DNA from: Gammaproteobacteria bacterium
GTDB taxonomy: Bacteria; Pseudomonadota; Gammaproteobacteria; Pseudomonadales; Pseudohongiellaceae
Direction: 5' to 3'
DNA length: 64,000 nucleotides
Assembly (NCBI GenBank): GCA_030654835.1
Contig: JAURWS010000055.1
Span: forward strand, 62,001 to 126,000
Shown piece after piece: positions 1-64,000 of this stretch. Below the pieces are notes generated by a model that did not search any database, was not told where the DNA came from, and worked only from the letters and a program-made list of their open reading frames with translations. Position numbers and translations under genes: made by a program. Positions within the stretch are counted from its first letter, which is position 1. Every line of letters begins with the position of its first letter.

Positions 1-16
1 ATGTATCAATCGCAGT

Positions 17-754
17 ATGACTACGACTGACTCAAACAAGCTAAAAACCCTGTATGCCAATCTGACCTCAGGCACTCCGCTGACTTCGGCCGACCTGGCA
101 GCACTGGGCATCTCCGCAGACCTGGCCGTTCACTACGTCCGCGCCGGTTGGCTGACGCGCCTGGCACGCGGAGTCTTCTGCCGCCCTCAAGATTCGCTGG
201 CACTTCACCCAAGTTTGGTTTTCCTGCAGCGTCGGCTTGAAGGTCTGCACGTTGGCGGCAAGTCTGCATTCGACTGGTACGGCGTGCGCCAATACGCATC
301 TCAGCAGCCGCTGCTACACTTGTATGGGTGGGATGCGGGGCGTCTGCCGGATTGGTTCGTCGAACGCTTCCCCGCGGATTATCACCGCAACCGTCTGTTC
401 AAGGAGGAACCCGACGCCATGCTGCATGTCAGTCCATTCGAGAATGTCAGGAACGCGCCCCGGGTGTCAGAACCCGAGCGTGCGCTATTGGAGCTGCTGA
501 GTGACGTTGGTGTGCGGCAGCCTCTGCAGGAGGCTCGCGAACTGGTCGAGAGTTCGTACAGTCTGCGCGCGGATGTGTTGAGCGAACTGCTGCATCTTTG
601 TACGAGCGTCAAGACAGTACGCCTGTGTCTGCAACTCGGCCTTGAAGGCTCGTTACCTTGGGCCGCCAAACTTGATCCAGCCACATTGCCGACGGGCGGC
701 GACAAGCCCTGGGTCTCGAAATCAGCCGATGGTCTGTTGGTACTCAAACCATGA
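17..754 (+). CDS. AbiEi-family antitoxin (type IV toxin-antitoxin)
   Basis: The 245-residue protein has an N-terminal winged-helix-like region (about residues 22-57, ending in the family-typical stretch GWLTRLARGVFCRP) followed by the AbiEi C-terminal domain (SEPERALLELL near residue 153). In this family the antitoxin binds its own promoter and counteracts the AbiEii nucleotidyltransferase without direct contact. The stop codon overlaps the next start (ATGA, 751-754), as expected for a translationally coupled abiEi-abiEii pair. The frame stays open to the window edge, so a start upstream of base 17 cannot be excluded; no Shine-Dalgarno is visible in the 16 bases available. Confidence 0.85.
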   Translation: MTTTDSNKLKTLYANLTSGTPLTSADLAALGISADLAVHYVRAGWLTRLARGVFCRPQDSLALHPSLVFLQRRLEGLHVGGKSAFDWYGVRQYASQQPLLHLYGWDAGRLPDWFVERFPADYHRNRLFKEEPDAMLHVSPFENVRNAPRVSEPERALLELLSDVGVRQPLQEARELVESSYSLRADVLSELLHLCTSVKTVRLCLQLGLEGSLPWAAKLDPATLPTGGDKPWVSKSADGLLVLKP

Positions 755-1668
755 ATCAGATCTACCTCGATACTGCGCGTCTGCTGACGCAGGTTGCACC
801 GCTTGTGTTCGCGGACGACACTTTCGCGCTCAAGGGTGGGACTGCCATCAACCTTTTCATCCGCGATATGCCACGGCTGTCGGTGGATCTCGATCTGGTG
901 TTTCCGGATCACACTCTGTCGCGTGAAGACGCACTGGCGCGCATCAACGATGCAATCCGACAAGCCGCCGAGCGCCTGAACAAGCGTGGGTTCCAGACAC
1001 ACATCCCGCCAGCGGATGCTGGAGAAACCAAGTTGCTGGTACGGCGTGATCGTATCCAAGTAAAGATCGAAGCCAACTTCGTGATGCGCGGGACGGTGCG
1101 GCCGGTGCGCCGTGCTTCGCTCACACTTGCGGCTCGTGGCATGCTGATGGCCGACCTGGAGATTCCAGTGGTGTCATTGGAGGATGTCTATGGTGGCAAG
1201 CTTTGTGCCGCGATGGATCGCCAACATCCTCGAGACCTCTTCGACATGATGCTGCTCTTTGCGCACGAGGGAATCACGCCTGGAATCCGCCGCGCCTTCG
1301 TTGTGTATCTTGCCAGTGGCAATCGTCCGATCCACGAAGTGCTCTTTCCGCAACTGCGCGACGTACGCTACGACTTTGAACACAACTTTCAGGGCATGAC
1401 TACTGAACCGGTGTCGCTGAATGACTTGCTCGCGGCCCGGGATCGGATGGTGCGCGAAATTCATCAAGGTCTGGATGACAACGAACGGCGCTTCCTGCTT
1501 TCGCTGGTCAGCGGGTCGCCTGAATGGCCGTTGCTTGGAATTGATCATCTTGAACATCTGCCGGGGATTCGTTGGAAGCTGCACAACCTTTTGGAGTTGC
1601 AGAAGAGCAATCCGAGGAAGTTTGCCGAACAGGAAGATATGTTGGCCGGACGTCTGGGCGGATTCTGA
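751..1668 (+). CDS. AbiEii/AbiGii-family nucleotidyltransferase toxin
   Basis: The 305-residue protein carries the DNA polymerase beta-type nucleotidyltransferase signature of AbiEii toxins: GGTAINLF at residues 29-36 and SVDLDLV at 44-50, with the two catalytic-type aspartates at 46 and 48. Further along are the family's YGGKL and DRQHPRDLFD segments (about residues 148-167). Homologues modify cellular RNA or nucleotide pools and cause growth arrest or abortive infection of phage. All key residues visible here are present, so the toxin looks intact. It is coupled to the antitoxin by a 4-base overlap. A second, broken AbiE locus lies at 15365-16004. Confidence 0.87.
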   Translation: MNQIYLDTARLLTQVAPLVFADDTFALKGGTAINLFIRDMPRLSVDLDLVFPDHTLSREDALARINDAIRQAAERLNKRGFQTHIPPADAGETKLLVRRDRIQVKIEANFVMRGTVRPVRRASLTLAARGMLMADLEIPVVSLEDVYGGKLCAAMDRQHPRDLFDMMLLFAHEGITPGIRRAFVVYLASGNRPIHEVLFPQLRDVRYDFEHNFQGMTTEPVSLNDLLAARDRMVREIHQGLDDNERRFLLSLVSGSPEWPLLGIDHLEHLPGIRWKLHNLLELQKSNPRKFAEQEDMLAGRLGGF

Positions 1669-1816
1669 TTCGTGCTTCTTCGACCTTTGAACGACGATGC
1701 GCAGCGCATAGCCAGACTTTGTACCGCGGTGTAAACCAATACCGAAGTGCTGCGTTATACGGAACACGCCAGACCGAATCACGGTCGGCAGAAACGTGTC
1801 CAGGAGAACGCAAACC

Positions 1817-2176
1817 ATGAAAGCATTGCTTGTTGTCATCCCCCTGATAGTTCTGACCGCCTGCGCTGGCGCCCAGCGTCGCCCGATTGTGGACATGCAG
1901 GGCGTCAATGTCGCTCAGTACAACCAGGATCTGGCCGAGTGCCAAGGCTACGCCGATGAGGTCGAAGCTGGTCGACAGGTGGCGGGAGGCGCTGTGGCGG
2001 GAGCAGTGGTTGGCGCCGCAATCGGTGCCGCTGTCGGGAATAGCGATACTGCACAGCGTGCTGCAGGTGCTGGTGCGGTAGGTGGCGGCGCTCGCGGTGC
2101 TGCCAGTGCAGTACGCGAGCGCAATCAGGTGCTGAGCAATTGTCTGCGCGGTCGGGGTTATCGCGTGTTGAACTGA
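1817..2176 (+). CDS. Glycine-zipper outer-membrane lipoprotein
   Basis: A 119-residue protein starts with a lipoprotein signal peptide ending in the lipobox LTAC (Cys16). Residues of roughly 52-78 form a glycine-zipper segment with repeated GAxxG and GAxxGA spacing, like that in the SlyB/Rcp/OmpA-type small lipoproteins thought to pack into the outer membrane. Two conserved-looking cysteines occur in AECQGY and SNCLRG. The start at 1817 is chosen because AGGAG lies ten bases upstream and because it gives a clean signal peptide; an in-frame GTG at 1796 would add seven residues before it. The gene stands alone between the AbiE pair and the convergent RND gene. Its exact function is unknown. Confidence 0.75.
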   Translation: MKALLVVIPLIVLTACAGAQRRPIVDMQGVNVAQYNQDLAECQGYADEVEAGRQVAGGAVAGAVVGAAIGAAVGNSDTAQRAAGAGAVGGGARGAASAVRERNQVLSNCLRGRGYRVLN

Positions 2177-2234
2177 GCGCTACGCGTCAACAACCTTGCA
2201 AATCCGGAATGTGATTCCTGAAATGCAAGGTATG

Positions 2235-5200
2235 TCAGGCCTCCACCGCCTGATGCTCAAGCGCCCCATGCGCCCGACGCCCCACCATCCTCCCCAGCAA
2301 TCGCTCAAAACCATCCACATACGTAAACACAATCGGCACCACAAGCAGACTGAGCATCGTGGACGTGATCAGCCCTCCAATAACCCCGATGGCCATCGGC
2401 TGCCGGAAGCTGGCATCCGCACCCAGACCCATCGCGATCGGCGCCATGCCGGCGATCATCGCGAGTGTCGTCATCACGATCGGCCTGGCCCGTTTGTGGC
2501 AGGCGTCGACTATCGCGTCGTATATCGACAACCCATCTTTCTCCCGTCCCATGATCGCGTAGTCCACGAGCAGGATCGAGTTCTTGGTCACGATGCCCAT
2601 CAGCATGATCAGTCCGATCATTGCTGGAACGCTGAGTTCGCTACCCGCAATCAACAGTGCCAGAAAGGCGCCGCCGATGGACAGCGGTATGGCGGAAAGA
2701 ATGGTGACAGGCTGGAGGAAATCCCTGAACAACAGGACCAGCACGCAGTAGACGCAGAGCACGCCAACCACCAGTGCCATCGCGAATCCCGACATCAGGT
2801 CGCCGACGATTTCGGCATCGCCCCCCTGGATCACCTGCACATTGGAGGGCAATGTTCTCATCGCCTCCATATTGTCGGCGGCAGCCTGAGCGGCGCCTAT
2901 TGTTATGCCACCCAGGTCGGCCGACACCGTCACGTTGCGGAGCCGATCGTAACGATCAAGCTGGAGGGGGCCGCTTTCGACGGACAGTGTCGCAATGCTG
3001 GACAACGGGACCAGACCGTCACGCCCCTGCACGCGCAGGTTGGCAATGGTATCGATGTCCTGTCGCGCCGCGTCGGAAACACGGGTGCGGATGTAGACCT
3101 GGCGATTGTCCAGGTTGAGACGTGCCACCTGGGGATCGAAGTCGCCACTCGTCGCCATCCGGATGGCCTCGCCAATCGCCGCTGTCGTGACGCCTTGCTC
3201 GGCGGCGCGTTCCAGATCTGGCCGAATGACGATTTCGGGGCGCTCCAGGCTGGCGGTGGAGGTGATGTTCGACAAACCATCGATTTCCCGCAACTGTCGT
3301 TCTACGGCCTGGGCACTCGCAGTCAATGCGGCGGCATTGTCGCTGGCGAGGATGATCTGCAGCCGCTCGCTCGGGCCGCCGCTGCTTATCGAGAAACGTG
3401 CGCCGGGAACGGTCAGGAGTTGCTCACGGACGGCGCTTTCGACCTCCCGCTGCGAGGGGCGCTCTCCACGCGGCGCCAATGCAACGGTCAGCGAAGCGCG
3501 GCGAACTTCACCGGCCTGCATTCCGCCCATTCCCGCCACCTGTGCAGCGCCTGCCGTGACGAAGACACGCTCGACGCCTTCGACATTCATGATGGCCAGT
3601 CTGGCTGACTCGGCTGCCTGCAACGTATCTTCGAGGGAACTCGCGGGCGGCAGTTCCACGCTGACGTTTGAGAAGTTGCCATCAGGCGGCGGGATGAAGC
3701 CGGTCTGTATCATCGGTACCAGCGCCAGCGAACCGGCCAGAAATATCGTCGCGCCCGCCATCGTGGTCTTGCGATGCGCCAGACACCAGCGGACTACGCC
3801 CAGATACCAATGCATCACGCGGCCATCCACATGCGGTTTGGTCGGTTGGGGTTTGAGGAAGTAGGCGGCCATCATCGGCGTCAACAGTCGTGCTACGAGC
3901 AGGGAAGCGAGTACCGCGATCACGGCGGTCCAGCCGAATTGCTTGAACACCAGTCCCGCGATGCCGCTCATCATGGCGGTAGGCAGGAACACCGCGACCA
4001 GGGTCATGGTCGTGGCGGTCACGGCCAGAGCAATTTCCGTGACTGCGTCCTCCGTGGCCTCCCTGATCGACTTGCCCATGTGGCGGTGGCGCTCGATATT
4101 CTCGATCTCGACGATGGCGTCATCCACCAGAATGCCCACGACCACTGCCAGCGCGAGCAGTGTGACGGTGTTGAGCGAATAGCCAAGCCAGGCCATCGCT
4201 GCGAAGGCAGGAAGGATGGACAAAGGCAGGGCAGCGGCAGACACGAGCGTCGCGCGCCAGTCCCGCAGGAAGACCCAAACGACGAGGACGGCGAGGATCG
4301 CGCCCTCAAGCAGCATCAGCATCGAGCCTTCATATTGCTCGAGAGTCTGTTCTACAGTGCCTGAAATGTACGTCATCTCGAGGCTCGAATCGCTCTGCCG
4401 CAGACCCTCCAGTGCTGCCTGCACGTCTTCTGCAATGGTAACCTCGTCGAATCCTCTGGCGCGGTACACACTGAATCCAACGACCGGATTGCCATCGAGC
4501 AGGGCGGCCTGGGCGCGTTCGGCTGAACCATCCACAATGGTGGCTACCTGATCCAGTCGGAAACTTTGTCCATTGGGCAGCGAAATCCGCAATGCGGCGA
4601 GTTCCTCCGCGCGTTGCATGGTGGCGATGGTGCGCAGCGATTGCTCCTGTCCGCCGAGTTGTCCGCGCCCGCCCGACGATTCCTGTTGAATCTGGCGCAG
4701 CGCGCGCGAGATATCTCCTGCGGAAATACCCAGAGATGCCATCCGTATCGGATCAACTTCGATCAGCACTTCGCGCTGAACTCCTCCGACGCGCTCGAAC
4801 CGGCCGACGCCGGTGACGCCGAGCACTGTCTTCGCGACGATATCGTCGACGAACCAGGAGAGCTCTTCCTCGTCCATGCGAGAGGAGGCTATGGCGTAGG
4901 TGAATATCGGCGCGCCGACACTCGTGGCCGCGCTGACGGTGGGTTGCATGAGCTCTGTCGGCAGATCTGCCCGAATGCTGTCCACGGCATTCTTGGTTTC
5001 AATCAGCGCGTCCGAGAGGTTTTTCTCGAGCACGAATTCAACGCCGATCGAGACCCTGCCATTGGTCACCGACGTGTGCAGATGGTTGAGCCCGCTCAGA
5101 GTGGCAAGCGCGTCCTCGACCTTGCGCGCGACCTCTGTCTCAAGTTGTGCGGGCGCCGCGCCAGGCTGTGACAGGTTCACCGAGACCATGGGCATATCGA

Positions 5201-5318
5201 AGTCGGGCAGATTCTGCGTGGGCAGACTTTGAAATCCCCATACGCCCGCCAGCGAGAGCAGGACGAATAGCAGGATCGCCGGGATGGGATTACGGATGGA
5301 CCACGTGGCGAAGTTCAT
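2235..5318 (-). CDS. RND multidrug efflux permease (HAE1 family)
   Basis: The 1027-residue inner-membrane transporter begins with the typical short cytoplasmic segment and TM1 (MNFATWSIRNPIPAI). It holds the proton-relay aspartate pair in TM4 (GILVDDAIVEIENIERH, around residue 400) and the TM10 lysine (GIVTKNSILLVDY). Length and the two large periplasmic loops match AcrB/MexB-type pumps, which exchange protons for drugs or lipids and work as trimers with an adaptor and an outer-membrane channel. Its ATG overlaps the stop of the adaptor gene by 4 bases, so the two are co-translated. No outer-membrane factor gene is in the operon, so a TolC-like protein encoded elsewhere is inferred. Substrate cannot be read from the sequence. 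Confidence 0.95.
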   Translation of the reverse strand: MNFATWSIRNPIPAILLFVLLSLAGVWGFQSLPTQNLPDFDMPMVSVNLSQPGAAPAQLETEVARKVEDALATLSGLNHLHTSVTNGRVSIGVEFVLEKNLSDALIETKNAVDSIRADLPTELMQPTVSAATSVGAPIFTYAIASSRMDEEELSWFVDDIVAKTVLGVTGVGRFERVGGVQREVLIEVDPIRMASLGISAGDISRALRQIQQESSGGRGQLGGQEQSLRTIATMQRAEELAALRISLPNGQSFRLDQVATIVDGSAERAQAALLDGNPVVGFSVYRARGFDEVTIAEDVQAALEGLRQSDSSLEMTYISGTVEQTLEQYEGSMLMLLEGAILAVLVVWVFLRDWRATLVSAAALPLSILPAFAAMAWLGYSLNTVTLLALAVVVGILVDDAIVEIENIERHRHMGKSIREATEDAVTEIALAVTATTMTLVAVFLPTAMMSGIAGLVFKQFGWTAVIAVLASLLVARLLTPMMAAYFLKPQPTKPHVDGRVMHWYLGVVRWCLAHRKTTMAGATIFLAGSLALVPMIQTGFIPPPDGNFSNVSVELPPASSLEDTLQAAESARLAIMNVEGVERVFVTAGAAQVAGMGGMQAGEVRRASLTVALAPRGERPSQREVESAVREQLLTVPGARFSISSGGPSERLQIILASDNAAALTASAQAVERQLREIDGLSNITSTASLERPEIVIRPDLERAAEQGVTTAAIGEAIRMATSGDFDPQVARLNLDNRQVYIRTRVSDAARQDIDTIANLRVQGRDGLVPLSSIATLSVESGPLQLDRYDRLRNVTVSADLGGITIGAAQAAADNMEAMRTLPSNVQVIQGGDAEIVGDLMSGFAMALVVGVLCVYCVLVLLFRDFLQPVTILSAIPLSIGGAFLALLIAGSELSVPAMIGLIMLMGIVTKNSILLVDYAIMGREKDGLSIYDAIVDACHKRARPIVMTTLAMIAGMAPIAMGLGADASFRQPMAIGVIGGLITSTMLSLLVVPIVFTYVDGFERLLGRMVGRRAHGALEHQAVEA

Positions 5319-6451
5319 TGTGGGCCTCGCACGATGCGCACAATGTCGCCATCGTTGAGAAAGCCAGCTCCCTGCACGACCACGCGTTGTCCGGCGTCGA
5401 GCCCCTCGGTGATCTCGATCTCCTCACCAAGACGTCGCCCGACCGTGACTCGTCGCAGTGCTATGGTGGAGACAGCGCCCTCTTCGGCAAGCGTGGGCAC
5501 ATGACTGCGCCCGTCGCGGATGATGACGCTCTGCGCCGGCACCACGAGCGCGGCACTCTGTTCGAGTTCAATGCGACCTTCCGCGTACATGCCTGCGCGG
5601 GCATTGCTGCCTTGTTCGACGTCGGCGTAGACGATGGCCAGACGCGTGGTTTCATCCAGAGTGGGGGAGGTCTGGCGAATCGTCGCTGCTGCGGTAGTGC
5701 CGTCGGGCAACTGTAGCGTGACTTCCTGCCCGATCCTGACCTGGGCGAGTTGCATGGCGGTCAACTCGCCACGCCACTCCAATCTGTCCTGACGGATCAG
5801 TCGGAACAATTCCTGCCCTGTTGGCACGACGGCACCAAGCGTCGCAGTACGCGAGCTGATCGTTCCATCATCAGGAGCGACCACGTTGGTATAGCGCAGC
5901 TGCAGGCGTTTGCCGTCGAGCGACGCGGCCGTGGTTCGGGCGAGCGTAACGGACTGCAGGGCGTCCTGATCGCTGATCGAGCCTCGGCTTTGCAGCTCAA
6001 GGGCACGTTGATGATTGGCCTCCGCCTGTTCGTGGTTGGCGAGCAGTACAGCCTCTTCCGCCTGCAGCAGGGCTGGATCGAGGCGCGCGAGGACCTGACC
6101 CTGGCTGACATGATCTCCCACGTCTACAAGCACCTCGATCAATTGATAGCCACCTATCTGGGCGCCGACACTGGCCTCCTGCCAGGCCGTGACTGACCCG
6201 GAGGCATTGAGCAGGATCGGCCAGTTGACCTCGCGGGGAGTGGTGCTTGTCACGGTCAAGGCTGGAACAGGCTGGGCGGCCACAGGCGCGGCGGGCACTT
6301 CGGTCGCCGCGCTACCCGAATCGGTGAAGGTGATGATTGATATTGCAGCCAGCGCTGCGATCCCGAAAGTTGCCAGGACGAGCCAGTTACGTCGTGCGTG
6401 AACTTTGGCGCGACCTTGGACGGGTGCATCGTGTTTGAGAGAGGAGTTCAT
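5315..6451 (-). CDS. RND efflux periplasmic adaptor (membrane fusion protein)
   Basis: The 378-residue HlyD/AcrA-like adaptor has an N-terminal membrane anchor (about residues 20-45, NWLVLATFGIAALAAIS). Lipoyl half-motifs flank a short hairpin (IEVLVDVGDHVSQGQVLARLD and VVAPDDGTISSRTATLG regions), and beta-barrel and membrane-proximal domains follow. It bridges the RND permease and an outer-membrane channel. The start at 6451 is an ATG; an in-frame GTG at 6481 would add ten residues but is less likely. It is the middle gene of a tetR - adaptor - permease operon: tetR ends 48 bases upstream and the permease overlaps its end by four bases. Confidence 0.93.
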   Translation of the reverse strand: MNSSLKHDAPVQGRAKVHARRNWLVLATFGIAALAAISIITFTDSGSAATEVPAAPVAAQPVPALTVTSTTPREVNWPILLNASGSVTAWQEASVGAQIGGYQLIEVLVDVGDHVSQGQVLARLDPALLQAEEAVLLANHEQAEANHQRALELQSRGSISDQDALQSVTLARTTAASLDGKRLQLRYTNVVAPDDGTISSRTATLGAVVPTGQELFRLIRQDRLEWRGELTAMQLAQVRIGQEVTLQLPDGTTAAATIRQTSPTLDETTRLAIVYADVEQGSNARAGMYAEGRIELEQSAALVVPAQSVIIRDGRSHVPTLAEEGAVSTIALRRVTVGRRLGEEIEITEGLDAGQRVVVQGAGFLNDGDIVRIVRGPQ

Positions 6452-6499
6452 TGGAAATTTCCCGAGTGATGAAAGCGACACATTGCTATTGCTGATCCG

Positions 6500-7093
6500 T
6501 TACTGTTGATCCGTTACGAGGGAGAAGGCTTTTTCCATGATGGGGCGAAGGTTTGCCTTGCCCCCGCCCAAGTACCATTCGTCCAGGGCGGCGGTCCAGG
6601 CGGTCATCGCCATTCCGACAGTAATCCGGGCCTTGAGGCGGGGCATGACCTTCGGTCCTTCTCTTTCTATGAGAGTGGCCGTCAGTGCCTGCTCCCACAC
6701 CATTCGTCGCTCCATATCCCGCCCGGCCAAGGATGGTGTTTCCTTTAACAGGCGCATCAACGCGAACGCCAGTTCGGGGTTCGTGTTGATACGGGATGCC
6801 AGCGACAAGAGCGTCTCGCTGACAGCTTTGAATGGCGTTTCTTCCCTGGGCCTGTTGTTCAACTCGTCCACAAAGGCTGGCGTCATCTCCGATTGCCATT
6901 CGACAACCAGGTCTTCCTTGGTGGCAAAGTATCTGAAGAACGTCCGTTTGGAGATGCCCAGCGGCTCCACGATCTGATCGATTGTGGTAGTGGCGAACCC
7001 CTGTTGCAGAAACAGCTCAAGACCCACGCGAGTCAATTCCTGGCGGGTGGTTGTCTTGAACTGCTCACGCAGGTTCGTGATTTTTGCCGTCAT
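6500..7093 (-). CDS. TetR-family repressor of the RND operon
   Basis: The 197-residue protein has an N-terminal TetR helix-turn-helix (residues about 14-60: TTIDQIVEPLGISKRTFFRYFATKEDL) and a helical C-terminal ligand-binding domain, the usual length of the family. It lies first in the efflux operon and most likely represses it, with a hydrophobic ligand relieving repression. The ATG at 7093 is preferred over an in-frame start at 7237, because the longer reading would translate a REP-like hairpin (7122-7192) and lacks TetR-like sequence. A perfect palindrome at 7251-7263 upstream is a candidate operator. Confidence 0.9.
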   Translation of the reverse strand: MTAKITNLREQFKTTTRQELTRVGLELFLQQGFATTTIDQIVEPLGISKRTFFRYFATKEDLVVEWQSEMTPAFVDELNNRPREETPFKAVSETLLSLASRINTNPELAFALMRLLKETPSLAGRDMERRMVWEQALTATLIEREGPKVMPRLKARITVGMAMTAWTAALDEWYLGGGKANLRPIMEKAFSLVTDQQ

Positions 7094-7121
7094 GACTGTT
7101 GTTTCCAGGTTGTGCTTAAAG

Positions 7122-7192
7122 TTGTGGGAGCTTGCCCCGCAAGCGATGGGTCCGCCCGGTGATTCAATCGCGGGCATGGCCCGCTCCCACAA
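7122..7192. repeat. REP-like palindromic repeat
   Basis: Two arms, TTGTGGGAGC at 7122-7131 and its near-complement GCTCCCACAA at 7183-7192, enclose a GC-rich core with further paired segments (TTGCCCCGC against GCGGGCATGG). The layout resembles the REP/BIME elements of Pseudomonas and related gammaproteobacteria, whose arms read GTGGGAGC and GCTCCCAC; that resemblance is from memory. It sits in the tetR 5' leader, between the candidate operator and the start codon, where it could form a stable RNA hairpin. Confidence 0.7.
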
Positions 7193-7232
7193 ATTGTTGT
7201 GCGAGCTGGCGGGCGCAAAGAGTGGACTTTGT

Positions 7233-7263
7233 GTCACTAAATGTCAATACGTCACTAAGTGAC
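7233..7263 (-). promoter_or_regulatory. Candidate TetR operator and promoter of the tetR-RND operon
   Basis: A perfect 13-base palindrome, GTCACTAAGTGAC, lies at 7251-7263, and a degenerate copy, GTCACTAAATGTC, at 7233-7245, 18 bases apart start to start. On the minus strand a perfect -35 hexamer TTGACA (7247-7242) lies between and within them, but no good -10 is apparent at 17 bases. Palindromes of this size overlapping a promoter just upstream of a tetR gene are typical autoregulatory sites. Binding by this TetR protein is inferred. Confidence 0.5.
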
Positions 7264-7285
7264 AAAATGTGTCGCGCACTGACTC

Positions 7286-7963
7286 TCAGTCGTCTGCAAG
7301 CTCTTCCTCCAGCGACACCAACAATTTGTTCACCTCCCGCACATAAAGCGCCTGTAGAAAGGGCTGCCGAGGATTAGGGTTGCTCTCGACCCTCTCCAGC
7401 AATTGCAGATAGTACTGCTGTGCTTCCGAATAATTCTCATCGACAATATTGGTGAACCCGTAAAAATACCGATTCGAATCCGTGGTGTTGTCAATTGCCC
7501 ACGCTTCTTCAAGTAGCTCCTTGCCTCTGTCCTTGTCGCCAAAACTCAGCAGCCAACCCGGCGCTCCGATATAGAGGTACCCCAGGAAAGCCTGAGTCAG
7601 CCCTCGGTTGTGGAGTCGGTCTAATGTGAGAGCGTGCTCCAGCTCGTCACGAGAAAAATTCATCAGACGCGTTCCGTTGATAATTCCTTGTGTTGATGCG
7701 TAGCCGAAACGAATCCGCGCTGTGGCAACCCACGCGTTCGGATCTGTCTGGTGGAGATCGCGGTAACGCACCGCTTCATCGAGTAGTTCTGCGAGAGGTT
7801 TTTCCAGCGCTTCATCTGTGATGAGCGTGATTTGCATTTCAGCGTATCGTTCGATGAGTTGATCAGGCACCGACAGCGATTGTCCGCTGGCGTTGGTCAT
7901 CACCAGCATGGCGATGAAGGCAATCAGTTGTGCGCAGTATGTTCTATTCATGACACTCTCCAT
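7286..7963 (-). CDS. Secreted TPR-like protein of unknown function
   Basis: The 225-residue protein starts with a signal peptide (about residues 1-28, ending near TNASGQ). It continues as an all-helical sequence with TPR-like spacing of small and aromatic residues, for example the segments around AWVATARIRFGYAS, RGLTQAFLGYLYIGAPGW and NRYFYGFTNIVDENYSEAQQYY. The layout recalls periplasmic TPR proteins such as TatT, but I do not recognise a family. The ATG at 7963 is preceded by GGAGG five bases away; an ATG at 7951 also has a Shine-Dalgarno. It reads in the same direction as the downstream tetR and the upstream kinase genes, but the 94-base and 190-base gaps suggest its own unit. Confidence 0.65.
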   Translation of the reverse strand: MESVMNRTYCAQLIAFIAMLVMTNASGQSLSVPDQLIERYAEMQITLITDEALEKPLAELLDEAVRYRDLHQTDPNAWVATARIRFGYASTQGIINGTRLMNFSRDELEHALTLDRLHNRGLTQAFLGYLYIGAPGWLLSFGDKDRGKELLEEAWAIDNTTDSNRYFYGFTNIVDENYSEAQQYYLQLLERVESNPNPRQPFLQALYVREVNKLLVSLEEELADD

Positions 7964-8057
7964 GACAACCTCCATTACAGTTTCGTGTAGAGGAGCAAGC
8001 CCTGTGCCAGGAGCTGTGCGCGTTGAAACTCAAGGAAATACCGCGTGCAGATAGATG

Positions 8058-9476
8058 CTAATTGTCGACGCGATCGCGGAATTGGGAAGAGAGCGATTCG
8101 ATTGCGGGAATATTGATGGTCACGCGACAGCCGCGTTGGTCCGTCCTGTTGCTGACATTGATGTCGCCTCCATGCGCTTCAATAATCTGTTGCGAAATCA
8201 CAAGGCCAATTCCTGATCCGTGCGGCTTGGTCGTATAAAAAGGGACGAACAGATTGTCCAGACTTTGAATACCTTCTCCAGAGTCCACAATGGTGATAGT
8301 CAGCCTCTTATCGTGCACTTCCCAATCGACAACAATCGGGAGAGGAGGGGCGCCTAACTTCGCACTTGATCTCTCAGTTGACTCGATGGCGTTCTTGATC
8401 AGATTGATCAGAACCTGTTCCATCAGAAGCGGATCGATGACTACTTCAGTTTCACTGCCGTTGATATCGATAGCACTGTTCGGAAAAAGGCTGACAACTC
8501 GACGGATCAACTGCAACAGCTCAACCTTCCTTTTCGATAGCGTCGGCAGTTGCGCAATCTGCTGATGGTTCTTCACAAACTCGGCCATCGATTCTGCACG
8601 GTGGCTGATAATGGAGATGCCGTCGACCAATTCCTTGCGTAGTTCTGCGTCCTTCTCTCGCAATCGCACCTGCTTGCTCAGCGCATTGCTCAACGAGACT
8701 AGGGGCGCAAGGGAATTATTGATCTCATGACTGAGCACGCGGATCAGGTTTCGCCAAGCTTTGCGTTCTTCTGACTTTAGCAGCTTCGATACATCGGTGA
8801 TGAACAGCAGGCTGTTGGAGTGGCCGTCGGCGATGAAGCGCTCAACGTGCAGGCGGAATCGTCCACGCGCTTTCGCGATGTCCAGATCGAGGACGCGCGT
8901 TTCTCCGGCTTGAAACTGATTCGCTATCTGCAACGCTGGAGGAAGCTGAAGCGCTTCCACGCCGTAGTTAGAATTCTCGGGAGGAACGCCAAGTAGTTTC
9001 TCCGCAGCAGGATTGATGAACTGCATGCGGCCGTCTTTCCCCCACGCAATTATCGAGACATCAATCTGGTCGATGATCTTCCTGACCAGCAAGAGGCTTT
9101 CCTCGGACTGCAGTCGCTGCTGCTGCGAGGCCCTTGCCAGCGCGTTGATCGTTCCGACAAGTTCCCCGAGTTCCCCGCTTTCCCGCTCAGCAACTCCGCG
9201 CAGAGAGTGATCACCCTGGATGATGGATTCGAGCAGATTGTGCAGGTTGCGATACTGGTCCTGCGTTCTGCGCCAGATTGTCATGACGCAATGCAGCGTC
9301 AGGAATGCAAGGAGGCATCCCGCAATACCGATGAGGTAGCCAGAGACATCGAAGAACCAGAGAGTTGCAACCAGAAGTATGGAAGGAATAGCGGTGCCGG
9401 CGAGCGTGATTAGAGCGAGCTTTCTCTCGAAGCTGAGTTTCTCGCCTTTTGTGTTCGCCTCGCGCAAGTATTTCAC
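8058..9476 (-). CDS. PAS-containing sensor histidine kinase (NtrY/NtrB-like)
   Basis: The 472-residue membrane kinase has two transmembrane helices (about 20-42 and 47-67), a HAMP-like linker, a PAS domain (about 130-230), a DHp domain with phosphorylated His250 in VLSHEINNSLAPL, and an ATPase domain. N and G boxes are visible as LINLIKNAIES, DSGEGI and GSGIGLVIS. It should phosphorylate the response regulator encoded directly upstream. The gene begins with GTG 17 bases after the regulator's stop. The short loop between the two helices suggests that it senses a membrane or cytoplasmic signal rather than a large periplasmic ligand. It is the last gene of the exporter operon. Confidence 0.9.
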   Translation of the reverse strand: MKYLREANTKGEKLSFERKLALITLAGTAIPSILLVATLWFFDVSGYLIGIAGCLLAFLTLHCVMTIWRRTQDQYRNLHNLLESIIQGDHSLRGVAERESGELGELVGTINALARASQQQRLQSEESLLLVRKIIDQIDVSIIAWGKDGRMQFINPAAEKLLGVPPENSNYGVEALQLPPALQIANQFQAGETRVLDLDIAKARGRFRLHVERFIADGHSNSLLFITDVSKLLKSEERKAWRNLIRVLSHEINNSLAPLVSLSNALSKQVRLREKDAELRKELVDGISIISHRAESMAEFVKNHQQIAQLPTLSKRKVELLQLIRRVVSLFPNSAIDINGSETEVVIDPLLMEQVLINLIKNAIESTERSSAKLGAPPLPIVVDWEVHDKRLTITIVDSGEGIQSLDNLFVPFYTTKPHGSGIGLVISQQIIEAHGGDINVSNRTDQRGCRVTINIPAIESLSSQFRDRVDN

Positions 9477-9493
9477 CAGTCACTCAGAGTCTT

Positions 9494-10873
9494 CTATTTC
9501 CACCGGAATTTTTCCAGCCGCCGGTAGAGTGCGCTTTTGCTCATGCCCAGCGATCTGGCTGCCTCGACTCCGTTGCCATCGAATTTCTGCATTCTTCTGG
9601 TGATCGCGTTCCTTTCGATCTGCTCGAACGTGGCGTCATCGTCGCAACTCTCCAAAGGCAATGCACTGGTTGCCGAGTCAGGTTGGCAGTTCAAGTCAGA
9701 AGAATCAATTCTGCCTTCTCTGCAAAGAATGACGGACCTCTCAATTGTATTGGATAACTCGCGGATATTACCGGGCCAGGAATAGCGAGTGAGTTGCTCC
9801 ATGGCATCGGAAGTGAACTCTACATTCGGCTTGTTGTACTTGCTGCCGAATTTTTCCAGAAAGTGTTTGGCCAGCGGCAGGATGTCTTCGGTGCGCTCAC
9901 GCAGTGAAGGTACCCGTAGCGTGATGGTGTTGATGCGGTACAGCAAGTCCTGGCGGAATCTGCCCGCGACGACAGCCTGATTGAGATCACTGTTCGTGGC
10001 TGCAACCAAACGACATTGACTTTCCTGAGTGCGGGAAGACCCGACACGTTCGAAGCGCCGTTCCTCAAGAACTCTCAGCAGCTTCACCTGTTGAGAGAGA
10101 GGAATATTGCCAATCTCATCCAGAAACAATGTGCCTTGCCCGGCCAGCTCGAAGCGCCCGATGCGGTTTTCTCTCGCATCGGTGAAGGCTCCCTTCACAT
10201 GACCGAACATCTCGCTCTCAAACAGAGACTCGGAAATCGAGCCCATATTGACGCTGACATAGTCCTGATGCTCGCGCCCGGAAAGTAAATGTACTCTGTG
10301 TGCGAGTACGCTCTTTCCCGTGCCATTCTCGCCGGTCAGAAGCACAGTGGCATCGCTTCTTGCCACCTGCGCAAGTTGTGACATCAACTCCGCCATGACT
10401 CGCGACTTTCCAACGACCAGAGAATTCGCAGAAGTCAGTTGCTCGCTCAGGATCTTGTTTCTCTCTTCCAGCGTTCTGGATTTCTTTTCGCTCTGCTCCA
10501 GCAGTATCTGACTTCTGATCACCGACAGCAGACGATCGTTGTCCCACGGCTTCTGAATGAAATCCCGCGCACCTCTGCGCATCGCTTCGACCGCCAGTTC
10601 GACATTGCCCCACGCAGTCATCACCACAATGGGCATCTGGTCATCGAGCTTTCTGACACTGGCGATCAACTCCAGCCCCTCACTGCCAGATGTCGTGTCC
10701 CGCGCGTAATTCAAGTCCATCAACAGCAGGTTGAAGCTGGACTTGCCCAGCGCGAGCAGCACTTCGTGCGGGCTGTTGGCAGCACTGACACGATAGCCCT
10801 CGGTTTCAAGCAAATACCTCAGGGCCAGGACAATGTCCGGATCGTCATCGGCAATGAGGATGTGACTGTTCAT
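9494..10873 (-). CDS. NtrC-family sigma-54-dependent response regulator
   Basis: The 459-residue protein has a receiver domain (phosphoacceptor Asp53 in LLMDLNY, Lys in DFIQKPW), an AAA+ domain (Walker A GENGTGKS, DEIGN Walker B region) and a Fis-type helix-turn-helix C-terminus (ARSLGMSKSALYRRL). The sigma-54 contact loop reads GAFTDA rather than the usual GAFTGA, so its dependence on sigma-54 should be regarded as likely rather than certain. It starts nine bases after the exporter permease gene and is followed by its probable cognate kinase. It probably controls the exporter operon; I found no clear -24/-12 element directly upstream of the first gene. Confidence 0.9.
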   Translation of the reverse strand: MNSHILIADDDPDIVLALRYLLETEGYRVSAANSPHEVLLALGKSSFNLLLMDLNYARDTTSGSEGLELIASVRKLDDQMPIVVMTAWGNVELAVEAMRRGARDFIQKPWDNDRLLSVIRSQILLEQSEKKSRTLEERNKILSEQLTSANSLVVGKSRVMAELMSQLAQVARSDATVLLTGENGTGKSVLAHRVHLLSGREHQDYVSVNMGSISESLFESEMFGHVKGAFTDARENRIGRFELAGQGTLFLDEIGNIPLSQQVKLLRVLEERRFERVGSSRTQESQCRLVAATNSDLNQAVVAGRFRQDLLYRINTITLRVPSLRERTEDILPLAKHFLEKFGSKYNKPNVEFTSDAMEQLTRYSWPGNIRELSNTIERSVILCREGRIDSSDLNCQPDSATSALPLESCDDDATFEQIERNAITRRMQKFDGNGVEAARSLGMSKSALYRRLEKFRWK

Positions 10874-10882
10874 GTACTTTGT

Positions 10883-13339
10883 TTACTCATACTTCAGCGC
10901 TTCACTCGGCTCCATCGCCAGCACTCTTCTGATCGGATGATAGACTGCAATCAGTACCGTTGAAAACAACACACTGATCACGAGGACTGCCGCCAGTATC
11001 GCCGTCAGTAGAAACTCCGACCCCATCGCCTGCAGAATCGACACTGTGAACGGCAGGCCTGCCAGCATCGCGAGAACGAAGCCAGTCAGCACCTGTTTAC
11101 TGCCGCGCAGAACGAAGGTGCGGCTGATGATGCGATCTGTGGCACCCAGCGCCCGGCGCGTTGCGATGTCTCTGGCATGCACGTTGATGTCATTCTTGGC
11201 CAACCCGAAGATGCCAGTGATGGCCAACAGGAAGGAGAAAGAGCCGCAACCGATGATGATCCTCATCCCGAATTTCAAGGTCTGAGCGTTGGACTGCTGC
11301 TGCTGCGCCCAGTCCGTGATACTCACCCCTACCGACGAATTGATCTGGCGAACTGTTTGCGTGATTATCCGGGCGGTCACACCTGGTTCAGCCACGCTCC
11401 GAATCAATACACTGACACTCTCTGCATCAACCTGGTTCAGCGGCAGATAGACCATAGCGGTTACAGGAGCAAATATACCCCGGCCTGTGAGCGGGGTATC
11501 AGTGGTCACTCCTACGATGCGTCGCCATACGCCGTCTCCGGCCTCGCCCAGGGAAGACACCCGCAGACTCTTGCCAATGGCGGACTCGTCTGGCCACAGA
11601 CGCTCGGCAAGCGACTGGCTTATCACGGCCACACGTTCGCTTTCCGCGCCGTCGAAGGCACCCAAAGGGCGTCCCTCCAACAGAGTGGAGCCAATGATGT
11701 CCAACGCTCCAGAAGCGGTTTGAATGGGGACTGTTGGCCGCTGTTCGGCTGACGCATAGATTTCTCCTTCCTGTTCTATGGCGCGCGCCCCAACCGTCCC
11801 GAGCATCAGCACTTCTCTGACATCAGCTCGCTGAGCCAAGGCTGCGAGCACCGAGCGATTGAACTGAAGGCGCTCAGCGGCATCGTCATACTGATCGCCG
11901 AGGTTCAGTGCAACACTGTGCAGGTTCCTGGAGTCAATCACGGTGAACACTTGATTGACAGACACTAGAGCGGTGCCACCCAGGGTTCCCAGGTAGAGCA
12001 GCAGCGTAATCAATGCTATCGCGACTACTACCAGCGCGCGGCTGAACCGGCCTGATCGCAAACCCACAGCGCCTCTGCTGCCATCTTGCATGACAGAGTT
12101 AAAGTTGCCGTTGATCAGTCTCCAATTGGGAATGGCGCTGGTCACCATGATCATGAACAGGGAGAACAATACCACCGCAATCAGCGTTGATTCATCGACG
12201 GCAAAATTCCACCAGAAGGGAGCTCGCCCCTCTGCCGTGCTGTTGATGTAGATATTGAACACCTCCAGACAAACCCCGGCGACCAGCACTGCGATCACAG
12301 CGCCCCCGGCGGCAATCAGAATGCTTTCGCCCATTGTCTGCATCAGCAACCTAATTCGGGGTGCGCCGAGTGCCACTCTTATCGACGTATCCTTGAGGCG
12401 CTCATTCGTCCTGGCCAGCAGCAGCGTGCTGGTGTTGATACAAGCCAGCAGGAACACCAGGCCGGTCAGCAGATTCATGACTGCGAGAGACACCATGCTG
12501 TCGACGCTGCCCATGATCTTCATTGGTATGGAGGTCACGAAACCGGTATCAACGTGCTCCAGTAGTTGAGGATAAGTGTCCAGGCCGTTGTCCTCAATCG
12601 GTGGATACTGCTGACGAATATTTCGCATCAAATTGTCGATTTCGGCGCTGGCTTCTGCATGAGAGACGCCGTTCTTGAGTCGACCGTAGGCCGATACGGG
12701 TACGAGATCGTTCAGCAGGGGAGCAATTTGCGCAGTGGTTGCGGGTAACCACATTTGTGTCACCAACGGAAACCTGTAGTCTTCGGGCATGACGCCGACG
12801 ACACGAGTCGGGATGTTCTCCACCGCGATCACTTTGCCGACGATTTCACTGTCAGCATTGAATTCCTGCTGCCAGATATCATGGCCCAGTACTACAACCG
12901 GTTCCGCGTTGTCATTCTGGTCAAAACTCTGCAGCGTTCTGCCTTGAGCTGCGGCAGTGGCTGAGAGGGCAAACATGTTCCACTCAGTACGAATAGCCGT
13001 TATGCCGTATACGATGTCGTCAGATTCTACGGATACGCGTTGAGAGGTATAGATGCCCACATTCTCCAGCGACGTAATGTTCTGCCGGATCTGTGCGAAC
13101 TCGAAAGCTTTGAAGGGCCAGCAGTCATTGAGCTTGCTTCCGGTGCACACTTCTACAATGGATTTGCCATTCTCAAGTGGAATGGCTTTATAGGCCAACG
13201 TGTAACTCATGGTGAACGTGAACACACTCAGACCCAGCCCGCCAGCCAGCACGAGAATTGACAGCAATGTAAATCCCGGACTCTTGACCAAGAGTCGGAA
13301 TGAGTGCTTCAGATCAGATTTGGTGAACAGCTTGCGCAT
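10883..13339 (-). CDS. MacB/FtsX-type ABC exporter permease (ADOP-like)
   Basis: The 818-residue protein contains two MacB-type halves. Each has a transmembrane helix, a large periplasmic domain (MacB_PCD-like, for example DDIVYGITAIRTEWNMFAL and GRTLQSF) and an FtsX-type three-helix block. This duplicated single-chain architecture is that of the ADOP permeases. It should form a tripartite MacAB-like export system, or act as a mechanotransmitter, with the adjacent ATPase and adaptor. The ATG at 13339 is preferred because GGGGAG lies upstream; an in-frame extension to 13396 would lie wholly within the ATPase gene. It overlaps the end of the ATPase gene by 26 bases. Confidence 0.9.
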   Translation of the reverse strand: MRKLFTKSDLKHSFRLLVKSPGFTLLSILVLAGGLGLSVFTFTMSYTLAYKAIPLENGKSIVEVCTGSKLNDCWPFKAFEFAQIRQNITSLENVGIYTSQRVSVESDDIVYGITAIRTEWNMFALSATAAAQGRTLQSFDQNDNAEPVVVLGHDIWQQEFNADSEIVGKVIAVENIPTRVVGVMPEDYRFPLVTQMWLPATTAQIAPLLNDLVPVSAYGRLKNGVSHAEASAEIDNLMRNIRQQYPPIEDNGLDTYPQLLEHVDTGFVTSIPMKIMGSVDSMVSLAVMNLLTGLVFLLACINTSTLLLARTNERLKDTSIRVALGAPRIRLLMQTMGESILIAAGGAVIAVLVAGVCLEVFNIYINSTAEGRAPFWWNFAVDESTLIAVVLFSLFMIMVTSAIPNWRLINGNFNSVMQDGSRGAVGLRSGRFSRALVVVAIALITLLLYLGTLGGTALVSVNQVFTVIDSRNLHSVALNLGDQYDDAAERLQFNRSVLAALAQRADVREVLMLGTVGARAIEQEGEIYASAEQRPTVPIQTASGALDIIGSTLLEGRPLGAFDGAESERVAVISQSLAERLWPDESAIGKSLRVSSLGEAGDGVWRRIVGVTTDTPLTGRGIFAPVTAMVYLPLNQVDAESVSVLIRSVAEPGVTARIITQTVRQINSSVGVSITDWAQQQQSNAQTLKFGMRIIIGCGSFSFLLAITGIFGLAKNDINVHARDIATRRALGATDRIISRTFVLRGSKQVLTGFVLAMLAGLPFTVSILQAMGSEFLLTAILAAVLVISVLFSTVLIAVYHPIRRVLAMEPSEALKYE

Positions 13340-14069
13340 TATCGCTTTTCTCCCCGTTAACACGCCTGAGTACTTCGTCCTGTACGATCTGCCCATCGAA
13401 CAGCTCTACGTATCGTTGTGCTCTTCTGGCAGAGGCCGGGTCATGTGTCACCATGCAAATGGTGGCGCCATCCCGATTGAGTTTTTCGAGTAGCCGCATC
13501 ACGATTTCTGCGTTCTTGGAGTCCAGGTTGCCACAGGGCTCATCGGCAAGAAGTATCGCTGGCTTGCCGGCGATTGCTCTGGCGACCGCTGCTCTCTGCT
13601 GTTGTCCTCCCGATGGTTGCGAGGGGAAGTGATCCATGCGTGTCGTCATGCCCACCACTTCCAGCGCGGACATGACTCTCTCTTCAATCTCTGGCCCCTT
13701 CAGATCCTGTCGATACGTCAACGGCAGTTCGACGTTCTCGTAAATGGTGAGATCGCTGATCAGATTGAAGGATTGAAAAATGAAGCCGATTTCCTTGTTG
13801 CGCAGCCGCGCGCGTTCGTCTCGGCTGAGCTGAGAGGCATTATGTCCATCCAGCAGATACTCGCCTGAGCTGGCGACGTCCAGCAATCCGAGAATGGATA
13901 ACAGCGTGGATTTTCCGCATCCCGATTGGCCCGCGATGGCAATGAACTCGCCCTGACCGATGCGAAGATTGATGTTCTGCAACGCATGCGTTTCCAGAGC
14001 TTCTGTTGCATAGACCCTGGTGATCGCTTTCAACTCGATGACTGGCTGGCTTGAATTTTTATCTGTCAT
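13314..14069 (-). CDS. MacB/LolD-type ABC transporter ATPase
   Basis: The 251-residue ATPase shows Walker A (GQSGCGKST, about residues 39-47), Q-loop (FIFQSFNLISDLT), a signature reading PSGGQQQR in place of LSGGQ, Walker B with catalytic Glu (ILLADEPCGNLDS) and the H-loop (CMVTHD). The DEPCGNLD wording is characteristic of the LolD/MacB/FtsE branch. AAGGA precedes the ATG. It lies 10 bases after the adaptor and overlaps the permease start, so all three exporter parts are made together. The Leu-to-Pro change at the start of the signature motif is common in this branch. Confidence 0.93.
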   Translation of the reverse strand: MTDKNSSQPVIELKAITRVYATEALETHALQNINLRIGQGEFIAIAGQSGCGKSTLLSILGLLDVASSGEYLLDGHNASQLSRDERARLRNKEIGFIFQSFNLISDLTIYENVELPLTYRQDLKGPEIEERVMSALEVVGMTTRMDHFPSQPSGGQQQRAAVARAIAGKPAILLADEPCGNLDSKNAEIVMRLLEKLNRDGATICMVTHDPASARRAQRYVELFDGQIVQDEVLRRVNGEKSDNAQAVHQI

Positions 14070-14079
14070 GAATCAGTCC

Positions 14080-15336
14080 TTATCGTATCAGTATCCGTTC
14101 GTGGTTTTCCCAGGCGCTGGGATCGGAGATTATCACGCGATCCCCAGCCTCCAACCCCTCAAGCACTTCAATATGATTGCTGGATGCCTCGCCAAAGCGA
14201 ACGGGAATTCTATCGGCGAATGCGCCGTCCTCGCTCAGCTTGTAGATGTTCGCTTGCCGTGATGCCTGGGCAAAGACTGGCCTTCGTACAAATTTCGTCT
14301 CGGAGATGTGGGCTATTTCAATGGTGGCCTCGATATTCAGTTCCGGGCGGGCTTCAGAAGGTAACTCGTCCAACAATGTGATTTCGACTACAACGGTGCC
14401 ATCAACAACTGCTGGATCGATTCTCGATACCTCGCCCTTCACAATGGTGCTGCGGGTATTGATGTCCGCCTTCATGCCCAGCTCGATGCTGCTGACTTGA
14501 AGCTCGGGCACTTTCACCTCTGCGATGAGATCATCGGGCCTGACGATACGCGTCAGCAAGTCTCCTTGCCGCACTTGCTGGCCCTGTCGAAAACTCATCT
14601 CCTGCACGATCCCATCCAGTGACGCACGCACAGTCAGGTTGGCAACCTGCGTTCGAAGACGTTCAAGCGTTCCTTGCACCTGTCGGAGTCTCGCTCGCTG
14701 TGCGTCATCCCCCGCGCTCAGTGCCTCCTTGTGCTTTTCGAGCCGCTGCTGCAGAGACTCCCAGTGTTTCAGGACTTTCTCTACATTCAGGCGAGTTCGC
14801 TGGTGTTCCAGCTGGGAGATAATTTGTATCCCTCGACTCAACAGCTCGTCCATGGCCTGCAAGTCCAGATTCGCGTGCTGATAGTCAAGTTGTGCACTCT
14901 CTACTGCGGCCTGCAGGTCGAGAAGCTCAGACTCTCTGGTGATCTTCGCAGACGAATAGTCGGCCTCCATTGCCTCCGCTTCCAGTTGTGTGTCCTCCAG
15001 AAGCTGGAGCAATTGCGGATTACTCAGCTTGAGCACCGGGTCGCCCTTGGTGACACGATCCCCCGCGCGAACCATGACTTGTTCAATCAGCCCGTCTGAT
15101 TCTGCCCCGATGAAGAAGATACTCTCCGGGGCCAGCCGTCCGTAGCCGCTGACGGTGATCAGCAATTCTCCCTGGGTGACTGAATCCATGAGAATCGAAC
15201 CCGCATCCGCCATGTAAGTCACGTTGCGAAATCGATTGGCGTAGATCAGAAGTCCTGCAATGAGGAGCGCTCCGGCAATGAGGGTCCAGTATTTACGATA
15301 GAGAGGGGTTGTCTTTGTCACTTTTACGATGTCCAT
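14080..15336 (-). CDS. MacA/HlyD-type periplasmic adaptor of the ABC exporter
   Basis: The roughly 418-residue adaptor has an N-terminal membrane anchor (about residues 17-34), lipoyl halves around a long alpha-helical hairpin (about residues 100-230, rich in Glu, Gln and Leu heptads) and beta-barrel domains. It is the first gene of the adaptor-ATPase-permease-regulator-kinase operon and would connect the MacB-like permease to an outer-membrane channel. The start is uncertain: ATG at 15336 gives an MDI start common in relatives, and ATG at 15366 adds ten residues; neither has a good Shine-Dalgarno. Immediately beyond it, on the other strand, lies a truncated AbiEi gene, so its promoter may sit in remnant DNA. 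Confidence 0.88.
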   Translation of the reverse strand: MDIVKVTKTTPLYRKYWTLIAGALLIAGLLIYANRFRNVTYMADAGSILMDSVTQGELLITVSGYGRLAPESIFFIGAESDGLIEQVMVRAGDRVTKGDPVLKLSNPQLLQLLEDTQLEAEAMEADYSSAKITRESELLDLQAAVESAQLDYQHANLDLQAMDELLSRGIQIISQLEHQRTRLNVEKVLKHWESLQQRLEKHKEALSAGDDAQRARLRQVQGTLERLRTQVANLTVRASLDGIVQEMSFRQGQQVRQGDLLTRIVRPDDLIAEVKVPELQVSSIELGMKADINTRSTIVKGEVSRIDPAVVDGTVVVEITLLDELPSEARPELNIEATIEIAHISETKFVRRPVFAQASRQANIYKLSEDGAFADRIPVRFGEASSNHIEVLEGLEAGDRVIISDPSAWENHERILIR

Positions 15337-15364
15337 GGAGGACAAATAGAGCAGAGACTGTGCC

Positions 15365-15973
15365 ATGTATGTAATCGTTTGTTTTTTAAGATATAACCAC
15401 GGTGCTCAGCTTGCTGTGTTCCCAGTATCGGACTTCGCTTTAGAAGGGGATTCCCGATATTGGGAACCTGATCGATTGCCAGGCTGGGTGGGCAAACTGC
15501 CACTCACGGAACGCTTCGAGTCGTGCGGTCGCGGGCCATTTGATTTCCCGCCACTCCAGTTCGAGGTCAACGCGCCCGATCAGGTATTACTGGGCCAGGG
15601 ACTGCAGCGACTGTCGCCCACTGCAGGTTTGGAGCCAATCCTCGCGTCTTCTCCAGAACGAGCTATGCTTGAACTGTGCGACGCCCTCACGGACGCCGCG
15701 CTTGTCTACGAACTGGATGCGCTAATGCAGGGGATGACTACTTTACGCCCGCAGCGAGTCAGCATGTTGTTGCGCCATTGTCGGAGCATCAAGGCCAAGC
15801 GCTTGTTTCTAGCACAGGCGGACCGTCATCGTCATCGTCATGCCTGGCTGGAGCATGTGTCGCTTGCGCAGGTCGATCTGGGCCGTGGCAAACGTTCGCT
15901 GGTGCCGGGAGGGCGGCTGCATCCTGTTTATCAAATCACGTTGCCCGGAGATTTGGATGAGCAAACAAGATAA
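15365..15973 (+). pseudogene. 5'-truncated AbiEi-family antitoxin
   Basis: From about base 15395 the frame encodes the C-terminal two thirds of an AbiEi antitoxin. It includes the central LPGWVGKLPL segment, the SSPERAMLELCDAL motif, LRPQRVSMLLRHCRSIKAKRLF and the terminal VDLGRGKRSLVPGGRL / YQITLP stretch that ends this subfamily. The N-terminal winged-helix half is missing; the preceding residues resemble no AbiEi N-terminus, and the DNA runs straight into the divergent adaptor gene. The product would therefore lack DNA binding. It differs clearly from the intact AbiEi at 17-754, so it is not a duplicate of it. Family assignment is from memory of conserved motifs. Confidence 0.75.
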
Positions 15974-16004
15974 CCTTGGTTGTCGATTAACAACCGTTCG
16001 CTAG
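15957..16004 (+). pseudogene. Remnant start of an AbiEii toxin gene
   Basis: An ATG at 15957 overlaps the end of the AbiEi remnant by 17 bases, the position where abiEii should start. It reads only 15 codons (beginning MSKQDNLG) before a TAG at 16002. No nucleotidyltransferase motif follows in any frame, so almost the whole toxin gene has been lost. The assignment rests on position, not on recognisable domain sequence. Confidence 0.4.
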
Positions 16005-16027
16005 GCAACTACTCTTCAGAGCAACGG

Positions 16028-16206
16028 ATGGCTCGACTAAAGCACCCAAACAAGGAAGTGGAAGCCGCATTGCACCATGCTGAAGTTAATGGTTGGCGCA
16101 TTGTCACTGGTGGCAGTCACGCATGGGGCAAGATGTATTGCCCTTACAATGCCGATGTCTGCCGCTGCGGCGGGTCATCGACAATTGCATCCTGCGTAGT
16201 TAGTAG
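16028..16206 (+). pseudogene. HicA-like small toxin with internal deletion and frameshift
   Basis: The reading frame from ATG 16028 gives MARLKHPNKEVEAALHHAEV, then NGWRIVTGGSHAWGKMYCP with a GSH motif like that of HicA-fold mRNA interferases, then CRCGG. The sequence then stops looking like the family, but two bases out of frame the DNA reads RRVIDNC... to tandem stops at 16201-16206, which resembles the usual C-terminus of these small proteins. The simplest reading is a deletion of a few dozen codons between CRCG and RRVIDN that shifted the frame. The relationship to HicA and the expected C-terminus are recalled, not searched. Confidence 0.55.
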
Positions 16207-16227
16207 ATTCAACATGAGAAGCACTCA

Positions 16228-16749
16228 ATGGAATACACCTTCACCCTCAAATTCCATTTGCCCGACGAAACCATCAACGTCGACGACGCCATTGAGCGTC
16301 TCGGTGCCGCTGGCTGCGATGACGCCCTGATTGGCATCGGTCTCCCGGGCCGCATCGCACTGGAGTTCACCCGAGATGCCGACAGTGCCATCGCCGCGCT
16401 CAGCAGTGCGCTGGCAGATGTGAAGCGCGCCTTACCCTCGTCGCAGTTGATCGAAGTTTCCCCCGATCTGGTTGGCTTGACGGATGTAGCAGACAAAGTG
16501 GGAGTCTCGCGGCAGAACATGCGCAAGTTGATGTTGAATCATGCCTCCACGTTTCCGGTGCCCGTACACGAAGGCACGACGTCGCTCTGGCATCTGCTCG
16601 ATGTACTCGCGTGGCTACGGGAGAGGGGAGGTTATCTGGTCTCGCAGGAGTTGATGGAGGTTGCGCAGGTGGCGCTCTGGATGAATCTGCGGAAGGAGAG
16701 TGCGAGGCTGGACGATGCGCCTGAAGAACTGGGTCTGGATTTTGGTTGA
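16228..16749 (+). CDS. DNA-binding antitoxin-like partner of the HicA-like remnant
   Basis: The 173-residue protein begins MEYTFTLKFHLP, a beta-rich N-terminal half of about 80 residues. It ends with a helix-turn-helix-like segment (about residues 86-135: LVGLTDVADKVGVSRQNMRKLM, then SLWHLLDVLAWLRERGG). Such proteins are found directly after the small HicA-like gene and probably act as its antitoxin and autoregulator. Here the frame is complete while the presumed toxin is broken, and 21 bases separate the two. It ends close to the next promoter region. I know of no gene symbol. Confidence 0.6.
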   Translation: MEYTFTLKFHLPDETINVDDAIERLGAAGCDDALIGIGLPGRIALEFTRDADSAIAALSSALADVKRALPSSQLIEVSPDLVGLTDVADKVGVSRQNMRKLMLNHASTFPVPVHEGTTSLWHLLDVLAWLRERGGYLVSQELMEVAQVALWMNLRKESARLDDAPEELGLDFG

Positions 16750-16780
16750 CGTCGCTACGCCTTTTTCAAATTTTAAATGC

Positions 16781-16825
16781 TCATATACGAACGCTTATGA
16801 TGCATCGCCGCTCATATCTGATGAG
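16781..16825 (+). promoter_or_regulatory. Candidate promoter-operator of the hipB-like gene
   Basis: This AT-rich stretch directly before the hipB-like gene holds two inverted repeats: TCATA at 16781-16785 with TATGA at 16796-16800, and CTCAT at 16811-16815 with ATGAG at 16821-16825. A -10-like TATGAT starts at 16796. Paired palindromes overlapping the promoter are typical HipB operators, but binding here is inferred only. Confidence 0.4.
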
Positions 16826-16831
16826 GTTCTC

Positions 16832-17248
16832 ATGCCCGCCCCTGACAGAAAGCCCCCGGCTCCTCCAACCGTATTACCACGCCCTGTAGAGCGGGCACTG
16901 CACACCTTGGGTCAGGATATTTCGGCGGCACGCCGTATGCGACGGCTCAGCCAGGAAGATCTGGCTCAGCGTGCCGGGGCATCTGTCAGTACCATCAGGC
17001 GCATGGAGGATGGCCACCCTGGCACGGCGTTGCATGCGTTCCTGCGCACTTTGCAAGTGCTCGGCCGTCTCGAAGGAATGACCCGCCTGATGGCGCTGGA
17101 AAGTGATGATCTGGGGCTCGAATTGGTGAAAGTGCAATTACCGCAGCGTATCCGCACTCGGGGTAAGAAGTCAGGTGAGCGCCGTTCTGCAGGTCTGGAA
17201 GAGAGTGGAGAGACTATCTCTCGCAGCGATGAGTTGGAGGGATTCTGA
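16832..17248 (+). CDS. HipB-like XRE-family antitoxin/regulator
   Basis: The 138-residue protein carries an XRE helix-turn-helix (about residues 25-80: ISAARRMRRLSQEDLAQRAG, VSTIRRMEDG). It is followed by the LRTLQVLGRLEGM stretch found in antitoxins paired with HipA kinases, and a basic C-terminal tail. ATG 16832 follows GAGG. Its stop overlaps a well-placed ATG (17246-17250) preceded by GGAGGG, the coupling expected for hipA, but the hipA coding sequence is nearly gone. Without its toxin it would act only as a DNA-binding repressor of its own promoter or of related modules elsewhere. Confidence 0.8.
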   Translation: MPAPDRKPPAPPTVLPRPVERALHTLGQDISAARRMRRLSQEDLAQRAGASVSTIRRMEDGHPGTALHAFLRTLQVLGRLEGMTRLMALESDDLGLELVKVQLPQRIRTRGKKSGERRSAGLEESGETISRSDELEGF

Positions 17249-17363
17249 TGCTCGGCAGCGTCAGAGAGATCTCAGTCTGACTCCGGAACAGGCAGAGGGT
17301 ATCTGGAAAGAAGTCTCTCATACGATGGCCTGTTGGCGTTCAACCGCGAAAGTCTTGGGCGGG
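17248..17363 (+). pseudogene. hipA toxin remnant (start and C-terminal tail only)
   Basis: The ATG at 17248 overlaps the hipB-like stop and has a strong GGAGGG six bases upstream, yet its frame ends after ten codons. In another frame the following bases read DLSLTPEQAEGIWKEVSHTM then ACWRSTAKVLG. This looks like the last helices of HipA kinases, where LTPEQA..I..EV precedes a Trp-containing tail. Thus the kinase body of about 400 codons has been deleted, joining the start to the tail out of frame. The tail overlaps the end of the convergent GGDEF/EAL gene (stop at 17340). Confidence 0.6.
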
Positions 17364-20300
17364 CGCGATGACGCCCGCACGCAGCAGCGGTGCGATGTCG
17401 GCCGCGAGTAACGGTTTCGAATAGTAGAAGCCCTGCACCTCGCGGCAGCCCCACATTTTCAACAGATTCAACTGCGCCGCCGTTTCCACTCCCTCCACGA
17501 TCACCGGAATGCCGAGTTCGCGGGCCAGACTGAGCGCTGCTTTCACGATAGCGGCGTCACCACTGCTGCTCGTCAGTTCAGCGATGAAGTTCTGCGCGAT
17601 CTTGATACGGTCGACGGGAAAGCGGCGCAGGTAGTCCAATGACGAGTAGCCTGTCCCGAAATCGTCTATGGCCAGGCGCAGGCCGCTCGCGCGCAGACGC
17701 AACAGTACATCGTTGTGCTCCTGGGATGCCTCCATCAGCATGCTCTCGGTCAGCTCAAGTTCCAGGTGCTGACGTGGCAGGCCCGTCTCCGCGAGGATGT
17801 TGGAGACTTGGGTTTCCAGCTCGTGCGGGTTCTTGAATTGCACACCGGAAAGATTGACTGCGATGAGTATCGGGGGGATTCCAGCGTCAAGCCAGCTGCG
17901 GGCCTGCCTGCAGGCTTCCTGCAAGATCCATTGGCCCAGCGCCACGATAAGTCCCGTCTTCTCGGCAATCGGCACGAAGACTGTCGGGCTGATCAATCCG
18001 CGCTCGGGATGATCCCACCGCATCAAGGCTTCCACGCCGACGATGCGGCCGGTTTCGATTTCAACCTGCGGCTGGTAGTGAACGAAGAGCTGGTTCATAA
18101 CCAGTGCCTGACGCAGCTCCATAGCCAACCGGACCCGTGTTCGGACTTCTATATCCATGGCCTCGGTGAAGTACCGGAATGTGCCACGGCCTTCGGACTT
18201 GGCGCGATAGAGCGCTACATCGGCCTGGGAAAGCAGCTTCTCTGCATCACCGCCGGACTCGTCGTGGAACGATATTCCAATGCTTGCCCCCGTCCGGATT
18301 TCGTTGCCACCGACGTCGAACGGCACCGCGATACTCACAAGTATGCGATCGGCGAACGCAGCGGCGTCAGCTGGGTCCGACAGGTCAGTCTGCAGAATAG
18401 CAAACTCGTCGCCTCCGAACCGGGCTACGGTATCCGTCGCGCGTGCCACTGACAGAAGCCGCCTCGCTATTTCCTGCAGCACCAGGTCGCCAACAGGATG
18501 GCCGAGCGTGTCGTTGATGTCCTTGAAGTGATCAAGATCGAGGTACAGTACGGCGAACGGCGCGCCACCGCGTTGCGCGCGCGCAATCGCGTCGCCCATT
18601 GCGTCTACGAACACCCGTCGATTGGCCAGACCGGTCAGTGCGTCATGCTGCGCCAGATGGTGCATATATTTTTCGGACTGTTTGCGCTCGATAATGTCAC
18701 GCACGAAGGCCACCGCATGCCATAGCGAGAGCAATTGCATTGCCGAAAAGGACATATCAACCGGAATTTCGGTTCCATCTTTGCGGCGCGCAGCAAGCTC
18801 AAAGACACCGGCCGGTATTGCCGCCTTTCCGATCTCCGCGAACTTGCGCAGTCCGGCTGTCGCCCGCTCTTTGTCTGCAGAGGAGGCTAGAATCTCCCGA
18901 ATATCCATGCCGTCCGCTTCTTGCGCCGTGTATTGAAGGCTGTGCTCTGCAGTGCGATTCCAGTAAACAATCTTGCCGCTACTGTCGAAAATGATGATTG
19001 CATCCGGTGCGTTTTCACTGACAGCACGGAAGCGCTCTTCACTTTGCCGCAATTCTTCCTCGTCCCGCTTCCGTGCAGTGACATCACGGAAAAAGCTGAT
19101 CCGGCCGAGCCTCTTGCCCGAGGGGGCCCACATCGAACCTGCATGGCATTCGATTGCACGGCCGTCGATCAAATCGAGTTCGCGGTGGATCGTGGAGGCA
19201 GGATCGGCCCTGAAGCGTGCGACATCGGCCTTGAATTCGTCCGGCTGCTGCACCTGCGACAGGACTTCCGCCAGTACCGCATCGGGATTCCGGGAAGCCA
19301 CGGTCGCGGGCAACAGGCCCCACATCGCCTGGAATTTCGCGTTCCAAGACGCCAGCCCCGTGCTGGTATCGACCACCAGTACACCATCAGGCGCGCTCTC
19401 GATCTCGCTCGCAAGGAGGGTGTTTGCAAACTGCAGCCGCTCTTCGGACAAGCGTTGCTCCGTTACGTCGACGAAGCTGGACCGAATCAGCCGTTCCCCT
19501 TCTGCGCTCGGAAGCTGCGCCATGTGCACCTCGCACACGAGTTCCTCCTCTCGGGTGTTGCGAATCTTGCAGTCGAAGGTGAGCTTTTCACCTGCCAGCG
19601 CGCGCAGGTTGCGGCTATCCACGCTAGCGCGGATCGTCTGTGAATCTCCTTCAGCAGAGGAATAGAAGCGCTCGGGGCCGGTAGCGATGAGTTCCTTCCG
19701 CGAACTGCCGAATAGCAGTTCGGCGCTCTCATTGGCGTCGGTGAAACGACCTTGATCGTAGTCATATACGAGAATGGCATCAGGCGCTTGGTCCAATAGC
19801 ACGCGAAACCGCGCTACGCTTGCGCGCAGTGCCGCTTCGACGGAGCGGCGCGCCCGGCTAACCAAGGCAAGCCCCAGTTTATCCGCCAGTTGTTCCGCGA
19901 AAGCGATTTCGTCATGTTCCCAGTGGTGCGGTCTGCCCACGTGTTCGAAACACAAAAGTCCAAGGTGCTTGCCCGATATCTGGATGACTGCGTCGAGCAT
20001 CGACGTGATACCGAGCGGCTTGAGATAACTGTCGATGTATCCGATCGTTCTGGGGTCGGACAGGGGATCGTCGGCGGCAACGTACCGGCTTTCCTTCAGG
20101 GCCCGGAATTCGTTGCGGTACTGCGCCTCGGTCAACACTGCTCCGGACGTATGGGACTTCTCGCCCGCCGTAAAGGCGTCAATGCATCTCAGGCTCGTCT
20201 CAGTCTCATCGAAAAGCCAGACATTGACACGCTCGCAACCCACGGTTGCGGCCGCGCGTTCGGTGATGGTGCGGGCGAGGTTCTCGACATCGCCCGCGAG

Positions 20301-20450
20301 TATTTCCTTCGCCTGGCTGATTTCACCCACGACCTGCATCTGCTCGCGTGCGCGCGCCAGCGCCGTAAGCAGCGTGCGTTCGGCGTCCGTCAAGGCCGCC
20401 TGGCTGTCGAAAGCCACAGTATCGCGCTTTTTGTCGGACTGGATGCTCAC
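17340..20450 (-). CDS. GAF-PAS-GGDEF-EAL cyclic-di-GMP signalling protein
   Basis: The protein is about 1036 residues from a GTG at 20450. In order it has a GAF domain, three PAS domains, a GGDEF domain with intact RFGGDEFAI, and an EAL domain with GVEALMRW and DDFGTGYSSLDYL. Both catalytic motifs look complete, so it may both make and degrade cyclic-di-GMP, with the sensory domains choosing. No transmembrane segment is obvious, so it is probably cytosolic. A frame extension to a GTG at 20615 exists, but those 55 residues are rich in His, Cys and Trp and look non-coding; ATGs at 20591 and 20564 are other options. The 3' end overlaps the hipA remnant. Confidence 0.9.
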   Translation of the reverse strand: MSIQSDKKRDTVAFDSQAALTDAERTLLTALARAREQMQVVGEISQAKEILAGDVENLARTITERAAATVGCERVNVWLFDETETSLRCIDAFTAGEKSHTSGAVLTEAQYRNEFRALKESRYVAADDPLSDPRTIGYIDSYLKPLGITSMLDAVIQISGKHLGLLCFEHVGRPHHWEHDEIAFAEQLADKLGLALVSRARRSVEAALRASVARFRVLLDQAPDAILVYDYDQGRFTDANESAELLFGSSRKELIATGPERFYSSAEGDSQTIRASVDSRNLRALAGEKLTFDCKIRNTREEELVCEVHMAQLPSAEGERLIRSSFVDVTEQRLSEERLQFANTLLASEIESAPDGVLVVDTSTGLASWNAKFQAMWGLLPATVASRNPDAVLAEVLSQVQQPDEFKADVARFRADPASTIHRELDLIDGRAIECHAGSMWAPSGKRLGRISFFRDVTARKRDEEELRQSEERFRAVSENAPDAIIIFDSSGKIVYWNRTAEHSLQYTAQEADGMDIREILASSADKERATAGLRKFAEIGKAAIPAGVFELAARRKDGTEIPVDMSFSAMQLLSLWHAVAFVRDIIERKQSEKYMHHLAQHDALTGLANRRVFVDAMGDAIARAQRGGAPFAVLYLDLDHFKDINDTLGHPVGDLVLQEIARRLLSVARATDTVARFGGDEFAILQTDLSDPADAAAFADRILVSIAVPFDVGGNEIRTGASIGISFHDESGGDAEKLLSQADVALYRAKSEGRGTFRYFTEAMDIEVRTRVRLAMELRQALVMNQLFVHYQPQVEIETGRIVGVEALMRWDHPERGLISPTVFVPIAEKTGLIVALGQWILQEACRQARSWLDAGIPPILIAVNLSGVQFKNPHELETQVSNILAETGLPRQHLELELTESMLMEASQEHNDVLLRLRASGLRLAIDDFGTGYSSLDYLRRFPVDRIKIAQNFIAELTSSSGDAAIVKAALSLARELGIPVIVEGVETAAQLNLLKMWGCREVQGFYYSKPLLAADIAPLLRAGVIAPAQDFRG

Positions 20451-20626
20451 ACTTTGCCTGTGGATTCGGTTGTGAAGGATTGCCCATGGTAGCAGATCGC
20501 GCCGGTCAGGCGCTGCATGGTGCAGGGCGTGCAGACGAAGTGAAACACAGTGGGTTGCCATCATCCCGACCGTCCGTGGATCCCCGCACATAGACCAATC
20601 AAGGCCCAGATTCACCGCTGAATTGT

Positions 20627-20640
20627 TTGTTCTAGATCAA
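20627..20640. promoter_or_regulatory. Candidate FNR/Anr-type site
   Basis: TTGTTCTAGATCAA matches the FNR/Anr consensus (TTGAT, four bases, ATCAA) with one mismatch. It lies in the roughly 350-base divergent gap between the cyclic-di-GMP gene and the cytochrome c gene at 20801, about 160 bases before the latter. The rest of that gap (20451-20800) shows no gene that I can support, only a Shine-Dalgarno GAGGAGA before 20801. Oxygen-dependent control is a guess from this one site. Confidence 0.3.
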
Positions 20641-20800
20641 GCTAATCCCTGATTCAAAGAAATCAATCAGCTCTCTCCAGATATCAGGAAGAAATCTCGC
20701 CGTAAAACGTTCCTAATCGCCTCACTATTTCGGGCGCAGGTCGCCGTTTTCCGAAAGAGAGGCCAGCATTCACTATCCCAGCGATGAAGAGGAGATTCAC

Positions 20801-22207
20801 ATGCGATTTATTACTAATATCGGCAAAGTCTTTTGGCTTGCCGTTCCGGCAATGTTGTTGTCACCAGGGCTCGTGGCTCAGGAGGTTACCTTCCACAAGG
20901 ATATAGAGCCCATATTGCAGCGCAGCTGCCAGAATTGTCACCGCCCCGGCGGAGTGGCGCCCATGCCACTGATTACTTATGAGCAGGTAGCCCCTTTTGC
21001 CGGGCTTATGGAGTACAAGACAGGCTTGCGTGACCGCGCCGGTGCCATGCCGCCCTGGTATGCCGAGAAAGATATCGGGATTCAACACTTCAAGGATGAC
21101 CCCTCGCTCAACGATGCCGAAGTCGCGGCGATTTCTGTCTGGGCCCGCTCCGGAGCACCCGAGGGAAAAGCAGCAGACGCGCCAAGGCCGCTGGTCTTCG
21201 ACGACAGCACCAAGTGGAAGCTGGGCGAACCGGATCTGATTGTGAATCTTGAAGATTTCTTCATGGAATCAGGTCGACCTGACTGGTGGGGCGAGCTTCC
21301 TATCGTCCCCACGGGATTGAAAGAAGACCGCTATGTGAAGTCCGTTGAAATCGTGGAAGTCAATGATGTGGGTACCGGTGCTGACACGTCCGATACCGTC
21401 GGTGGTCTGTTTATCTTCCACCATATGATCTGGCGCACCGAGGTGCTGGACGAGAATGGTGAAGTGGTTCCTGGCGAAGCCGTGAGCTGGCCGGTACATG
21501 AAGTAGGTCGTAATGGTGACATCTTTGACCCGGACGCGGGTCCTGTACTCAAAGCAAATTCAGCCTTCTTTACGGACTCGGTACACATGCACTCCAACGG
21601 ACGTGATACCACCGGTCATCTACAGTTAGGCTTCACTTTCCACCCTGTAGGCTATGCGCCGAAGTACAAGACCCAGATAAGCGTTCTGGGGAACGGCGTA
21701 GACCTCAGCGTGGAGGGCGATGCCAAGGATCAGGAGGTGCATGCCTATCAGGTGCTGACTGAAAACACCAAGGTCATTACCTTCGAACCTCACTTGCACG
21801 CACCCGGTGATCGTATGTGTCTTGAGGCAATCTGGGGTTACTCGACAGAGACACTTTCCTGTGTGGGCTATGACCACAACTGGGTGAGAGGTTATCCCTA
21901 TGCAGATGATTACACGCCCTTGTTGCCCAAAGGCACGATTCTTCATATTACGGGCTATTTTGATAACACGAGAGCCAATCCGAACGTGCCCGATGAGCGC
22001 AACTGGCAGGGCTCAGGTAACCGCTCAGTCACCAATATGTTTATCGATCTGGGCAGCCGGGTGAGCATGACCGATGAACAATTTATGGAAGAAATGGAAA
22101 ATCGACGCTCTGTGCTCGACTTGGGACCGAATGATCACGTTATCGGATGCCCGCTGTGTCTGACGCCACTGGTGTGGCCTGTTGCAGATGAATCCGCCAG
22201 TGACTAG
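20801..22207 (+). CDS. Secreted cytochrome c fused to a PHM-like copper monooxygenase domain
   Basis: The 468-residue protein has a signal peptide (about residues 1-26) and a c-type heme site CQNCH (43-47) with candidate distal Met in GAMPPW. It then has a domain with the histidine pattern of type II copper, ascorbate-dependent monooxygenases. Candidate copper ligands are HHM at 207-209, HMH at 262-264, HLH at 331-333 and Met413 in RSVTNMF, an order matching the CuH pair, third His, CuM His-X-His and Met of peptidylglycine monooxygenase (PHM). A fused cytochrome could supply electrons in place of ascorbate. The substrate is unknown. GAGGAGA precedes the ATG, and an unknown secreted protein follows. 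Confidence 0.78.
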   Translation: MRFITNIGKVFWLAVPAMLLSPGLVAQEVTFHKDIEPILQRSCQNCHRPGGVAPMPLITYEQVAPFAGLMEYKTGLRDRAGAMPPWYAEKDIGIQHFKDDPSLNDAEVAAISVWARSGAPEGKAADAPRPLVFDDSTKWKLGEPDLIVNLEDFFMESGRPDWWGELPIVPTGLKEDRYVKSVEIVEVNDVGTGADTSDTVGGLFIFHHMIWRTEVLDENGEVVPGEAVSWPVHEVGRNGDIFDPDAGPVLKANSAFFTDSVHMHSNGRDTTGHLQLGFTFHPVGYAPKYKTQISVLGNGVDLSVEGDAKDQEVHAYQVLTENTKVITFEPHLHAPGDRMCLEAIWGYSTETLSCVGYDHNWVRGYPYADDYTPLLPKGTILHITGYFDNTRANPNVPDERNWQGSGNRSVTNMFIDLGSRVSMTDEQFMEEMENRRSVLDLGPNDHVIGCPLCLTPLVWPVADESASD

Positions 22208-22270
22208 CACAGCCCGTCCATTACCAGTAAACAAACATGTAAAAATGTGATATTCCAGAGAAGGTATGAT

Positions 22271-23281
22271 ATGAAAACTGACAAATTCCTGAATAGCATT
22301 GTCGTATTGATCACAATGTCGCTTGCGTTAGTGTCTACCGCTGCGACAGCAGAGCAACCCTATTCTTGGGCCAGAAACACTTACTCCAGCGGGCAGCACA
22401 CCGAAGTCGCCTATGAAGGCTGGCGAGAGAATGAGGACGGTACAATTTCGCTCACGTTCGGCTACTTCAACCATAACTGGGAAGAAGAGCTGGATATCCC
22501 GATCGGTGAAAGTAATTTCTTCTCACCCGGTCAGGCCGATCTTGGCCAACCTACGCATTTCCTGCCACGGCGCAACCGCTTCACCTTCGAGGTTGTCGTT
22601 CCGGGAGATTTTGGAGATAAGGAATTGGTCTGGGAAGTGACTTCTCCAAACGGACTGACGCGCAAAGCGTATGGCACTCTGCGAGAAGACTACAAGATAG
22701 ATAACATCATCATTATGTCCGAGACTGGCTCTCTGGGCGCAGGATCGTCCGATCCGGAAATCAGGGCCAATATACCGCCGAGTGTGGCCTTGATCGGTGA
22801 CGAGATACGAACAGTGAGCGTAGGTCAGCCATTACATTTCCAGACACGGGTAAGTGATGATGGCGTACCGAAGCCTTTCAATCCCATGGATCGAATCAAG
22901 CGCTTGGGAGGTGCGGCTGCGGCTCTCGCAACCCCTGAAGCAGTTCGCCAAAGGATGATGATGATGCCACCGCCGAAGCCCACTGTGGCCAAAAACAATG
23001 GTCTGTACATGTCCTGGAATGTATACCGGGCACCAGAATCCATGACCGGGGCGCAAGATGTCGTTCATTTCGATCCGCCCCAGGTTAAACCCTGGGAGGA
23101 TACCCGCCCGTCAGCGAATTCACCCTGGAGTTGGCTGTGGATACCTCAAGAGCTGCCTGCGGATGGCGTGGTTGATGTGACCGTGAGCTTCGATGAACCC
23201 GGTACCTATTTGCTCTGGGGCCGAGCCGACGATGGCGGACTCTATAGCGATGAGTATCTGACTGTGAACGTAAGGCCATAA
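22271..23281 (+). CDS. Secreted protein of unknown function, partner of the cytochrome gene
   Basis: The 336-residue protein has a clear signal peptide (about residues 1-27, ending STAATA-EQ). The rest is beta-rich, with Ig-like stretches (RFTFEVVVPGDFGDKELVW; VDVTVSFDEPGTYLLWGRAD at the end) and an unusual run of four methionines then prolines (RMMMMPPPKP). AGAAGG precedes the ATG at 22271; an upstream in-frame start at 22247 is less likely. It lies 63 bases after the cytochrome/monooxygenase gene in the same direction, so the two are probably co-transcribed. The methionine cluster could bind copper, which would suit a copper enzyme, but that is speculation. I recognise no family. Confidence 0.7.
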   Translation: MKTDKFLNSIVVLITMSLALVSTAATAEQPYSWARNTYSSGQHTEVAYEGWRENEDGTISLTFGYFNHNWEEELDIPIGESNFFSPGQADLGQPTHFLPRRNRFTFEVVVPGDFGDKELVWEVTSPNGLTRKAYGTLREDYKIDNIIIMSETGSLGAGSSDPEIRANIPPSVALIGDEIRTVSVGQPLHFQTRVSDDGVPKPFNPMDRIKRLGGAAAALATPEAVRQRMMMMPPPKPTVAKNNGLYMSWNVYRAPESMTGAQDVVHFDPPQVKPWEDTRPSANSPWSWLWIPQELPADGVVDVTVSFDEPGTYLLWGRADDGGLYSDEYLTVNVRP

Positions 23282-23293
23282 CAGGCACATGAA

Positions 23294-23332
23294 CCAGGAG
23301 GAGGGGTGGGCTATACGGCCTGCTCCTCCTGG
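23294..23332. terminator. Hairpin between convergent genes
   Basis: CCAGGAGGAG (23294-23303) pairs perfectly with CTCCTCCTGG (23323-23332) across a 19-base loop, just after the secreted-protein gene and before the end of the convergent membrane-protein gene. It lacks a U-run, so it may be a weak bidirectional terminator. Confidence 0.45.
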
Positions 23333-23351
23333 AAAGGATGTCTTGGGGATG

Positions 23352-23903
23352 CTATTGGATTTCATTAGCGCCAATCATGATGAGAAAGTACAAACTGAAC
23401 ATCAGTGTGCCGAAACTGGACAGCGGGTACAGTTTCGGACTGATGCGAAAAAATCGTATAGACAAACAGATTACCAGGAACAAAAGTGGTCCAAACAACT
23501 GGATCTCAAATAGCGCTATATCAAAATATAGAAGCCCTGTTATCCACATGGCAGCCACCCAGGTGAAGAGCACAAACATCGCGATGCGGACGGCGTTATC
23601 TCGCTGAGCATCTCGCATTGACAATGCCTTACTAAGAAATGCACCCGATAGATACAGTGCTACCGGCAAGAAAAACCAGATCAGGATATCAAGCAGAACC
23701 CACGATGTTCTGTCCGAAATGAGCCATATCGTATGCCAGTAGTCCAACTGCAGAATAATGATGGATACAAAATAGCCCAGAAAGGTGAATGGCTCCTCAG
23801 ACGGATTAAGCAGATTTATATTGGCAATGGATTTCAGATTTTCCGTAATGCCAAGGCCTAATACCAAGGTCATCAAAACCATAATGTATTCAAATACGTT
23901 CAT
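23352..23903 (-). CDS. Small integral membrane protein of unknown function
   Basis: The 183-residue protein is almost wholly hydrophobic, with about five predicted membrane helices: near residues 4-20, 42-60, 66-88, 105-125 and 130-150, with a final one near 160-180. Conserved-looking polar points are LGLGITENLKSI and DYWHTIWLISDRTSW. I recognise no family or motif that gives a function. It is transcribed towards the secreted-protein gene and stands alone. Its codon use looks AT-richer than its neighbours', which could mean recent acquisition, but I have not measured it. Confidence 0.6.
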   Translation of the reverse strand: MNVFEYIMVLMTLVLGLGITENLKSIANINLLNPSEEPFTFLGYFVSIIILQLDYWHTIWLISDRTSWVLLDILIWFFLPVALYLSGAFLSKALSMRDAQRDNAVRIAMFVLFTWVAAMWITGLLYFDIALFEIQLFGPLLFLVICLSIRFFRISPKLYPLSSFGTLMFSLYFLIMIGANEIQ

Positions 23904-23910
23904 TTGTTTC

Positions 23911-24118
23911 TCATTGAAGATATCTTGTTATTGGTAGTCCTGGCGCGTCAGGTTCCGAAGGCCGAGAAATTCGGGTCATCGTAACCCACTTACTTGAGAA
24001 TTTCAGGTTGTCGATCGGACCCCAGGTCACGCCGACTTTGAAATTGGTGCGTTCCGCCCAAGTGAAGGCTTCTAAGCGATCAACGTTCAGTGTAGATTCT
24101 CCAAAAACAGGAGATTCA
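23911..24118 (-). pseudogene. Possible C-terminal fragment of a lost secreted or outer-membrane protein
   Basis: Reading the minus strand from about 24118 gives an open frame of roughly 69 codons that ends in TGA at 23913-23911, with no start codon context. It includes NVDRLEAFTWAERTNFKV, GVTWGPIDNLKFSSKWVTM and then a Pro-rich end. The alternating polar/hydrophobic pattern of the middle part is like the last strands of a beta-barrel, but I cannot name the family. It could be the tail of a deleted gene, cut where the PAL-like gene now begins, or simply a chance frame. Confidence 0.3.
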
Positions 24119-24120
24119 CA

Positions 24121-25095
24121 ATGAGAACAACAAGCCTGATCTGCCTTCTACTCGTCCTTATCCCATCGCTCGCCAACGCTCAACGCCCCATCCGTCCGCT
24201 GCTGCCGTTGCGGGCCTACACTCTGCAGGATTACGCGCCGGTGGATTTCCGCGAGGCGCTTGCCCTGCCTGCCACGATGGAGGCTGCCTCCTATGCCGGG
24301 GTGGCGACGACTCTTGAGGGCAACCTCATCGTCCTGAGTCGCAGTGCTCCACCGTTTCTGGAATTCAATCCGCAAGGCCAGTTCGTGCGTGGCTTCGGCG
24401 CCGACGATTTGCTGCGCCGCGCGCATGGCATGGCCATCGACGCGAACGGCAACATGTGGGTGACCGATGTCGCTGACCATGTGGTGATGAAACTGGACAA
24501 GGATGCCAATGTCTTGCTGACGATTGGCACCAAGGGTACGGCGGGGGAGTGGAATCAGGCGGCGGGCGCACTGCTGCTCAACGAGCCCAACGATGTGGCG
24601 CTGGATTCATTGGGGAATATTTACGTCGTTCAGGGGCATGGCGGCGATATGCCGAGGGTGCTGAAGTTCAGCCCGAGTGGCGAGTTCATCGCGCAGTGGG
24701 GCAGCCGTGGCTATGGTCCGGGCCAGTTCGTGGCGGCGCACGCCATCGAGATCGATGCGGATGACGTGCTCTATGTGGCGGATCGCGAAAACATGCGGAT
24801 ACAGCGCTTCGATACTGATGGCAATCTGCTGCGCGAGTGGAAGTTCGATGCGATGGTCTGCGCCATCTTCCTCCACGAAGATGGTTTCATGTATATCACC
24901 ACGGGCTTCGACGGCGAGTTCGCCAAGGTCGACATGGATGGCAACGTGCTCGGCGCCATCGGCAGCCCCGGCACGGGCAACGGCCAGTTCGGCGAGGCCC
25001 ATGCCTTGACGATGGATGCCGCAGGCAATGCGTACATCCCGGACGTGATCAACCGACGGGTGCAGAAGTTCGCGAAAGTCCAGGTTGGTCACTGA
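24121..25095 (+). CDS. Secreted NHL beta-propeller, PAL-like (peptidyl-hydroxyglycine lyase family)
   Basis: The 324-residue protein has a signal peptide (about 1-20) and NHL repeats forming a six-bladed propeller. It matches the lyase half of peptide-amidating enzymes closely. AHGMAID, AHAIEID and AHALTMD place His102, His207 and His294 like the three zinc ligands of PAL, with 105 residues between the first two, as I recall for rat PAL. WVTDVADH and VADRENMRIQ also match, keeping an Arg, as does a Arg in LIVLSRS. The catalytic Tyr position appears to be His (QGHGG). GGAG precedes the ATG. A PHM-like gene is about 2 kb away. Other roles for NHL proteins remain possible. Confidence 0.75.
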   Translation: MRTTSLICLLLVLIPSLANAQRPIRPLLPLRAYTLQDYAPVDFREALALPATMEAASYAGVATTLEGNLIVLSRSAPPFLEFNPQGQFVRGFGADDLLRRAHGMAIDANGNMWVTDVADHVVMKLDKDANVLLTIGTKGTAGEWNQAAGALLLNEPNDVALDSLGNIYVVQGHGGDMPRVLKFSPSGEFIAQWGSRGYGPGQFVAAHAIEIDADDVLYVADRENMRIQRFDTDGNLLREWKFDAMVCAIFLHEDGFMYITTGFDGEFAKVDMDGNVLGAIGSPGTGNGQFGEAHALTMDAAGNAYIPDVINRRVQKFAKVQVGH

Positions 25096-25241
25096 ACGCT
25101 CTTGATTGTCATGATTTCACCCTAAAAATGTCTTTTTTTTAATAGGGGTATTTTCTTTAGCGAAATCAAGGTTATACTCGGGTTTAATAGATTTCGACTT
25201 AAAGTTGAACAACAAAAACAGCTTTTTGCAGGGCAGACAAT

Positions 25242-26255
25242 ATGCAGAAGACGACTTTGGCATTGGTGGCAACAGTCTGTTTGACCTTCGGAAGCCTGGG
25301 GGAAGCACAGACTCTGAAAGGATCTCGCGCCTCCATGGAGCGGCAGTATCAAGAAGCCGTCAATCTTGGCTACACCTTCATGAAGACCTCCAGTGCGGTA
25401 ACGAATTTCGTTGATTCCGGCTATCTGGTGAAGGTAAACGGCAACGGTCATTTCGAACTCAATAGTGTTTCTTATCCTTATGCCCGCCCGGCGGTGAAGA
25501 CATTCATCGAGCGGCTCGGCTCGCAATATTTCGCGGCCTGTGGCGAAAAGATGACGGTTACCAGTCTGACCCGTCCCATCAACAAGCAGCCAGCAAACGC
25601 TGCCCAGGATTCTGTTCATCCCACCGGTATGGCTGTCGATTTTCGCATTCCGCAGGTGGGCAAGTGTCGCTCCTGGCTGGAAAGCACTCTGCTCGAACTC
25701 GAAGGCACCGATGTTCTCGATGTCACCCGCGAGCGTAATCCCCCGCACTACCATGTGGCCGTTTTCCCGCAGTCTTACGAGCGTTATGTTGCCGGTGTAT
25801 CGGCCAGGCCTGAAGCGACACTGGTTGCTGCCCAGACTTTGACAGCCACCGTGACACCAGCGGTTATGATCACCACCACCGCAGAGGTCGAGACCAACCG
25901 TGAGTACGTCGTGCGTCGCGGTGATACGCTCTCCGAAATTGCGACCAAAACAGGCGCCAGCATTGCTCAGCTGCGCTCTGCCAATGGCCTGCGCGGCGAT
26001 CTTCTGCAGATCGGCCAGAAGTTGCAGGTGCCGACCTCCACGTCGGCAACTGTGGCAGCAGCGCCGCGTAATTCCAACGAAGTCGCTGCGGTGACCGAGA
26101 TTACCCACCGTGTGAAGCGCGGCGAGACGCTTTGGCGAATCGCGAACCGCTACGGAATCCCTGTCAATGATCTGAGCAGGCAGAATGGCCTGTCGGACGA
26201 TGTACTGCAGGTCGGGCAGACTCTCCGCGTCAAGACTAGTGTCGGCACGCCCTGA
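25242..26255 (+). CDS. LysM-containing DUF5715/M15-like peptidase
   Basis: The 337-residue secreted protein has a signal peptide (about 1-22), a domain resembling D-Ala-D-Ala carboxypeptidases of family M15, and two LysM peptidoglycan-binding repeats (about 222-266 and 285-330, each starting with a V.RG(D/E)TL pattern). The zinc-type motif is HPTGMAVDFR (about 126-135) with a downstream HYH in NPPHYHVAVF, the HxxGxAxD...HxH arrangement. It probably acts on the cell wall in the periplasm. A -10-like TATACT (25173-25178) lies 64 bases before the start. A strong terminator follows at 26291. Confidence 0.82.
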   Translation: MQKTTLALVATVCLTFGSLGEAQTLKGSRASMERQYQEAVNLGYTFMKTSSAVTNFVDSGYLVKVNGNGHFELNSVSYPYARPAVKTFIERLGSQYFAACGEKMTVTSLTRPINKQPANAAQDSVHPTGMAVDFRIPQVGKCRSWLESTLLELEGTDVLDVTRERNPPHYHVAVFPQSYERYVAGVSARPEATLVAAQTLTATVTPAVMITTTAEVETNREYVVRRGDTLSEIATKTGASIAQLRSANGLRGDLLQIGQKLQVPTSTSATVAAAPRNSNEVAAVTEITHRVKRGETLWRIANRYGIPVNDLSRQNGLSDDVLQVGQTLRVKTSVGTP

Positions 26256-26290
26256 TCTCAGGCTTGGTTTCAGCACTTGGTTTCAAAAGA

Positions 26291-26340
26291 GAACAGCGCA
26301 GCCCGGCCGGCCCTTTGAGGCAAGTCGGGCTGTGTTGTTT
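26291..26340 (+). terminator. Rho-independent-type terminator after the LysM gene
   Basis: Bases 26291-26305 pair with 26326-26340 over 15 positions, allowing a few G-T pairs, around a 20-base loop. The AGCCCG/CGGGCT core is perfect, and the 3' arm ends in TTGTTT. It lies 36 bases after the LysM gene and 31 bases before tadA, so it separates the two units. Confidence 0.65.
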
Positions 26341-26371
26341 CAGGTGGAATGAATTCGAGCTGTATACCTAA

Positions 26372-26845
26372 ATGTCTCTCTCTCACGAACACTGGATGCA
26401 ATTGGCTCTGGAGCAGGCAGCACTGGCTGCCGCTGCCGGTGAAGTGCCTGTTGGTGCAGTGGTGGTGTCGCCGGAAGGGCAATTGCTGGGCAGTGGCTAC
26501 AATCAGCCTATCGGTGGCAAGGATCCGACCGCACACGCTGAGGTCATGGCACTGCGCGCCGCCGCCGCTCAGGTCGACAATTACCGCTTACCCGATTGCA
26601 CGCTTTACGTGACGATTGAGCCCTGCACTATGTGTGTGGGGGCGATGGTCCACGCGCGCATTGGCCGTCTGGTCTATGGGGCGCCAGAGCCGCGTTTCGG
26701 GGCGGTGGTGAGTGGGCGTCGATTGCTGGACGAGGGTGAGTTCAATCACCGTATGACACACCAGGGAGGAGTGTTGGCGGAGCGCTGCGGAGAGATCATG
26801 CGCGAGTTCTTCCGCAGCAGGCGTCGACGAGAATTGGCGCCATAA
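26372..26845 (+). CDS. tadA: tRNA adenosine(34) deaminase TadA
   Basis: The 157-residue enzyme converts A34 to inosine in the anticodon of tRNA-Arg(ACG). The zinc/catalytic motifs are complete: HAE at residues 55-57 (catalytic Glu57) and PCTMC at 84-88 (Cys85 and Cys88). Length and the C-terminal basic helix (REFFRSRRRREL) match the family. It follows a terminator and stands as a single gene. In many gammaproteobacteria tadA lies near purL, as it does here. Confidence 0.97.
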   Translation: MSLSHEHWMQLALEQAALAAAAGEVPVGAVVVSPEGQLLGSGYNQPIGGKDPTAHAEVMALRAAAAQVDNYRLPDCTLYVTIEPCTMCVGAMVHARIGRLVYGAPEPRFGAVVSGRRLLDEGEFNHRMTHQGGVLAERCGEIMREFFRSRRRRELAP

Positions 26846-26954
26846 ACAAGGGTTGAGTTTAGCTGGCAATACAAGTACCTTTGGGCCACCGGCACAGCCC
26901 GTGGACATGAGCCCGGAACAACAATAACGATATCGAGAAGAAGAGTACCGATAC

Positions 26955-27551
26955 ATGCTGAAACGCTCCTCTTTCCTGCTGGCTGTGCTGGCAGACCGTC
27001 TGAAATCTGCGCGCCTGCGCACCGTCTTTCTTGTGTGTTCCTTTCTTCTTTTTTCAAACTGCGCACTCACCATGCCGCCTTACAAGGCGTATAGGGGCGA
27101 GGCGCGCCCGGCCACAGAACTGGCGCTGGTGAAGGGTGATTATTTCTATCGTCAGGATTGGTTGAACAGCTACGCCGATGCTGTGCGCTTTCTCAGTGTC
27201 GACGGTCGAGAAGTGGAGAACAGCCGTGCTCATGAAGAGATACTGCTGAGCCCGGGTCAGCGCGAGCTGGAGGTGTATTACTCCTGGGACATGGGGGCGC
27301 GTATCGGCCTGGCACCTGCACTGGTGAGCTATGCGGCGCACCGCGATTCCGTCAGTCGCACGTTGAGTCTGAACGCCGAGGCAGGCAGGACTTATTCGGT
27401 GAAGGCAGAGCCTGTATTCAATGGCAACCCCAGTGATATCACGGCACTGGCGTACGTGGATTTCTGGGTGGAGGACGATCGGGGCCGCGTCGTGTTGAGC
27501 AAAGAAGAGGGGCGTTATCGCCCGGCATCCGGGGATTCCGAGGTAAATTAA
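26955..27551 (+). CDS. Putative lipoprotein of unknown function
   Basis: The 198-residue protein has a long N-terminus with a hydrophobic stretch ending in a lipobox-like FSNC (Cys37), then a beta-rich periplasmic domain with VRFLSVDGREVENSRAHEEI and LSPGQRELEVYYSWDMG. The latter resembles the small PEGA-like or DUF-type domains in which a loop of the form GQ.E.EV.Y recurs. The ATG at 26955 has GAAGA upstream; a start further in, such as one closer to the hydrophobic stretch, is possible. It lies between tadA and purL on the same strand. I recognise no function. Confidence 0.6.
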   Translation: MLKRSSFLLAVLADRLKSARLRTVFLVCSFLLFSNCALTMPPYKAYRGEARPATELALVKGDYFYRQDWLNSYADAVRFLSVDGREVENSRAHEEILLSPGQRELEVYYSWDMGARIGLAPALVSYAAHRDSVSRTLSLNAEAGRTYSVKAEPVFNGNPSDITALAYVDFWVEDDRGRVVLSKEEGRYRPASGDSEVN

Positions 27552-27630
27552 TCTGCTTTTTCACCCTGCATCGCGTATTATTGCGAGCCTCTGAACCCGC
27601 TCCCAATCCTACTCAAGGCCCTTGCTTACG

Positions 27631-30600
27631 ATGCTAGTTCTGCCCGGTGTATCGGCTCTTTCAGCCTTCAAAAAAGCCAAGTTACTCTCCGCACTTCAAT
27701 CCCGACTTCCTGCTGTCCGTACCCTGACCGCCCGCTTTGTGCACTTCGTTGATGTCGATGGCACGCTGAGCGCGGGCGAGATGGAAGTGCTCAATGCCCT
27801 GTTGGATTACGGCACAGCGGCACAGGCGATCATCGAACAAAACACTCCCGACGCATTGCTGCGTGTAGTGGTGCCTCGGCCGGGAACGATCTCGCCGTGG
27901 TCCAGCAAGGCGACGGACATCATGCAGAACTGCGGGCTGCGCAAGGTCACCCGCATCGAGCGCGGCATCGCGTATCGCGTCGAAGCCGACCGGCCCCTGA
28001 GCGAGACAGACATCGCCACGCTGGACACCCTCCTGCACGACCGCATGACCCAGGCAGTGCTGCCCACTGTCGAGGGGGCCGAGAGCCTGTTTCAACGCGC
28101 CGAGCCGCGACCACTGCGTTCAGTGGATATCCTCGGGCGTGGCAAGGGAGCGCTGACTGAGGCTAATCAGACCATGGGGCTGGCGCTCGCCGTCGATGAG
28201 ATCGACTACCTCTACGAGAGCTTCAACCATCTGAACCGCAACCCCAACGACATCGAACTTATGATGTTTGCGCAGGCCAACTCCGAGCATTGTCGCCACA
28301 AGATTTTCAATGCCAGCTGGACCGTCGATGGGCAGGATCAGCCGCATTCGCTGTTCGGCATGATTCGCAACACCCACGCGCAATCCCCGGCCAACGTGCT
28401 GTCCGCCTACAAGGACAATGCCGCTGTGATGAGCGGCAGTGTGGCAGGACGCTTCTTCCCCGATGCAGCCACCAAGGAATACAGCTACACGGAAGAACCC
28501 ATCGCCATCCTCATGAAGGTCGAGACCCACAACCATCCGACCGCGATTGCACCATTTCCCGGCGCGGCCACTGGCAGCGGCGGCGAGATCCGCGACGAGG
28601 GCGCGACTGGGCGTGGCTCGAAGCCCAAGGCCGGTCTGGCGGGCTTCAGTGTCTCCAATCTGCGTCTGCCCGCTCTGCCACAGCCCTGGGAAGAGGATTT
28701 CGGCAAACCTGCACACATCGCCTCGGCGCTGGACATCATGATCGAAGGCCCCATCGGTGCGGCGGCCTTCAACAACGAGTTCGGCCGTCCCAATCTGTGC
28801 GGCTACTTCCGCACTTATGAAGAGAGTGTCGACAGTGGCAATGGCGCGGAAGTGCGCGGTTACCACAAGCCCATCATGATCGCTGGCGGTATCGGCAATA
28901 TTCGTGAGCCACACATCGAGAAGGGTGAGATCCCGGTCGGCGCCAAGCTGATTGTGCTCGGCGGCCCGGCCATGCTGATCGGCCTGGGTGGAGGCGCGGC
29001 GTCGTCCATGACCTCCGGCACCAGCAGCAGCGACCTCGATTTCGCCTCCGTGCAGCGCGACAACCCCGAGATGGAGCGCCGTTGTCAGGAAGTCATCGAC
29101 CAGTGCTGGCAGCTGGGCGAGCGCAATCCGATTATCTTCATTCACGACGTCGGCGCGGGTGGTCTTTCCAACGCGCTGCCGGAGCTGGTCAAGGATGGTG
29201 GCCGGGGTGGTCGCTTCTCGTTGCGCGACATCCTGAACCTCGAACCGCAGATGTCGCCGCTGGAAATCTGGTGCAATGAGGCGCAGGAGCGCTATGTGCT
29301 GGCGGTCAGCTTCAAGGATCTGCCCTTGTTCAAGAGCCTGTGTGCCCGTGAGCGTTGCCCCTATGCCGTGGTGGGAGAGACCACCCGCGAGGAGGTCATC
29401 GAGCTGACTGATACCCACTTCAACAACAAGCCGATCGATCTGCCCATGAGCGTGCTGTTCGGCAAGCCGCCGCGCATGCACCGCGAAGCACGCACATTGA
29501 ATGCACGCGCCAATGAGCTGGACACCACTCAGATCGAGCTGGCCGAGGCGGTGCAGCGCGTACTGAGTCTGCCGACCGTGGCGAGCAAGAGTTTCCTGAT
29601 CACCATCGGCGACCGCTCTATCACCGGTCTGGTCAGTCGCGATCAGATGGTGGGCCCCTGGCAGGTGCCGGTGGCCGATGCCGCTGTGACCGCAGCATCC
29701 TTCACTAGTTATCGTGGCGAAGCGATGGCGATGGGCGAGCGCACACCCATTGCCTTGCTGGATGCCCCGGCGTCGGCCCGCATGGCAGTTGCCGAAGCGG
29801 TGACCAACATTGCCAGTGCCGCCATTGGCGCGATTGGCGACATCAAGCTCTCGGCCAACTGGATGGTGGCGGCGGGACATCCCGGCGAGGATGCGCGTCT
29901 CTATGCGGCGGTGCAGGCCGTCGGCATGGAGCTGTGCCCAGCGCTCGGTATCTGCGTACCAGTGGGCAAGGACTCCATGTCCATGCGTACCGTCTGGCAG
30001 CAGGATGGCGAGCGCCACAGCAACACCGCTCCACTGTCGCTGATCATCTCCGCCTTCGCGCCGGTGACCGATATTCGTCGCACGGTGACGCCGCAGTTGC
30101 GCACGGATCAGGGTGACAGCGACCTGTTGCTGATCGACCTTGGTCACGCGCGCAATCGCATGGGTGGCTCGGCACTGGCGCAGGTTTACCGGGAGACTGG
30201 CGCGGTGCCGCCCGATCTCGACAACCCTGCCGACCTGAAGAATTTTTTCGCACTGATTCAGCAGCTCAACAGCCAATCTCTGCTGCTGGCCTATCATGAC
30301 CGCTCCGACGGCGGGCTGTTTGCCACGCTGGCAGAGATGGCATTTGCCGGTCACTGCGGTGTCGATATTCAATTGGCCGAGACGCTTGTCGACGGCAATG
30401 ACGATGTGCTGCCGCTGCTCTTCAGTGAGGAGATTGGTGCGGTCATTCAAGTGCGTCGCGCCCAGCTGGTTGCAGTGCTGCAGATGATTGAACAGGCTGG
30501 TCTCTCTGATTGCACCAGCGTCATTGGCACTCTGAACGGCCGTGATGAGCTACGCATCCTCAATGGCGGCAAGCTGTTGTTCGAGGATTCCCGTGTGGCC

Positions 30601-31548
30601 CTGCAGCGCCTGTGGGCACAGACCAGCTTCCAGATTCAATCTCTGCGCGACAACTCTGAATGCGCGCAACAAGAATACGATGGGCTGCTGGATGCCAAAG
30701 ATCCGGGGCTGAAGGTGGCGCTCGGTTACGACCAGAATGCGGATATCACCGCGCCCTTCATCAACGTCGGCGCGAAACCGGTTGTAGCCGTGCTGCGCGA
30801 GCAGGGCGTGAACGGCCAGGTCGAGATGGCAGCGGCATTTGATCGTGCGCGCTTCAAGGCGATTGACGTGCACATGACGGATCTGCTGTCCGGGCGCGTG
30901 AAGCTCGACCAGTTCAACGTGTTGGTCGCCTGCGGCGGCTTCTCCTTCGGCGATGTGCTGGGGGCAGGCGGCGGTTGGGCAAAATCCATTATGTACAACC
31001 CGGCACTGCGCGCCGAATTCGTGCGCTTCTTCGAGCGCGAAACGACTTTGACGCTGGGCGTCTGCAACGGTTGTCAGATGGTGTCGCTGCTCAAGGAATT
31101 GATTCCCGGTGCGACACACTGGCCACGCTTCGTGCGCAACCGTTCCGAGCAGTTCGAGGCGCGTACCTCGCTGGTGCAGGCGGCGGATTCCAAGTCGGTG
31201 TTCTTTGCTGGAATGGCGGGTTCTGTATTCCCCATCGCCGTCGCGCACGGAGAAGGGCAGGCGGAATTCCATCATGCATCAGACCTGCAAGCGCTGCAGG
31301 CATCAGGTGGAATCGCATTGGCTTACGTCGACAATTTCGGCAAGGTGACTGAGCGCTACCCGCAGAACCCTAACACGTCCCCCATGGGGATTGCCGGTAT
31401 CTGCAGTGCCGACGGTCGTGCCACCGTGATGATGCCGCATCCGGAGCGGGTGTTCCGTGCGGTGCAGAATTCCTGGCGGCCCGATGGCTGGACCGAAGAT
31501 GCGCCCACTATGCGCTTGTTCCGCAATGCCAGGGTGTGGCTGGGCTGA
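27631..31548 (+). CDS. purL: Phosphoribosylformylglycinamidine synthase PurL
   Basis: The 1305-residue single-chain enzyme catalyses step four of purine synthesis, FGAR plus glutamine and ATP to FGAM. It has the N-terminal PurS-like part ([14 protein letters not shown]), two AIRS-type ATP-binding halves (for example [38 protein letters not shown] split by the active site) and a C-terminal glutaminase with nucleophile Cys1145 in GVCNGCQM and His in HGEGQAEF. Length matches the large form of gammaproteobacteria. ATG 27631 is chosen over TTG 27622. It is monocistronic or reads into the small NIF3-like gene 40 bases on. Confidence 0.98.
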
Positions 31549-31591
31549 CAAGCTGAGGTTGAGCCGATAAGAGAGCGGAGCAAGCATAATG

Positions 31592-31900
31592 ATGAAACTG
31601 TGCTTCTATGTGCCTGTCAGTCATATGGAGGCGGTGAAGTCCGCCGTCTTCGCGGCTGGAGCGGGGCGCATCGGCCACTACGAGCACTGTGCGTGGCAGG
31701 TCGCCGGGCAGGGGCAGTTTCGGCCGCTGGCTGGCAGCAAGCCTTTCATCGGCGCGCAGGATCAGCTAGAAACTCTCGAAGAATATCGCGTGGAAATGGT
31801 GTGCGACGATCACTGCATTGTCGCCGTGGTGGCAGCCCTGCGTGCGGCACATCCGTATGAAGAACCTGCTTTCGATGTAGTGCGGCTGGAGAGCATCTAA
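31592..31900 (+). CDS. NIF3/YqfO-type small protein (CutA-like fold)
   Basis: The 102-residue protein matches the stand-alone form of the domain inserted in YqfO/NIF3 proteins. MKLCFYVPVSHMEAVKSAVF opens it, GAGRIGHYEHCAW follows, and AHPYEEPAFDV is the diagnostic end. Its biochemical role is not established. Two adjacent ATGs occur (31589 and 31592), preceded by GGAGCAAG. It lies 40 bases after purL and may be read through from it. Confidence 0.85.
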   Translation: MKLCFYVPVSHMEAVKSAVFAAGAGRIGHYEHCAWQVAGQGQFRPLAGSKPFIGAQDQLETLEEYRVEMVCDDHCIVAVVAALRAAHPYEEPAFDVVRLESI

Positions 31901-31923
31901 CAGCTGATAGAAGGAGCAAGACG

Positions 31924-33129
31924 ATGAAATTGCTGGTGGCTTTGACGCTATGTGTTGGCTTTTATTCTTCTCTGTTGCACGCGCAGACTCCGGCAGTCGG
32001 AGACCAGCGGCGCGTGATTCCTGCCACCCGGATCGATAGTCCTGGCTCGCGCAACGCCAGCTTTGCCATCGGTCTGACACGCGATCAGGGCATCACTTTC
32101 CGCAACGAAGCACGCGCGCCTGACGCCCTGCGAATCAGCGCCAGGGTGCAACCCGAGCCGCAGCATGTTGGCAAGACCGGCGACATTTTTGCGCTGGCGG
32201 TGCTGGGCGGAGCCGTCCAGATGCTCACCAGTGATGGTCAATTACTGCCATGGGACGGAACCATGGCAGGTCTGCGCCCAGTGCGCGACGACGTCACGTT
32301 GCAGACCACGATGGATCTGGAATTATTCAGCGGTGTCGTGGGTAGCGCTGGCACGTTTCCCTTTTATCTCGCCTATCGCGAGAACAGCTCCGGAGATTTC
32401 AATTACACGGCAACCCCGGAATCGCTGCTGATTACCAATGACACGGCCCCGACACAGAGTGTGGCATGTGCCGCTTATGGGGGGCGCACGGTCAATGTGG
32501 GCTATACATCTGCGCAGGGTGTCTTTACGCACGCGCCGTTTCGCGCTCAGGATCTGGCGATGATCACCAATGGGGAAGAAACCAATGATGCGCGCTTTTC
32601 CTATCAGTGGATCAAGAGGCAGGGGGAGCGCATCGACATATATGCCCCTGCCGATGGCGTGCTGGTGAGACTACGTCACAAGACAGAAAACCTGCCCATT
32701 TTCCCGAGCGATGATTTCGATTTGTTTTTCCTGGTTGCCTGCGATCCCGCTCGCCCCGGCAGTAATGATGTCATCGTCCGCTTCAACCACATCACCGATC
32801 CGCGTCCGGATATCAAGGCGGCTTATGGATTCGGGTCTCTGGGGGCTCCGGTCTTCACTCCGGCATTTGAGGAACGTGAGGATCGTCAGGTGCCGCTCGT
32901 CAATATCGCGGTGAAAGCGGGGGATTACCTGGGGTCGACCAGCGGCACTCCCACCGCGCGCGATTTTGATTTCCAGATTGGTATCAACGATGTGAGTGTG
33001 TGCCCATTCAGTGTGTTGAACGAGCCGCACAGAAGCGATTTGCTGGCGCTGCTGGGGCCGCAATCGGCTACCCCGTTCGGTCCCTCGATGCCGGGGTATG
33101 CCTGCAGGGGGTACGGCGCGCGCCCTTGA
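31924..33129 (+). CDS. Secreted protein of unknown function with an M23-like segment
   Basis: The 401-residue protein has a signal peptide (about 1-20, cleaved near LLHAQ). The first half is rich in beta strands. Residues about 238-350 resemble the beta-sheet core of M23/lysostaphin-like domains (IDIYAPADGVLVRLRH, then FNHI and FDFQIG), but the usual HxxxD and HxH zinc ligands are not evident, so peptidase activity is doubtful. AGAAGGAG lies a few bases before the ATG. It is 23 bases after the NIF3-like gene and convergent with the DUF4097-like gene. I do not recognise a named family. Confidence 0.65.
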   Translation: MKLLVALTLCVGFYSSLLHAQTPAVGDQRRVIPATRIDSPGSRNASFAIGLTRDQGITFRNEARAPDALRISARVQPEPQHVGKTGDIFALAVLGGAVQMLTSDGQLLPWDGTMAGLRPVRDDVTLQTTMDLELFSGVVGSAGTFPFYLAYRENSSGDFNYTATPESLLITNDTAPTQSVACAAYGGRTVNVGYTSAQGVFTHAPFRAQDLAMITNGEETNDARFSYQWIKRQGERIDIYAPADGVLVRLRHKTENLPIFPSDDFDLFFLVACDPARPGSNDVIVRFNHITDPRPDIKAAYGFGSLGAPVFTPAFEEREDRQVPLVNIAVKAGDYLGSTSGTPTARDFDFQIGINDVSVCPFSVLNEPHRSDLLALLGPQSATPFGPSMPGYACRGYGARP

Positions 33130-33145
33130 TGCTTTCCTGCGGTAA

Positions 33146-33781
33146 TCAGTGACCGCGCAGTGCAACGGTGGCCTCGCCTACGCCAACCTGCACATCCACG
33201 TCATTGGTACCCTCACCATAACCCTGCACGTTCTCCGATACGAATGAGCGCTTGTTGACCAGATCATGCCCGCCGCTGATGGAAGCTCGGCCCACGCCGG
33301 ATGAAGCCTCTACTCTGCCCATGTGTTCGCTGGCAGCAGTGATGCGCGCTTCGCCAACACCAAGGTCGACACGCAGCTCCGTGTTCTGCACTTCGGCGAT
33401 GATCTGTCCGACGCCCAGATTAACGGTGGTTCTGTGCACCTCCGGCATTTCGATATGCCAATGCAATTCCACATTGTCGAGATCCTTCTCGTTGACTTCG
33501 ACGATCAGTCGATCACCGCGCTTGTTGACCACGATGTCGATATCGTCGATGTCTCTGCTGCGTCCATACCAGTTGCGCTCCGCTTCTATTTCCAACTCCA
33601 CAATCAATTCTGAGCCATCGGTTGGTACCACTTCCATGCTGCCGACACCGCCCTCAATGACGATCTCCTCAATATCGGTGACATCGACACTGTGCGTTCT
33701 GCTGAGTTTGTCTGCGGCGAAGGTGGTGTTGTGAAGGATGAGGGTGGCTGCGGCAAGTGCGAAGAGAGTGGTTTTGATCAT
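33146..33781 (-). CDS. Secreted DUF4097-like beta-repeat protein
   Basis: The 211-residue protein has a signal peptide (about 1-22) followed by a repetitive beta structure. Short blocks with a GVG core recur: GGVGSMEV, LGVGQII, LGVGEARITA, SGVGRASI and VGVGEATVAL. This is the spacing of DUF4097/GIN-type beta-helix domains, which often go with cell-envelope or stress functions. No catalytic motif is seen. It ends 16 bases from the convergent secreted gene and has a 258-base gap upstream. Confidence 0.72.
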   Translation of the reverse strand: MIKTTLFALAAATLILHNTTFAADKLSRTHSVDVTDIEEIVIEGGVGSMEVVPTDGSELIVELEIEAERNWYGRSRDIDDIDIVVNKRGDRLIVEVNEKDLDNVELHWHIEMPEVHRTTVNLGVGQIIAEVQNTELRVDLGVGEARITAASEHMGRVEASSGVGRASISGGHDLVNKRSFVSENVQGYGEGTNDVDVQVGVGEATVALRGH

Positions 33782-33936
33782 GAGTGCTGGTCCTGTCTTG
33801 AGTGGATGTTGTTAACAGACATTCAGAGATAGCAAGTCGTGTGCCAGCTAATGATTCCTATTATTTTCAAATAGTTAGAGGTTCTCTAGAAAATTCTCCC
33901 AAGCCCGTCAGGCGAATTTGGCTAACAACCGGCGAT

Positions 33937-33977
33937 AACCGCCCCAACTGCGCAAGAGCGCGATTGATGGGGCGGTT
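33937..33977. terminator. Nested hairpin in the 33782-34039 gap
   Basis: AACCGCCCC (33937-33945) pairs perfectly with GGGGCGGTT (33969-33977), and an inner GCGC-AAGA-GCGC stem sits in the loop. It lies about 60 bases beyond the end of the dienelactone hydrolase gene on the minus strand, so it may be its terminator, though no U-run follows. The rest of this gap shows nothing that I can support. Confidence 0.4.
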
Positions 33978-34039
33978 CAGGTTGGCGTCGGCATATTGCA
34001 CATACGTCGTCCGTCGATGCAGACAACGTGAACGATCCG

Positions 34040-34954
34040 TCAGCTTCGCGCGTGAGTGTTGAACCAGTCGACCATGCGCGTCCAGGCTAATGTGGCCGCC
34101 GCCTCGTTGTAGCGTTCGGGTGTGGCGTCGTTGAAGAAGCCGTGCACGGCTCCAGGGTGAATGTCGGCTTCGTGAGTGACACCTGCCGCCGACAACGCTG
34201 CCTCGTAGGCAGGCCAGGCCTCGACCAAGCGGGTATCCAGTGCGCCGTGTTGTACGAGTATGGATGCCTTGATGTTGGGCACCTCCGCTTCTGGCACCGC
34301 GCCACCATAGAAGGGCACTGCGGCGGCAAGATCGGCTCCCAGGCGTACAGCCAGCTGGTTCGACACCCCGCCGCCGTAACAGAAACCGGTTGCGCCAATC
34401 TTGCCATTGCAGTCGTCGCGTCCTTTCAACCAGAGCGCAGCGGCGACAATGTCCTCGAAGCGCTTGCCAGCGTCCAGGCCGTTGAACAGTTGTCCTCCCT
34501 GATAGTCGTCGCCCGGATAGCCACCCACCGAGGTCAGCACGTCAGGAGCGAAGGTCATGAAGTTGGCCAATGCCAATCGGCGCGCCACGTCTTCAGTGTG
34601 CGGATTGAGCCCGCGATTCTCGTGTACCACGATAATGCCTGGCAATTTAGCTGACTCTTCCGAGCGGCTGTCGGCGCTGTAGGGACGTACCAGATAACCC
34701 CTGATGTAGCCGTGTCCCTGTGGCGAAGGCACGGTGACATAACTTGCCCTGATCCGTTCGTCGTCTTTGGCAATCTGCTGCCCCAGCGCGTAATTCGGCA
34801 TCAGCGCCTCAACGAGGGCGCCCGCTGTCAGTCCGGCCACGACAAATTGCTTCGCCCGGTTCAAGAAGGCTCGGCGACTGATCTCTCCGTGGACGTACTG
34901 ATTGTAGAGTTCGATAGCTTCAACAGGCACTGTGCGTTTTTCTTTTGATGACAT
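34040..34954 (-). CDS. Tat-exported dienelactone hydrolase-family protein
   Basis: The 304-residue alpha/beta hydrolase starts with a twin-arginine-type signal (SRRAFLNRA at about residues 26-34, then a hydrophobic stretch ending near YALGQQ). The catalytic triad of the family is visible: Cys192 in GATGFCYGGG, Asp in HGALDTRL and His in GAVHGFFND, with the conserved Glu in VVHENRG. Such enzymes hydrolyse dienelactones or other esters; the true substrate is unknown. A Shine-Dalgarno GGGAG precedes the ATG. It stands alone, with a 384-base gap holding a repeat before the next gene. Confidence 0.88.
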   Translation of the reverse strand: MSSKEKRTVPVEAIELYNQYVHGEISRRAFLNRAKQFVVAGLTAGALVEALMPNYALGQQIAKDDERIRASYVTVPSPQGHGYIRGYLVRPYSADSRSEESAKLPGIIVVHENRGLNPHTEDVARRLALANFMTFAPDVLTSVGGYPGDDYQGGQLFNGLDAGKRFEDIVAAALWLKGRDDCNGKIGATGFCYGGGVSNQLAVRLGADLAAAVPFYGGAVPEAEVPNIKASILVQHGALDTRLVEAWPAYEAALSAAGVTHEADIHPGAVHGFFNDATPERYNEAAATLAWTRMVDWFNTHARS

Positions 34955-35037
34955 GGTGTTGCTCCCATTTGTTGTCTTACGTATGTATGCATGCTAATGC
35001 AGGTTCATTTAATTACGAAGTGTTTAAACATGGTGTC

Positions 35038-35283
35038 TCAGTGGATGGAGCGTGCTGCCGGTGCCCCCGGCGGTGACACGCCGTGAATACTCCCCTGTAG
35101 GCTCGGCGGCCGCCATCCCTGGCGGCCGACGGTCACCGCCGGGAGCACCGGCAGCACGCTCTTCGCACGCTGTGCCTGCTGATATTTCAATGAATGACGT
35201 ACCCGATCAATGTTTGAGTAGCGATTAGCGACAGCAGCAGCTTGTATGAACTGTCGACCGGTGAACGTTGTGTTGACGGTCAT
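35038..35283 (-). CDS. Small ORF with strong RBS, second half made of repeat DNA
   Basis: An ATG at 35283 is preceded by GAGGAG at ideal spacing, 56 bases after the TonB receptor's stop, so a short downstream gene is plausible. The first 41 codons (MTVNTTFTGRQFIQAAAVAN and on through RRHSLKYQQ-like basic residues) look protein-like. The remaining 40 codons run through the GC-rich inverted repeat (35050-35159). This may be a small gene whose 3' end was replaced by repeat insertion, or not a gene at all. No family is recognised. Confidence 0.3.
   Translation of the reverse strand: MTVNTTFTGRQFIQAAAVANRYSNIDRVRHSLKYQQAQRAKSVLPVLPAVTVGRQGWRPPSLQGSIHGVSPPGAPAARSIH
35050..35159. repeat. GC-rich compound inverted repeat
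   Basis: Outer arms of 28 bases (35050-35077 and 35132-35159) are complementary with a single mismatch. Inside, CGGCCGCCA (35107-35115) and TGGCGGCCG (35120-35128) form a perfect second hairpin with a 4-base loop. The element lies in the 34955-35338 gap. Similar intergenic palindromes with the wording CGGCGGCCGCCATCC are, from memory, repeated in several marine gammaproteobacteria, which suggests a mobile REP/MITE-like sequence. The rest of the gap holds the hydrolase promoter region and the short ORF above. Confidence 0.75.
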
Positions 35284-35338
35284 GGTGGGCTCCTCATGCT
35301 GGGGTTAGAGGTGAGACCAGCGTTTGTCCCGGAATAAT

Positions 35339-37711
35339 TCAGAAGTTGTAACGCACCGTCGCGCCGTAAGTACGTGGATCGCCAAGCACTGCTGCATAGT
35401 GACCGGCATTGCCCGCACCCGGCAGCAATTGCTCGAAGTAGTCCTCGTCGGTCAGGTTGCGCGACCACAGGAAGCCCGACCAGCTGTCGTCGCTGCGGAA
35501 GCCGAGACGTGCATTCACCAGTGAATAGCCATCGACGTTCAGATATTGTGACGGCGACGGGCTTGATGAGAATTCTGAGCGGTAGTAGGTATCGATACCG
35601 ACAAAGAACTCCCCATTACTGCCGAACAGGGTCGAGGGCTGCACATATTCACCACCGAGCGAGACGGCATTCTTCGAGATGCCCGGCAGTCTGCCGCCGG
35701 ATACGTCGATGAAGGCGACCGGCGAACCGACCAACTCCAGCGGGAGTGGCGCGTTTGTGAACGACACGTATTCACTGTCCGTCCAGGCGTAGGCACCTTG
35801 CAGAGTCAAGTTGCCGAGCAGCAGACGTCCATCGATCTCGAAGCCCCGCACCTGCACTTCTTCGGCGTTGGCGAGATAGCCCCGGTTCACAGCGATGTCG
35901 GCTGTCTGCACCTGGGCCTGATAGTCTTCAATATCCGTCTGGTAGAGCACGAAGTTCAGTGTGGCGTTAGGAAGTGGCGACGTTTTCACACCAAACTCGT
36001 AGTGCTGGACGTACTCGGGTTTGATGATGGACAGCTCGGTCATCACGCGACCCGCTTCGGTGGGCAAGCCGCCGAGGTTGAGGCCCACGGGTTTGAAACC
36101 GGTACTGAAAGTCCCGTAGACATTGATGGCATCCGCCAACGCATAGTTCAGCGTCACGGTGCCGGTGACGTTGTCGTCGGTGATGTCGGCCTTGAATGCC
36201 TGATTGCTGTACTGGGCGTTCCTCAGAGCCAGCAGCGCGGAATTGGCGAGCGGTGCGCCGCCGCTTCTCGTGCGCTGGAAGTCTACTACCTTCTCGTCAT
36301 AGTTGAAGCGCAGGCCGGTCAGCAGGTTCAAACGGTCACTGAGAGTCCAGTCCAGTTGCCCGAACAGGGCCGCGCTGAAGGTCTCAAGGCCAGGGCTGCT
36401 GTCTGTGCCGAAACCCTCGAACAGGCCAGGAGTACGATACTGGGCTTCACTGGCTGCGTTTGGTGACACGAAGCGCCACTGATCCGGGCCCAGCTCTTCG
36501 CGATGCACTGGATCTGATTCCAATTGCTGCTTGATCGCGAACAGGCCGAGCACACCGCTGACGTTGTCGGTGACATCGCCTGCCCAGCGGAATTCCTGGG
36601 AGAGCTGCTCGTGGTCTGAAGGAGCTTCGGACAACTGCAGCGCATTCAACCCGAGGAAGTCACGATCGTTGGATGGCCGCCAGTCCCAGAAGTACCAGGC
36701 AGAGGTCGAGGTCAGCGTGCCGCTGCCGATTTCAGTATCGATGTTCAGTGAGACACCGCCGATGTCATTGCCGGAGCGCCACTTGGTGTTGTGGTCGATC
36801 TTGCGGTCGAAAGGATCGCGGGGCGGGTTGTAGCCGAGTGCGGCGATGATGGTCTCGAACTGACGGTAGGCGGAGCGTTTGTTGGTCACAGAACCTGCAA
36901 AGACCTGGGCGTAGCCGTTCGGGGCCTGTCTTGAAAGTTCGGCCACCAGACGTGCTCCGGTGGAGTCGCTGACATGCCACAGCAATTGACTGCGCACGGC
37001 CCAGTTTTCGAGATTGTTGACGTCTTCTCCGGTGCGGATGTTCTTCAGTGTGCCGTCGCGTTCCGTGCTGGAAAAGGAAACGCGTCCCGCGATGGATTCC
37101 GTCAGGCCGCCGCTCACGGTGCCTTTGAGCTGAGCGTAGTTGTTGTTGCCGGTGCTGACTTCGAAATTCGCCTCGTTGTCGAAGCTCGGTTTGCGAGTGG
37201 TGACGTTGAAGGCACCTGCGGTGGTGTTCTTGCCATACAACGTGCCTTGTGGCCCACGCAGCACTTCAATGCGTTCGACATCGATGAAATCGAGTGTCGT
37301 GATAGCCGGGCGTGCGAAGAACACGCCATCGATGTAGTAGCCGACGCCCGGGTCGATGCCGTCATTGGTCAGGCCGAAAGTCGTCCCCTGGCCTCGAATG
37401 CTGATGGCAGTATTGCGCGGGTTGGAGGAATACAGCTGCACAGAAGGAATCAGCTCCTTGAGGCGATTCACGTTGAAACCGCCGGAATCAGCCACCAGGT
37501 CGCCACTGACGACGGTCACTGGAATCGGCACCTCCTGCGCCACCTCTTCGCGACGGCGCGACGTGATGACGATCTCCTCAACACGGCTGCCCGCCTGGGC
37601 AACGGCTTGATCACTGGAGTCAGCTGCGCTTGGTGCGCCGCTCTGTGCGAATGCCCCCAGCGCGACGCCGGATGACAGTGCGACTGCAGCAAAGCGATAC
37701 AGGTTTTTCAT
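35339..37711 (-). CDS. TonB-dependent outer-membrane receptor
   Basis: The 790-residue receptor has a signal peptide (about 1-22), a TonB box (EEIVIT near residue 50), a plug domain (PSVQLYSSNPRNTAISIRGQ; RIEVLRGPQGTLYGKNTTAG) and a 22-strand-type barrel ending in the aromatic C-terminus VRYNF. It imports a ligand across the outer membrane using TonB/ExbBD energy. The plug wording resembles the large TonB receptor group common in sphingomonads and Cellvibrionales-like bacteria, which often takes up organic compounds rather than siderophores. The ATG at 37711 is preceded by GAGGAG. No transporter or regulator lies beside it, so the ligand is unknown. Confidence 0.94.
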   Translation of the reverse strand: MKNLYRFAAVALSSGVALGAFAQSGAPSAADSSDQAVAQAGSRVEEIVITSRRREEVAQEVPIPVTVVSGDLVADSGGFNVNRLKELIPSVQLYSSNPRNTAISIRGQGTTFGLTNDGIDPGVGYYIDGVFFARPAITTLDFIDVERIEVLRGPQGTLYGKNTTAGAFNVTTRKPSFDNEANFEVSTGNNNYAQLKGTVSGGLTESIAGRVSFSSTERDGTLKNIRTGEDVNNLENWAVRSQLLWHVSDSTGARLVAELSRQAPNGYAQVFAGSVTNKRSAYRQFETIIAALGYNPPRDPFDRKIDHNTKWRSGNDIGGVSLNIDTEIGSGTLTSTSAWYFWDWRPSNDRDFLGLNALQLSEAPSDHEQLSQEFRWAGDVTDNVSGVLGLFAIKQQLESDPVHREELGPDQWRFVSPNAASEAQYRTPGLFEGFGTDSSPGLETFSAALFGQLDWTLSDRLNLLTGLRFNYDEKVVDFQRTRSGGAPLANSALLALRNAQYSNQAFKADITDDNVTGTVTLNYALADAINVYGTFSTGFKPVGLNLGGLPTEAGRVMTELSIIKPEYVQHYEFGVKTSPLPNATLNFVLYQTDIEDYQAQVQTADIAVNRGYLANAEEVQVRGFEIDGRLLLGNLTLQGAYAWTDSEYVSFTNAPLPLELVGSPVAFIDVSGGRLPGISKNAVSLGGEYVQPSTLFGSNGEFFVGIDTYYRSEFSSSPSPSQYLNVDGYSLVNARLGFRSDDSWSGFLWSRNLTDEDYFEQLLPGAGNAGHYAAVLGDPRTYGATVRYNF

Positions 37712-37813
37712 GATGTTCTCCTCGAAGTTTGAACGGGTAGTGTGCGATGGGCGGCACTCTAGCAATCGCTGCTATCCGTCAGAACCAAGAAAAACATCAA
37801 TGCTTATGAACTT

Positions 37814-38422
37814 TTATTGCGGTTTGCTCTTATTGAAATGCGCGGTGCTGTTGCTGACGAGGAAGGTGCTGAGCTTGCCCTCAGCCGAGTAGTGCAGATC
37901 AAACATCCGTACAGGAAATAAGCCTTGGCGGCGATCTGCGAAGTATTGCTCCAGAGTGATTCTCACGACAGGAAAGGCCAGCTCACTCCAGGGAATTTCC
38001 TCTTCGGCAAAGAGCGCCACTTCCAGACTTTCTTCGCCAGCGTGGAACTCGGGAGCGCGCAGTGAGGTGCGGAAGAACAGGTATACCTGATTGATATAAG
38101 GAAGATTGAACAGTGTGTAGAGCGAACAGTCTGCCGGCACTACCGTAGCTCCGGCTTCCTCTAATGTTTCTCGGATGGCGCCATGCAAGGTGGTCTCGCC
38201 GTTCTCCATGAATCCCGCAGGCAGAGTCCACTTTCCACGCCTTGGTTCTATGGCGCGCCGACACAGCAGCACCTTGTCCTGCCACAGCGGCAGGGTCCCA
38301 ACGATGTTGTTCGGGTTCTGATAGAACACCACATCGCAGGCGATGCAGCAGAAGCGCAGCTTGTCATCCCCCGGAGGGATGTGGTGCGTGATGGGTCCTG
38401 CGCAGTGCTGGCAGTACTTCAT
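37814..38422 (-). CDS. Nudix hydrolase with N-terminal zinc ribbon
   Basis: The 202-residue protein begins with a four-cysteine zinc ribbon (CQHC at 4-7 and CIAC at 26-29) of the kind found in NudC/NADH pyrophosphatase relatives. It continues with a complete Nudix box (GFMENGETTLHGAIRETLEE starting at residue 70). It would hydrolyse a nucleoside diphosphate derivative, possibly NADH or ADP-ribose. The start at 38422 is chosen because the zinc ribbon begins there; an in-frame extension to 38716 overlaps the divergent sulfate-binding gene and looks non-coding. No clear Shine-Dalgarno is seen. Confidence 0.9.
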   Translation of the reverse strand: MKYCQHCAGPITHHIPPGDDKLRFCCIACDVVFYQNPNNIVGTLPLWQDKVLLCRRAIEPRRGKWTLPAGFMENGETTLHGAIRETLEEAGATVVPADCSLYTLFNLPYINQVYLFFRTSLRAPEFHAGEESLEVALFAEEEIPWSELAFPVVRITLEQYFADRRQGLFPVRMFDLHYSAEGKLSTFLVSNSTAHFNKSKPQ

Positions 38423-38606
38423 GGTGGTGTCGCTGGTCTTGTCGGTGCCGGGATTATAAACCGGGATCAAGAAGCGCAGGGCGACCGCCGAGAGGTATTT
38501 CGTTTTGCTGCATAAGCTTTGCTGTTTTTCTTGGTTTGGCAGGGGAGAGGGCGCTGGTACCTTGGCGCCAATTTCAAAACCCGGCCATTCCGAGGAGTGC
38601 TGCAAC

Positions 38607-39632
38607 ATGCTTTTCAAGACCAGAAGATTCAAACAACTTGTCCTGAGTTCCTTATTGACGCTCGCGGCTGTAGGCACGTCATCTGGCATGCAGGCGCAGG
38701 ACAAGACTCTGCTCAATGTGTCCTATGACCCCACCCGCGAGCTTTACCAGGAGTTCAACCCCGAGTTCGCCAGATTCTGGCAGGAGAAAACCGGTGAAGA
38801 GATCGAGATCAGCCAGTCTCACGGCGGCTCCGGCTCTCAGGCGCGCTCGGTGATCGATGGGCTTGAGGCTGACATCGTCACCCTCGGACTGGCCTACGAC
38901 ATCGATGCGATTGCCGAATTATCCGGCAAACTGCCTCCCGACTGGCAGGCCAAACTGCCGGACAACAGTTCACCCTACACCTCCACCATTGTGTTTCTGG
39001 TCCGCAAGGGTAATCCCAAAGGAATTCAGGATTGGGACGATCTGGTGCAGCCCGGCGTAGGGGTGATTACCCCGAACCCCAAAACCTCCGGTGGAGCGCG
39101 CTGGAACTATCTGGCGGCGTGGGGCTATGCCTTGCAGCAGCCAGGGGGAACTCCGGAGTCTGCGCAGGAATTCGTCAGCGCTCTCTATAAGAATGTCGTG
39201 GTGCTGGATTCCGGCGCGCGCGGCTCGACTACCACGTTTGTGCAGCGCGGCGTTGGTGACGTGTTCATCTCCTGGGAGAACGAGGCTTTCTTGGCGGTGA
39301 ATGAGCTGGGGCCGGAGAACTTCGAGATCATCGTGCCGTCGGTTTCCATTCTTGCCGAGCCGCCGGTGGCGGTGGTCACGGGTATCGCCGAACGTCGTGG
39401 CACCTTGGACGCCGCCACAGCCTATGTTGAATATCTGTATTCCGAAGTCGGGCAGCGGATTGCCGCTAGGAATTATTACCGCCCGCGCCACCCAGAGCTG
39501 GCCGCTCCCGAAGACGTCGCTCGCTTCCCGCAGGTGAACACCTTCAGCATCGACCTGTTCGGTGGCTGGCAGAAAGCGCAAGCCGATCACTTCAGTGACG
39601 GCGGTATCTTCGATCAGATCTATGGCCTGTAA
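38607..39632 (+). CDS. Periplasmic sulfate-binding protein (Sbp/CysP family)
   Basis: The 341-residue protein has a signal peptide (about 1-30, ending near MQAQ) and family motifs [35 protein letters not shown] and [19 protein letters not shown], which shape the sulfate site. It delivers sulfate or thiosulfate to the CysTWA transporter encoded downstream. GAGGAG precedes the ATG. It is divergent from the Nudix gene and first of the sulfate cluster. Whether it is Sbp or CysP (thiosulfate) cannot be decided from the sequence, so no symbol is given. Confidence 0.95.
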
Positions 39633-39682
39633 CCGACAGCAAGATAACCATCAATCGGACAGTAGAGAGAAGGAGTCAGAGC

Positions 39683-40387
39683 ATGGCAGCGTCGGGTGAA
39701 TCAGTCCTGATCGTGCCCGGTTATCGAGGCAGTGGTGAATCGCATTGGCAGAGTTGGTTGCACCGGGAGCTGGTCGGCAGCCGTGTGCTCTCCGGCGTCA
39801 GTTGGCACGATCCGATATTGGCAGATTGGGCGGAGCGGGTGCGCGAGGAGATCGCCAGGGCGCCCACGCCCTTGTGGATTGTCGCTCACAGCTTCGGTTG
39901 TCTCGCCACTGTGATTGCGGTGGCGGATCGTCCGCAGAATGTCGCAGGAGTGATCCTTGCAGCACCCGCCGATCCACAGCGCTTTCATCTGCTGGGGCTT
40001 GGTCGGGTCGATGATCGTCGTCTCGCTGTGAAGACCCTGGCTGACGTGTTGCCCGCCAGAGCATTGGGTGTGCGCGGGGTGCTGGTGGCCAGTGAGAATG
40101 ATCCCTGGATGTCCGTGTCCGCAGCCCAGCAATGGGCTCGTGACTGGGAGGTGGCGATTGTCAACGCTGGAGCCGCAGGGCACATCAATGCGGAATCCGG
40201 CTTTGGTCCCTGGCCCGGCGTGCTGGAATTACTGACAGCACTGCAGAGCGAGACTGCCACCGAGCACGCTCCAGTAGCGTCGGTGTCTCAGCATATGCAG
40301 CGTGGCCGAGGTAGTGCGCTGGCTCGCGTGCGGCGCCATACCCGCGAACAATTGGGATTGTTGGGGCCAGCGTCTTCTTATGCTTAA
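39683..40387 (+). CDS. RBBP9/YdeN-family alpha/beta hydrolase
   Basis: The 234-residue protein shows the RBBP9/YdeN pattern: LIVPGYRGSGESHWQSWL at the start, nucleophile Ser70 in VAHSFGC, an Asp in SENDPWM and the terminal AGHINAESGFGPWP. These serine hydrolases have poorly known substrates. It lies 50 bases after the sulfate-binding gene and 132 bases before cysT on the same strand, so it may belong to the sulfate operon, where its role is unclear. A C-terminal tail beyond the hydrolase fold is rich in Arg and His. Confidence 0.85.
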   Translation: MAASGESVLIVPGYRGSGESHWQSWLHRELVGSRVLSGVSWHDPILADWAERVREEIARAPTPLWIVAHSFGCLATVIAVADRPQNVAGVILAAPADPQRFHLLGLGRVDDRRLAVKTLADVLPARALGVRGVLVASENDPWMSVSAAQQWARDWEVAIVNAGAAGHINAESGFGPWPGVLELLTALQSETATEHAPVASVSQHMQRGRGSALARVRRHTREQLGLLGPASSYA

Positions 40388-40519
40388 AAGTGAATAAGCA
40401 TTGCTGATTTTATTGTTTTTCTTCATGAGGGCCGGTTTGTAGACTCTCCCCGCCTGCTAGATACCGCAGTGATAGTTACCCCAGTGATTGATACAACAGT
40501 GGAGCACGGAGATTCACGA

Positions 40520-41407
40520 ATGGCTTTTGCCCTCACACCCAATACATTGTTTGGTCGCCAGCGCACCGGGACCTTTCGCAAGACCTATAGTGTGCTGCCG
40601 GGCTTCAATCTCTCGCTCGGCTACACCCTCGGTTACCTGACGCTGATCGTGCTGATTCCGATTGCCGCCGTGTTTCTGAAGACGTCCGAGTTGTCATTCG
40701 CAGAGTTCTGGAAGGTCGTCACCGCGCCACGCGTGCTGGCGTCCTACAAACTTTCCTTTGGCGCTTCGATGATTGCGGCGGCCATCAACGCCGTATTCGG
40801 CTTGATGCTCGCCTGGGTGCTGGTGCGTTACTCGTTTCCGGGCAAGCGCATTGTCGACGCACTGGTGGACTTGCCCTTCGCCCTGCCGACGGCGGTGGCG
40901 GGCATCGCCCTGACCGCGCTGTATGCACGCAACGGCTGGATTGGACAGTATGTCGAGGGCGTGCTGGGCATCAAGATCGCGTTTGCGCCTGCCGGTGTGC
41001 TGGTGGCTCTGGTCTTCATCGGTCTGCCCTTTGTGGTGCGCACGGTTCAGCCGATTCTGGAGGATCTGGAGACCGAGCTTGAGGAAGCCGCTGCCAGTCT
41101 TGGTGCGCGGCGCTGGCAGACCTTTCGCTATGTGTTGCTGCCGATTCTGCTGCCGGCGCTCTTGACTGGTTTCGCGCTGGCCTTCGCGCGTGCGGTGGGT
41201 GAGTACGGGTCGGTGATCTTCATCGCCGGCAATATTCCGCTGGTTTCGGAGATCACCCCGCTGATCATCATCACCAAACTGGAGCAGTATGACTATGTGG
41301 GCGCGACGGCGGTGGCTCTGGTGATGTTGCTGTTCTCCTTCGTCCTGTTGCTGGTCATCAACGCGCTGCAGGCGTGGAGTTCCAGAAGCATCGGCGGGTC
41401 GCGATGA
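40520..41407 (+). CDS. cysT: Sulfate ABC transporter permease CysT (CysU)
   Basis: The 295-residue inner-membrane permease has six transmembrane helices and the EAA-loop ([22 protein letters not shown]) that contacts the ATPase. It pairs with CysW to form the sulfate/thiosulfate channel. The ATG at 40520 is chosen over an in-frame start at 40469, with GGAGA upstream. Its stop overlaps the cysW start by 4 bases (ATGA). Confidence 0.95.
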
Positions 41408-42321
41408 TAAGTCGCACTTCTCATAGGAGCACACGTTTCGAACGCAACCTGGCAACCCGGGAGGCGCCGTGGGTGAAGTGGACGCTGCTGACGCTGTCGC
41501 TGAGCTTCTTCGCCCTGTTCCTGATTCTGCCGCTGGTGTCAGTATTCTTCGAGGCCCTGCGCAAGGGCTGGGAAGTCTATCTGCTGTCTATCACGGAAGA
41601 GACAGCATTGGCGGCCATCAAGCTGACGGTCCTGATTGCCTTCATCTCGGTGCCGCTGAACCTTGTCTTCGGTGTGGCGGCGGCCTGGCTGATCGCCAAG
41701 CATGACTTCCGCGGCAAGCAGTTGCTGACGACTTTCATTGATCTGCCGTTCTCCGTGTCGCCGGTGATCGTTGGCTTGATGTACATGCTGGTGTTCGGTG
41801 CCAACGGCTGGTTTGGCGCCTGGCTGGTGGAACACGATCTCAAGGTGATCTTTGCCGTGCCCGGTATCGTGCTGGCGACCATCTTCGTGACGTTCCCCTT
41901 CGTGGCCCGTGAGTTGATTCCTTTGATGCAGGCGCAGGGGCGCGACGAAGAAGAGGCGGCAGTGGTGCTTGGCGCCAATGGCTGGCAGACCTTCTGGTAC
42001 GTCACACTGCCGAACGTCAAATGGGGGCTGCTCTATGGGGTGATTCTCTCCAACGCCCGGGCGATGGGGGAATTCGGCGCGGTATCGGTGGTGTCCGGCA
42101 AGATTCGCGGCCAGACCAACACCATGCCACTGCATGTCGAAATTCTCTATAACGAATACAACTTTGCGGCAGCCTTCGCGGTGGCCTCGTTGCTGGCACT
42201 GCTGGCGCTGGTGACTCTAGTGATCAAGACCTGGGTGGAACACCGTGCCAGCAGTCATTTCAACGCAACACATATGGTTCCTGCAGACGTCAACACACTT
42301 TCACCGAGGGTCATGCCATGA
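41404..42321 (+). CDS. cysW: Sulfate ABC transporter permease CysW
   Basis: The 305-residue permease has six membrane helices and the EAA-type loop [19 protein letters not shown]. The N-terminal segment before TM1 is long and basic. It completes the channel with CysT and overlaps cysT and cysA by 4 bases each, so all three transporter parts are co-translated. An in-frame start at 41374 exists but lies inside cysT; the ATG at 41404 fits the coupling. Confidence 0.95.
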
Positions 42322-43451
42322 GCATCGAAGTCAGAAATATTCATAAACGCTTTGGCAATTTTACGGCGCTGAACGACATTTCTCTCAATTTCGAGTCCGG
42401 CCAGCTGGTGGCGCTGCTCGGGCCGTCGGGCTGTGGCAAGACGACACTGCTGCGCATCATCGCGGGGCTGGAGCAGGCTGATTCGGGAATCGTCACGCTT
42501 GAAGGAGAGGACGCCTCGGTGAGCAGTGTGCGTGAGCGGCAGGTCGGCTTCGTGTTTCAACATTACGCATTGTTCAAGCACATGACGGTGTTCGACAATG
42601 TCGCGTTCGGCATGCGCATGAAACCACGTGCTCAGCGGCCTTCGAAGCAGCAGATCAAGGACAAGGTGCACGAGCTGCTTAATCTGGTGCAACTGGACTG
42701 GCTGGCGGATCGTTATCCATCACAGTTGTCAGGTGGTCAACGGCAACGTATCGCACTGGCTAGGGCGCTGGCGGTGGAACCGCGTGTGCTGCTCCTGGAT
42801 GAACCCTTCGGAGCACTGGATGCCAAGGTGCGCAAGGAGTTGCGACGCTGGCTGCGCAAGCTGCACGATGAGCTGCATATCACTTCCATTTTCGTGACAC
42901 ACGATCAGGAAGAGGCGCTGGAAGTGGCCGACAAGGTGGTGCTCATGGATCATGGGCATGTGGAGCAGGTCGGCACACCGGAAGAGGTCTACAACCATCC
43001 GGCGACACCTTTCGTCTACAGCTTCCTCGGTTCGGTGAATCTCTTTCACGGGCGTGTGGAGGAAGAAGGCTTGCGGGTGGGGGCAGATGCCGTGCCACAC
43101 ACGCAAGACAATTTCACGGAGGGTTCCGAGGTGTTTGCCTTTGTGCGCCCCCATGAACTGCGGATCGTCACCGATACAGGCTACACTCAGGGGGTGGCGG
43201 CGAAAGTCGTGCGGGTGCTGTCCTTTGGTGTCAGTGCGCGAGTTGAACTAGATGGGCTGGATCGCGAGAAAGATCAGCATTTCGAGGTGGAGCTGACGCA
43301 GGCACAGGTTGCCGAGTTGGCCTTGATTCCCGGTCAGCATGTGCGTCTGGTGCCGTCGCGTTTGAAATTATTTGATCGGCCGGGATACGTCTCTGCCGAT
43401 GCAGTGAGCAACTCAGGTAGTAAGCAGAGCAGCACGGGAGCCAGGGCATGA
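42318..43451 (+). CDS. cysA: Sulfate/thiosulfate ABC transporter ATPase CysA
   Basis: The 377-residue ATPase has Walker A (GPSGCGKTT, about residues 36-44), Q-loop ([12 protein letters not shown]), signature LSGGQRQR, Walker B ([13 protein letters not shown]), H-loop (VTHDQEEA) and a C-terminal TOBE-like domain. It energises sulfate import. The ATG overlaps the cysW stop, and its own stop overlaps the cysB ATG, giving a tightly packed operon. Confidence 0.97.
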
Positions 43452-44380
43452 ACTTTCAACAATTGCGCATTATCCGCGAGACGGTGCGGCGCAACTTTAA
43501 TCTGACTGAAGTCTCCAACGCGCTCTATACGTCCCAGTCCGGTGTCTCCAAGCACATCAAGGATCTGGAGGATGAGCTGGGCGTGGAGTTGTTTATCCGC
43601 AAGGGTAAACGTCTGCTGGGGCTCACCGAGCCGGGCAAGGAGATGGTCAAGATTGTTGAGCGCATGTTGCTCGATGCGAAGAACATCAAGACCGTGGCCG
43701 AACAGTTCAGCCAGCAGGACAAAGGGCAGCTGACAATTGCCACGACGCACACGCAGGCGCGCTATGCGCTGCCGAAAGTGGTGATGGAATTCAAGAAGAT
43801 CTATCCCCGTGTCCATCTCAAACTGCATCAGGGCAGCCCGACAGAGATAGCGCAGATGTTGCTCGAAGGGGAGGCCGATATCGGGGTGGCGACTGAGGCA
43901 CTGGGGCAGATCCCGGAGTTGGCGACGTTCAACTATTACTCCTGGCACCACAGTGTCATCGTGCCGACCGGTCACACGCTTGAGAGCCAGCAACCTTTGA
44001 CACTGGCGGCGATCGCTGAATTTCCGATCGTCACTTATCACGAGGGCTTCACCGGAAGAGCCTTGATCGAGAAGGCATTCGGTGACGCGCAGATCGCGCC
44101 CGATGTGGTGCTCAGCGCTCTGGATGCGGATGTCATCAAGTCTTATGTGGAGCTGGGGCTGGGAGTCGGAATCATCGCGTCGGTGGCGTTCAATGCCGTG
44201 CGCGATGGGGGACTTACCATGCTGGATTGTTCACATCTGTTCGGAGAGAACACGACCCGCATTGCAGTGCGGCGCGGACATTTCATGCGTCGCTTTGCTT
44301 ACCACTTCATTGAATTGTGTTCCCCGCAATTGACTGAAGCGGTGGTGACCGCTGACGTTTCCGTTATCGCATTGGATTGA
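43448..44380 (+). CDS. cysB: LysR-type cysteine regulon activator CysB
   Basis: The 310-residue LysR protein starts [20 protein letters not shown] with helix-turn-helix [20 protein letters not shown], followed by the effector-binding domain ([11 protein letters not shown], which in CysB forms part of the sulfate/N-acetylserine site). CysB activates sulfur assimilation genes in response to N-acetylserine. Its start overlaps cysA, so it is transcribed with the transporter that it probably controls, unlike the separate cysB of E. coli. It is slightly shorter than the E. coli protein. Confidence 0.95.
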
Positions 44381-44381
44381 T

Positions 44382-45422
44382 TTAGCAGAGCTCTGCAGGT
44401 AGGGAAATTGCGGCTGCCAGCGAGGTCAGCGGGTTCGGCGTGGGGGCACTACAGGCGATCGTTTGCAGGCTTGGAGATTTATCGAGCGCGTCCGCTTCAA
44501 TCGCCGGGGCCTTGAGCTGTAGGTGAGCAAAGTGAGTGCGTCCGTTGTCGTAAAGTGGACGCAGGTGCTGATCGCCATCGCGCACTGCCGGGAATACCTT
44601 CATCCGCACCGAGCCTCTGACGTTGCCGCCAATGGCCATGATCTGCCCGGCGTCTTCATCTACTTTAACCACGATATCGCAGTGTGTTCTGGCACCGACA
44701 CCCAGTTGGGCGCGGCGTTCAGCGATGCTCTGATACGCGGGTCGGCTCCCTCGGCACAGCAAGTCACCCGGCGCTATCGCGGCCTCACCTGGTGTATAGG
44801 CAAGGAATGCAGCGGCCTCGTCCTTGCCTTCGCTCGCGAGAATTGCCTGGTCGATATAGGTATGGTGCGCGATGGCGCGTTTGAACTGTTGAGGCGTTCC
44901 AAGACCGCTCTCGCACATCACCCAGGAGATGAAGGCGGCGGACCATGCGTCACGCCAGCGTATGCCTGCGCCGTCGGTGCTCCAGGCCTGATTCTGACGT
45001 TGCAGTATCCAATCGCTGTCGGGGGTGGCAGCCCAATAGCCTGCGATGGACTCCGCCAGACGCACAGCCTCGGTTGTACTCACGCTCGGGCGACGGGCGC
45101 GGTTTTGAGCCGGTGCCGTTCTCTCAATTGCCAATCCGGTGGGTTGTTCATCGATACCGAAGCCGAAGTAAGCCCATTCCTGTGCAGCAGCATTGACGAT
45201 GCGACGACGGGTTTCTTCCAGTGGGAGTGATCGGCAGGAGCGTTCGGTAATGCGCATATTGCCAGGGCTTCCGGTCACTCGTGCCGTCGGCGGGGTGATA
45301 TCCAGAACAGACTCTGGCAAGCGGGGCAGCGAGGTCTGCTGTTGGGCGAACGTATAACTTTGCGCGAGCAGCAACAAGCCTGCTCCGAGAATAATTTTCA
45401 GCGCAACGATCCGAGCACCCAT
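44382..45422 (-). CDS. DUF2272 secreted protein
   Basis: The 346-residue protein has a signal peptide (about 1-26) and a DUF2272 domain in the middle (WRDAWSAAFISWVMCESG with a conserved Cys, then GDLLCRGSRP and THCDIVVKVDE). This resembles the Cys-His layout of NlpC/P60-like cell-wall peptidases, though activity for DUF2272 is not established as far as I know. The C-terminal 40 residues are low in complexity. It is convergent with cysB, whose stop is only two bases away. The DUF3135 gene lies just upstream. Confidence 0.8.
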   Translation of the reverse strand: MGARIVALKIILGAGLLLLAQSYTFAQQQTSLPRLPESVLDITPPTARVTGSPGNMRITERSCRSLPLEETRRRIVNAAAQEWAYFGFGIDEQPTGLAIERTAPAQNRARRPSVSTTEAVRLAESIAGYWAATPDSDWILQRQNQAWSTDGAGIRWRDAWSAAFISWVMCESGLGTPQQFKRAIAHHTYIDQAILASEGKDEAAAFLAYTPGEAAIAPGDLLCRGSRPAYQSIAERRAQLGVGARTHCDIVVKVDEDAGQIMAIGGNVRGSVRMKVFPAVRDGDQHLRPLYDNGRTHFAHLQLKAPAIEADALDKSPSLQTIACSAPTPNPLTSLAAAISLPAELC

Positions 45423-45430
45423 TGCTGTCC

Positions 45431-45775
45431 TTAATGGTCCTTTGAACGGTCACGTGGCTGACTGAAAGGGATTATCCGAGCCTCTCGATTGGTATCGGCA
45501 CCACTTGTTTTCACAGGGTGGTGAAGGACGTGATTCAGCTCGGCAAATGCCTCATGCATCATGCTGGAGATTTTGATCACGCGTGCCTCCGGGGTGCGAG
45601 CCCTGCGCAGTTCCATGTTGATACGGAACTGCAGCCCCTGCAGTCGACGTCGGCTCTCACCGGTGGTGTTTTCCAGAATGGCATCCGTCAACTCGGTGCG
45701 GATCCGTTCCAGCTCCTCCGGTTGTTCTTTATGGAGGGTGACTAAGGTGTCGAAATCGGGCAGATCACGGTACAT
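45431..45775 (-). CDS. DUF3135 small cytoplasmic protein
   Basis: The 114-residue protein begins LPDFDTLVTLHKEQPEELER and continues as amphipathic helices with LQGLQFRINMELRRA, the diagnostic core of DUF3135. No function is known. It lies 8 bases upstream of the DUF2272 gene and about 80 bases after pspC on the same strand, so it could be co-transcribed with either. Confidence 0.8.
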   Translation of the reverse strand: MYRDLPDFDTLVTLHKEQPEELERIRTELTDAILENTTGESRRRLQGLQFRINMELRRARTPEARVIKISSMMHEAFAELNHVLHHPVKTSGADTNREARIIPFSQPRDRSKDH

Positions 45776-45857
45776 GGCGAGGCCTCCAAGACGGTTACGA
45801 TTCGTTGTCTGGGAGTGTAACTGCTCACCGTGAAGCGCACAATTGAAATGAGGGGGA

Positions 45858-46544
45858 TCAAATCCGGTTGATTTCGCAGTGCAGGCGGAATTTCTTCGAG
45901 GTTATGAAGGCTTCTACGCCCCGCAACCGTGCCTCCAGCTTGTTGAACGCAGCGGAACATTCGTGCATGGACAGTGCGATCGAAGCATTGGATCGTGACT
46001 CTGCAGTCTGGGTTTCTGGCGCAAGTGTCGGATCATCTGCAGGCGAGTGGCGACAGCCACGTTTGTGCGATCGCCGTCCTCGATAGCTGTGATAGCCCTC
46101 TGGATTTTTCTCCAGAACAATCCACAGTACGCCATAGACGAAGAATGTGAATGGTCCAAACAGAAAGAAGGACAGTACCGTTACCAATCGAATCTTGCGG
46201 GGACTGACCTCAAGGTAGTCGGCAATACCGCTGCAGACTCCGGCGATTCTCTTGTTACCGGTATTGCGATACATCTGCTTGCGATAGTCCACGTTCCTGA
46301 AGTGATTTGCCGTGCGGGATTCGGACAAGAAGCTGCGCACTTTGCCTTCATTCATGTCTTTCTTCAGCCACCAGCAGACAGCCATGTAGACAAGAATCAG
46401 GGTCGGCCAAGCGAGGCAGGCAAGCACGACGATGACTCGAATGATGAACACCGGCACTTCCAGATAATCGGCCAGTCCTGCACACAGTCCGCAGAAGCGC
46501 TTCTTCTCCCGATTGAGAGTGAGCTTGTTAGGCTTGGTGTTCAT
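45858..46544 (-). CDS. pspC: PspC-family protein with two PspC domains
   Basis: The 228-residue membrane protein carries two tandem PspC domains: about residues 10-70 (KKRFCGLCAGLADYLEVPVF) and 92-150 (NKRIAGVCSGIADYLEVSPR). Each has the conserved G.C.G.A.YL pattern and a following hydrophobic helix. A C-terminal region of about 70 residues is Arg-rich and then helical. PspC senses envelope stress and recruits PspA with PspB. E. coli PspC has one such domain, so this is a duplicated or fused form. It overlaps the end of pspB by 17 bases. Confidence 0.9.
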   Translation of the reverse strand: MNTKPNKLTLNREKKRFCGLCAGLADYLEVPVFIIRVIVVLACLAWPTLILVYMAVCWWLKKDMNEGKVRSFLSESRTANHFRNVDYRKQMYRNTGNKRIAGVCSGIADYLEVSPRKIRLVTVLSFFLFGPFTFFVYGVLWIVLEKNPEGYHSYRGRRSHKRGCRHSPADDPTLAPETQTAESRSNASIALSMHECSAAFNKLEARLRGVEAFITSKKFRLHCEINRI

Positions 46545-46767
46545 GCTGCTCTCTCCAGTTTGGCACTTCGGAATCCAGAATGGATTCCAGGGTGTCTATC
46601 CGGGTGCTCAGCGACTTGGCCATGGCTGACAGTTCACGGATATCGTACTCGGTGTCCGTCGACAGCCTGACCTTTTTTTCCTTGCGCTGGTAGAGAATGA
46701 ACATCCACAGCGTAATGAAGCCGCCAATGATCGAAATGAGCGCAATCGCGAATTCAAAAAAATCCAT
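46528..46767 (-). CDS. pspB: Phage shock protein B
   Basis: The 79-residue protein has one N-terminal membrane helix (about 5-26) and a cytoplasmic coiled-coil tail (LSAMAKSLSTRIDTLESIL), as in PspB. It works with PspC to detect inner-membrane stress and release PspF from PspA. It lies 20 bases after pspA and overlaps pspC. Confidence 0.92.
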   Translation of the reverse strand: MDFFEFAIALISIIGGFITLWMFILYQRKEKKVRLSTDTEYDIRELSAMAKSLSTRIDTLESILDSEVPNWREQHEHQA

Positions 46768-46787
46768 TAGCTGAACCCTTCACGTTT

Positions 46788-47444
46788 TTACTTGTTAAGT
46801 TTTTTCCTGATTTCCTGCAATTCCTGGTCTATTTTTTCTTTTCTGGCGAGTTCGTCAAATTCGCTTTGCAGACCTCTGCGTTCCATATTGAGGCTGTCAA
46901 CTTGTCCTTCCATGAGATCAATTTTCTTCTCGTAATACTCAAATTTGTTCATAGCATTGTCAATGTTGAAGTTGTGCAGCTGGCGGCTGACATCGACGCG
47001 GGATTGTGTGGCGGTTGCGCGCATGACGATGGTCTTCTGTCTGGCGCGGGCGTCATTCAGTTTGTTCTGCAGCTGTTCAATCTCGCCACTCAGTTTGTCC
47101 AGAGTCTCGTCGAGCTTCACCATCTCACCGTCCAGCAGGTTGACAGTGGCGTTGACGCTGGCTCGCTCTATCAGCGCGGCCTTGGCCAGATCCTCACGAT
47201 CCTTGCTGAGTGCCAGTTCGGCTTTCTGCTGCCAATCCTCTGCCTGCTTGCGCAGTTGCTCGGCGCGGCGGTGGAGAGTCTTCTTTTCGGCGATCACCTT
47301 GGCGGTGCCGCTGCGGACCTCCACCAACGTTTCTTCCATTTCCTGGATGACCATGCGGATCATTTTTTCGGGATTCTCTGCCTTGTCGAGCAGGGAGCTG
47401 ATGTTGGAATTGATGATGTCTGACAAGCGTGAAAATATGCTCAT
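46788..47444 (-). CDS. pspA: Phage shock protein A
   Basis: The 218-residue coiled-coil protein of the PspA/IM30/ESCRT-III group starts MSIFSRLSDIINSNISSLLD and has the conserved RMVIQEMEETL segment and long helices to the end. PspA inhibits PspF when free and coats the membrane under stress. It is first of pspABC behind a strong sigma-54 promoter (47518-47533) and divergent from pspF. Confidence 0.96.
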   Translation of the reverse strand: MSIFSRLSDIINSNISSLLDKAENPEKMIRMVIQEMEETLVEVRSGTAKVIAEKKTLHRRAEQLRKQAEDWQQKAELALSKDREDLAKAALIERASVNATVNLLDGEMVKLDETLDKLSGEIEQLQNKLNDARARQKTIVMRATATQSRVDVSRQLHNFNIDNAMNKFEYYEKKIDLMEGQVDSLNMERRGLQSEFDELARKEKIDQELQEIRKKLNK

Positions 47445-47517
47445 TTGTCTGGCTTCCTCTTGGTGGCACGGGTTGCGGGTGATAATTCTCTTGTTGCCTT
47501 GCGAATGTGCCAGTTAA

Positions 47518-47533
47518 AGCAGATTGTGTGCCA
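47518..47533 (-). promoter_or_regulatory. Sigma-54 promoter of pspABC
   Basis: On the minus strand the bases read TGGCACACAATCTGCT, matching the sigma-54 consensus TGGCAC-N5-TTGC with GG and GC at the right spacing and one mismatch in the -12 box. The transcript would start near 47507, giving a leader of about 60 bases before pspA at 47444. PspF bound upstream is the expected activator; the AT-rich DNA between here and pspF (47540-47590) suits an IHF bend. Confidence 0.78.
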
Positions 47534-47679
47534 GCAATTTATAGAGCTTCATCTCTTTGTAATTAAAGGGAAATAAATATCAATGCGGTGAAACGAAAGT
47601 GTTCTGTTGGCGAGATTTGGCAACAAGTGGTATTTTTCGCAAAACCAGAGTCAATGTCGGAAAGGGCAAGGAACAACCC

Positions 47680-48717
47680 ATGCAGGTAGACAATTCACCA
47701 CCCAGAATGATCGGCGAGTCCGCGAGCTTTCTGGAGATGCAGGAGCACGTTTCCCGAGTGGCACCGCTGAACAAGCCGGTGCTGATAGTGGGTGAGCGTG
47801 GCACGGGCAAGGAGTTGATTGCCGCGCGCCTGCACTTCCTCTCCAGACGCTGGCAGCAGAATTTTCTCAAGATCAATTGCGCGGCCGTGAGCGACACTCT
47901 GCTGGAGTCGCAACTGTTCGGTCACGAGAGTGGGGCTTTCACGGGGGCAACCAGCCAGAAGAAAGGCTACTTCGAGCGCGCGGACGGTGGCACGCTTTTC
48001 CTTGATGAATTGGCAAATACCGCGATGCCGGTGCAGGAAAAAATTCTGCGCATCATTGAGTATGGGGAGCTGGAGCGGCTCGGAGGCAACCAGCCCTTGA
48101 AGGTGAACGTGCGCATCATTGCGGCTACCAACGAAGATCTGCCAACGCTCGCCCGTGACAAGAAGTTCCGCGAGGATCTTCTGGATCGCCTCGCATTTGA
48201 TGTCATCACGTTGCCCCCATTGCGCGCTCGTGCCGAAGACGTCATGGTGCTCGCGGAGCATTTTGCCGTCGGCATGGTGAAAGAGCTGGGCGGTGATTAT
48301 TTCCACGGCTTTTCGCAAAACGTTGCGCGCATGCTCGTCAGCCATACGTGGCCTGGTAACGTGCGCGAATTGAAGAATGTCATTGAACGTGCTGTTTATC
48401 AGAGTCCGGACCGACAGATTACCCGGCTGGTATTCAATCCCTTTGAATCTCCCTATCGATTGGGTCAGGCTCCGCAAAAATCCGGTGGATCAGCGTCACC
48501 GGCAGGGCAAAGTGCCGTGTCTGTACAGTCCCCGGCAGTAGATCTGGACGCAGCAGAAACGCTGGATTTCAAGACTCATGTACAGGATTTCGAAATCGAT
48601 CTGCTCAAGCAGGCCATGCAGCGCTGCCAGTTCAATCAGCGCAAGGCTGCCGATTTTCTGCAGATGAGCTACCATCAGTTGCGCGGCTATCTGCGCAAAT
48701 ACGACTTGTTGGGTTGA
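47680..48717 (+). CDS. pspF: Sigma-54 activator PspF
   Basis: The 345-residue enhancer-binding protein has no receiver domain. It has an AAA+ core (Walker A GERGTGKE, GAFTGA loop intact in GHESGAFTGATSQ, Walker B LFLDEL) and a C-terminal Fis-type helix-turn-helix (ADFLQMSYHQLRGYLRKYD). It activates the pspABC promoter and is held off by PspA. AAGGA precedes the ATG at 47680; an in-frame extension to 47599 reads through the divergent promoter region and is less likely. The phosphopantetheinyl transferase follows 23 bases on. Confidence 0.95.
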   Translation: MQVDNSPPRMIGESASFLEMQEHVSRVAPLNKPVLIVGERGTGKELIAARLHFLSRRWQQNFLKINCAAVSDTLLESQLFGHESGAFTGATSQKKGYFERADGGTLFLDELANTAMPVQEKILRIIEYGELERLGGNQPLKVNVRIIAATNEDLPTLARDKKFREDLLDRLAFDVITLPPLRARAEDVMVLAEHFAVGMVKELGGDYFHGFSQNVARMLVSHTWPGNVRELKNVIERAVYQSPDRQITRLVFNPFESPYRLGQAPQKSGGSASPAGQSAVSVQSPAVDLDAAETLDFKTHVQDFEIDLLKQAMQRCQFNQRKAADFLQMSYHQLRGYLRKYDLLG

Positions 48718-48740
48718 ACGCTTTAAGGAATGAGTGATAC

Positions 48741-49472
48741 ATGGCGTTTCCAGTGAGTGATGAGATTCATCTGTGGGTGATTGATGAATCTTCAGTCGAT
48801 GACGCGCTGCTTGCCACTTACGGGTCGCTCTTGTCTGCAGACGAACTGCAGCGGTATGAGCGACTGCGTCTGGAGGGCGATCGCCGCCGCTTTTTGACCA
48901 CACGCGCTGCGATTCGTAGCGTTCTCAGTGGTTACTTTCCTGATGTGCAGCCAGCGCAATGGCAGTTCAGTCGCAATGCCTGGGGGCGCCCGGCTATTGC
49001 AGCACCTGTGCTTGATTCCGGCATCCAGTTCAATATTTCTCACGCCCAGGGGTTGATCGTCATAGCGGTGACGGAGCGTGGTGACCTGGGGGTAGATGTC
49101 GAATTTACCGGGCGGCGGTGCCGGACTCTGGCACTCGCAAATCGCTACTTTTCAGCGCGCGAGATTGCGGCACTCCAAGGCTTGTCTGTCAGTGCTCAAC
49201 GAGAACGTTTCTTTGATTTGTGGACATTGAAAGAAGCCTATATCAAAGCATGTGGTATGGGGCTTGCGATACCGCTGCGCAGTTTCAGTTTTGAGTTTGC
49301 CAGGGAGGGTATTGCAATTGCCTTTGCGCCTGAGCGTTGCGACGAGCCCGAGGCCTGGCAGTTTTGGCAGATGCAGGCAGCGCCTCAGCACCGCCTGGCA
49401 ATTGCTTTGAAGGGTTCTGATGGCTTGCGGCCGATGAAAGTGGTTTGTCGGCCGCTGGTCCCGGCGCTCTAG
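48741..49472 (+). CDS. 4'-phosphopantetheinyl transferase (Sfp type)
   Basis: The 243-residue enzyme transfers phosphopantetheine from CoA to carrier proteins. Motifs are GVDVE (117-121), WTLKEAYIKA (161-170) and NISH (98-101), with the acidic Mg2+ ligands and Lys present. It is the larger Sfp/HetI type usually serving PKS/NRPS or broader carriers rather than AcpS. It stands between pspF and the convergent CcsA-like gene; no PKS or NRPS gene is nearby. Confidence 0.9.
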   Translation: MAFPVSDEIHLWVIDESSVDDALLATYGSLLSADELQRYERLRLEGDRRRFLTTRAAIRSVLSGYFPDVQPAQWQFSRNAWGRPAIAAPVLDSGIQFNISHAQGLIVIAVTERGDLGVDVEFTGRRCRTLALANRYFSAREIAALQGLSVSAQRERFFDLWTLKEAYIKACGMGLAIPLRSFSFEFAREGIAIAFAPERCDEPEAWQFWQMQAAPQHRLAIALKGSDGLRPMKVVCRPLVPAL

Positions 49473-49492
49473 CTGTGACGACTTGGTGACAT

Positions 49493-50296
49493 TCAGCTGA
49501 GAATGTATTCCAGCACAAACTTGGAGCCGTAGAACCCCACAATCAGAAGCAGGAAACCGGTCAGCGTGAAGCGAATCGCCGTAGTTCCGCGCCAGCCCAG
49601 CTTGTGCCTTCCCCACAGCAATGCCGCGAATACCATCCACGCCAGCAGAGAGAAGAATGTCTTGTGTGGCAGACCCTGAGCCCACATATCCTCCACAAAG
49701 ATAAAGCCGGCAATGATTCCCAGGCTAAGGAGTACCTGCCCGACCCACAGCAATTCAAACAGAAATGCCTCCATGTCCTGCAGCGGAGGGAAGCGCTTGA
49801 TCACGCTGGCTGCATGTCTATTGCGCAGTTGATAGTTCTGGAAAGCCAGGAGAGTTGCCTGCAATGCCGCCATGGTCAGGATGCTGTAAGCCAGTATGGA
49901 CAGCAGTATGTGGCTGGCAATTCCGAGTCCGATGTCCCGGGGTGGATAGCTGCTGTGAATGAATATGGATGCCAGAATGGAGAGAATGGCCAGTGGGAAT
50001 AATCCCAGGATCAGATTGCTCAGCGGTTTGCGCAGGCTGCTGACAAGGACCAGCAAGGAGATTGAGGCAGTGATCAATGTGCTGATCTCGACGATGCCGA
50101 AGTGGAATCCGGCGTCCTTCTTGATGATCCCACTGGCGCTCACCGCGTGTGCGAGAACGGCCAGTAATCCGAATATGAACACCGCGCTGCCGGGCTCTGT
50201 CGTGGCGGTCCGGTTCTGCAATCGCCGTCCCTGATTGACGGAACTGATCAGGTAAAACAGTACGGCAATCAGTCCTGAGAGGGTGGTAAGCTGCAT
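49493..50296 (-). CDS. CcsA/YpjD-like inner-membrane cytochrome assembly protein
   Basis: The roughly 267-residue protein has about eight hydrophobic helices, with HAVSASGI and ILLSILAYSILTMAAL segments of the CcsA/HemX-like family. It matches YpjD, which lies next to ffh in E. coli and many relatives and is of unclear function. It is divergent from ffh here. The ATG at 50296 is favoured; an in-frame ATG at 50353 would add 19 polar residues and lacks a Shine-Dalgarno. Confidence 0.85.
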   Translation of the reverse strand: MQLTTLSGLIAVLFYLISSVNQGRRLQNRTATTEPGSAVFIFGLLAVLAHAVSASGIIKKDAGFHFGIVEISTLITASISLLVLVSSLRKPLSNLILGLFPLAILSILASIFIHSSYPPRDIGLGIASHILLSILAYSILTMAALQATLLAFQNYQLRNRHAASVIKRFPPLQDMEAFLFELLWVGQVLLSLGIIAGFIFVEDMWAQGLPHKTFFSLLAWMVFAALLWGRHKLGWRGTTAIRFTLTGFLLLIVGFYGSKFVLEYILS

Positions 50297-50450
50297 GGCG
50301 GTCTCTGGGGTCTTCTTGTAGGTTGAGCTTCCGGGATTGTAGAGAAGCTTCATTTTAACACTTGTTGGGAAAGTTTCTCATATGTGGGGAGGGGGTTGAA
50401 GTGATATTTTCTGAGCACTCCGTGCGCCCTCAGCACAGCTCCTTGTGGCA

Positions 50451-50479
50451 GTGAACATCTCGGCGTATTTGGCTATAAT
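50451..50479 (+). promoter_or_regulatory. Candidate sigma-70 promoter of ffh
   Basis: A perfect TATAAT (50474-50479) is preceded 17 bases upstream by GTGAAC (50451-50456), a weak -35. It lies 45 bases before the ffh start. Confidence 0.5.
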
Positions 50480-50523
50480 CGCCCGCCATCGAAAATTCCC
50501 CGCAGCAAATTTGGAAGTGAACT

Positions 50524-51906
50524 ATGTTTGAAAGTCTTACCGAACGACTCTCCGGCGCCCTGCGCAAGATCAGCGGCAAGGGGACTCTGACAGATAACAA
50601 CATTCAGGATGCGCTACGTGAAGTGCGACGCGCACTTCTGGAAGCCGATGTGGCCTTGTCTGTCGTCAAGGAATTCGTTGAGCGTGTCCGGCAGCGCGCG
50701 ATTGGGCAGGAAGTCTCTCAGAGTCTCAGCCCCAGCCAGGCCTTCATCAAGATCGTGCAGGCCGAACTCGAAACCGTCATGGGCGTTGCCAACGAGGCGC
50801 TGAATCTGCGCGCCCAGCCACCGGCAATTATCCTGATGGCGGGTTTGCAGGGCGCCGGTAAAACCACCACGGTGGCGAAACTTTCCCTGTGGCTGAAGAA
50901 AAATGCCAAGAAGAATGTGATGGTCGTCAGCGCCGACGTTTATCGTCCTGCGGCGATTGCCCAGTTGCAGACGCTGGCCACCGACGTGGGGGTGGAGTTC
51001 TTCCCCAGTGATATCAGCCAGTCGCCGGAAGCCATTGTGTTGGCTGCGTTGAAAGAAGCCAAAACGAAATTCATGGACGTGCTGATCGTCGACACCGCCG
51101 GCCGTCTGGCGATTGACGACGAGATGATGTCGGAAATCCGCCGCCTGCATGAAGTGCTGAATCCTATCGAAACGCTGTTTGTCGTCGATGCGATGACAGG
51201 TCAAGATGCGGCCAATACCGCCAAGGCCTTCAATGACGCATTGCCGCTGACGGGTGTGATTCTGACCAAGGCCGATGGCGATGCGCGTGGTGGTGCCGCG
51301 CTCTCAGTCAGACAGATCACCGGCAAACCAATCAAGTTCATCGGTATGGGCGAGAAGGCCGATGCCCTTGAGCCATTCTATCCTGATCGTATTGCGACCC
51401 GTATTCTCGGCATGGGCGACCTTCTGTCGTTGATCGAAGAGGTCGAGCGCAAGGTAGACAAGGAAAAGGCCGAGCGTCTGGCGGCCAAGATCAAGAAGGG
51501 CAAGGGCTTCGATCTGGAGGATTTCAAGGAGCAGATCAAGCAGATGCAGAACATGGGCGGAATGGCGAGCATCATGGACAAGATGCCGGGCCTTGGCGCT
51601 TTGCCTCCCGGCGCGGCCAAGATGGTCGATGATTCGCTGTTCCGCAAAATGGAAGCGATCATCAATTCGATGACCATGAAGGAGCGAGTGAACCCCGATA
51701 TTCTGAATGGCTCGCGCAAGCGTCGCATTACACAGGGTTCGGGTACCGACATTCAGGATTTGAATCGGTTGCTCAAGCAACACAAACAGATGCAGAAGGT
51801 TATGAAGAAGATGAAGGGTGGCGGACTGGCGAACATGATGCGTGGATTGGGCGGCATGCGTGGCCCGGGAGGTTTTCCCGGTGCCGGTGGTCCTCCTCGC
51901 TTCTAA
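50524..51906 (+). CDS. ffh: Signal recognition particle protein Ffh
   Basis: The 460-residue SRP54 GTPase has an N domain (TERLSGALRKISGKGTLTD), G domain with GLQGAGKTTT, DTAGRL and TKADGD motifs, and a methionine-rich M domain (about 320-450; MKKMKGGGLANMMRGLGGMRG). It binds 4.5S RNA and signal sequences and docks on FtsY. Its 4.5S RNA gene is not in this window. It has its own promoter and leads to the rpsP group after a 262-base gap. Confidence 0.98.
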   Translation: MFESLTERLSGALRKISGKGTLTDNNIQDALREVRRALLEADVALSVVKEFVERVRQRAIGQEVSQSLSPSQAFIKIVQAELETVMGVANEALNLRAQPPAIILMAGLQGAGKTTTVAKLSLWLKKNAKKNVMVVSADVYRPAAIAQLQTLATDVGVEFFPSDISQSPEAIVLAALKEAKTKFMDVLIVDTAGRLAIDDEMMSEIRRLHEVLNPIETLFVVDAMTGQDAANTAKAFNDALPLTGVILTKADGDARGGAALSVRQITGKPIKFIGMGEKADALEPFYPDRIATRILGMGDLLSLIEEVERKVDKEKAERLAAKIKKGKGFDLEDFKEQIKQMQNMGGMASIMDKMPGLGALPPGAAKMVDDSLFRKMEAIINSMTMKERVNPDILNGSRKRRITQGSGTDIQDLNRLLKQHKQMQKVMKKMKGGGLANMMRGLGGMRGPGGFPGAGGPPRF

Positions 51907-52006
51907 ACTGTGGTCGTGCTCTAATCACCGCTTAGAAAAAATAGAATGGCAATGGTCTGAACGGCCCATTCGGCGGGGCTTCTCTGTCGATTTGTGGGTT
52001 TGACAG

Positions 52007-52048
52007 AGTGCCGGGAAAATCTTTAAAGATTCCTTCCATCCCGGCACT
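52007..52048 (+). other. Strong stem-loop in the ffh-rpsP gap
   Basis: AGTGCCGGGA (52007-52016) pairs perfectly with TCCCGGCACT (52039-52048), and the loop itself contains a small AATCTTTAAAGATT palindrome. A TTGACA (52000-52005) lies just before it. The 3' side lacks a U-run, so it may be an attenuator, a protein-binding leader or a terminator of ffh. Gap 51907-52168 shows nothing else that I can support. Confidence 0.5.
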
Positions 52049-52168
52049 AATTCCCTTAGAATACCCGCCTTTTTCCAGCCTCGGCACTTGTTGGCGTTGT
52101 AACAGTGTCTTTAGATGTTGTGGCTGGGTCAGTTTTCGTATGAACGATTAACTCAGGAAATACAGTTT

Positions 52169-52429
52169 ATGGTCACAATTCGACTGGCTCGCGCTGGCGC
52201 AAAAAAGAAACCTTTTTACTACATCACAGTCACCGATCAGCGCAATGCGCGTGATGGTCGCTTCATTGAGCGTGTAGGGTTCTTCAACCCTGTCGCCCGC
52301 GGCCAGGAAGAGCGTCTGCGTATCAATCTTGATCGCGTGCAGCATTGGTCAGTCAACGGTGCTCAGCCAAGTCAGCGCGTTGCCGCTCTGATCAAGGAAG
52401 CCACTGCCGTTGCGACGACAGTTGCCTGA
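52169..52429 (+). CDS. rpsP: Ribosomal protein S16
   Basis: The 86-residue small-subunit protein begins [20 protein letters not shown] and is highly conserved. AGGAAA precedes the ATG at 52169; an upstream in-frame start at 52115 is not S16-like. It leads the rpsP-rimM-trmD-rplS operon. Confidence 0.97.
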
Positions 52430-52504
52430 TTGCCCTGTCTGCTGTGAAGCAGACAGCACAGGCATGACGTCAGGCTTGGGCTTGACGTAAGAGGGTGGAT
52501 AGTC

Positions 52505-53041
52505 ATGGAGTTCAAGCAACAGGAATTGATCACTATGGGGCGGATTGGTCGGCTCTATGGCATCAAGGGCTGGGTCAAGCTGATTTCCTATACCAACCCA
52601 CAGGACAATATTCTCGATTTCCGTCAACTGTTAGCCCGTATCGGCGGGCAGTGGCAGGCCATCGAGATGGATCAGGGCAAGATTCACGGCAAGGGTCTTG
52701 TCGCACACTTCGTTGGTTTCGATGATCCCGACGAAGTGAAAAATCTGACCGGTGTAGAGCTGGCAGTGCCGATAGATGAGTTGCCTGAGCTGGGGTCCGA
52801 AGATTTTTACTGGCACGAGTTGCTTGGCATGCGTGTGGTGACTGAGTCCGGGCAGTATCTGGGAGTCGTCTCCAAGCTGCTGGAAACCGGTGCCAACGAT
52901 GTGTTGGTAGTGCAGGCTGTAGAAGGCAGTGTCGATGGGCGTGAGCGATTGATTCCCTATCTGTTCGACAGGGTCGTTAAACGCGTCAGTCGCGAAGAGC
53001 GCTGTATTACCGTCGATTGGGACGCTGATTATCTGGCTTGA
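52505..53041 (+). CDS. rimM: 16S rRNA processing protein RimM
   Basis: The 178-residue protein has the RimM N-terminal beta-barrel (GRIGRLYGIKGWVKLISYT) and C-terminal PRC barrel (FYWHELLGMRVV; LIPYLFDRVVK). It assists 30S head assembly near S19. GAGGGTGGA precedes the ATG. It lies 75 bases after rpsP. Confidence 0.96.
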   Translation: MEFKQQELITMGRIGRLYGIKGWVKLISYTNPQDNILDFRQLLARIGGQWQAIEMDQGKIHGKGLVAHFVGFDDPDEVKNLTGVELAVPIDELPELGSEDFYWHELLGMRVVTESGQYLGVVSKLLETGANDVLVVQAVEGSVDGRERLIPYLFDRVVKRVSREERCITVDWDADYLA

Positions 53042-53081
53042 TTGACGAGTGCCAAGCGGAGAGAAGCAAAAGGGGAATGCG

Positions 53082-53873
53082 GTGCAGATCGGTATTGTGA
53101 CGCTGTTTCCTGAGATGTTCGCGGCAGTGACCGATTACGGGATCACGGGCCGGGCGTGTCGCGAAAACATTGTGACGCTGCAGTGCTGGAACCCGCGGGA
53201 TTTCACGAATGACCGGCATCGCACGGTGGATGATCGCCCCTTCGGCGGTGGCCCGGGCATGTTGATGAAGACCGAGCCATTGCAGGCGGCGATTGCGGCG
53301 GCAAAGGTTGGTTTGAATACAGAAGTTGCAGGTGCGGACGATAAGTCAGGCGACAGTGCAGTGATTGCGCCGACGGTAATCTACATGTCGCCGCAGGGAC
53401 GCAAACTGGATCAGCAGGGTGTTGTCGAGTTGGCGGCACGCAGGAAGCTGGTGTTGGTATGCGGCCGTTATCAGGGCATTGATGAGCGGGTCCTGCGCAA
53501 CGATATCGACGAGGAATGGTCGATTGGGGATTACGTCCTCAGTGGTGGTGAGCTGGCGGCCATGGTGCTGGTCGATGCGTTGACGCGCTATCAACCAGAG
53601 GCGCTGGGTCACGAGGGATCAGCAGCAGCCGATTCCTTCGCGGATGGCCTGTTGGACTGCCCACAGTACACGCGGCCACAGGAGTACATGGGTGAGTCAG
53701 TCCCCGAGGTGCTGCTGGGCGGGAACCACGAACAGATCAGAATTTGGCGACTCAAACAGAGTCTTGGCAATACTTGGCTCAAGCGGCCTGACTTGCTGAA
53801 AAAGATGACGTTGAGTGCGGAATATAAAGGTTTATTGGAACAATTTATTGGTGAACACGAGGCAAGGCGTTGA
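53082..53873 (+). CDS. trmD: tRNA (guanine(37)-N1)-methyltransferase TrmD
   Basis: The roughly 263-residue SPOUT methyltransferase starts at a GTG (53082) behind AGGGG with [12 protein letters not shown], the usual beginning. [12 protein letters not shown] and the knot segments [13 protein letters not shown] and [11 protein letters not shown] bind SAM. It methylates G37 of tRNAs to prevent frameshifting. An in-frame start at 53049 would add an unlikely basic stretch. It lies 40 bases after rimM. Confidence 0.96.
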
Positions 53874-53904
53874 CGCGTCAGGCTGCGAACCCTGGAGTAA
53901 GGCA

Positions 53905-54270
53905 ATGAGCAAGAGCAAGATCATTCAGATGGTTGAGAAAGCACAGATGACCAAGGAAATCCCGGATTTCGGTCCAGGGGATACGGTGGTTGTGCAGGTA
54001 AAGATCAAAGAGGGTGACCGTGAGCGTCTGCAGGCGTTTGAAGGTGTGGTGATCGGTGTCCGTAATCGTGCGCTGAACTCTGCGTTCACCGTTCGCAAGA
54101 TATCCCACGGTGTGGGCGTAGAGCGTACCTTCCAGACTTACAGCCCCATGCTCGACAGCATCACACTGAAGCGTCGTGGCGATGTGCGTCAGGCCAAGCT
54201 GTACTACCTCAGAGACCTGTCTGGCAAGGCAGCACGTATTACCGAAAAGCTGGAAAAGAAGTCCAGCTGA
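53905..54270 (+). CDS. rplS: Ribosomal protein L19
   Basis: The 121-residue large-subunit protein reads [48 protein letters not shown] and [13 protein letters not shown], all diagnostic. GGAG precedes the ATG. It is the last gene of the operon; a strong terminator follows at 54359. Confidence 0.97.
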
Positions 54271-54358
54271 TTCGAGTGACGATCGCCGCCTGAGGCAATT
54301 GCTGTTGTCAGGCTCGCGCAAGTCTATATGTGTGAACGTTCGTATGATCGGGCGTATG

Positions 54359-54395
54359 AAAAGGGAGGCAATCCATATTGCTTCCCTTTTTGTTT
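54359..54395 (+). terminator. Rho-independent terminator of the rpsP-rplS operon
   Basis: AAAAGGGAGGCAA (54359-54371) pairs with TTGCTTCCCTTTT (54378-54390) with one G-T pair and a 6-base loop, then T-rich DNA follows. It lies about 90 bases after rplS. Confidence 0.88.
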
Positions 54396-54473
54396 TGGTG
54401 GTCCGTCATTCCCGCTTGTGTTAATTTACGGCTATCACGGTTTTATTAATGCGGTATCGCGAGGTTCTTCGTC

Positions 54474-55238
54474 ATGACAACATTGTTTCGATCTGTTGCC
54501 GCTATTGCATTGGTCTCGGTGGGGCTTGCCTATGCTGCATTCGGACAGTCGGTTACTACCGAGGAACCCTGGGCTGCGGAGTTGCAAACGAAACTGACTC
54601 AGACGTTGGCCGCTGCCACTGAGAGTGATGTGCAGGTCGTCCGCATCAGCGAGACTCCTGTGGCAGGTCTCGTGGAAGTGGAGTTGAGTACCGGCGAGAC
54701 CCTGTTCTCTGATCGCGAAGGCGGGTATCTGGTCACCGGTGATTTGTTCAAGGCGAGCCCGGACGGTTTGGAAAATCTTACTGCGGCTGCGCGCCAAGGC
54801 AAGATTGCGGAGTGGATTGCCGCAGTGCCCGAATCAGAGATGATCATATTCACACCTGAGGAAAAGAAGGCGTCAATTACTGTCTTCACCGACGTTGACT
54901 GCGCCTATTGCCGCAAGTTTCACGGTGAACTCGATGCAATCATGGCGCTTGGCATTCAAGTGCGATATGTCGCCTATCCCCGTGGTGGCGAAGCATCTAC
55001 TGCCTATCCCAAGATGATTTCTGTCTGGTGTTCTGAGGATCGCAACAAGTCGCTGACTCAGGCCAAACATGGGCAGAGCCTGCCTACCCGTGACTGCCAG
55101 ACCCCCGTGCTGGAGCATTACAATCTGGGCAACAAGATTGGCATTTCCGGAACTCCCGCCCTTGTGCTGGAAGACGGGACAGTGATCCCGGGTTATCTCG
55201 ACAGCCAGCAGCTTGCAGGAGTGGTTTTCGGTCAGTGA
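54474..55238 (+). CDS. dsbC: DsbC-family thiol:disulfide interchange protein
   Basis: The 254-residue periplasmic isomerase has a signal peptide (about 1-25), an N-terminal dimerisation domain and a thioredoxin fold with active site CAYC (143-146) and cis-Pro in GISGTPAL (Pro228). A second Cys pair (186 and 208) is the structural disulfide. The usual motif is CGYC; Ala here is a mild variant. It should be kept reduced by the DsbD-type protein encoded at 60053. It lies just before hom, an order typical of pseudomonad-like genomes. Confidence 0.92.
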   Translation: MTTLFRSVAAIALVSVGLAYAAFGQSVTTEEPWAAELQTKLTQTLAAATESDVQVVRISETPVAGLVEVELSTGETLFSDREGGYLVTGDLFKASPDGLENLTAAARQGKIAEWIAAVPESEMIIFTPEEKKASITVFTDVDCAYCRKFHGELDAIMALGIQVRYVAYPRGGEASTAYPKMISVWCSEDRNKSLTQAKHGQSLPTRDCQTPVLEHYNLGNKIGISGTPALVLEDGTVIPGYLDSQQLAGVVFGQ

Positions 55239-55330
55239 GCTGACTCCTTGAATTCCGGCGAGAACTGCATTTTCCCAATTAATCTTTAGTACAATGTGCG
55301 CCATTTTCACCATGGCGTTGAGGATTTGTC

Positions 55331-56698
55331 TTGAAACAGGAATCGCTACAGAGCGCGGTATCGCCCGCGAAAGACGGCAAACAGCAGTTCAATATTGGTA
55401 TCTGCGGGATGGGCACCGTTGGCGGTGGCACATTCACTCTGCTGCAGAGCAAGCAGGAAGAAATTACCCGACGTCTGGGAAAAACGCTCAAAGTGACTCA
55501 TGTCGCCTCTCGCCGTCAGAATCCTGCTTTTGACACCAGCCATATTCTTTTCAGCACCGACGTTTTCGCAGTGGCAGATGATCCGGCAATCGATATTCTG
55601 GTAGAAGCCATGGGCGGTATGGAACCTGCGTTTCCGCTGATCATGCGCGCAATCGAGAACGGCAAGCACGTCGTGACCGCCAACAAAGCCCTCATCGCCG
55701 TGCATGGCAATGAGATTTTTGCGGCCGCCAAGCGCAAGGGCGTCACTGTTGCCTATGAAAGCGCAGTGGCAGGTGGCATTCCCATCATCAAGGCATTGCG
55801 CGAAGGGTTGGCAGCCAACTCGATTCAATGGCTGGCCGGCATCATCAATGGCACCGGCAACTTCATTCTGACGGAGATGGCGCAAAAGGGTCGCAGTTTT
55901 CCAGACGTGTTGAAGGAAGCACAGGCGCTCGGTTATGCCGAAGCCGATCCCACCTTCGATGTCGAAGGAATCGATGCCGCGCACAAGCTGACCATCCTAG
56001 CGTCCAACGCCTTCGGTATCGCTCTGCAATTCGAGAAGGTGTACACCGAAGGAATCAGCAAAGTTACCATTGCCGACGTCAACTATGCCAATGAGCTGGG
56101 CTATCGCATCAAGCATCTCGGTATCGCTCGCATGACTGACAAGGGCATCGAGATGCGCGTGCATCCGACGTTGATCTCCAATCAGCGCCTGATTGCCAAC
56201 GTCAATGGTGTGATGAACGCGGTGGTGGTGAAGGGCGATTCAGTTGGCTCTACTCTCTACTACGGTGCGGGCGCGGGAGCCAAAGCAACTGCCTCGTCCG
56301 TGGTGGCCGATCTCTTTGACATCGCGCGTGCGTCTGGTTCGACGTCAGGAAGTGTTCCGTCGCTGGCATTCAATTCTCTGCGCACAGACGTGCCGATTCT
56401 CGGCATCGACGATATAGAGTGCGAGTATTACCTGCGCATCGCAGCACAGGACAAGATCGGTGTCATGGCACAGATTTCTCAAGTGCTGATGACACACGGC
56501 ATCAATATCGAAGCATTGATCCAGAAAGAGCCGGACCACAACGCCACCGGCGACGTGACAGTGCCAGTGGTCCTGTTGACGGGCAAGGTGCAGGAGCGAC
56601 AAATGAACAAGGCGATTGCGGCCATCGAAGCGCTTGAGCAGGTTGTCGACAAGGTGACGCGCATACGCGTAGAACTGTTCGACGGCGAAGGCAATTAA
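55331..56698 (+). CDS. hom: Homoserine dehydrogenase
   Basis: The 455-residue enzyme reduces aspartate semialdehyde to homoserine. It has an N-terminal NAD(P) fold (NIGICGMGTVGGG near 21-33), catalytic core (NGTGNFILTEM; ADPTFDVEGIDAAHKLTIL) and a C-terminal ACT domain for threonine feedback (IAAQDKIGVMAQIS). It starts at TTG with GAGGA seven bases upstream; no better ATG fits. It precedes thrC by about 70 bases. Confidence 0.95.
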   Translation: MKQESLQSAVSPAKDGKQQFNIGICGMGTVGGGTFTLLQSKQEEITRRLGKTLKVTHVASRRQNPAFDTSHILFSTDVFAVADDPAIDILVEAMGGMEPAFPLIMRAIENGKHVVTANKALIAVHGNEIFAAAKRKGVTVAYESAVAGGIPIIKALREGLAANSIQWLAGIINGTGNFILTEMAQKGRSFPDVLKEAQALGYAEADPTFDVEGIDAAHKLTILASNAFGIALQFEKVYTEGISKVTIADVNYANELGYRIKHLGIARMTDKGIEMRVHPTLISNQRLIANVNGVMNAVVVKGDSVGSTLYYGAGAGAKATASSVVADLFDIARASGSTSGSVPSLAFNSLRTDVPILGIDDIECEYYLRIAAQDKIGVMAQISQVLMTHGINIEALIQKEPDHNATGDVTVPVVLLTGKVQERQMNKAIAAIEALEQVVDKVTRIRVELFDGEGN

Positions 56699-56766
56699 TC
56701 AGCTATTAATCACCCGCAGGCGGAGTCGTCAGGACTTCTGCAGCAACGAGAGAATTGAAAGTGGCA

Positions 56767-58155
56767 ATGAAATATATCAGCACGCGCGGCCAGTCACCCG
56801 CCCAGAGTTTTGAACAGGTATTGTTGACCGGGCTGGCACCCGACGGCGGGCTCTACGTTCCCGAGACGCTGCCGCATTATTCCCGTGAGGAAATTGCAAA
56901 GTGGGCAGGGCTCGGCTACGCGGAATTGGCTTTGAAGATAATCAGTCCGTTTGTCGACGGAGCGATCCCTGAGGCCAAACTCAAGGAGTTGATCGACAAG
57001 AGCTACGCGAATTTCTCGCACAAGGCGGTCGCCCCTTTGCGCATGCTCGGTGCCAACGAATGGGTGATGGAGCTGTACTGCGGTCCGACGCTGGCGTTCA
57101 AGGATTTTGCGCTGCAATTGCTGGGTCACTTGCTGGACTACGTGCTTACCAGAAATAACCAGAAGGTGGTGATTCTGGGAGCGACTTCGGGTGACACTGG
57201 TTCCGCCGCATTGGAAGGTTGTCGTCACTGCGAGAACGTCGACATCTTCATTCTGCACCCCTTTCAGCGCGTGTCAGAAGTACAGCGTCGGCAGATGACG
57301 ACGGTGCCCGGTGACAACGTTCACAACATCGCCGTGCGTGGCAACTTCGATGATTGCCAGCGCATCGTGAAGGCCGCGTTTGGTGACCAGTCCTTCCTAC
57401 CTGAGGGTCGTCAACTGGTGGCGGTGAACTCCATCAACTGGGCCAGAATCATGGCTCAGATCGTCTACTACTTTTACGCCTCCTTGCAGCTGGGTGGCCC
57501 GCATCGCGAAGTCTCCTTCTCGGTGCCAACCGGCAATTTCGGTGACATCTATGCGGGTTACCTGGCCCGGCAGATGGGCTTGCCAGTCAGGCAACTGATC
57601 ATCGCGACCAACAGCAACGACATTCTGCACCGCTTCATGAGTCGCAACGAGTATTCGCAATCCGCGCTCAAGCACACGCTGTCTCCCAGCATGGACATCA
57701 TGGTGTCGAGCAATTTTGAGCGCTATCTGTTCGATCTGTTTGGTCGCGATGGCAGGGCGCTGGCGCAATTCATGACCGCTTCCGGCGACGCCAATCACAG
57801 TATCGACCCGGTTCGCTGGCAGGACGCGAAGCAGGTGTTTGCGAGTGCCACCGTCAGCGACGAGGTCACCTGTGAGGTGATCCGCCAGGTCTATGAGGAA
57901 ACTGGATTTCTGATCGATCCGCATACAGCCGTCGGCGTGAAGGCTGCGCGCGAATGCAACGCGGACCACTCTGTCCCGATGATTACGCTCGCGACCGCGC
58001 ACCCGGTGAAATTTGCCGATGCCGTCACCCGCGCTGGATTGGAAACGCCTGCGCTGCCCGAGCATATGCGTGATCTCTTCGAACGAGAGGAGCGATACGC
58101 CGTGCTCGACAACGCGCTGTCTGCGGTGACCGGTTACGTCCAGTCACATCTGTGA
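56767..58155 (+). CDS. thrC: Threonine synthase
   Basis: The 462-residue PLP enzyme forms threonine from phosphohomoserine. It starts MKYISTRGQSPAQSFEQ and has the PLP lysine Lys112 in GPTLAFKDFALQ and the phosphate-binding ATSGDTGSAALEG. An in-frame TTG at 56755 is less likely than the ATG at 56767. Its stop overlaps the recJ GTG start by 4 bases. No thrB is adjacent. Confidence 0.96.
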   Translation: MKYISTRGQSPAQSFEQVLLTGLAPDGGLYVPETLPHYSREEIAKWAGLGYAELALKIISPFVDGAIPEAKLKELIDKSYANFSHKAVAPLRMLGANEWVMELYCGPTLAFKDFALQLLGHLLDYVLTRNNQKVVILGATSGDTGSAALEGCRHCENVDIFILHPFQRVSEVQRRQMTTVPGDNVHNIAVRGNFDDCQRIVKAAFGDQSFLPEGRQLVAVNSINWARIMAQIVYYFYASLQLGGPHREVSFSVPTGNFGDIYAGYLARQMGLPVRQLIIATNSNDILHRFMSRNEYSQSALKHTLSPSMDIMVSSNFERYLFDLFGRDGRALAQFMTASGDANHSIDPVRWQDAKQVFASATVSDEVTCEVIRQVYEETGFLIDPHTAVGVKAARECNADHSVPMITLATAHPVKFADAVTRAGLETPALPEHMRDLFEREERYAVLDNALSAVTGYVQSHL

Positions 58156-59897
58156 AGCCCCTGATTTATCGACGAGTGCCGGTGCGCGAAGGAGAATTTT
58201 CTCCGCGCGTGCCGGTGCTTCTGCAACGAATTCTTTCCGCCCGCAATGTCTTCACTGACAGTGAACTAACCCTCGATCTGCGCCATCTGCATCCCCCCGA
58301 ACAACTGCTGGGATTGGAGACGGCTGTGCGACTTCTGCATGAAGAGCTAATGCGGCAGGGGCGGGTGCTGATCATTGCGGACTTCGATGCCGATGGCGCC
58401 ACCAGTTGTGCGCTGGCAGTGCGAGCCTTGCGGGCCATGGGCTTTCCGCATGTGGATTACATCGTTCCCAATCGTTTCGAATACGGTTATGGTCTGACGC
58501 CAGAGATCGTGGCTCTGGCCGCGCAGCGTTCGCCGGATCTGCTCATCACCGTGGACAACGGCATTTCGAGCATTGATGGGGTTCGCGCGGCGCAGAAACT
58601 CGGCATGCGGGTGTTGATCACTGATCATCATTTGCCAGGTCGCGAATTGCCTGCTGCCGATGCTATCGTGAATCCCAATCAGCCCGGTTGCCCGTTTCCC
58701 AGCAAGTCGCTTGCGGGCGTGGGTGTGGTGTTCTACCTGCTGGCGGCGCTGCGCAGTTTTCTACGCGAGCAGGGTTGGTTCGAGTCACAGAAGCTGCCCG
58801 AACCGAACATGGCGGCTTACCTCGATCTGGTGGCGCTGGGCACCGTGGCGGACGTGGTCGGGCTGGACCGCAATAATCGCATCCTCGTCAATGAAGGGTT
58901 GAAGCGCATCCGGCAGGGGCGTGCCTGCGCGGGAATCATGGCTTTGCTCGAAATCGGCAAGCGTCGCCGCGAGACACTGGTCGCCAGCGATCTGGGCTTT
59001 GCCGTGGGGCCGCGCCTGAATGCTGCCGGTCGTCTGGATGATATGGGGCTGGGCATCGAGTGTCTGCTCAGCGACAATCCAACGACTGCGGTTGCGATGG
59101 CAATCGAACTGGATGCCATGAACCAGCAGCGCAAAGGCATTGAAGGGGAGATGCGCGATCAGGCCGTCAGCGAGTTGGACGCACTGCATTTTGACGAGCA
59201 AGCCGTGCCAGCGGGGGTCTGCATCTATCAGCCGGACTGGCATCAAGGGGTCATCGGTATTCTCGCCGCCAGAATCAAGGAAAAGCTGCATCGCCCGGTC
59301 ATTGCCTTTGCCGACGCTGGGGTAGCAGGCGATGGGGAGGTTGAAATCAAAGGCTCGGCGCGCTCGATTCCCGGTTTACACATTCGCGATGTGCTGGATA
59401 CTGTGGCTACTCGCAATCCCGGGCTGGTGACGCGCTTCGGGGGCCACGCCATGGCGGCCGGTTTGACGCTCAGGAAGTGTGACTATGAACGCTTCACCAC
59501 TGCGTTCACCGCCGAGGTGGCGGCCTTGTTGAATGATGACGACCTGCAGGCCAGAATTGCCACAGATGGAGAGATAGGCGGCAAGGAGTTCAATATCGAA
59601 ATGGCACAGGCGCTACGAGATGCCGGGCCCTGGGGGCAGAATTTCCCCGAACCGAATTTCGACGGAGTATTCAAGGTGGTGCAGCAACGTTTGCTGGGAG
59701 ACAGCCATCTGAAAATGGTATTGTCGCCGCCTGCAGATGAGCGGATATTGCTGGACGCCATCGCCTTCAACGTCGACAGAAGTTGCTGGCCTGACGATGG
59801 CGTGCGGCAGGTGCGTCTGGTTTACCGATTGGATATCAATGAATTCCGTGGCCAGCGTAACCTGCAGTTGCTGGTGGAACATATCGAGCCTTGTTGA
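58152..59897 (+). CDS. recJ: Single-stranded-DNA exonuclease RecJ
   Basis: The 581-residue DHH-family 5'-3' exonuclease has metal-binding motifs DFDADG (77-82), VDNGIS and TDHHLPG (DHH), plus the DHHA1 and OB-fold C-terminus (GRLDDMG, GGHAMAAGLT). It acts in recombination and mismatch repair. It starts with GTG overlapping the thrC stop, so the two are translationally coupled. Confidence 0.96.
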   Translation: MKPLIYRRVPVREGEFSPRVPVLLQRILSARNVFTDSELTLDLRHLHPPEQLLGLETAVRLLHEELMRQGRVLIIADFDADGATSCALAVRALRAMGFPHVDYIVPNRFEYGYGLTPEIVALAAQRSPDLLITVDNGISSIDGVRAAQKLGMRVLITDHHLPGRELPAADAIVNPNQPGCPFPSKSLAGVGVVFYLLAALRSFLREQGWFESQKLPEPNMAAYLDLVALGTVADVVGLDRNNRILVNEGLKRIRQGRACAGIMALLEIGKRRRETLVASDLGFAVGPRLNAAGRLDDMGLGIECLLSDNPTTAVAMAIELDAMNQQRKGIEGEMRDQAVSELDALHFDEQAVPAGVCIYQPDWHQGVIGILAARIKEKLHRPVIAFADAGVAGDGEVEIKGSARSIPGLHIRDVLDTVATRNPGLVTRFGGHAMAAGLTLRKCDYERFTTAFTAEVAALLNDDDLQARIATDGEIGGKEFNIEMAQALRDAGPWGQNFPEPNFDGVFKVVQQRLLGDSHLKMVLSPPADERILLDAIAFNVDRSCWPDDGVRQVRLVYRLDINEFRGQRNLQLLVEHIEPC

Positions 59898-59928
59898 AAA
59901 TGGCACTCGTGATGCCCGCTAGTGGTGC

Positions 59929-59953
59929 GAAATGTCACTTTTTATGACATTTC
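59929..59953 (+). promoter_or_regulatory. Inverted repeat upstream of the DsbD-type gene
   Basis: GAAATGTCA (59929-59937) and TGACATTTC (59945-59953) form a perfect 9-base inverted repeat with a 7-base spacer, 100 bases before the dsbD-type start. It could be an operator. A hairpin is also possible, but no U-run follows. Confidence 0.4.
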
Positions 59954-60052
59954 CGGGAGTCAGCTGCCAGCCAGGGAGGGTAGAATGAGACGGTATGGGC
60001 GAAATATGTGACAGCAGTGTATGGCAAGATTCAACGATCAGGAGATCAGTGC

Positions 60053-62215
60053 ATGCGCAAGTCAGTTCGTAGGCTTTTGATTCTGGGATTCCTCGCGTTG
60101 CTCCCGGCGCTCGGTCATGCCGAGCCGTTCAAGGGCGAAGAGATTGAAGTTGAGCTGATCTCCGAGAGTTCCAATGTCGTGCCTGGTCAGACATTGTGGC
60201 TGGCATTGCGACTGACTCCGACAGAGCACTGGCATACCTATTCACGCTGGCAGGGTGATAGCGGCGACGCAACCCGCCTGAGCAACTGGCAATTGCCAGC
60301 AGGCGCTGTTGCGGGCGACTTGCAATTCCCGACACCAACCTGGCTGCCATTTCCCGGTTCCGATCTGGTGACCTTTGCCTACGAGGATGAAATATTCCTG
60401 CCGGTGGCGATAGAGGTTCCCGCAAATCTGCAGGGCCAGACGTTTGACGCATCGGTATTGGCCGAGTGGCAGGTCTGCGATGAGATTTGTCTGTTGGGTG
60501 AGGCGACTCTGAGCCTGTCTCTGCCGGTGCAGGGCGACACTCTCGTCGCCGATGTCCGTTGGACTGAGACATTTGCGAACACGCGCGCCAATCTCCCCGT
60601 TGCTGATCACGATGTTCAGGCACTGTTTGCCATTGCCGGCGAGCGTATCAGTCTTTCGTTCCAGTCCGCAGGTGCGGTGTTCGACGGCGCGTCAGATGTC
60701 TGGTTCTTCCCCGAGAGCAAGCGCATCCTCAAGCCGGGGCCGCTGCGTGATGTCAGTATTGCTCCGAATCAGGTGCAGATTACCCATGCGCAGGCACGTC
60801 GTCTGCTGGTGGAAGGAGACAGGATTCCAGGGCTTCTATCTGTTGCCGATGCGAGTGGTCAGACGCATGGCTACCTGCTGGAGGCTGTCCCGGCGACAAC
60901 CGAGAATGTCAGTTCCATCACTGCCCTTGCTGCCAATGCTGGGGCTGAATCTGGAAAGGATGCAGGGCAAGGAGGCCCAGGCCTGCTGTCGGTTATCTTT
61001 ATGGCTCTTGCGGGTGGACTCATTCTGAATCTCATGCCCTGCGTCTTTCCGGTGCTCTCTCTCAAGGTCCTGAGTTTCGCGTCGAAGGGTCAGGTGGGGC
61101 ACAGCGAGCAGCGTCTGCACGGCCTTGCTTATACGGCGGGCATCGTCGTGACCTTCATGCTGCTGGCGTCGATACTGCTGGGATTGCGCGCCGGAGGAGA
61201 GGCGGTGGGTTGGGCGTTCCAACTGCAGTCGCCGTGGTTTGTCGCGATATTGATTTACTTGTTCTTTACCATGGGGCTGAGTCTGTCCGGTGTTTACGAG
61301 TTTGGGTCCGGCATGATGGGCGTAGGCAGCACTCTGGCCAGTAAATCCGGCTACAAGGGCTCCTTCTTCACTGGGGTACTGGCCACTGCTGTCGCCAGTC
61401 CATGTACAGCACCGTTCATGGGCGCAGCACTGGGGTTCGCACTGTCGCAGTCGTGGCTGGTGGCAATGGTAGTGTTCTTCTTCCTGGGATTGGGCATGGC
61501 ATTACCGTTCCTGATTCTGTCATTCAGTCCGGCACTGCTGGCCCATATGCCCAAACCGGGTGCCTGGATGAACACCTTCAAAGAGTTCATGGCATTCCCC
61601 ATGTATGCCACCGTGTTGTGGCTGTTGTGGGTGCTGGGCATGCAGGTCGGTGTCAATGGCATGGCCGTAGTGGTTGGGGCCTGTCTGTTGCTGGCCTTCG
61701 GTCTCTGGCTCCTACGGAAGCGCACCATAGCAGGGGCTTTCTGGCGTAACGCCAATGCCGTGCTTGCCGGTTTGGCGATATTGATAGCCTTCTACGCCTT
61801 GCAATCGCCGCTCCTGGCCGTGCAGGCGCCAGCAGAAAGAGTCGTTGCTGCAGATGGCAGCGAGGTCAATTCAGACTATTTCGAGCCGTTTTCGGCAGCA
61901 CGTCTGGCTGAGTTGCGGGCAGCAGGTCAACCTGTGTTCATCAACATGACGGCCGCCTGGTGTATTACTTGTCTGGCGAATGAACAGACAACACTCAGCG
62001 CCGACAGCGTCCTGCAATCAATGCGCGACAACAACATTGCCTATCTGAAGGGGGACTGGACGAATCAGGATCCTGAAATCAGCAAGGTGCTGGATAGCTT
62101 CAATCGGCCGAGTGTGCCGCTGTATGTTCTCTACCCCGGGGCGGGCAAAGATCCTGTCATACTGCCGCAGATACTGACGCCTGCCACCGTAATCGACGTG
62201 TTTGCCAGTATCTAG
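60053..62215 (+). CDS. DsbD/ScsB-type protein-disulfide reductase
   Basis: The 720-residue protein has a signal peptide (about 1-23), an N-terminal periplasmic domain with CDEIC (VCDEICLLGEA), a central block of about eight membrane helices with the cysteine motifs NLMPCVFPVLSLK and ASPCTAPFMG, and a C-terminal thioredoxin-like domain with AWCITC. It passes electrons from cytosolic thioredoxin across the membrane to periplasmic proteins such as DsbC. The wording is closer to the ScsB branch than to E. coli DsbD. AGGAG precedes the ATG. Confidence 0.92.
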   Translation: MRKSVRRLLILGFLALLPALGHAEPFKGEEIEVELISESSNVVPGQTLWLALRLTPTEHWHTYSRWQGDSGDATRLSNWQLPAGAVAGDLQFPTPTWLPFPGSDLVTFAYEDEIFLPVAIEVPANLQGQTFDASVLAEWQVCDEICLLGEATLSLSLPVQGDTLVADVRWTETFANTRANLPVADHDVQALFAIAGERISLSFQSAGAVFDGASDVWFFPESKRILKPGPLRDVSIAPNQVQITHAQARRLLVEGDRIPGLLSVADASGQTHGYLLEAVPATTENVSSITALAANAGAESGKDAGQGGPGLLSVIFMALAGGLILNLMPCVFPVLSLKVLSFASKGQVGHSEQRLHGLAYTAGIVVTFMLLASILLGLRAGGEAVGWAFQLQSPWFVAILIYLFFTMGLSLSGVYEFGSGMMGVGSTLASKSGYKGSFFTGVLATAVASPCTAPFMGAALGFALSQSWLVAMVVFFFLGLGMALPFLILSFSPALLAHMPKPGAWMNTFKEFMAFPMYATVLWLLWVLGMQVGVNGMAVVVGACLLLAFGLWLLRKRTIAGAFWRNANAVLAGLAILIAFYALQSPLLAVQAPAERVVAADGSEVNSDYFEPFSAARLAELRAAGQPVFINMTAAWCITCLANEQTTLSADSVLQSMRDNNIAYLKGDWTNQDPEISKVLDSFNRPSVPLYVLYPGAGKDPVILPQILTPATVIDVFASI

Positions 62216-62275
62216 CGCGCCATTCATGACTTTCCGGTCATGCTGTCGCGCCAATAATAAAAAATTGAGAACGCT

Positions 62276-63322
62276 ATGAAGCTGCTCAAATTTGGCATGA
62301 TCCTGCTGATAACCAGTCTGGTCTTCACACTCCTGATCGTCGCCAAGGATCTACTGCTGCCTCTGGTCATCGCCATTGCCTTCTGGTATCTGATCAACCT
62401 GTTGGCCAGTGGCTTTGCGCGTCTTCGGCTCGGAGCGCTCGTGCTGCCTCGGACCATGTGCTTTGCCGCTTCCATTTTGACTTTCGTGGCGACTATTTCC
62501 GTGGTCGTCCGCTTCATCCGCATCAGTCTGAACGATCTGACCAGCGTGACGATAGAATACGGAGCGAATCTGCGTGCACTCTGGGAACGTTTACCGTTTG
62601 CGGAATATCTGCCGGTGGAGGGTTTCATCGACACGGTGACCACCAGGCTCGATCTTTCTGCAATTCTCGCCACAATTGCTGTCTCGTTCACAGGGTTGGC
62701 TAGAGACAGTACGCTGATTGTGATTTATGTCGGCTTCCTGCTTTTCGAGCAAGGTAATTTCAATCGCAAGCTGACGGCGCTGATCAATGACCCCCATCAG
62801 GAGCGCAGAGTGGTGGGGATGCTGGCGCAGATCAAAGGCGACATACAGAAGTACATCAGCATCAAGTTTCTCGCCAGTGCGACTACCGGTATCCTGAGTT
62901 ACATTCTGCTGCGGAACCTCGACGTCAAATTCGCGGAGATCTGGGCTCTGCTGATATTCCTGCTTAATTTCATCCCTACCATTGGCTCCATTGTGGCGAC
63001 AATCTTCCCCTCGTTGATGGCGTTGGCGCAGTCGAACGATGGCTTCGGTCTATTCTTTACTGTACTGATCGGCATCACCTCGTTTCAGGTTCTCATTGGC
63101 AATATTCTGGAGCCGCGCATCACCGGTCAGTCTCTCAACCTCAGTCCTGTGGTGATCTTGTTCAATCTCGCCCTGTGGGGAGCGATCTGGGGCGTGCCTG
63201 GCATGTTTCTATGCGTGCCATTGCTCATCATTACCACGATCGTCCTCGCACACTTCCCGAAAACCCGGCCAATAGCCATCTTGCTGTCGACTGACGGCAG
63301 GTTGAATATCACGGAAGATTGA
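62276..63322 (+). CDS. AI-2E family (PerM-like) transporter
   Basis: The 348-residue protein has about eight membrane helices in the AI-2E/PerM pattern, with FIPTIGSIVATIFPSLMAL and GNILEPRITGQSLNLSPVVI as family signatures. Members export small molecules or exchange ions; the substrate here is unknown. It lies between the DsbD-type gene and alaS on the same strand. Confidence 0.9.
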   Translation: MKLLKFGMILLITSLVFTLLIVAKDLLLPLVIAIAFWYLINLLASGFARLRLGALVLPRTMCFAASILTFVATISVVVRFIRISLNDLTSVTIEYGANLRALWERLPFAEYLPVEGFIDTVTTRLDLSAILATIAVSFTGLARDSTLIVIYVGFLLFEQGNFNRKLTALINDPHQERRVVGMLAQIKGDIQKYISIKFLASATTGILSYILLRNLDVKFAEIWALLIFLLNFIPTIGSIVATIFPSLMALAQSNDGFGLFFTVLIGITSFQVLIGNILEPRITGQSLNLSPVVILFNLALWGAIWGVPGMFLCVPLLIITTIVLAHFPKTRPIAILLSTDGRLNITED

Positions 63323-63323
63323 T

Positions 63324-63352
63324 CTGCAAAGAGGGGCTGTTAGGGTTATAAT
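63324..63352 (+). promoter_or_regulatory. Candidate alaS promoter
   Basis: A perfect TATAAT at 63347-63352 lies 98 bases before alaS; CTGCAA at 63324-63329 is a weak -35 at 17 bases. Confidence 0.45.
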
Positions 63353-63374
63353 TCTCAATCCTGTATCAAGCTGA

Positions 63375-64000
<626 letters not shown>

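Follow-up and report, generated by a model that had tools for sequence, protein, structure and literature searches.

Between positions 15365 and 17411 of the window, the 64,000-nucleotide stretch of gammaproteobacterial DNA analysed here, lie the remains of three two-gene modules, AbiE, PDC-M06 and HipBA, side by side and with their toxin genes (in PDC-M06 a putative one) absent or broken. An intact AbiE pair was said to survive 14 kb away and does so, on the low-coordinate side. The features are the following:

17..1668, + strand: intact abiEi-abiEii pair (Pfam AbiEi_3_N, AbiEi_3 and AbiEii; PADLOC)
15398..15467, no strand: left-edge palindromic element, an inverted repeat with arms at 15418-15431 and 15454-15467
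15461..15973, + strand: remnant of the AbiEi C-terminal domain (PF11459; PADLOC AbiEi; same stump in G004; relative L132)
15957..15975, + strand: place of the lost abiEii start, the toxin gene being gone (by eye, against the overlapping AbiEii start of L132)
15979..15994, no strand: M06 operator/promoter palindrome with one conserved position altered (consensus comparison)
16028..16203, + strand: PDC-M06A, putative toxin, frameshifted (against the intact G004 copy L022:32-274; PADLOC)
16228..16749, + strand: PDC-M06B, intact wHTH partner of 173 aa, putative antitoxin/repressor (PADLOC, alignments, predicted structure)
16832..17248, + strand: hipB-like gene, intact, 138 aa (TIGR03070, HTH_31, HTH_3; 60%-identical relative L125)
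17249..17411, + strand: hipA remnant, the last ~30-40 codons (profile match; DNA alignment with G004)

The palindrome at the left edge lies upstream of a divergent HlyD-type efflux operon, and the AbiEi reading frame runs across it. It occurs in three of 14 genomes of the genus, once in each, and is therefore taken to belong to the efflux operon as an upstream element; the idea that a repeated mobile element forms the left boundary is rejected. Gene order is variable here: in G005 the palindrome and efflux operon are followed by glgC in place of AbiEi, and the related genome G004 lacks 7.65 kb beside the operon. Such variability would suit an ordinary process in which acquired genes decay neutrally in a changeable part of the chromosome, without any special selection against toxins. 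We give this explanation a substantial, yet clearly minor, share of the probability.

The AbiEi stump sits in an open reading frame that opens at 15365 and encodes 202 aa, of which the first ~32 codons are flank. Pfam AbiEi_3 matches residues 37-194 (E 1.2e-29), about 12 residues short of the full domain. The PADLOC AbiEi profile (E 2.2e-45) is covered from position 98 to 232 of 233, which implies that the N-terminal ~97 residues are missing; the remnant has no wHTH, i.e., no DNA-binding part. The same stump, likewise without AbiEii, is found in G004 (L023), and a full-length relative of 67% identity in G139 (L132). From the AbiEi stop to the M06A start there are only 54 bases and, read by eye, no adjacent AbiEii nucleotidyltransferase; at most ~5 start codons of abiEii are arguable when compared by eye with L132.

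Is the stump maintained? Its frame has stayed open in the window and in G004 despite a 6-bp indel. Of its 24 differences taken together, 14 are synonymous where 7.3 would be expected (P 0.004), which speaks against neutrality; counted by a different method with other gap placement, 15 are synonymous and 9 non-synonymous. When the dense cluster of differences is trimmed, P rises to 0.026 and then to 0.12 (6 of 12 synonymous), which is compatible with it. Strong purifying selection on the stump is accordingly rejected. The clustering suggests recombination with intact homologues, which would import a purifying pattern.

Orphan partners may possibly act as regulators or as anti-addiction proteins; PMC7192599 and PMC7354431 discuss orphan antitoxins as anti-addiction modules. 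The stump resembles a laboratory truncation: PMC3985639 reports the AbiEi C-terminal domain to be sufficient for antitoxicity, i.e., to neutralise AbiEii alone. That the orphans of the window are kept for such a purpose, the stump being a free-standing neutralising domain, would agree with its open frame and with the completeness of hipB and M06B, yet it strikes us as improbable. The same paper describes its AbiEi truncations as unstable, the stump is incomplete even as a domain, it shares only 31% identity over 118 residues with the window's intact AbiEi, and the selection signal fades without the cluster.

At the other end of the segment, the hipB-like protein matches TIGR03070 (couple_hipB) with E 8.9e-12 and 44.8 bits, below the curated cut-off of 71.65; its HTH_31 and HTH_3 matches exceed theirs. 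The 10 differences in hipB are all confined to 16886-16942. Downstream, where a HipA kinase is to be expected, there is only a C-terminal remnant, which overlaps the 3' end of a convergent PAS-GGDEF-EAL gene. Its own profile match is weak (E 0.017, from a six-sequence profile with two targets searched), while the G004 counterpart, ~95% identical in DNA, reaches E 2.1e-7 in the same search. In plasmid relatives of this hipB an annotated hipA follows directly 3' in all five cases examined, among 15 matches listed of 168 found. Within the order, hipB matches at E 1e-15 or better occur in 6 of 194 genomes, at 7 places. No intact close hipBA relative was found at the two of these that were examined: L125 has a hipB of 60% identity and no hipA-like frame was seen; the other, L130, belongs to the same genome as the window and is an intact hipBA of 50% identity.

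The middle module is the least familiar one. The preliminary description had named AbiE, a HicA-like pair and HipBA; profile matches bear out the first and, less firmly, the last, whereas the second matches PDC-M06. Assigning M06A to HicA finds no support: Pfam yields nothing for it at E up to 1, and comparison by hhalign with an alignment of 19 HicA sequences gives only a 17-column match, out of register, both alignments being shallow. Membership of the PDC-M06 family is evident from the window's M06B (PADLOC E 1.8e-75) and, for M06A, from the intact G004 copy (best E 2.6e-47). Compared with the latter, the window's M06A has lost 67 bp at around 16165-16170, which shifts its frame, and it matches its profile at positions 1-50 of 87 only. 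M06B is modelled with a mean pLDDT of 87.5 as an alpha/beta N-terminal domain followed by an AlpA/excisionase-like wHTH. Neither M06A nor M06B has a relative among solved structures at E up to 1, and a literature search on the name PDC-M06 found no paper.

PDC-M06 looks like a little-studied candidate family organised as a toxin-antitoxin system. Two genes are adjacent, and of 84 stretches preceding M06A, 72 contain an exact copy of a palindrome that resembles an operator, GTTGTC-NNNT-GACAAC; the window's copy deviates from it. M06B probably represses from this palindrome and would neutralise a toxic M06A.

The lesions are unevenly distributed between the two genes. Six genomes, the window's own left aside, have a complete M06B whose M06A neighbour is broken or absent: G326, G535 and G393 in a sample of 369 genomes, and G920, G956 and G764 in one of 398. 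The reverse, a broken M06B beside a complete M06A, was found in none of the classified genomes of both samples. The ratio of 6:0 corresponds to a two-sided P of 0.031, kinship among the genomes being ignored, and it is the more difficult to explain by neutral decay as M06A is only about half as long as M06B. The lesion in G393 is a single in-frame stop and that in G535 a single frameshift, either of which could be a sequencing error; G783, with a partial M06A near a contig end and no M06B found, stands outside the classification. Among 80 loci selected by M06B, M06A is broken or missing in 11, one of which carries the window's 67-bp deletion in a separate assembly; in a plasmid locus (L028) M06A contains three stops. 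Eight genomes with M06B fragments and no intact M06A count against the toxin-first reading. Judged from sequences, the asymmetry and the operator would fit a toxin-antitoxin module that loses its toxin first.

The pair could also be no toxin-antitoxin system but a regulator or excisionase linked to an integrase, accompanied by a small accessory protein. M06B indeed matches phrog_2620 (E 7.7e-20), labelled 'excisionase and transcriptional regulator', relatives of a tyrosine integrase, searched with one query, lie directly upstream in 47 of the 80 loci, and a guaA match falls within the retrieved DNA of 57. Yet with that single query 33 loci have no adjacent integrase (two of them with less than 300 bases upstream), and, by eye, the pair stands away from integrases in G001, in G005 and on cyanobacterial plasmids. 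We regard this possibility as rather unlikely. The more specific proposal that PDC-M06 is a new toxin-antitoxin family, with M06A as a small Cys/His-rich toxin and M06B as a wHTH antitoxin acting on the palindrome, often following immediately on the integrase of guaA-associated elements, which it would stabilise, and shedding its toxin once the element is immobilised, we give slightly less than an even chance.

How did the three modules decay? Aligning the locus with that of G004, as had been proposed, maps the deletions. The AbiEi stump is common to both, the hipA deletions end at different points, and the M06 pair is intact in G004; the losses thus happened separately, which supports the idea of repeated events. 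That errors of assembly or sequencing created the breaks is very improbable. G004 is admittedly a MAG of about 500 contigs, and the window's assembly has 60, but the genes are damaged by deletions and not by changes of single bases, the stump agrees between both genomes, and the M06A deletion recurs independently assembled. The toxin part is indeed damaged in each module, as claimed: AbiEii is gone, M06A is frameshifted and hipA is reduced to its tail. That the partners are kept holds for M06B and hipB only. AbiEi has lost its N-terminus, G004 lacks half of hipB and the M06 operator has changed in the window, so antitoxins are not generally spared; that both partners are damaged in AbiE and in G004's hipBA would fit neutral decay.

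As two related genomes catch the three modules at different stages, the losses appear partly ordered. Toxin-side loss would tend to come first, because losing the antitoxin first would presumably be harmful; the orphan antitoxin may then drift or be co-opted. We consider it quite probable that three addiction or defence modules are clustered in this segment at different stages of decay, lost toxin-first, with PDC-M06 as a toxin-antitoxin pair of that kind. Decayed toxin-antitoxin modules are common, and there is nothing unusual in their decay. What is newer concerns PDC-M06, with its operator-like palindrome and its M06A-side lesions: sequence evidence that a candidate defence pair is organised and eroded like a toxin-antitoxin system.

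Compared with AbiE, a type IV system (Dy et al. 2014, PMC3985639), the remnant shares the AbiEi C-terminal domain and, where abiEi ends, what is left of an overlapping abiEii start; it differs by the missing wHTH part and AbiEii. With HipBA, of type II, the locus has its usual gene order in common, a HipB-like HTH gene with C-terminal hipA codons after it, most of hipA being deleted. HicAB, also of type II, has in common with PDC-M06 a small first gene preceding a DNA-binding partner, along with the predicted alpha-beta-beta-alpha layout of M06A and a GSH-like motif; the missing Pfam match and the predicted beta-alpha-beta-beta-alpha-beta N-terminus of M06B set PDC-M06 apart. From the PADLOC candidate system PDC-M06 itself the window differs by its frameshifted M06A and altered operator, whereas M06B is complete here and both genes are complete in G004.

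The preliminary description had placed the remains of three toxin-antitoxin modules between 15365 and 17411, and they are indeed there: an AbiEi remnant, a broken M06A with its M06B, and hipB with a tail of hipA. From left to right the segment contains:

Left edge: palindrome that precedes the divergent HlyD-type efflux operon
15461..15973: C-terminal remnant of AbiEi; AbiEii is gone
16028..16203: M06A, putative toxin of the PDC-M06 pair, broken
16228..16749: M06B, the partner gene
16832..17248: hipB-like gene
17249..17411: hipA tail; right edge, overlapping the convergent PAS-GGDEF-EAL gene

An intact AbiE pair had also been claimed for the window; it lies at 17-1668, with the domains AbiEi_3_N, AbiEi_3 and AbiEii all found.

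The middle module had been called HicA-like, which the sequence tests do not support. HicA is absent among the Pfam matches of the small gene at E up to 1, and hhalign aligned it to HicA over 17 columns only, out of register. In PADLOC, a profile set for defence systems, the small gene matches PDC-M06A in its intact copy in G004, a related MAG with the same segment (six models, best E 2.6e-47); its partner in the window matches PDC-M06B (E 1.8e-75). PDC stands for phage defence candidate; a literature search for the name PDC-M06 found no paper. AlphaFold predicts an alpha-beta-beta-alpha layout for M06A (mean pLDDT 78.0). For M06B (87.5) it places a beta-alpha-beta-beta-alpha-beta domain first, and the region thereafter is read as a winged helix.

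The AbiEi remnant covers positions 13-157 of the 157 of Pfam AbiEi_3 and 98-232 of the 233 of the PADLOC AbiEi profile; since the latter coverage begins at 98, the winged-helix-turn-helix part is gone. It is 31% identical to the AbiEi of the intact pair over 118 residues. Dy et al. 2014 (PMC3985639) report that the C-terminal domain of AbiEi is sufficient for antitoxicity, and also unstable truncations.

When 15000-17800 was compared with 14 genomes of the genus, the window's own included, 8 matched, yet the segment itself occurs only in the window's own genome and G004; the remaining matches are the efflux flank, M06 genes elsewhere or the GGDEF-EAL side. In G004 the AbiEi stump is 95% identical, with its left junction in the identical place, and the M06 pair is intact. 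Its hipB ends after about 68 codons and continues in-frame into a hipA tail piece longer than that of the window, whereas the window has the whole hipB and a shorter hipA piece; the ends of the hipA deletions thus differ. The G004 fusion of the hipB HTH half to the hipA tail (L022:903-1500) is an open frame of 199 residues. The comparison with G004 supports separate hipA deletions; with hipB cut in G004, the antitoxin was not spared there. AbiE would have been lost first, before the two copies split, hipA probably separately in each lineage, and M06A in that of the window.

Within one contig of G004, window position 7748 is joined to 15398, and 15000-15397 has no match; the 7.65-kb stretch 7749-15397, including the efflux operon, is missing here, its upstream palindrome being left next to the AbiEi stump. 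Two other genomes of the genus, G001 and G005, have M06 pairs elsewhere with both frames open. The segment is variable, since in G005 the efflux operon is followed by glgC and the counterpart of 20.6-23.3 kb lies on its opposite side.

Selection was judged by the synonymous share of the differences between window and G004. In the AbiEi stump 14 of 24 are synonymous versus 7.3 expected (P 0.004), 9 of 16 if 15797-15850 is omitted (P 0.026) and 6 of 12 if 15797-15873 is (P 0.12). Since recombination with intact homologues could reasonably account for this pattern, no claim of maintenance is made for the stump. The figures are 4/8 versus 1.9 for M06B (P 0.087), 7/10 versus 3.2 for the hipB half (P 0.012), where every difference lies in one short tract, and 42/76 versus 20.5 for part of the neighbouring EAL gene.

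Annotated hipA directly follows hipB in all five plasmid relatives opened (15 listed of 168 found), and a second hipBA of the window's genome has both frames open (L130). A 60%-identical hipB from another family of the order (L125:1477-2261) has a parD-like gene, judged by eye, downstream of it; no hipA-like ORF was seen there.

In M06A (16028-16230) 67 bp are deleted between short direct repeats, and the frame is shifted. The identical deletion, with ends alike, occurs in a separate assembly, a MAG labelled Pseudomonadota bacterium (L098:3788-4003), whose M06B is 64% identical. The exact TGCGGCG pair is found at the deletion spacing in 28 of the 69 intact M06A genes examined, by which the site looks slip-prone. 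A Janthinobacterium plasmid (L028) has three in-frame stops in M06A at about 1200-1500, an annotated DNA-binding protein (M06B) alongside and a 6.6-kb gene of no assigned function downstream of the pair.

Of 84 regions upstream of M06A (77 of the 80 loci described below, the window, G004, G001, G005 and three plasmids), 72 contain an exact copy of the palindrome GTTGTC-NNNT-GACAAC, mostly starting 46-49 bases before the gene. Among the other 12, several deviate by a single base, one is filled with Ns and in some the palindrome is replaced; in the window one conserved position is changed, and the G004 copy is exact. Its right half contains TTGACA, which resembles a -35 element and may be one.

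Which partner is lost was assessed by a scan of genome contigs, from which the best 80 of at least 391 confirmed relatives were taken. Because these were ranked by M06B, M06B is intact in them; 69 also have an intact M06A, and in the other 11 it is broken or missing. To reduce this bias, M06A (one of six models, E 1e-5) and M06B (1e-10) were sought in the same genomes. A class sample of 369 genomes has M06B in 20 and M06A in 16, always beside M06B. A family sample of 398 genomes around G033, which is counted in both samples and whose locus is identical to the Stutzerimonas locus L087, has M06A in 43 and M06B in 47, with M06B accompanying 42 of the 43. Eighteen regions were re-read from fetched DNA, the rest judged from search tables. 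M06B is complete with M06A broken or absent in G326, G535, G393, G920 (also among the 80, as L103), G956 and G764; the reverse was found in none of the classified genomes of both samples. Six to none gives a two-sided P of 0.031, uncorrected for relatedness. Left out of this count are the genome of the window itself; G207, whose M06B is truncated where the contig ends; G783, which has an incomplete M06A close to a contig end and in which no M06B was found; and G375, G482, G411, G378, G577, G856, G909 and G960, with M06B fragments but no intact M06A, some of them at contig ends. In the search table G818, G833 and G888 show one TAA within an almost full-length M06B match.

A guaA match lies within the fetched DNA of 57 of these best 80 loci, and a tyrosine integrase, related to one integrase query, directly upstream of the pair in 47; together with TrbI, encoded downstream in L087, this suggests integrative conjugative elements at guaA as the setting. 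Among the 48 loci with the integrase M06A is broken in 2, among the 32 lacking it in 9 (Fisher P 0.0055); given the relatedness of the loci and a grouping chosen after the data were seen, this is a lead only. L097 was put by hand into the integrase group, because the deletion in its M06A had moved the integrase beyond the distance bin; L033 and L109, which have fewer than 300 bases of upstream DNA, were placed in the other group.

The overall explanation is ordinary toxin-antitoxin decay. The proposed loss of the toxin side is supported for the M06 family by the six-to-none count and plausible for hipBA, but in AbiE it is not separable from general decay. Toxin-less antitoxins are a known kind of thing, since orphan antitoxins have been reported: in Klebsiella they are abundant, with 2253 occurrences in 105 of 233 groups (PMC7192599), and anti-addiction is a possible role discussed for them in PMC7192599 and PMC7354431.
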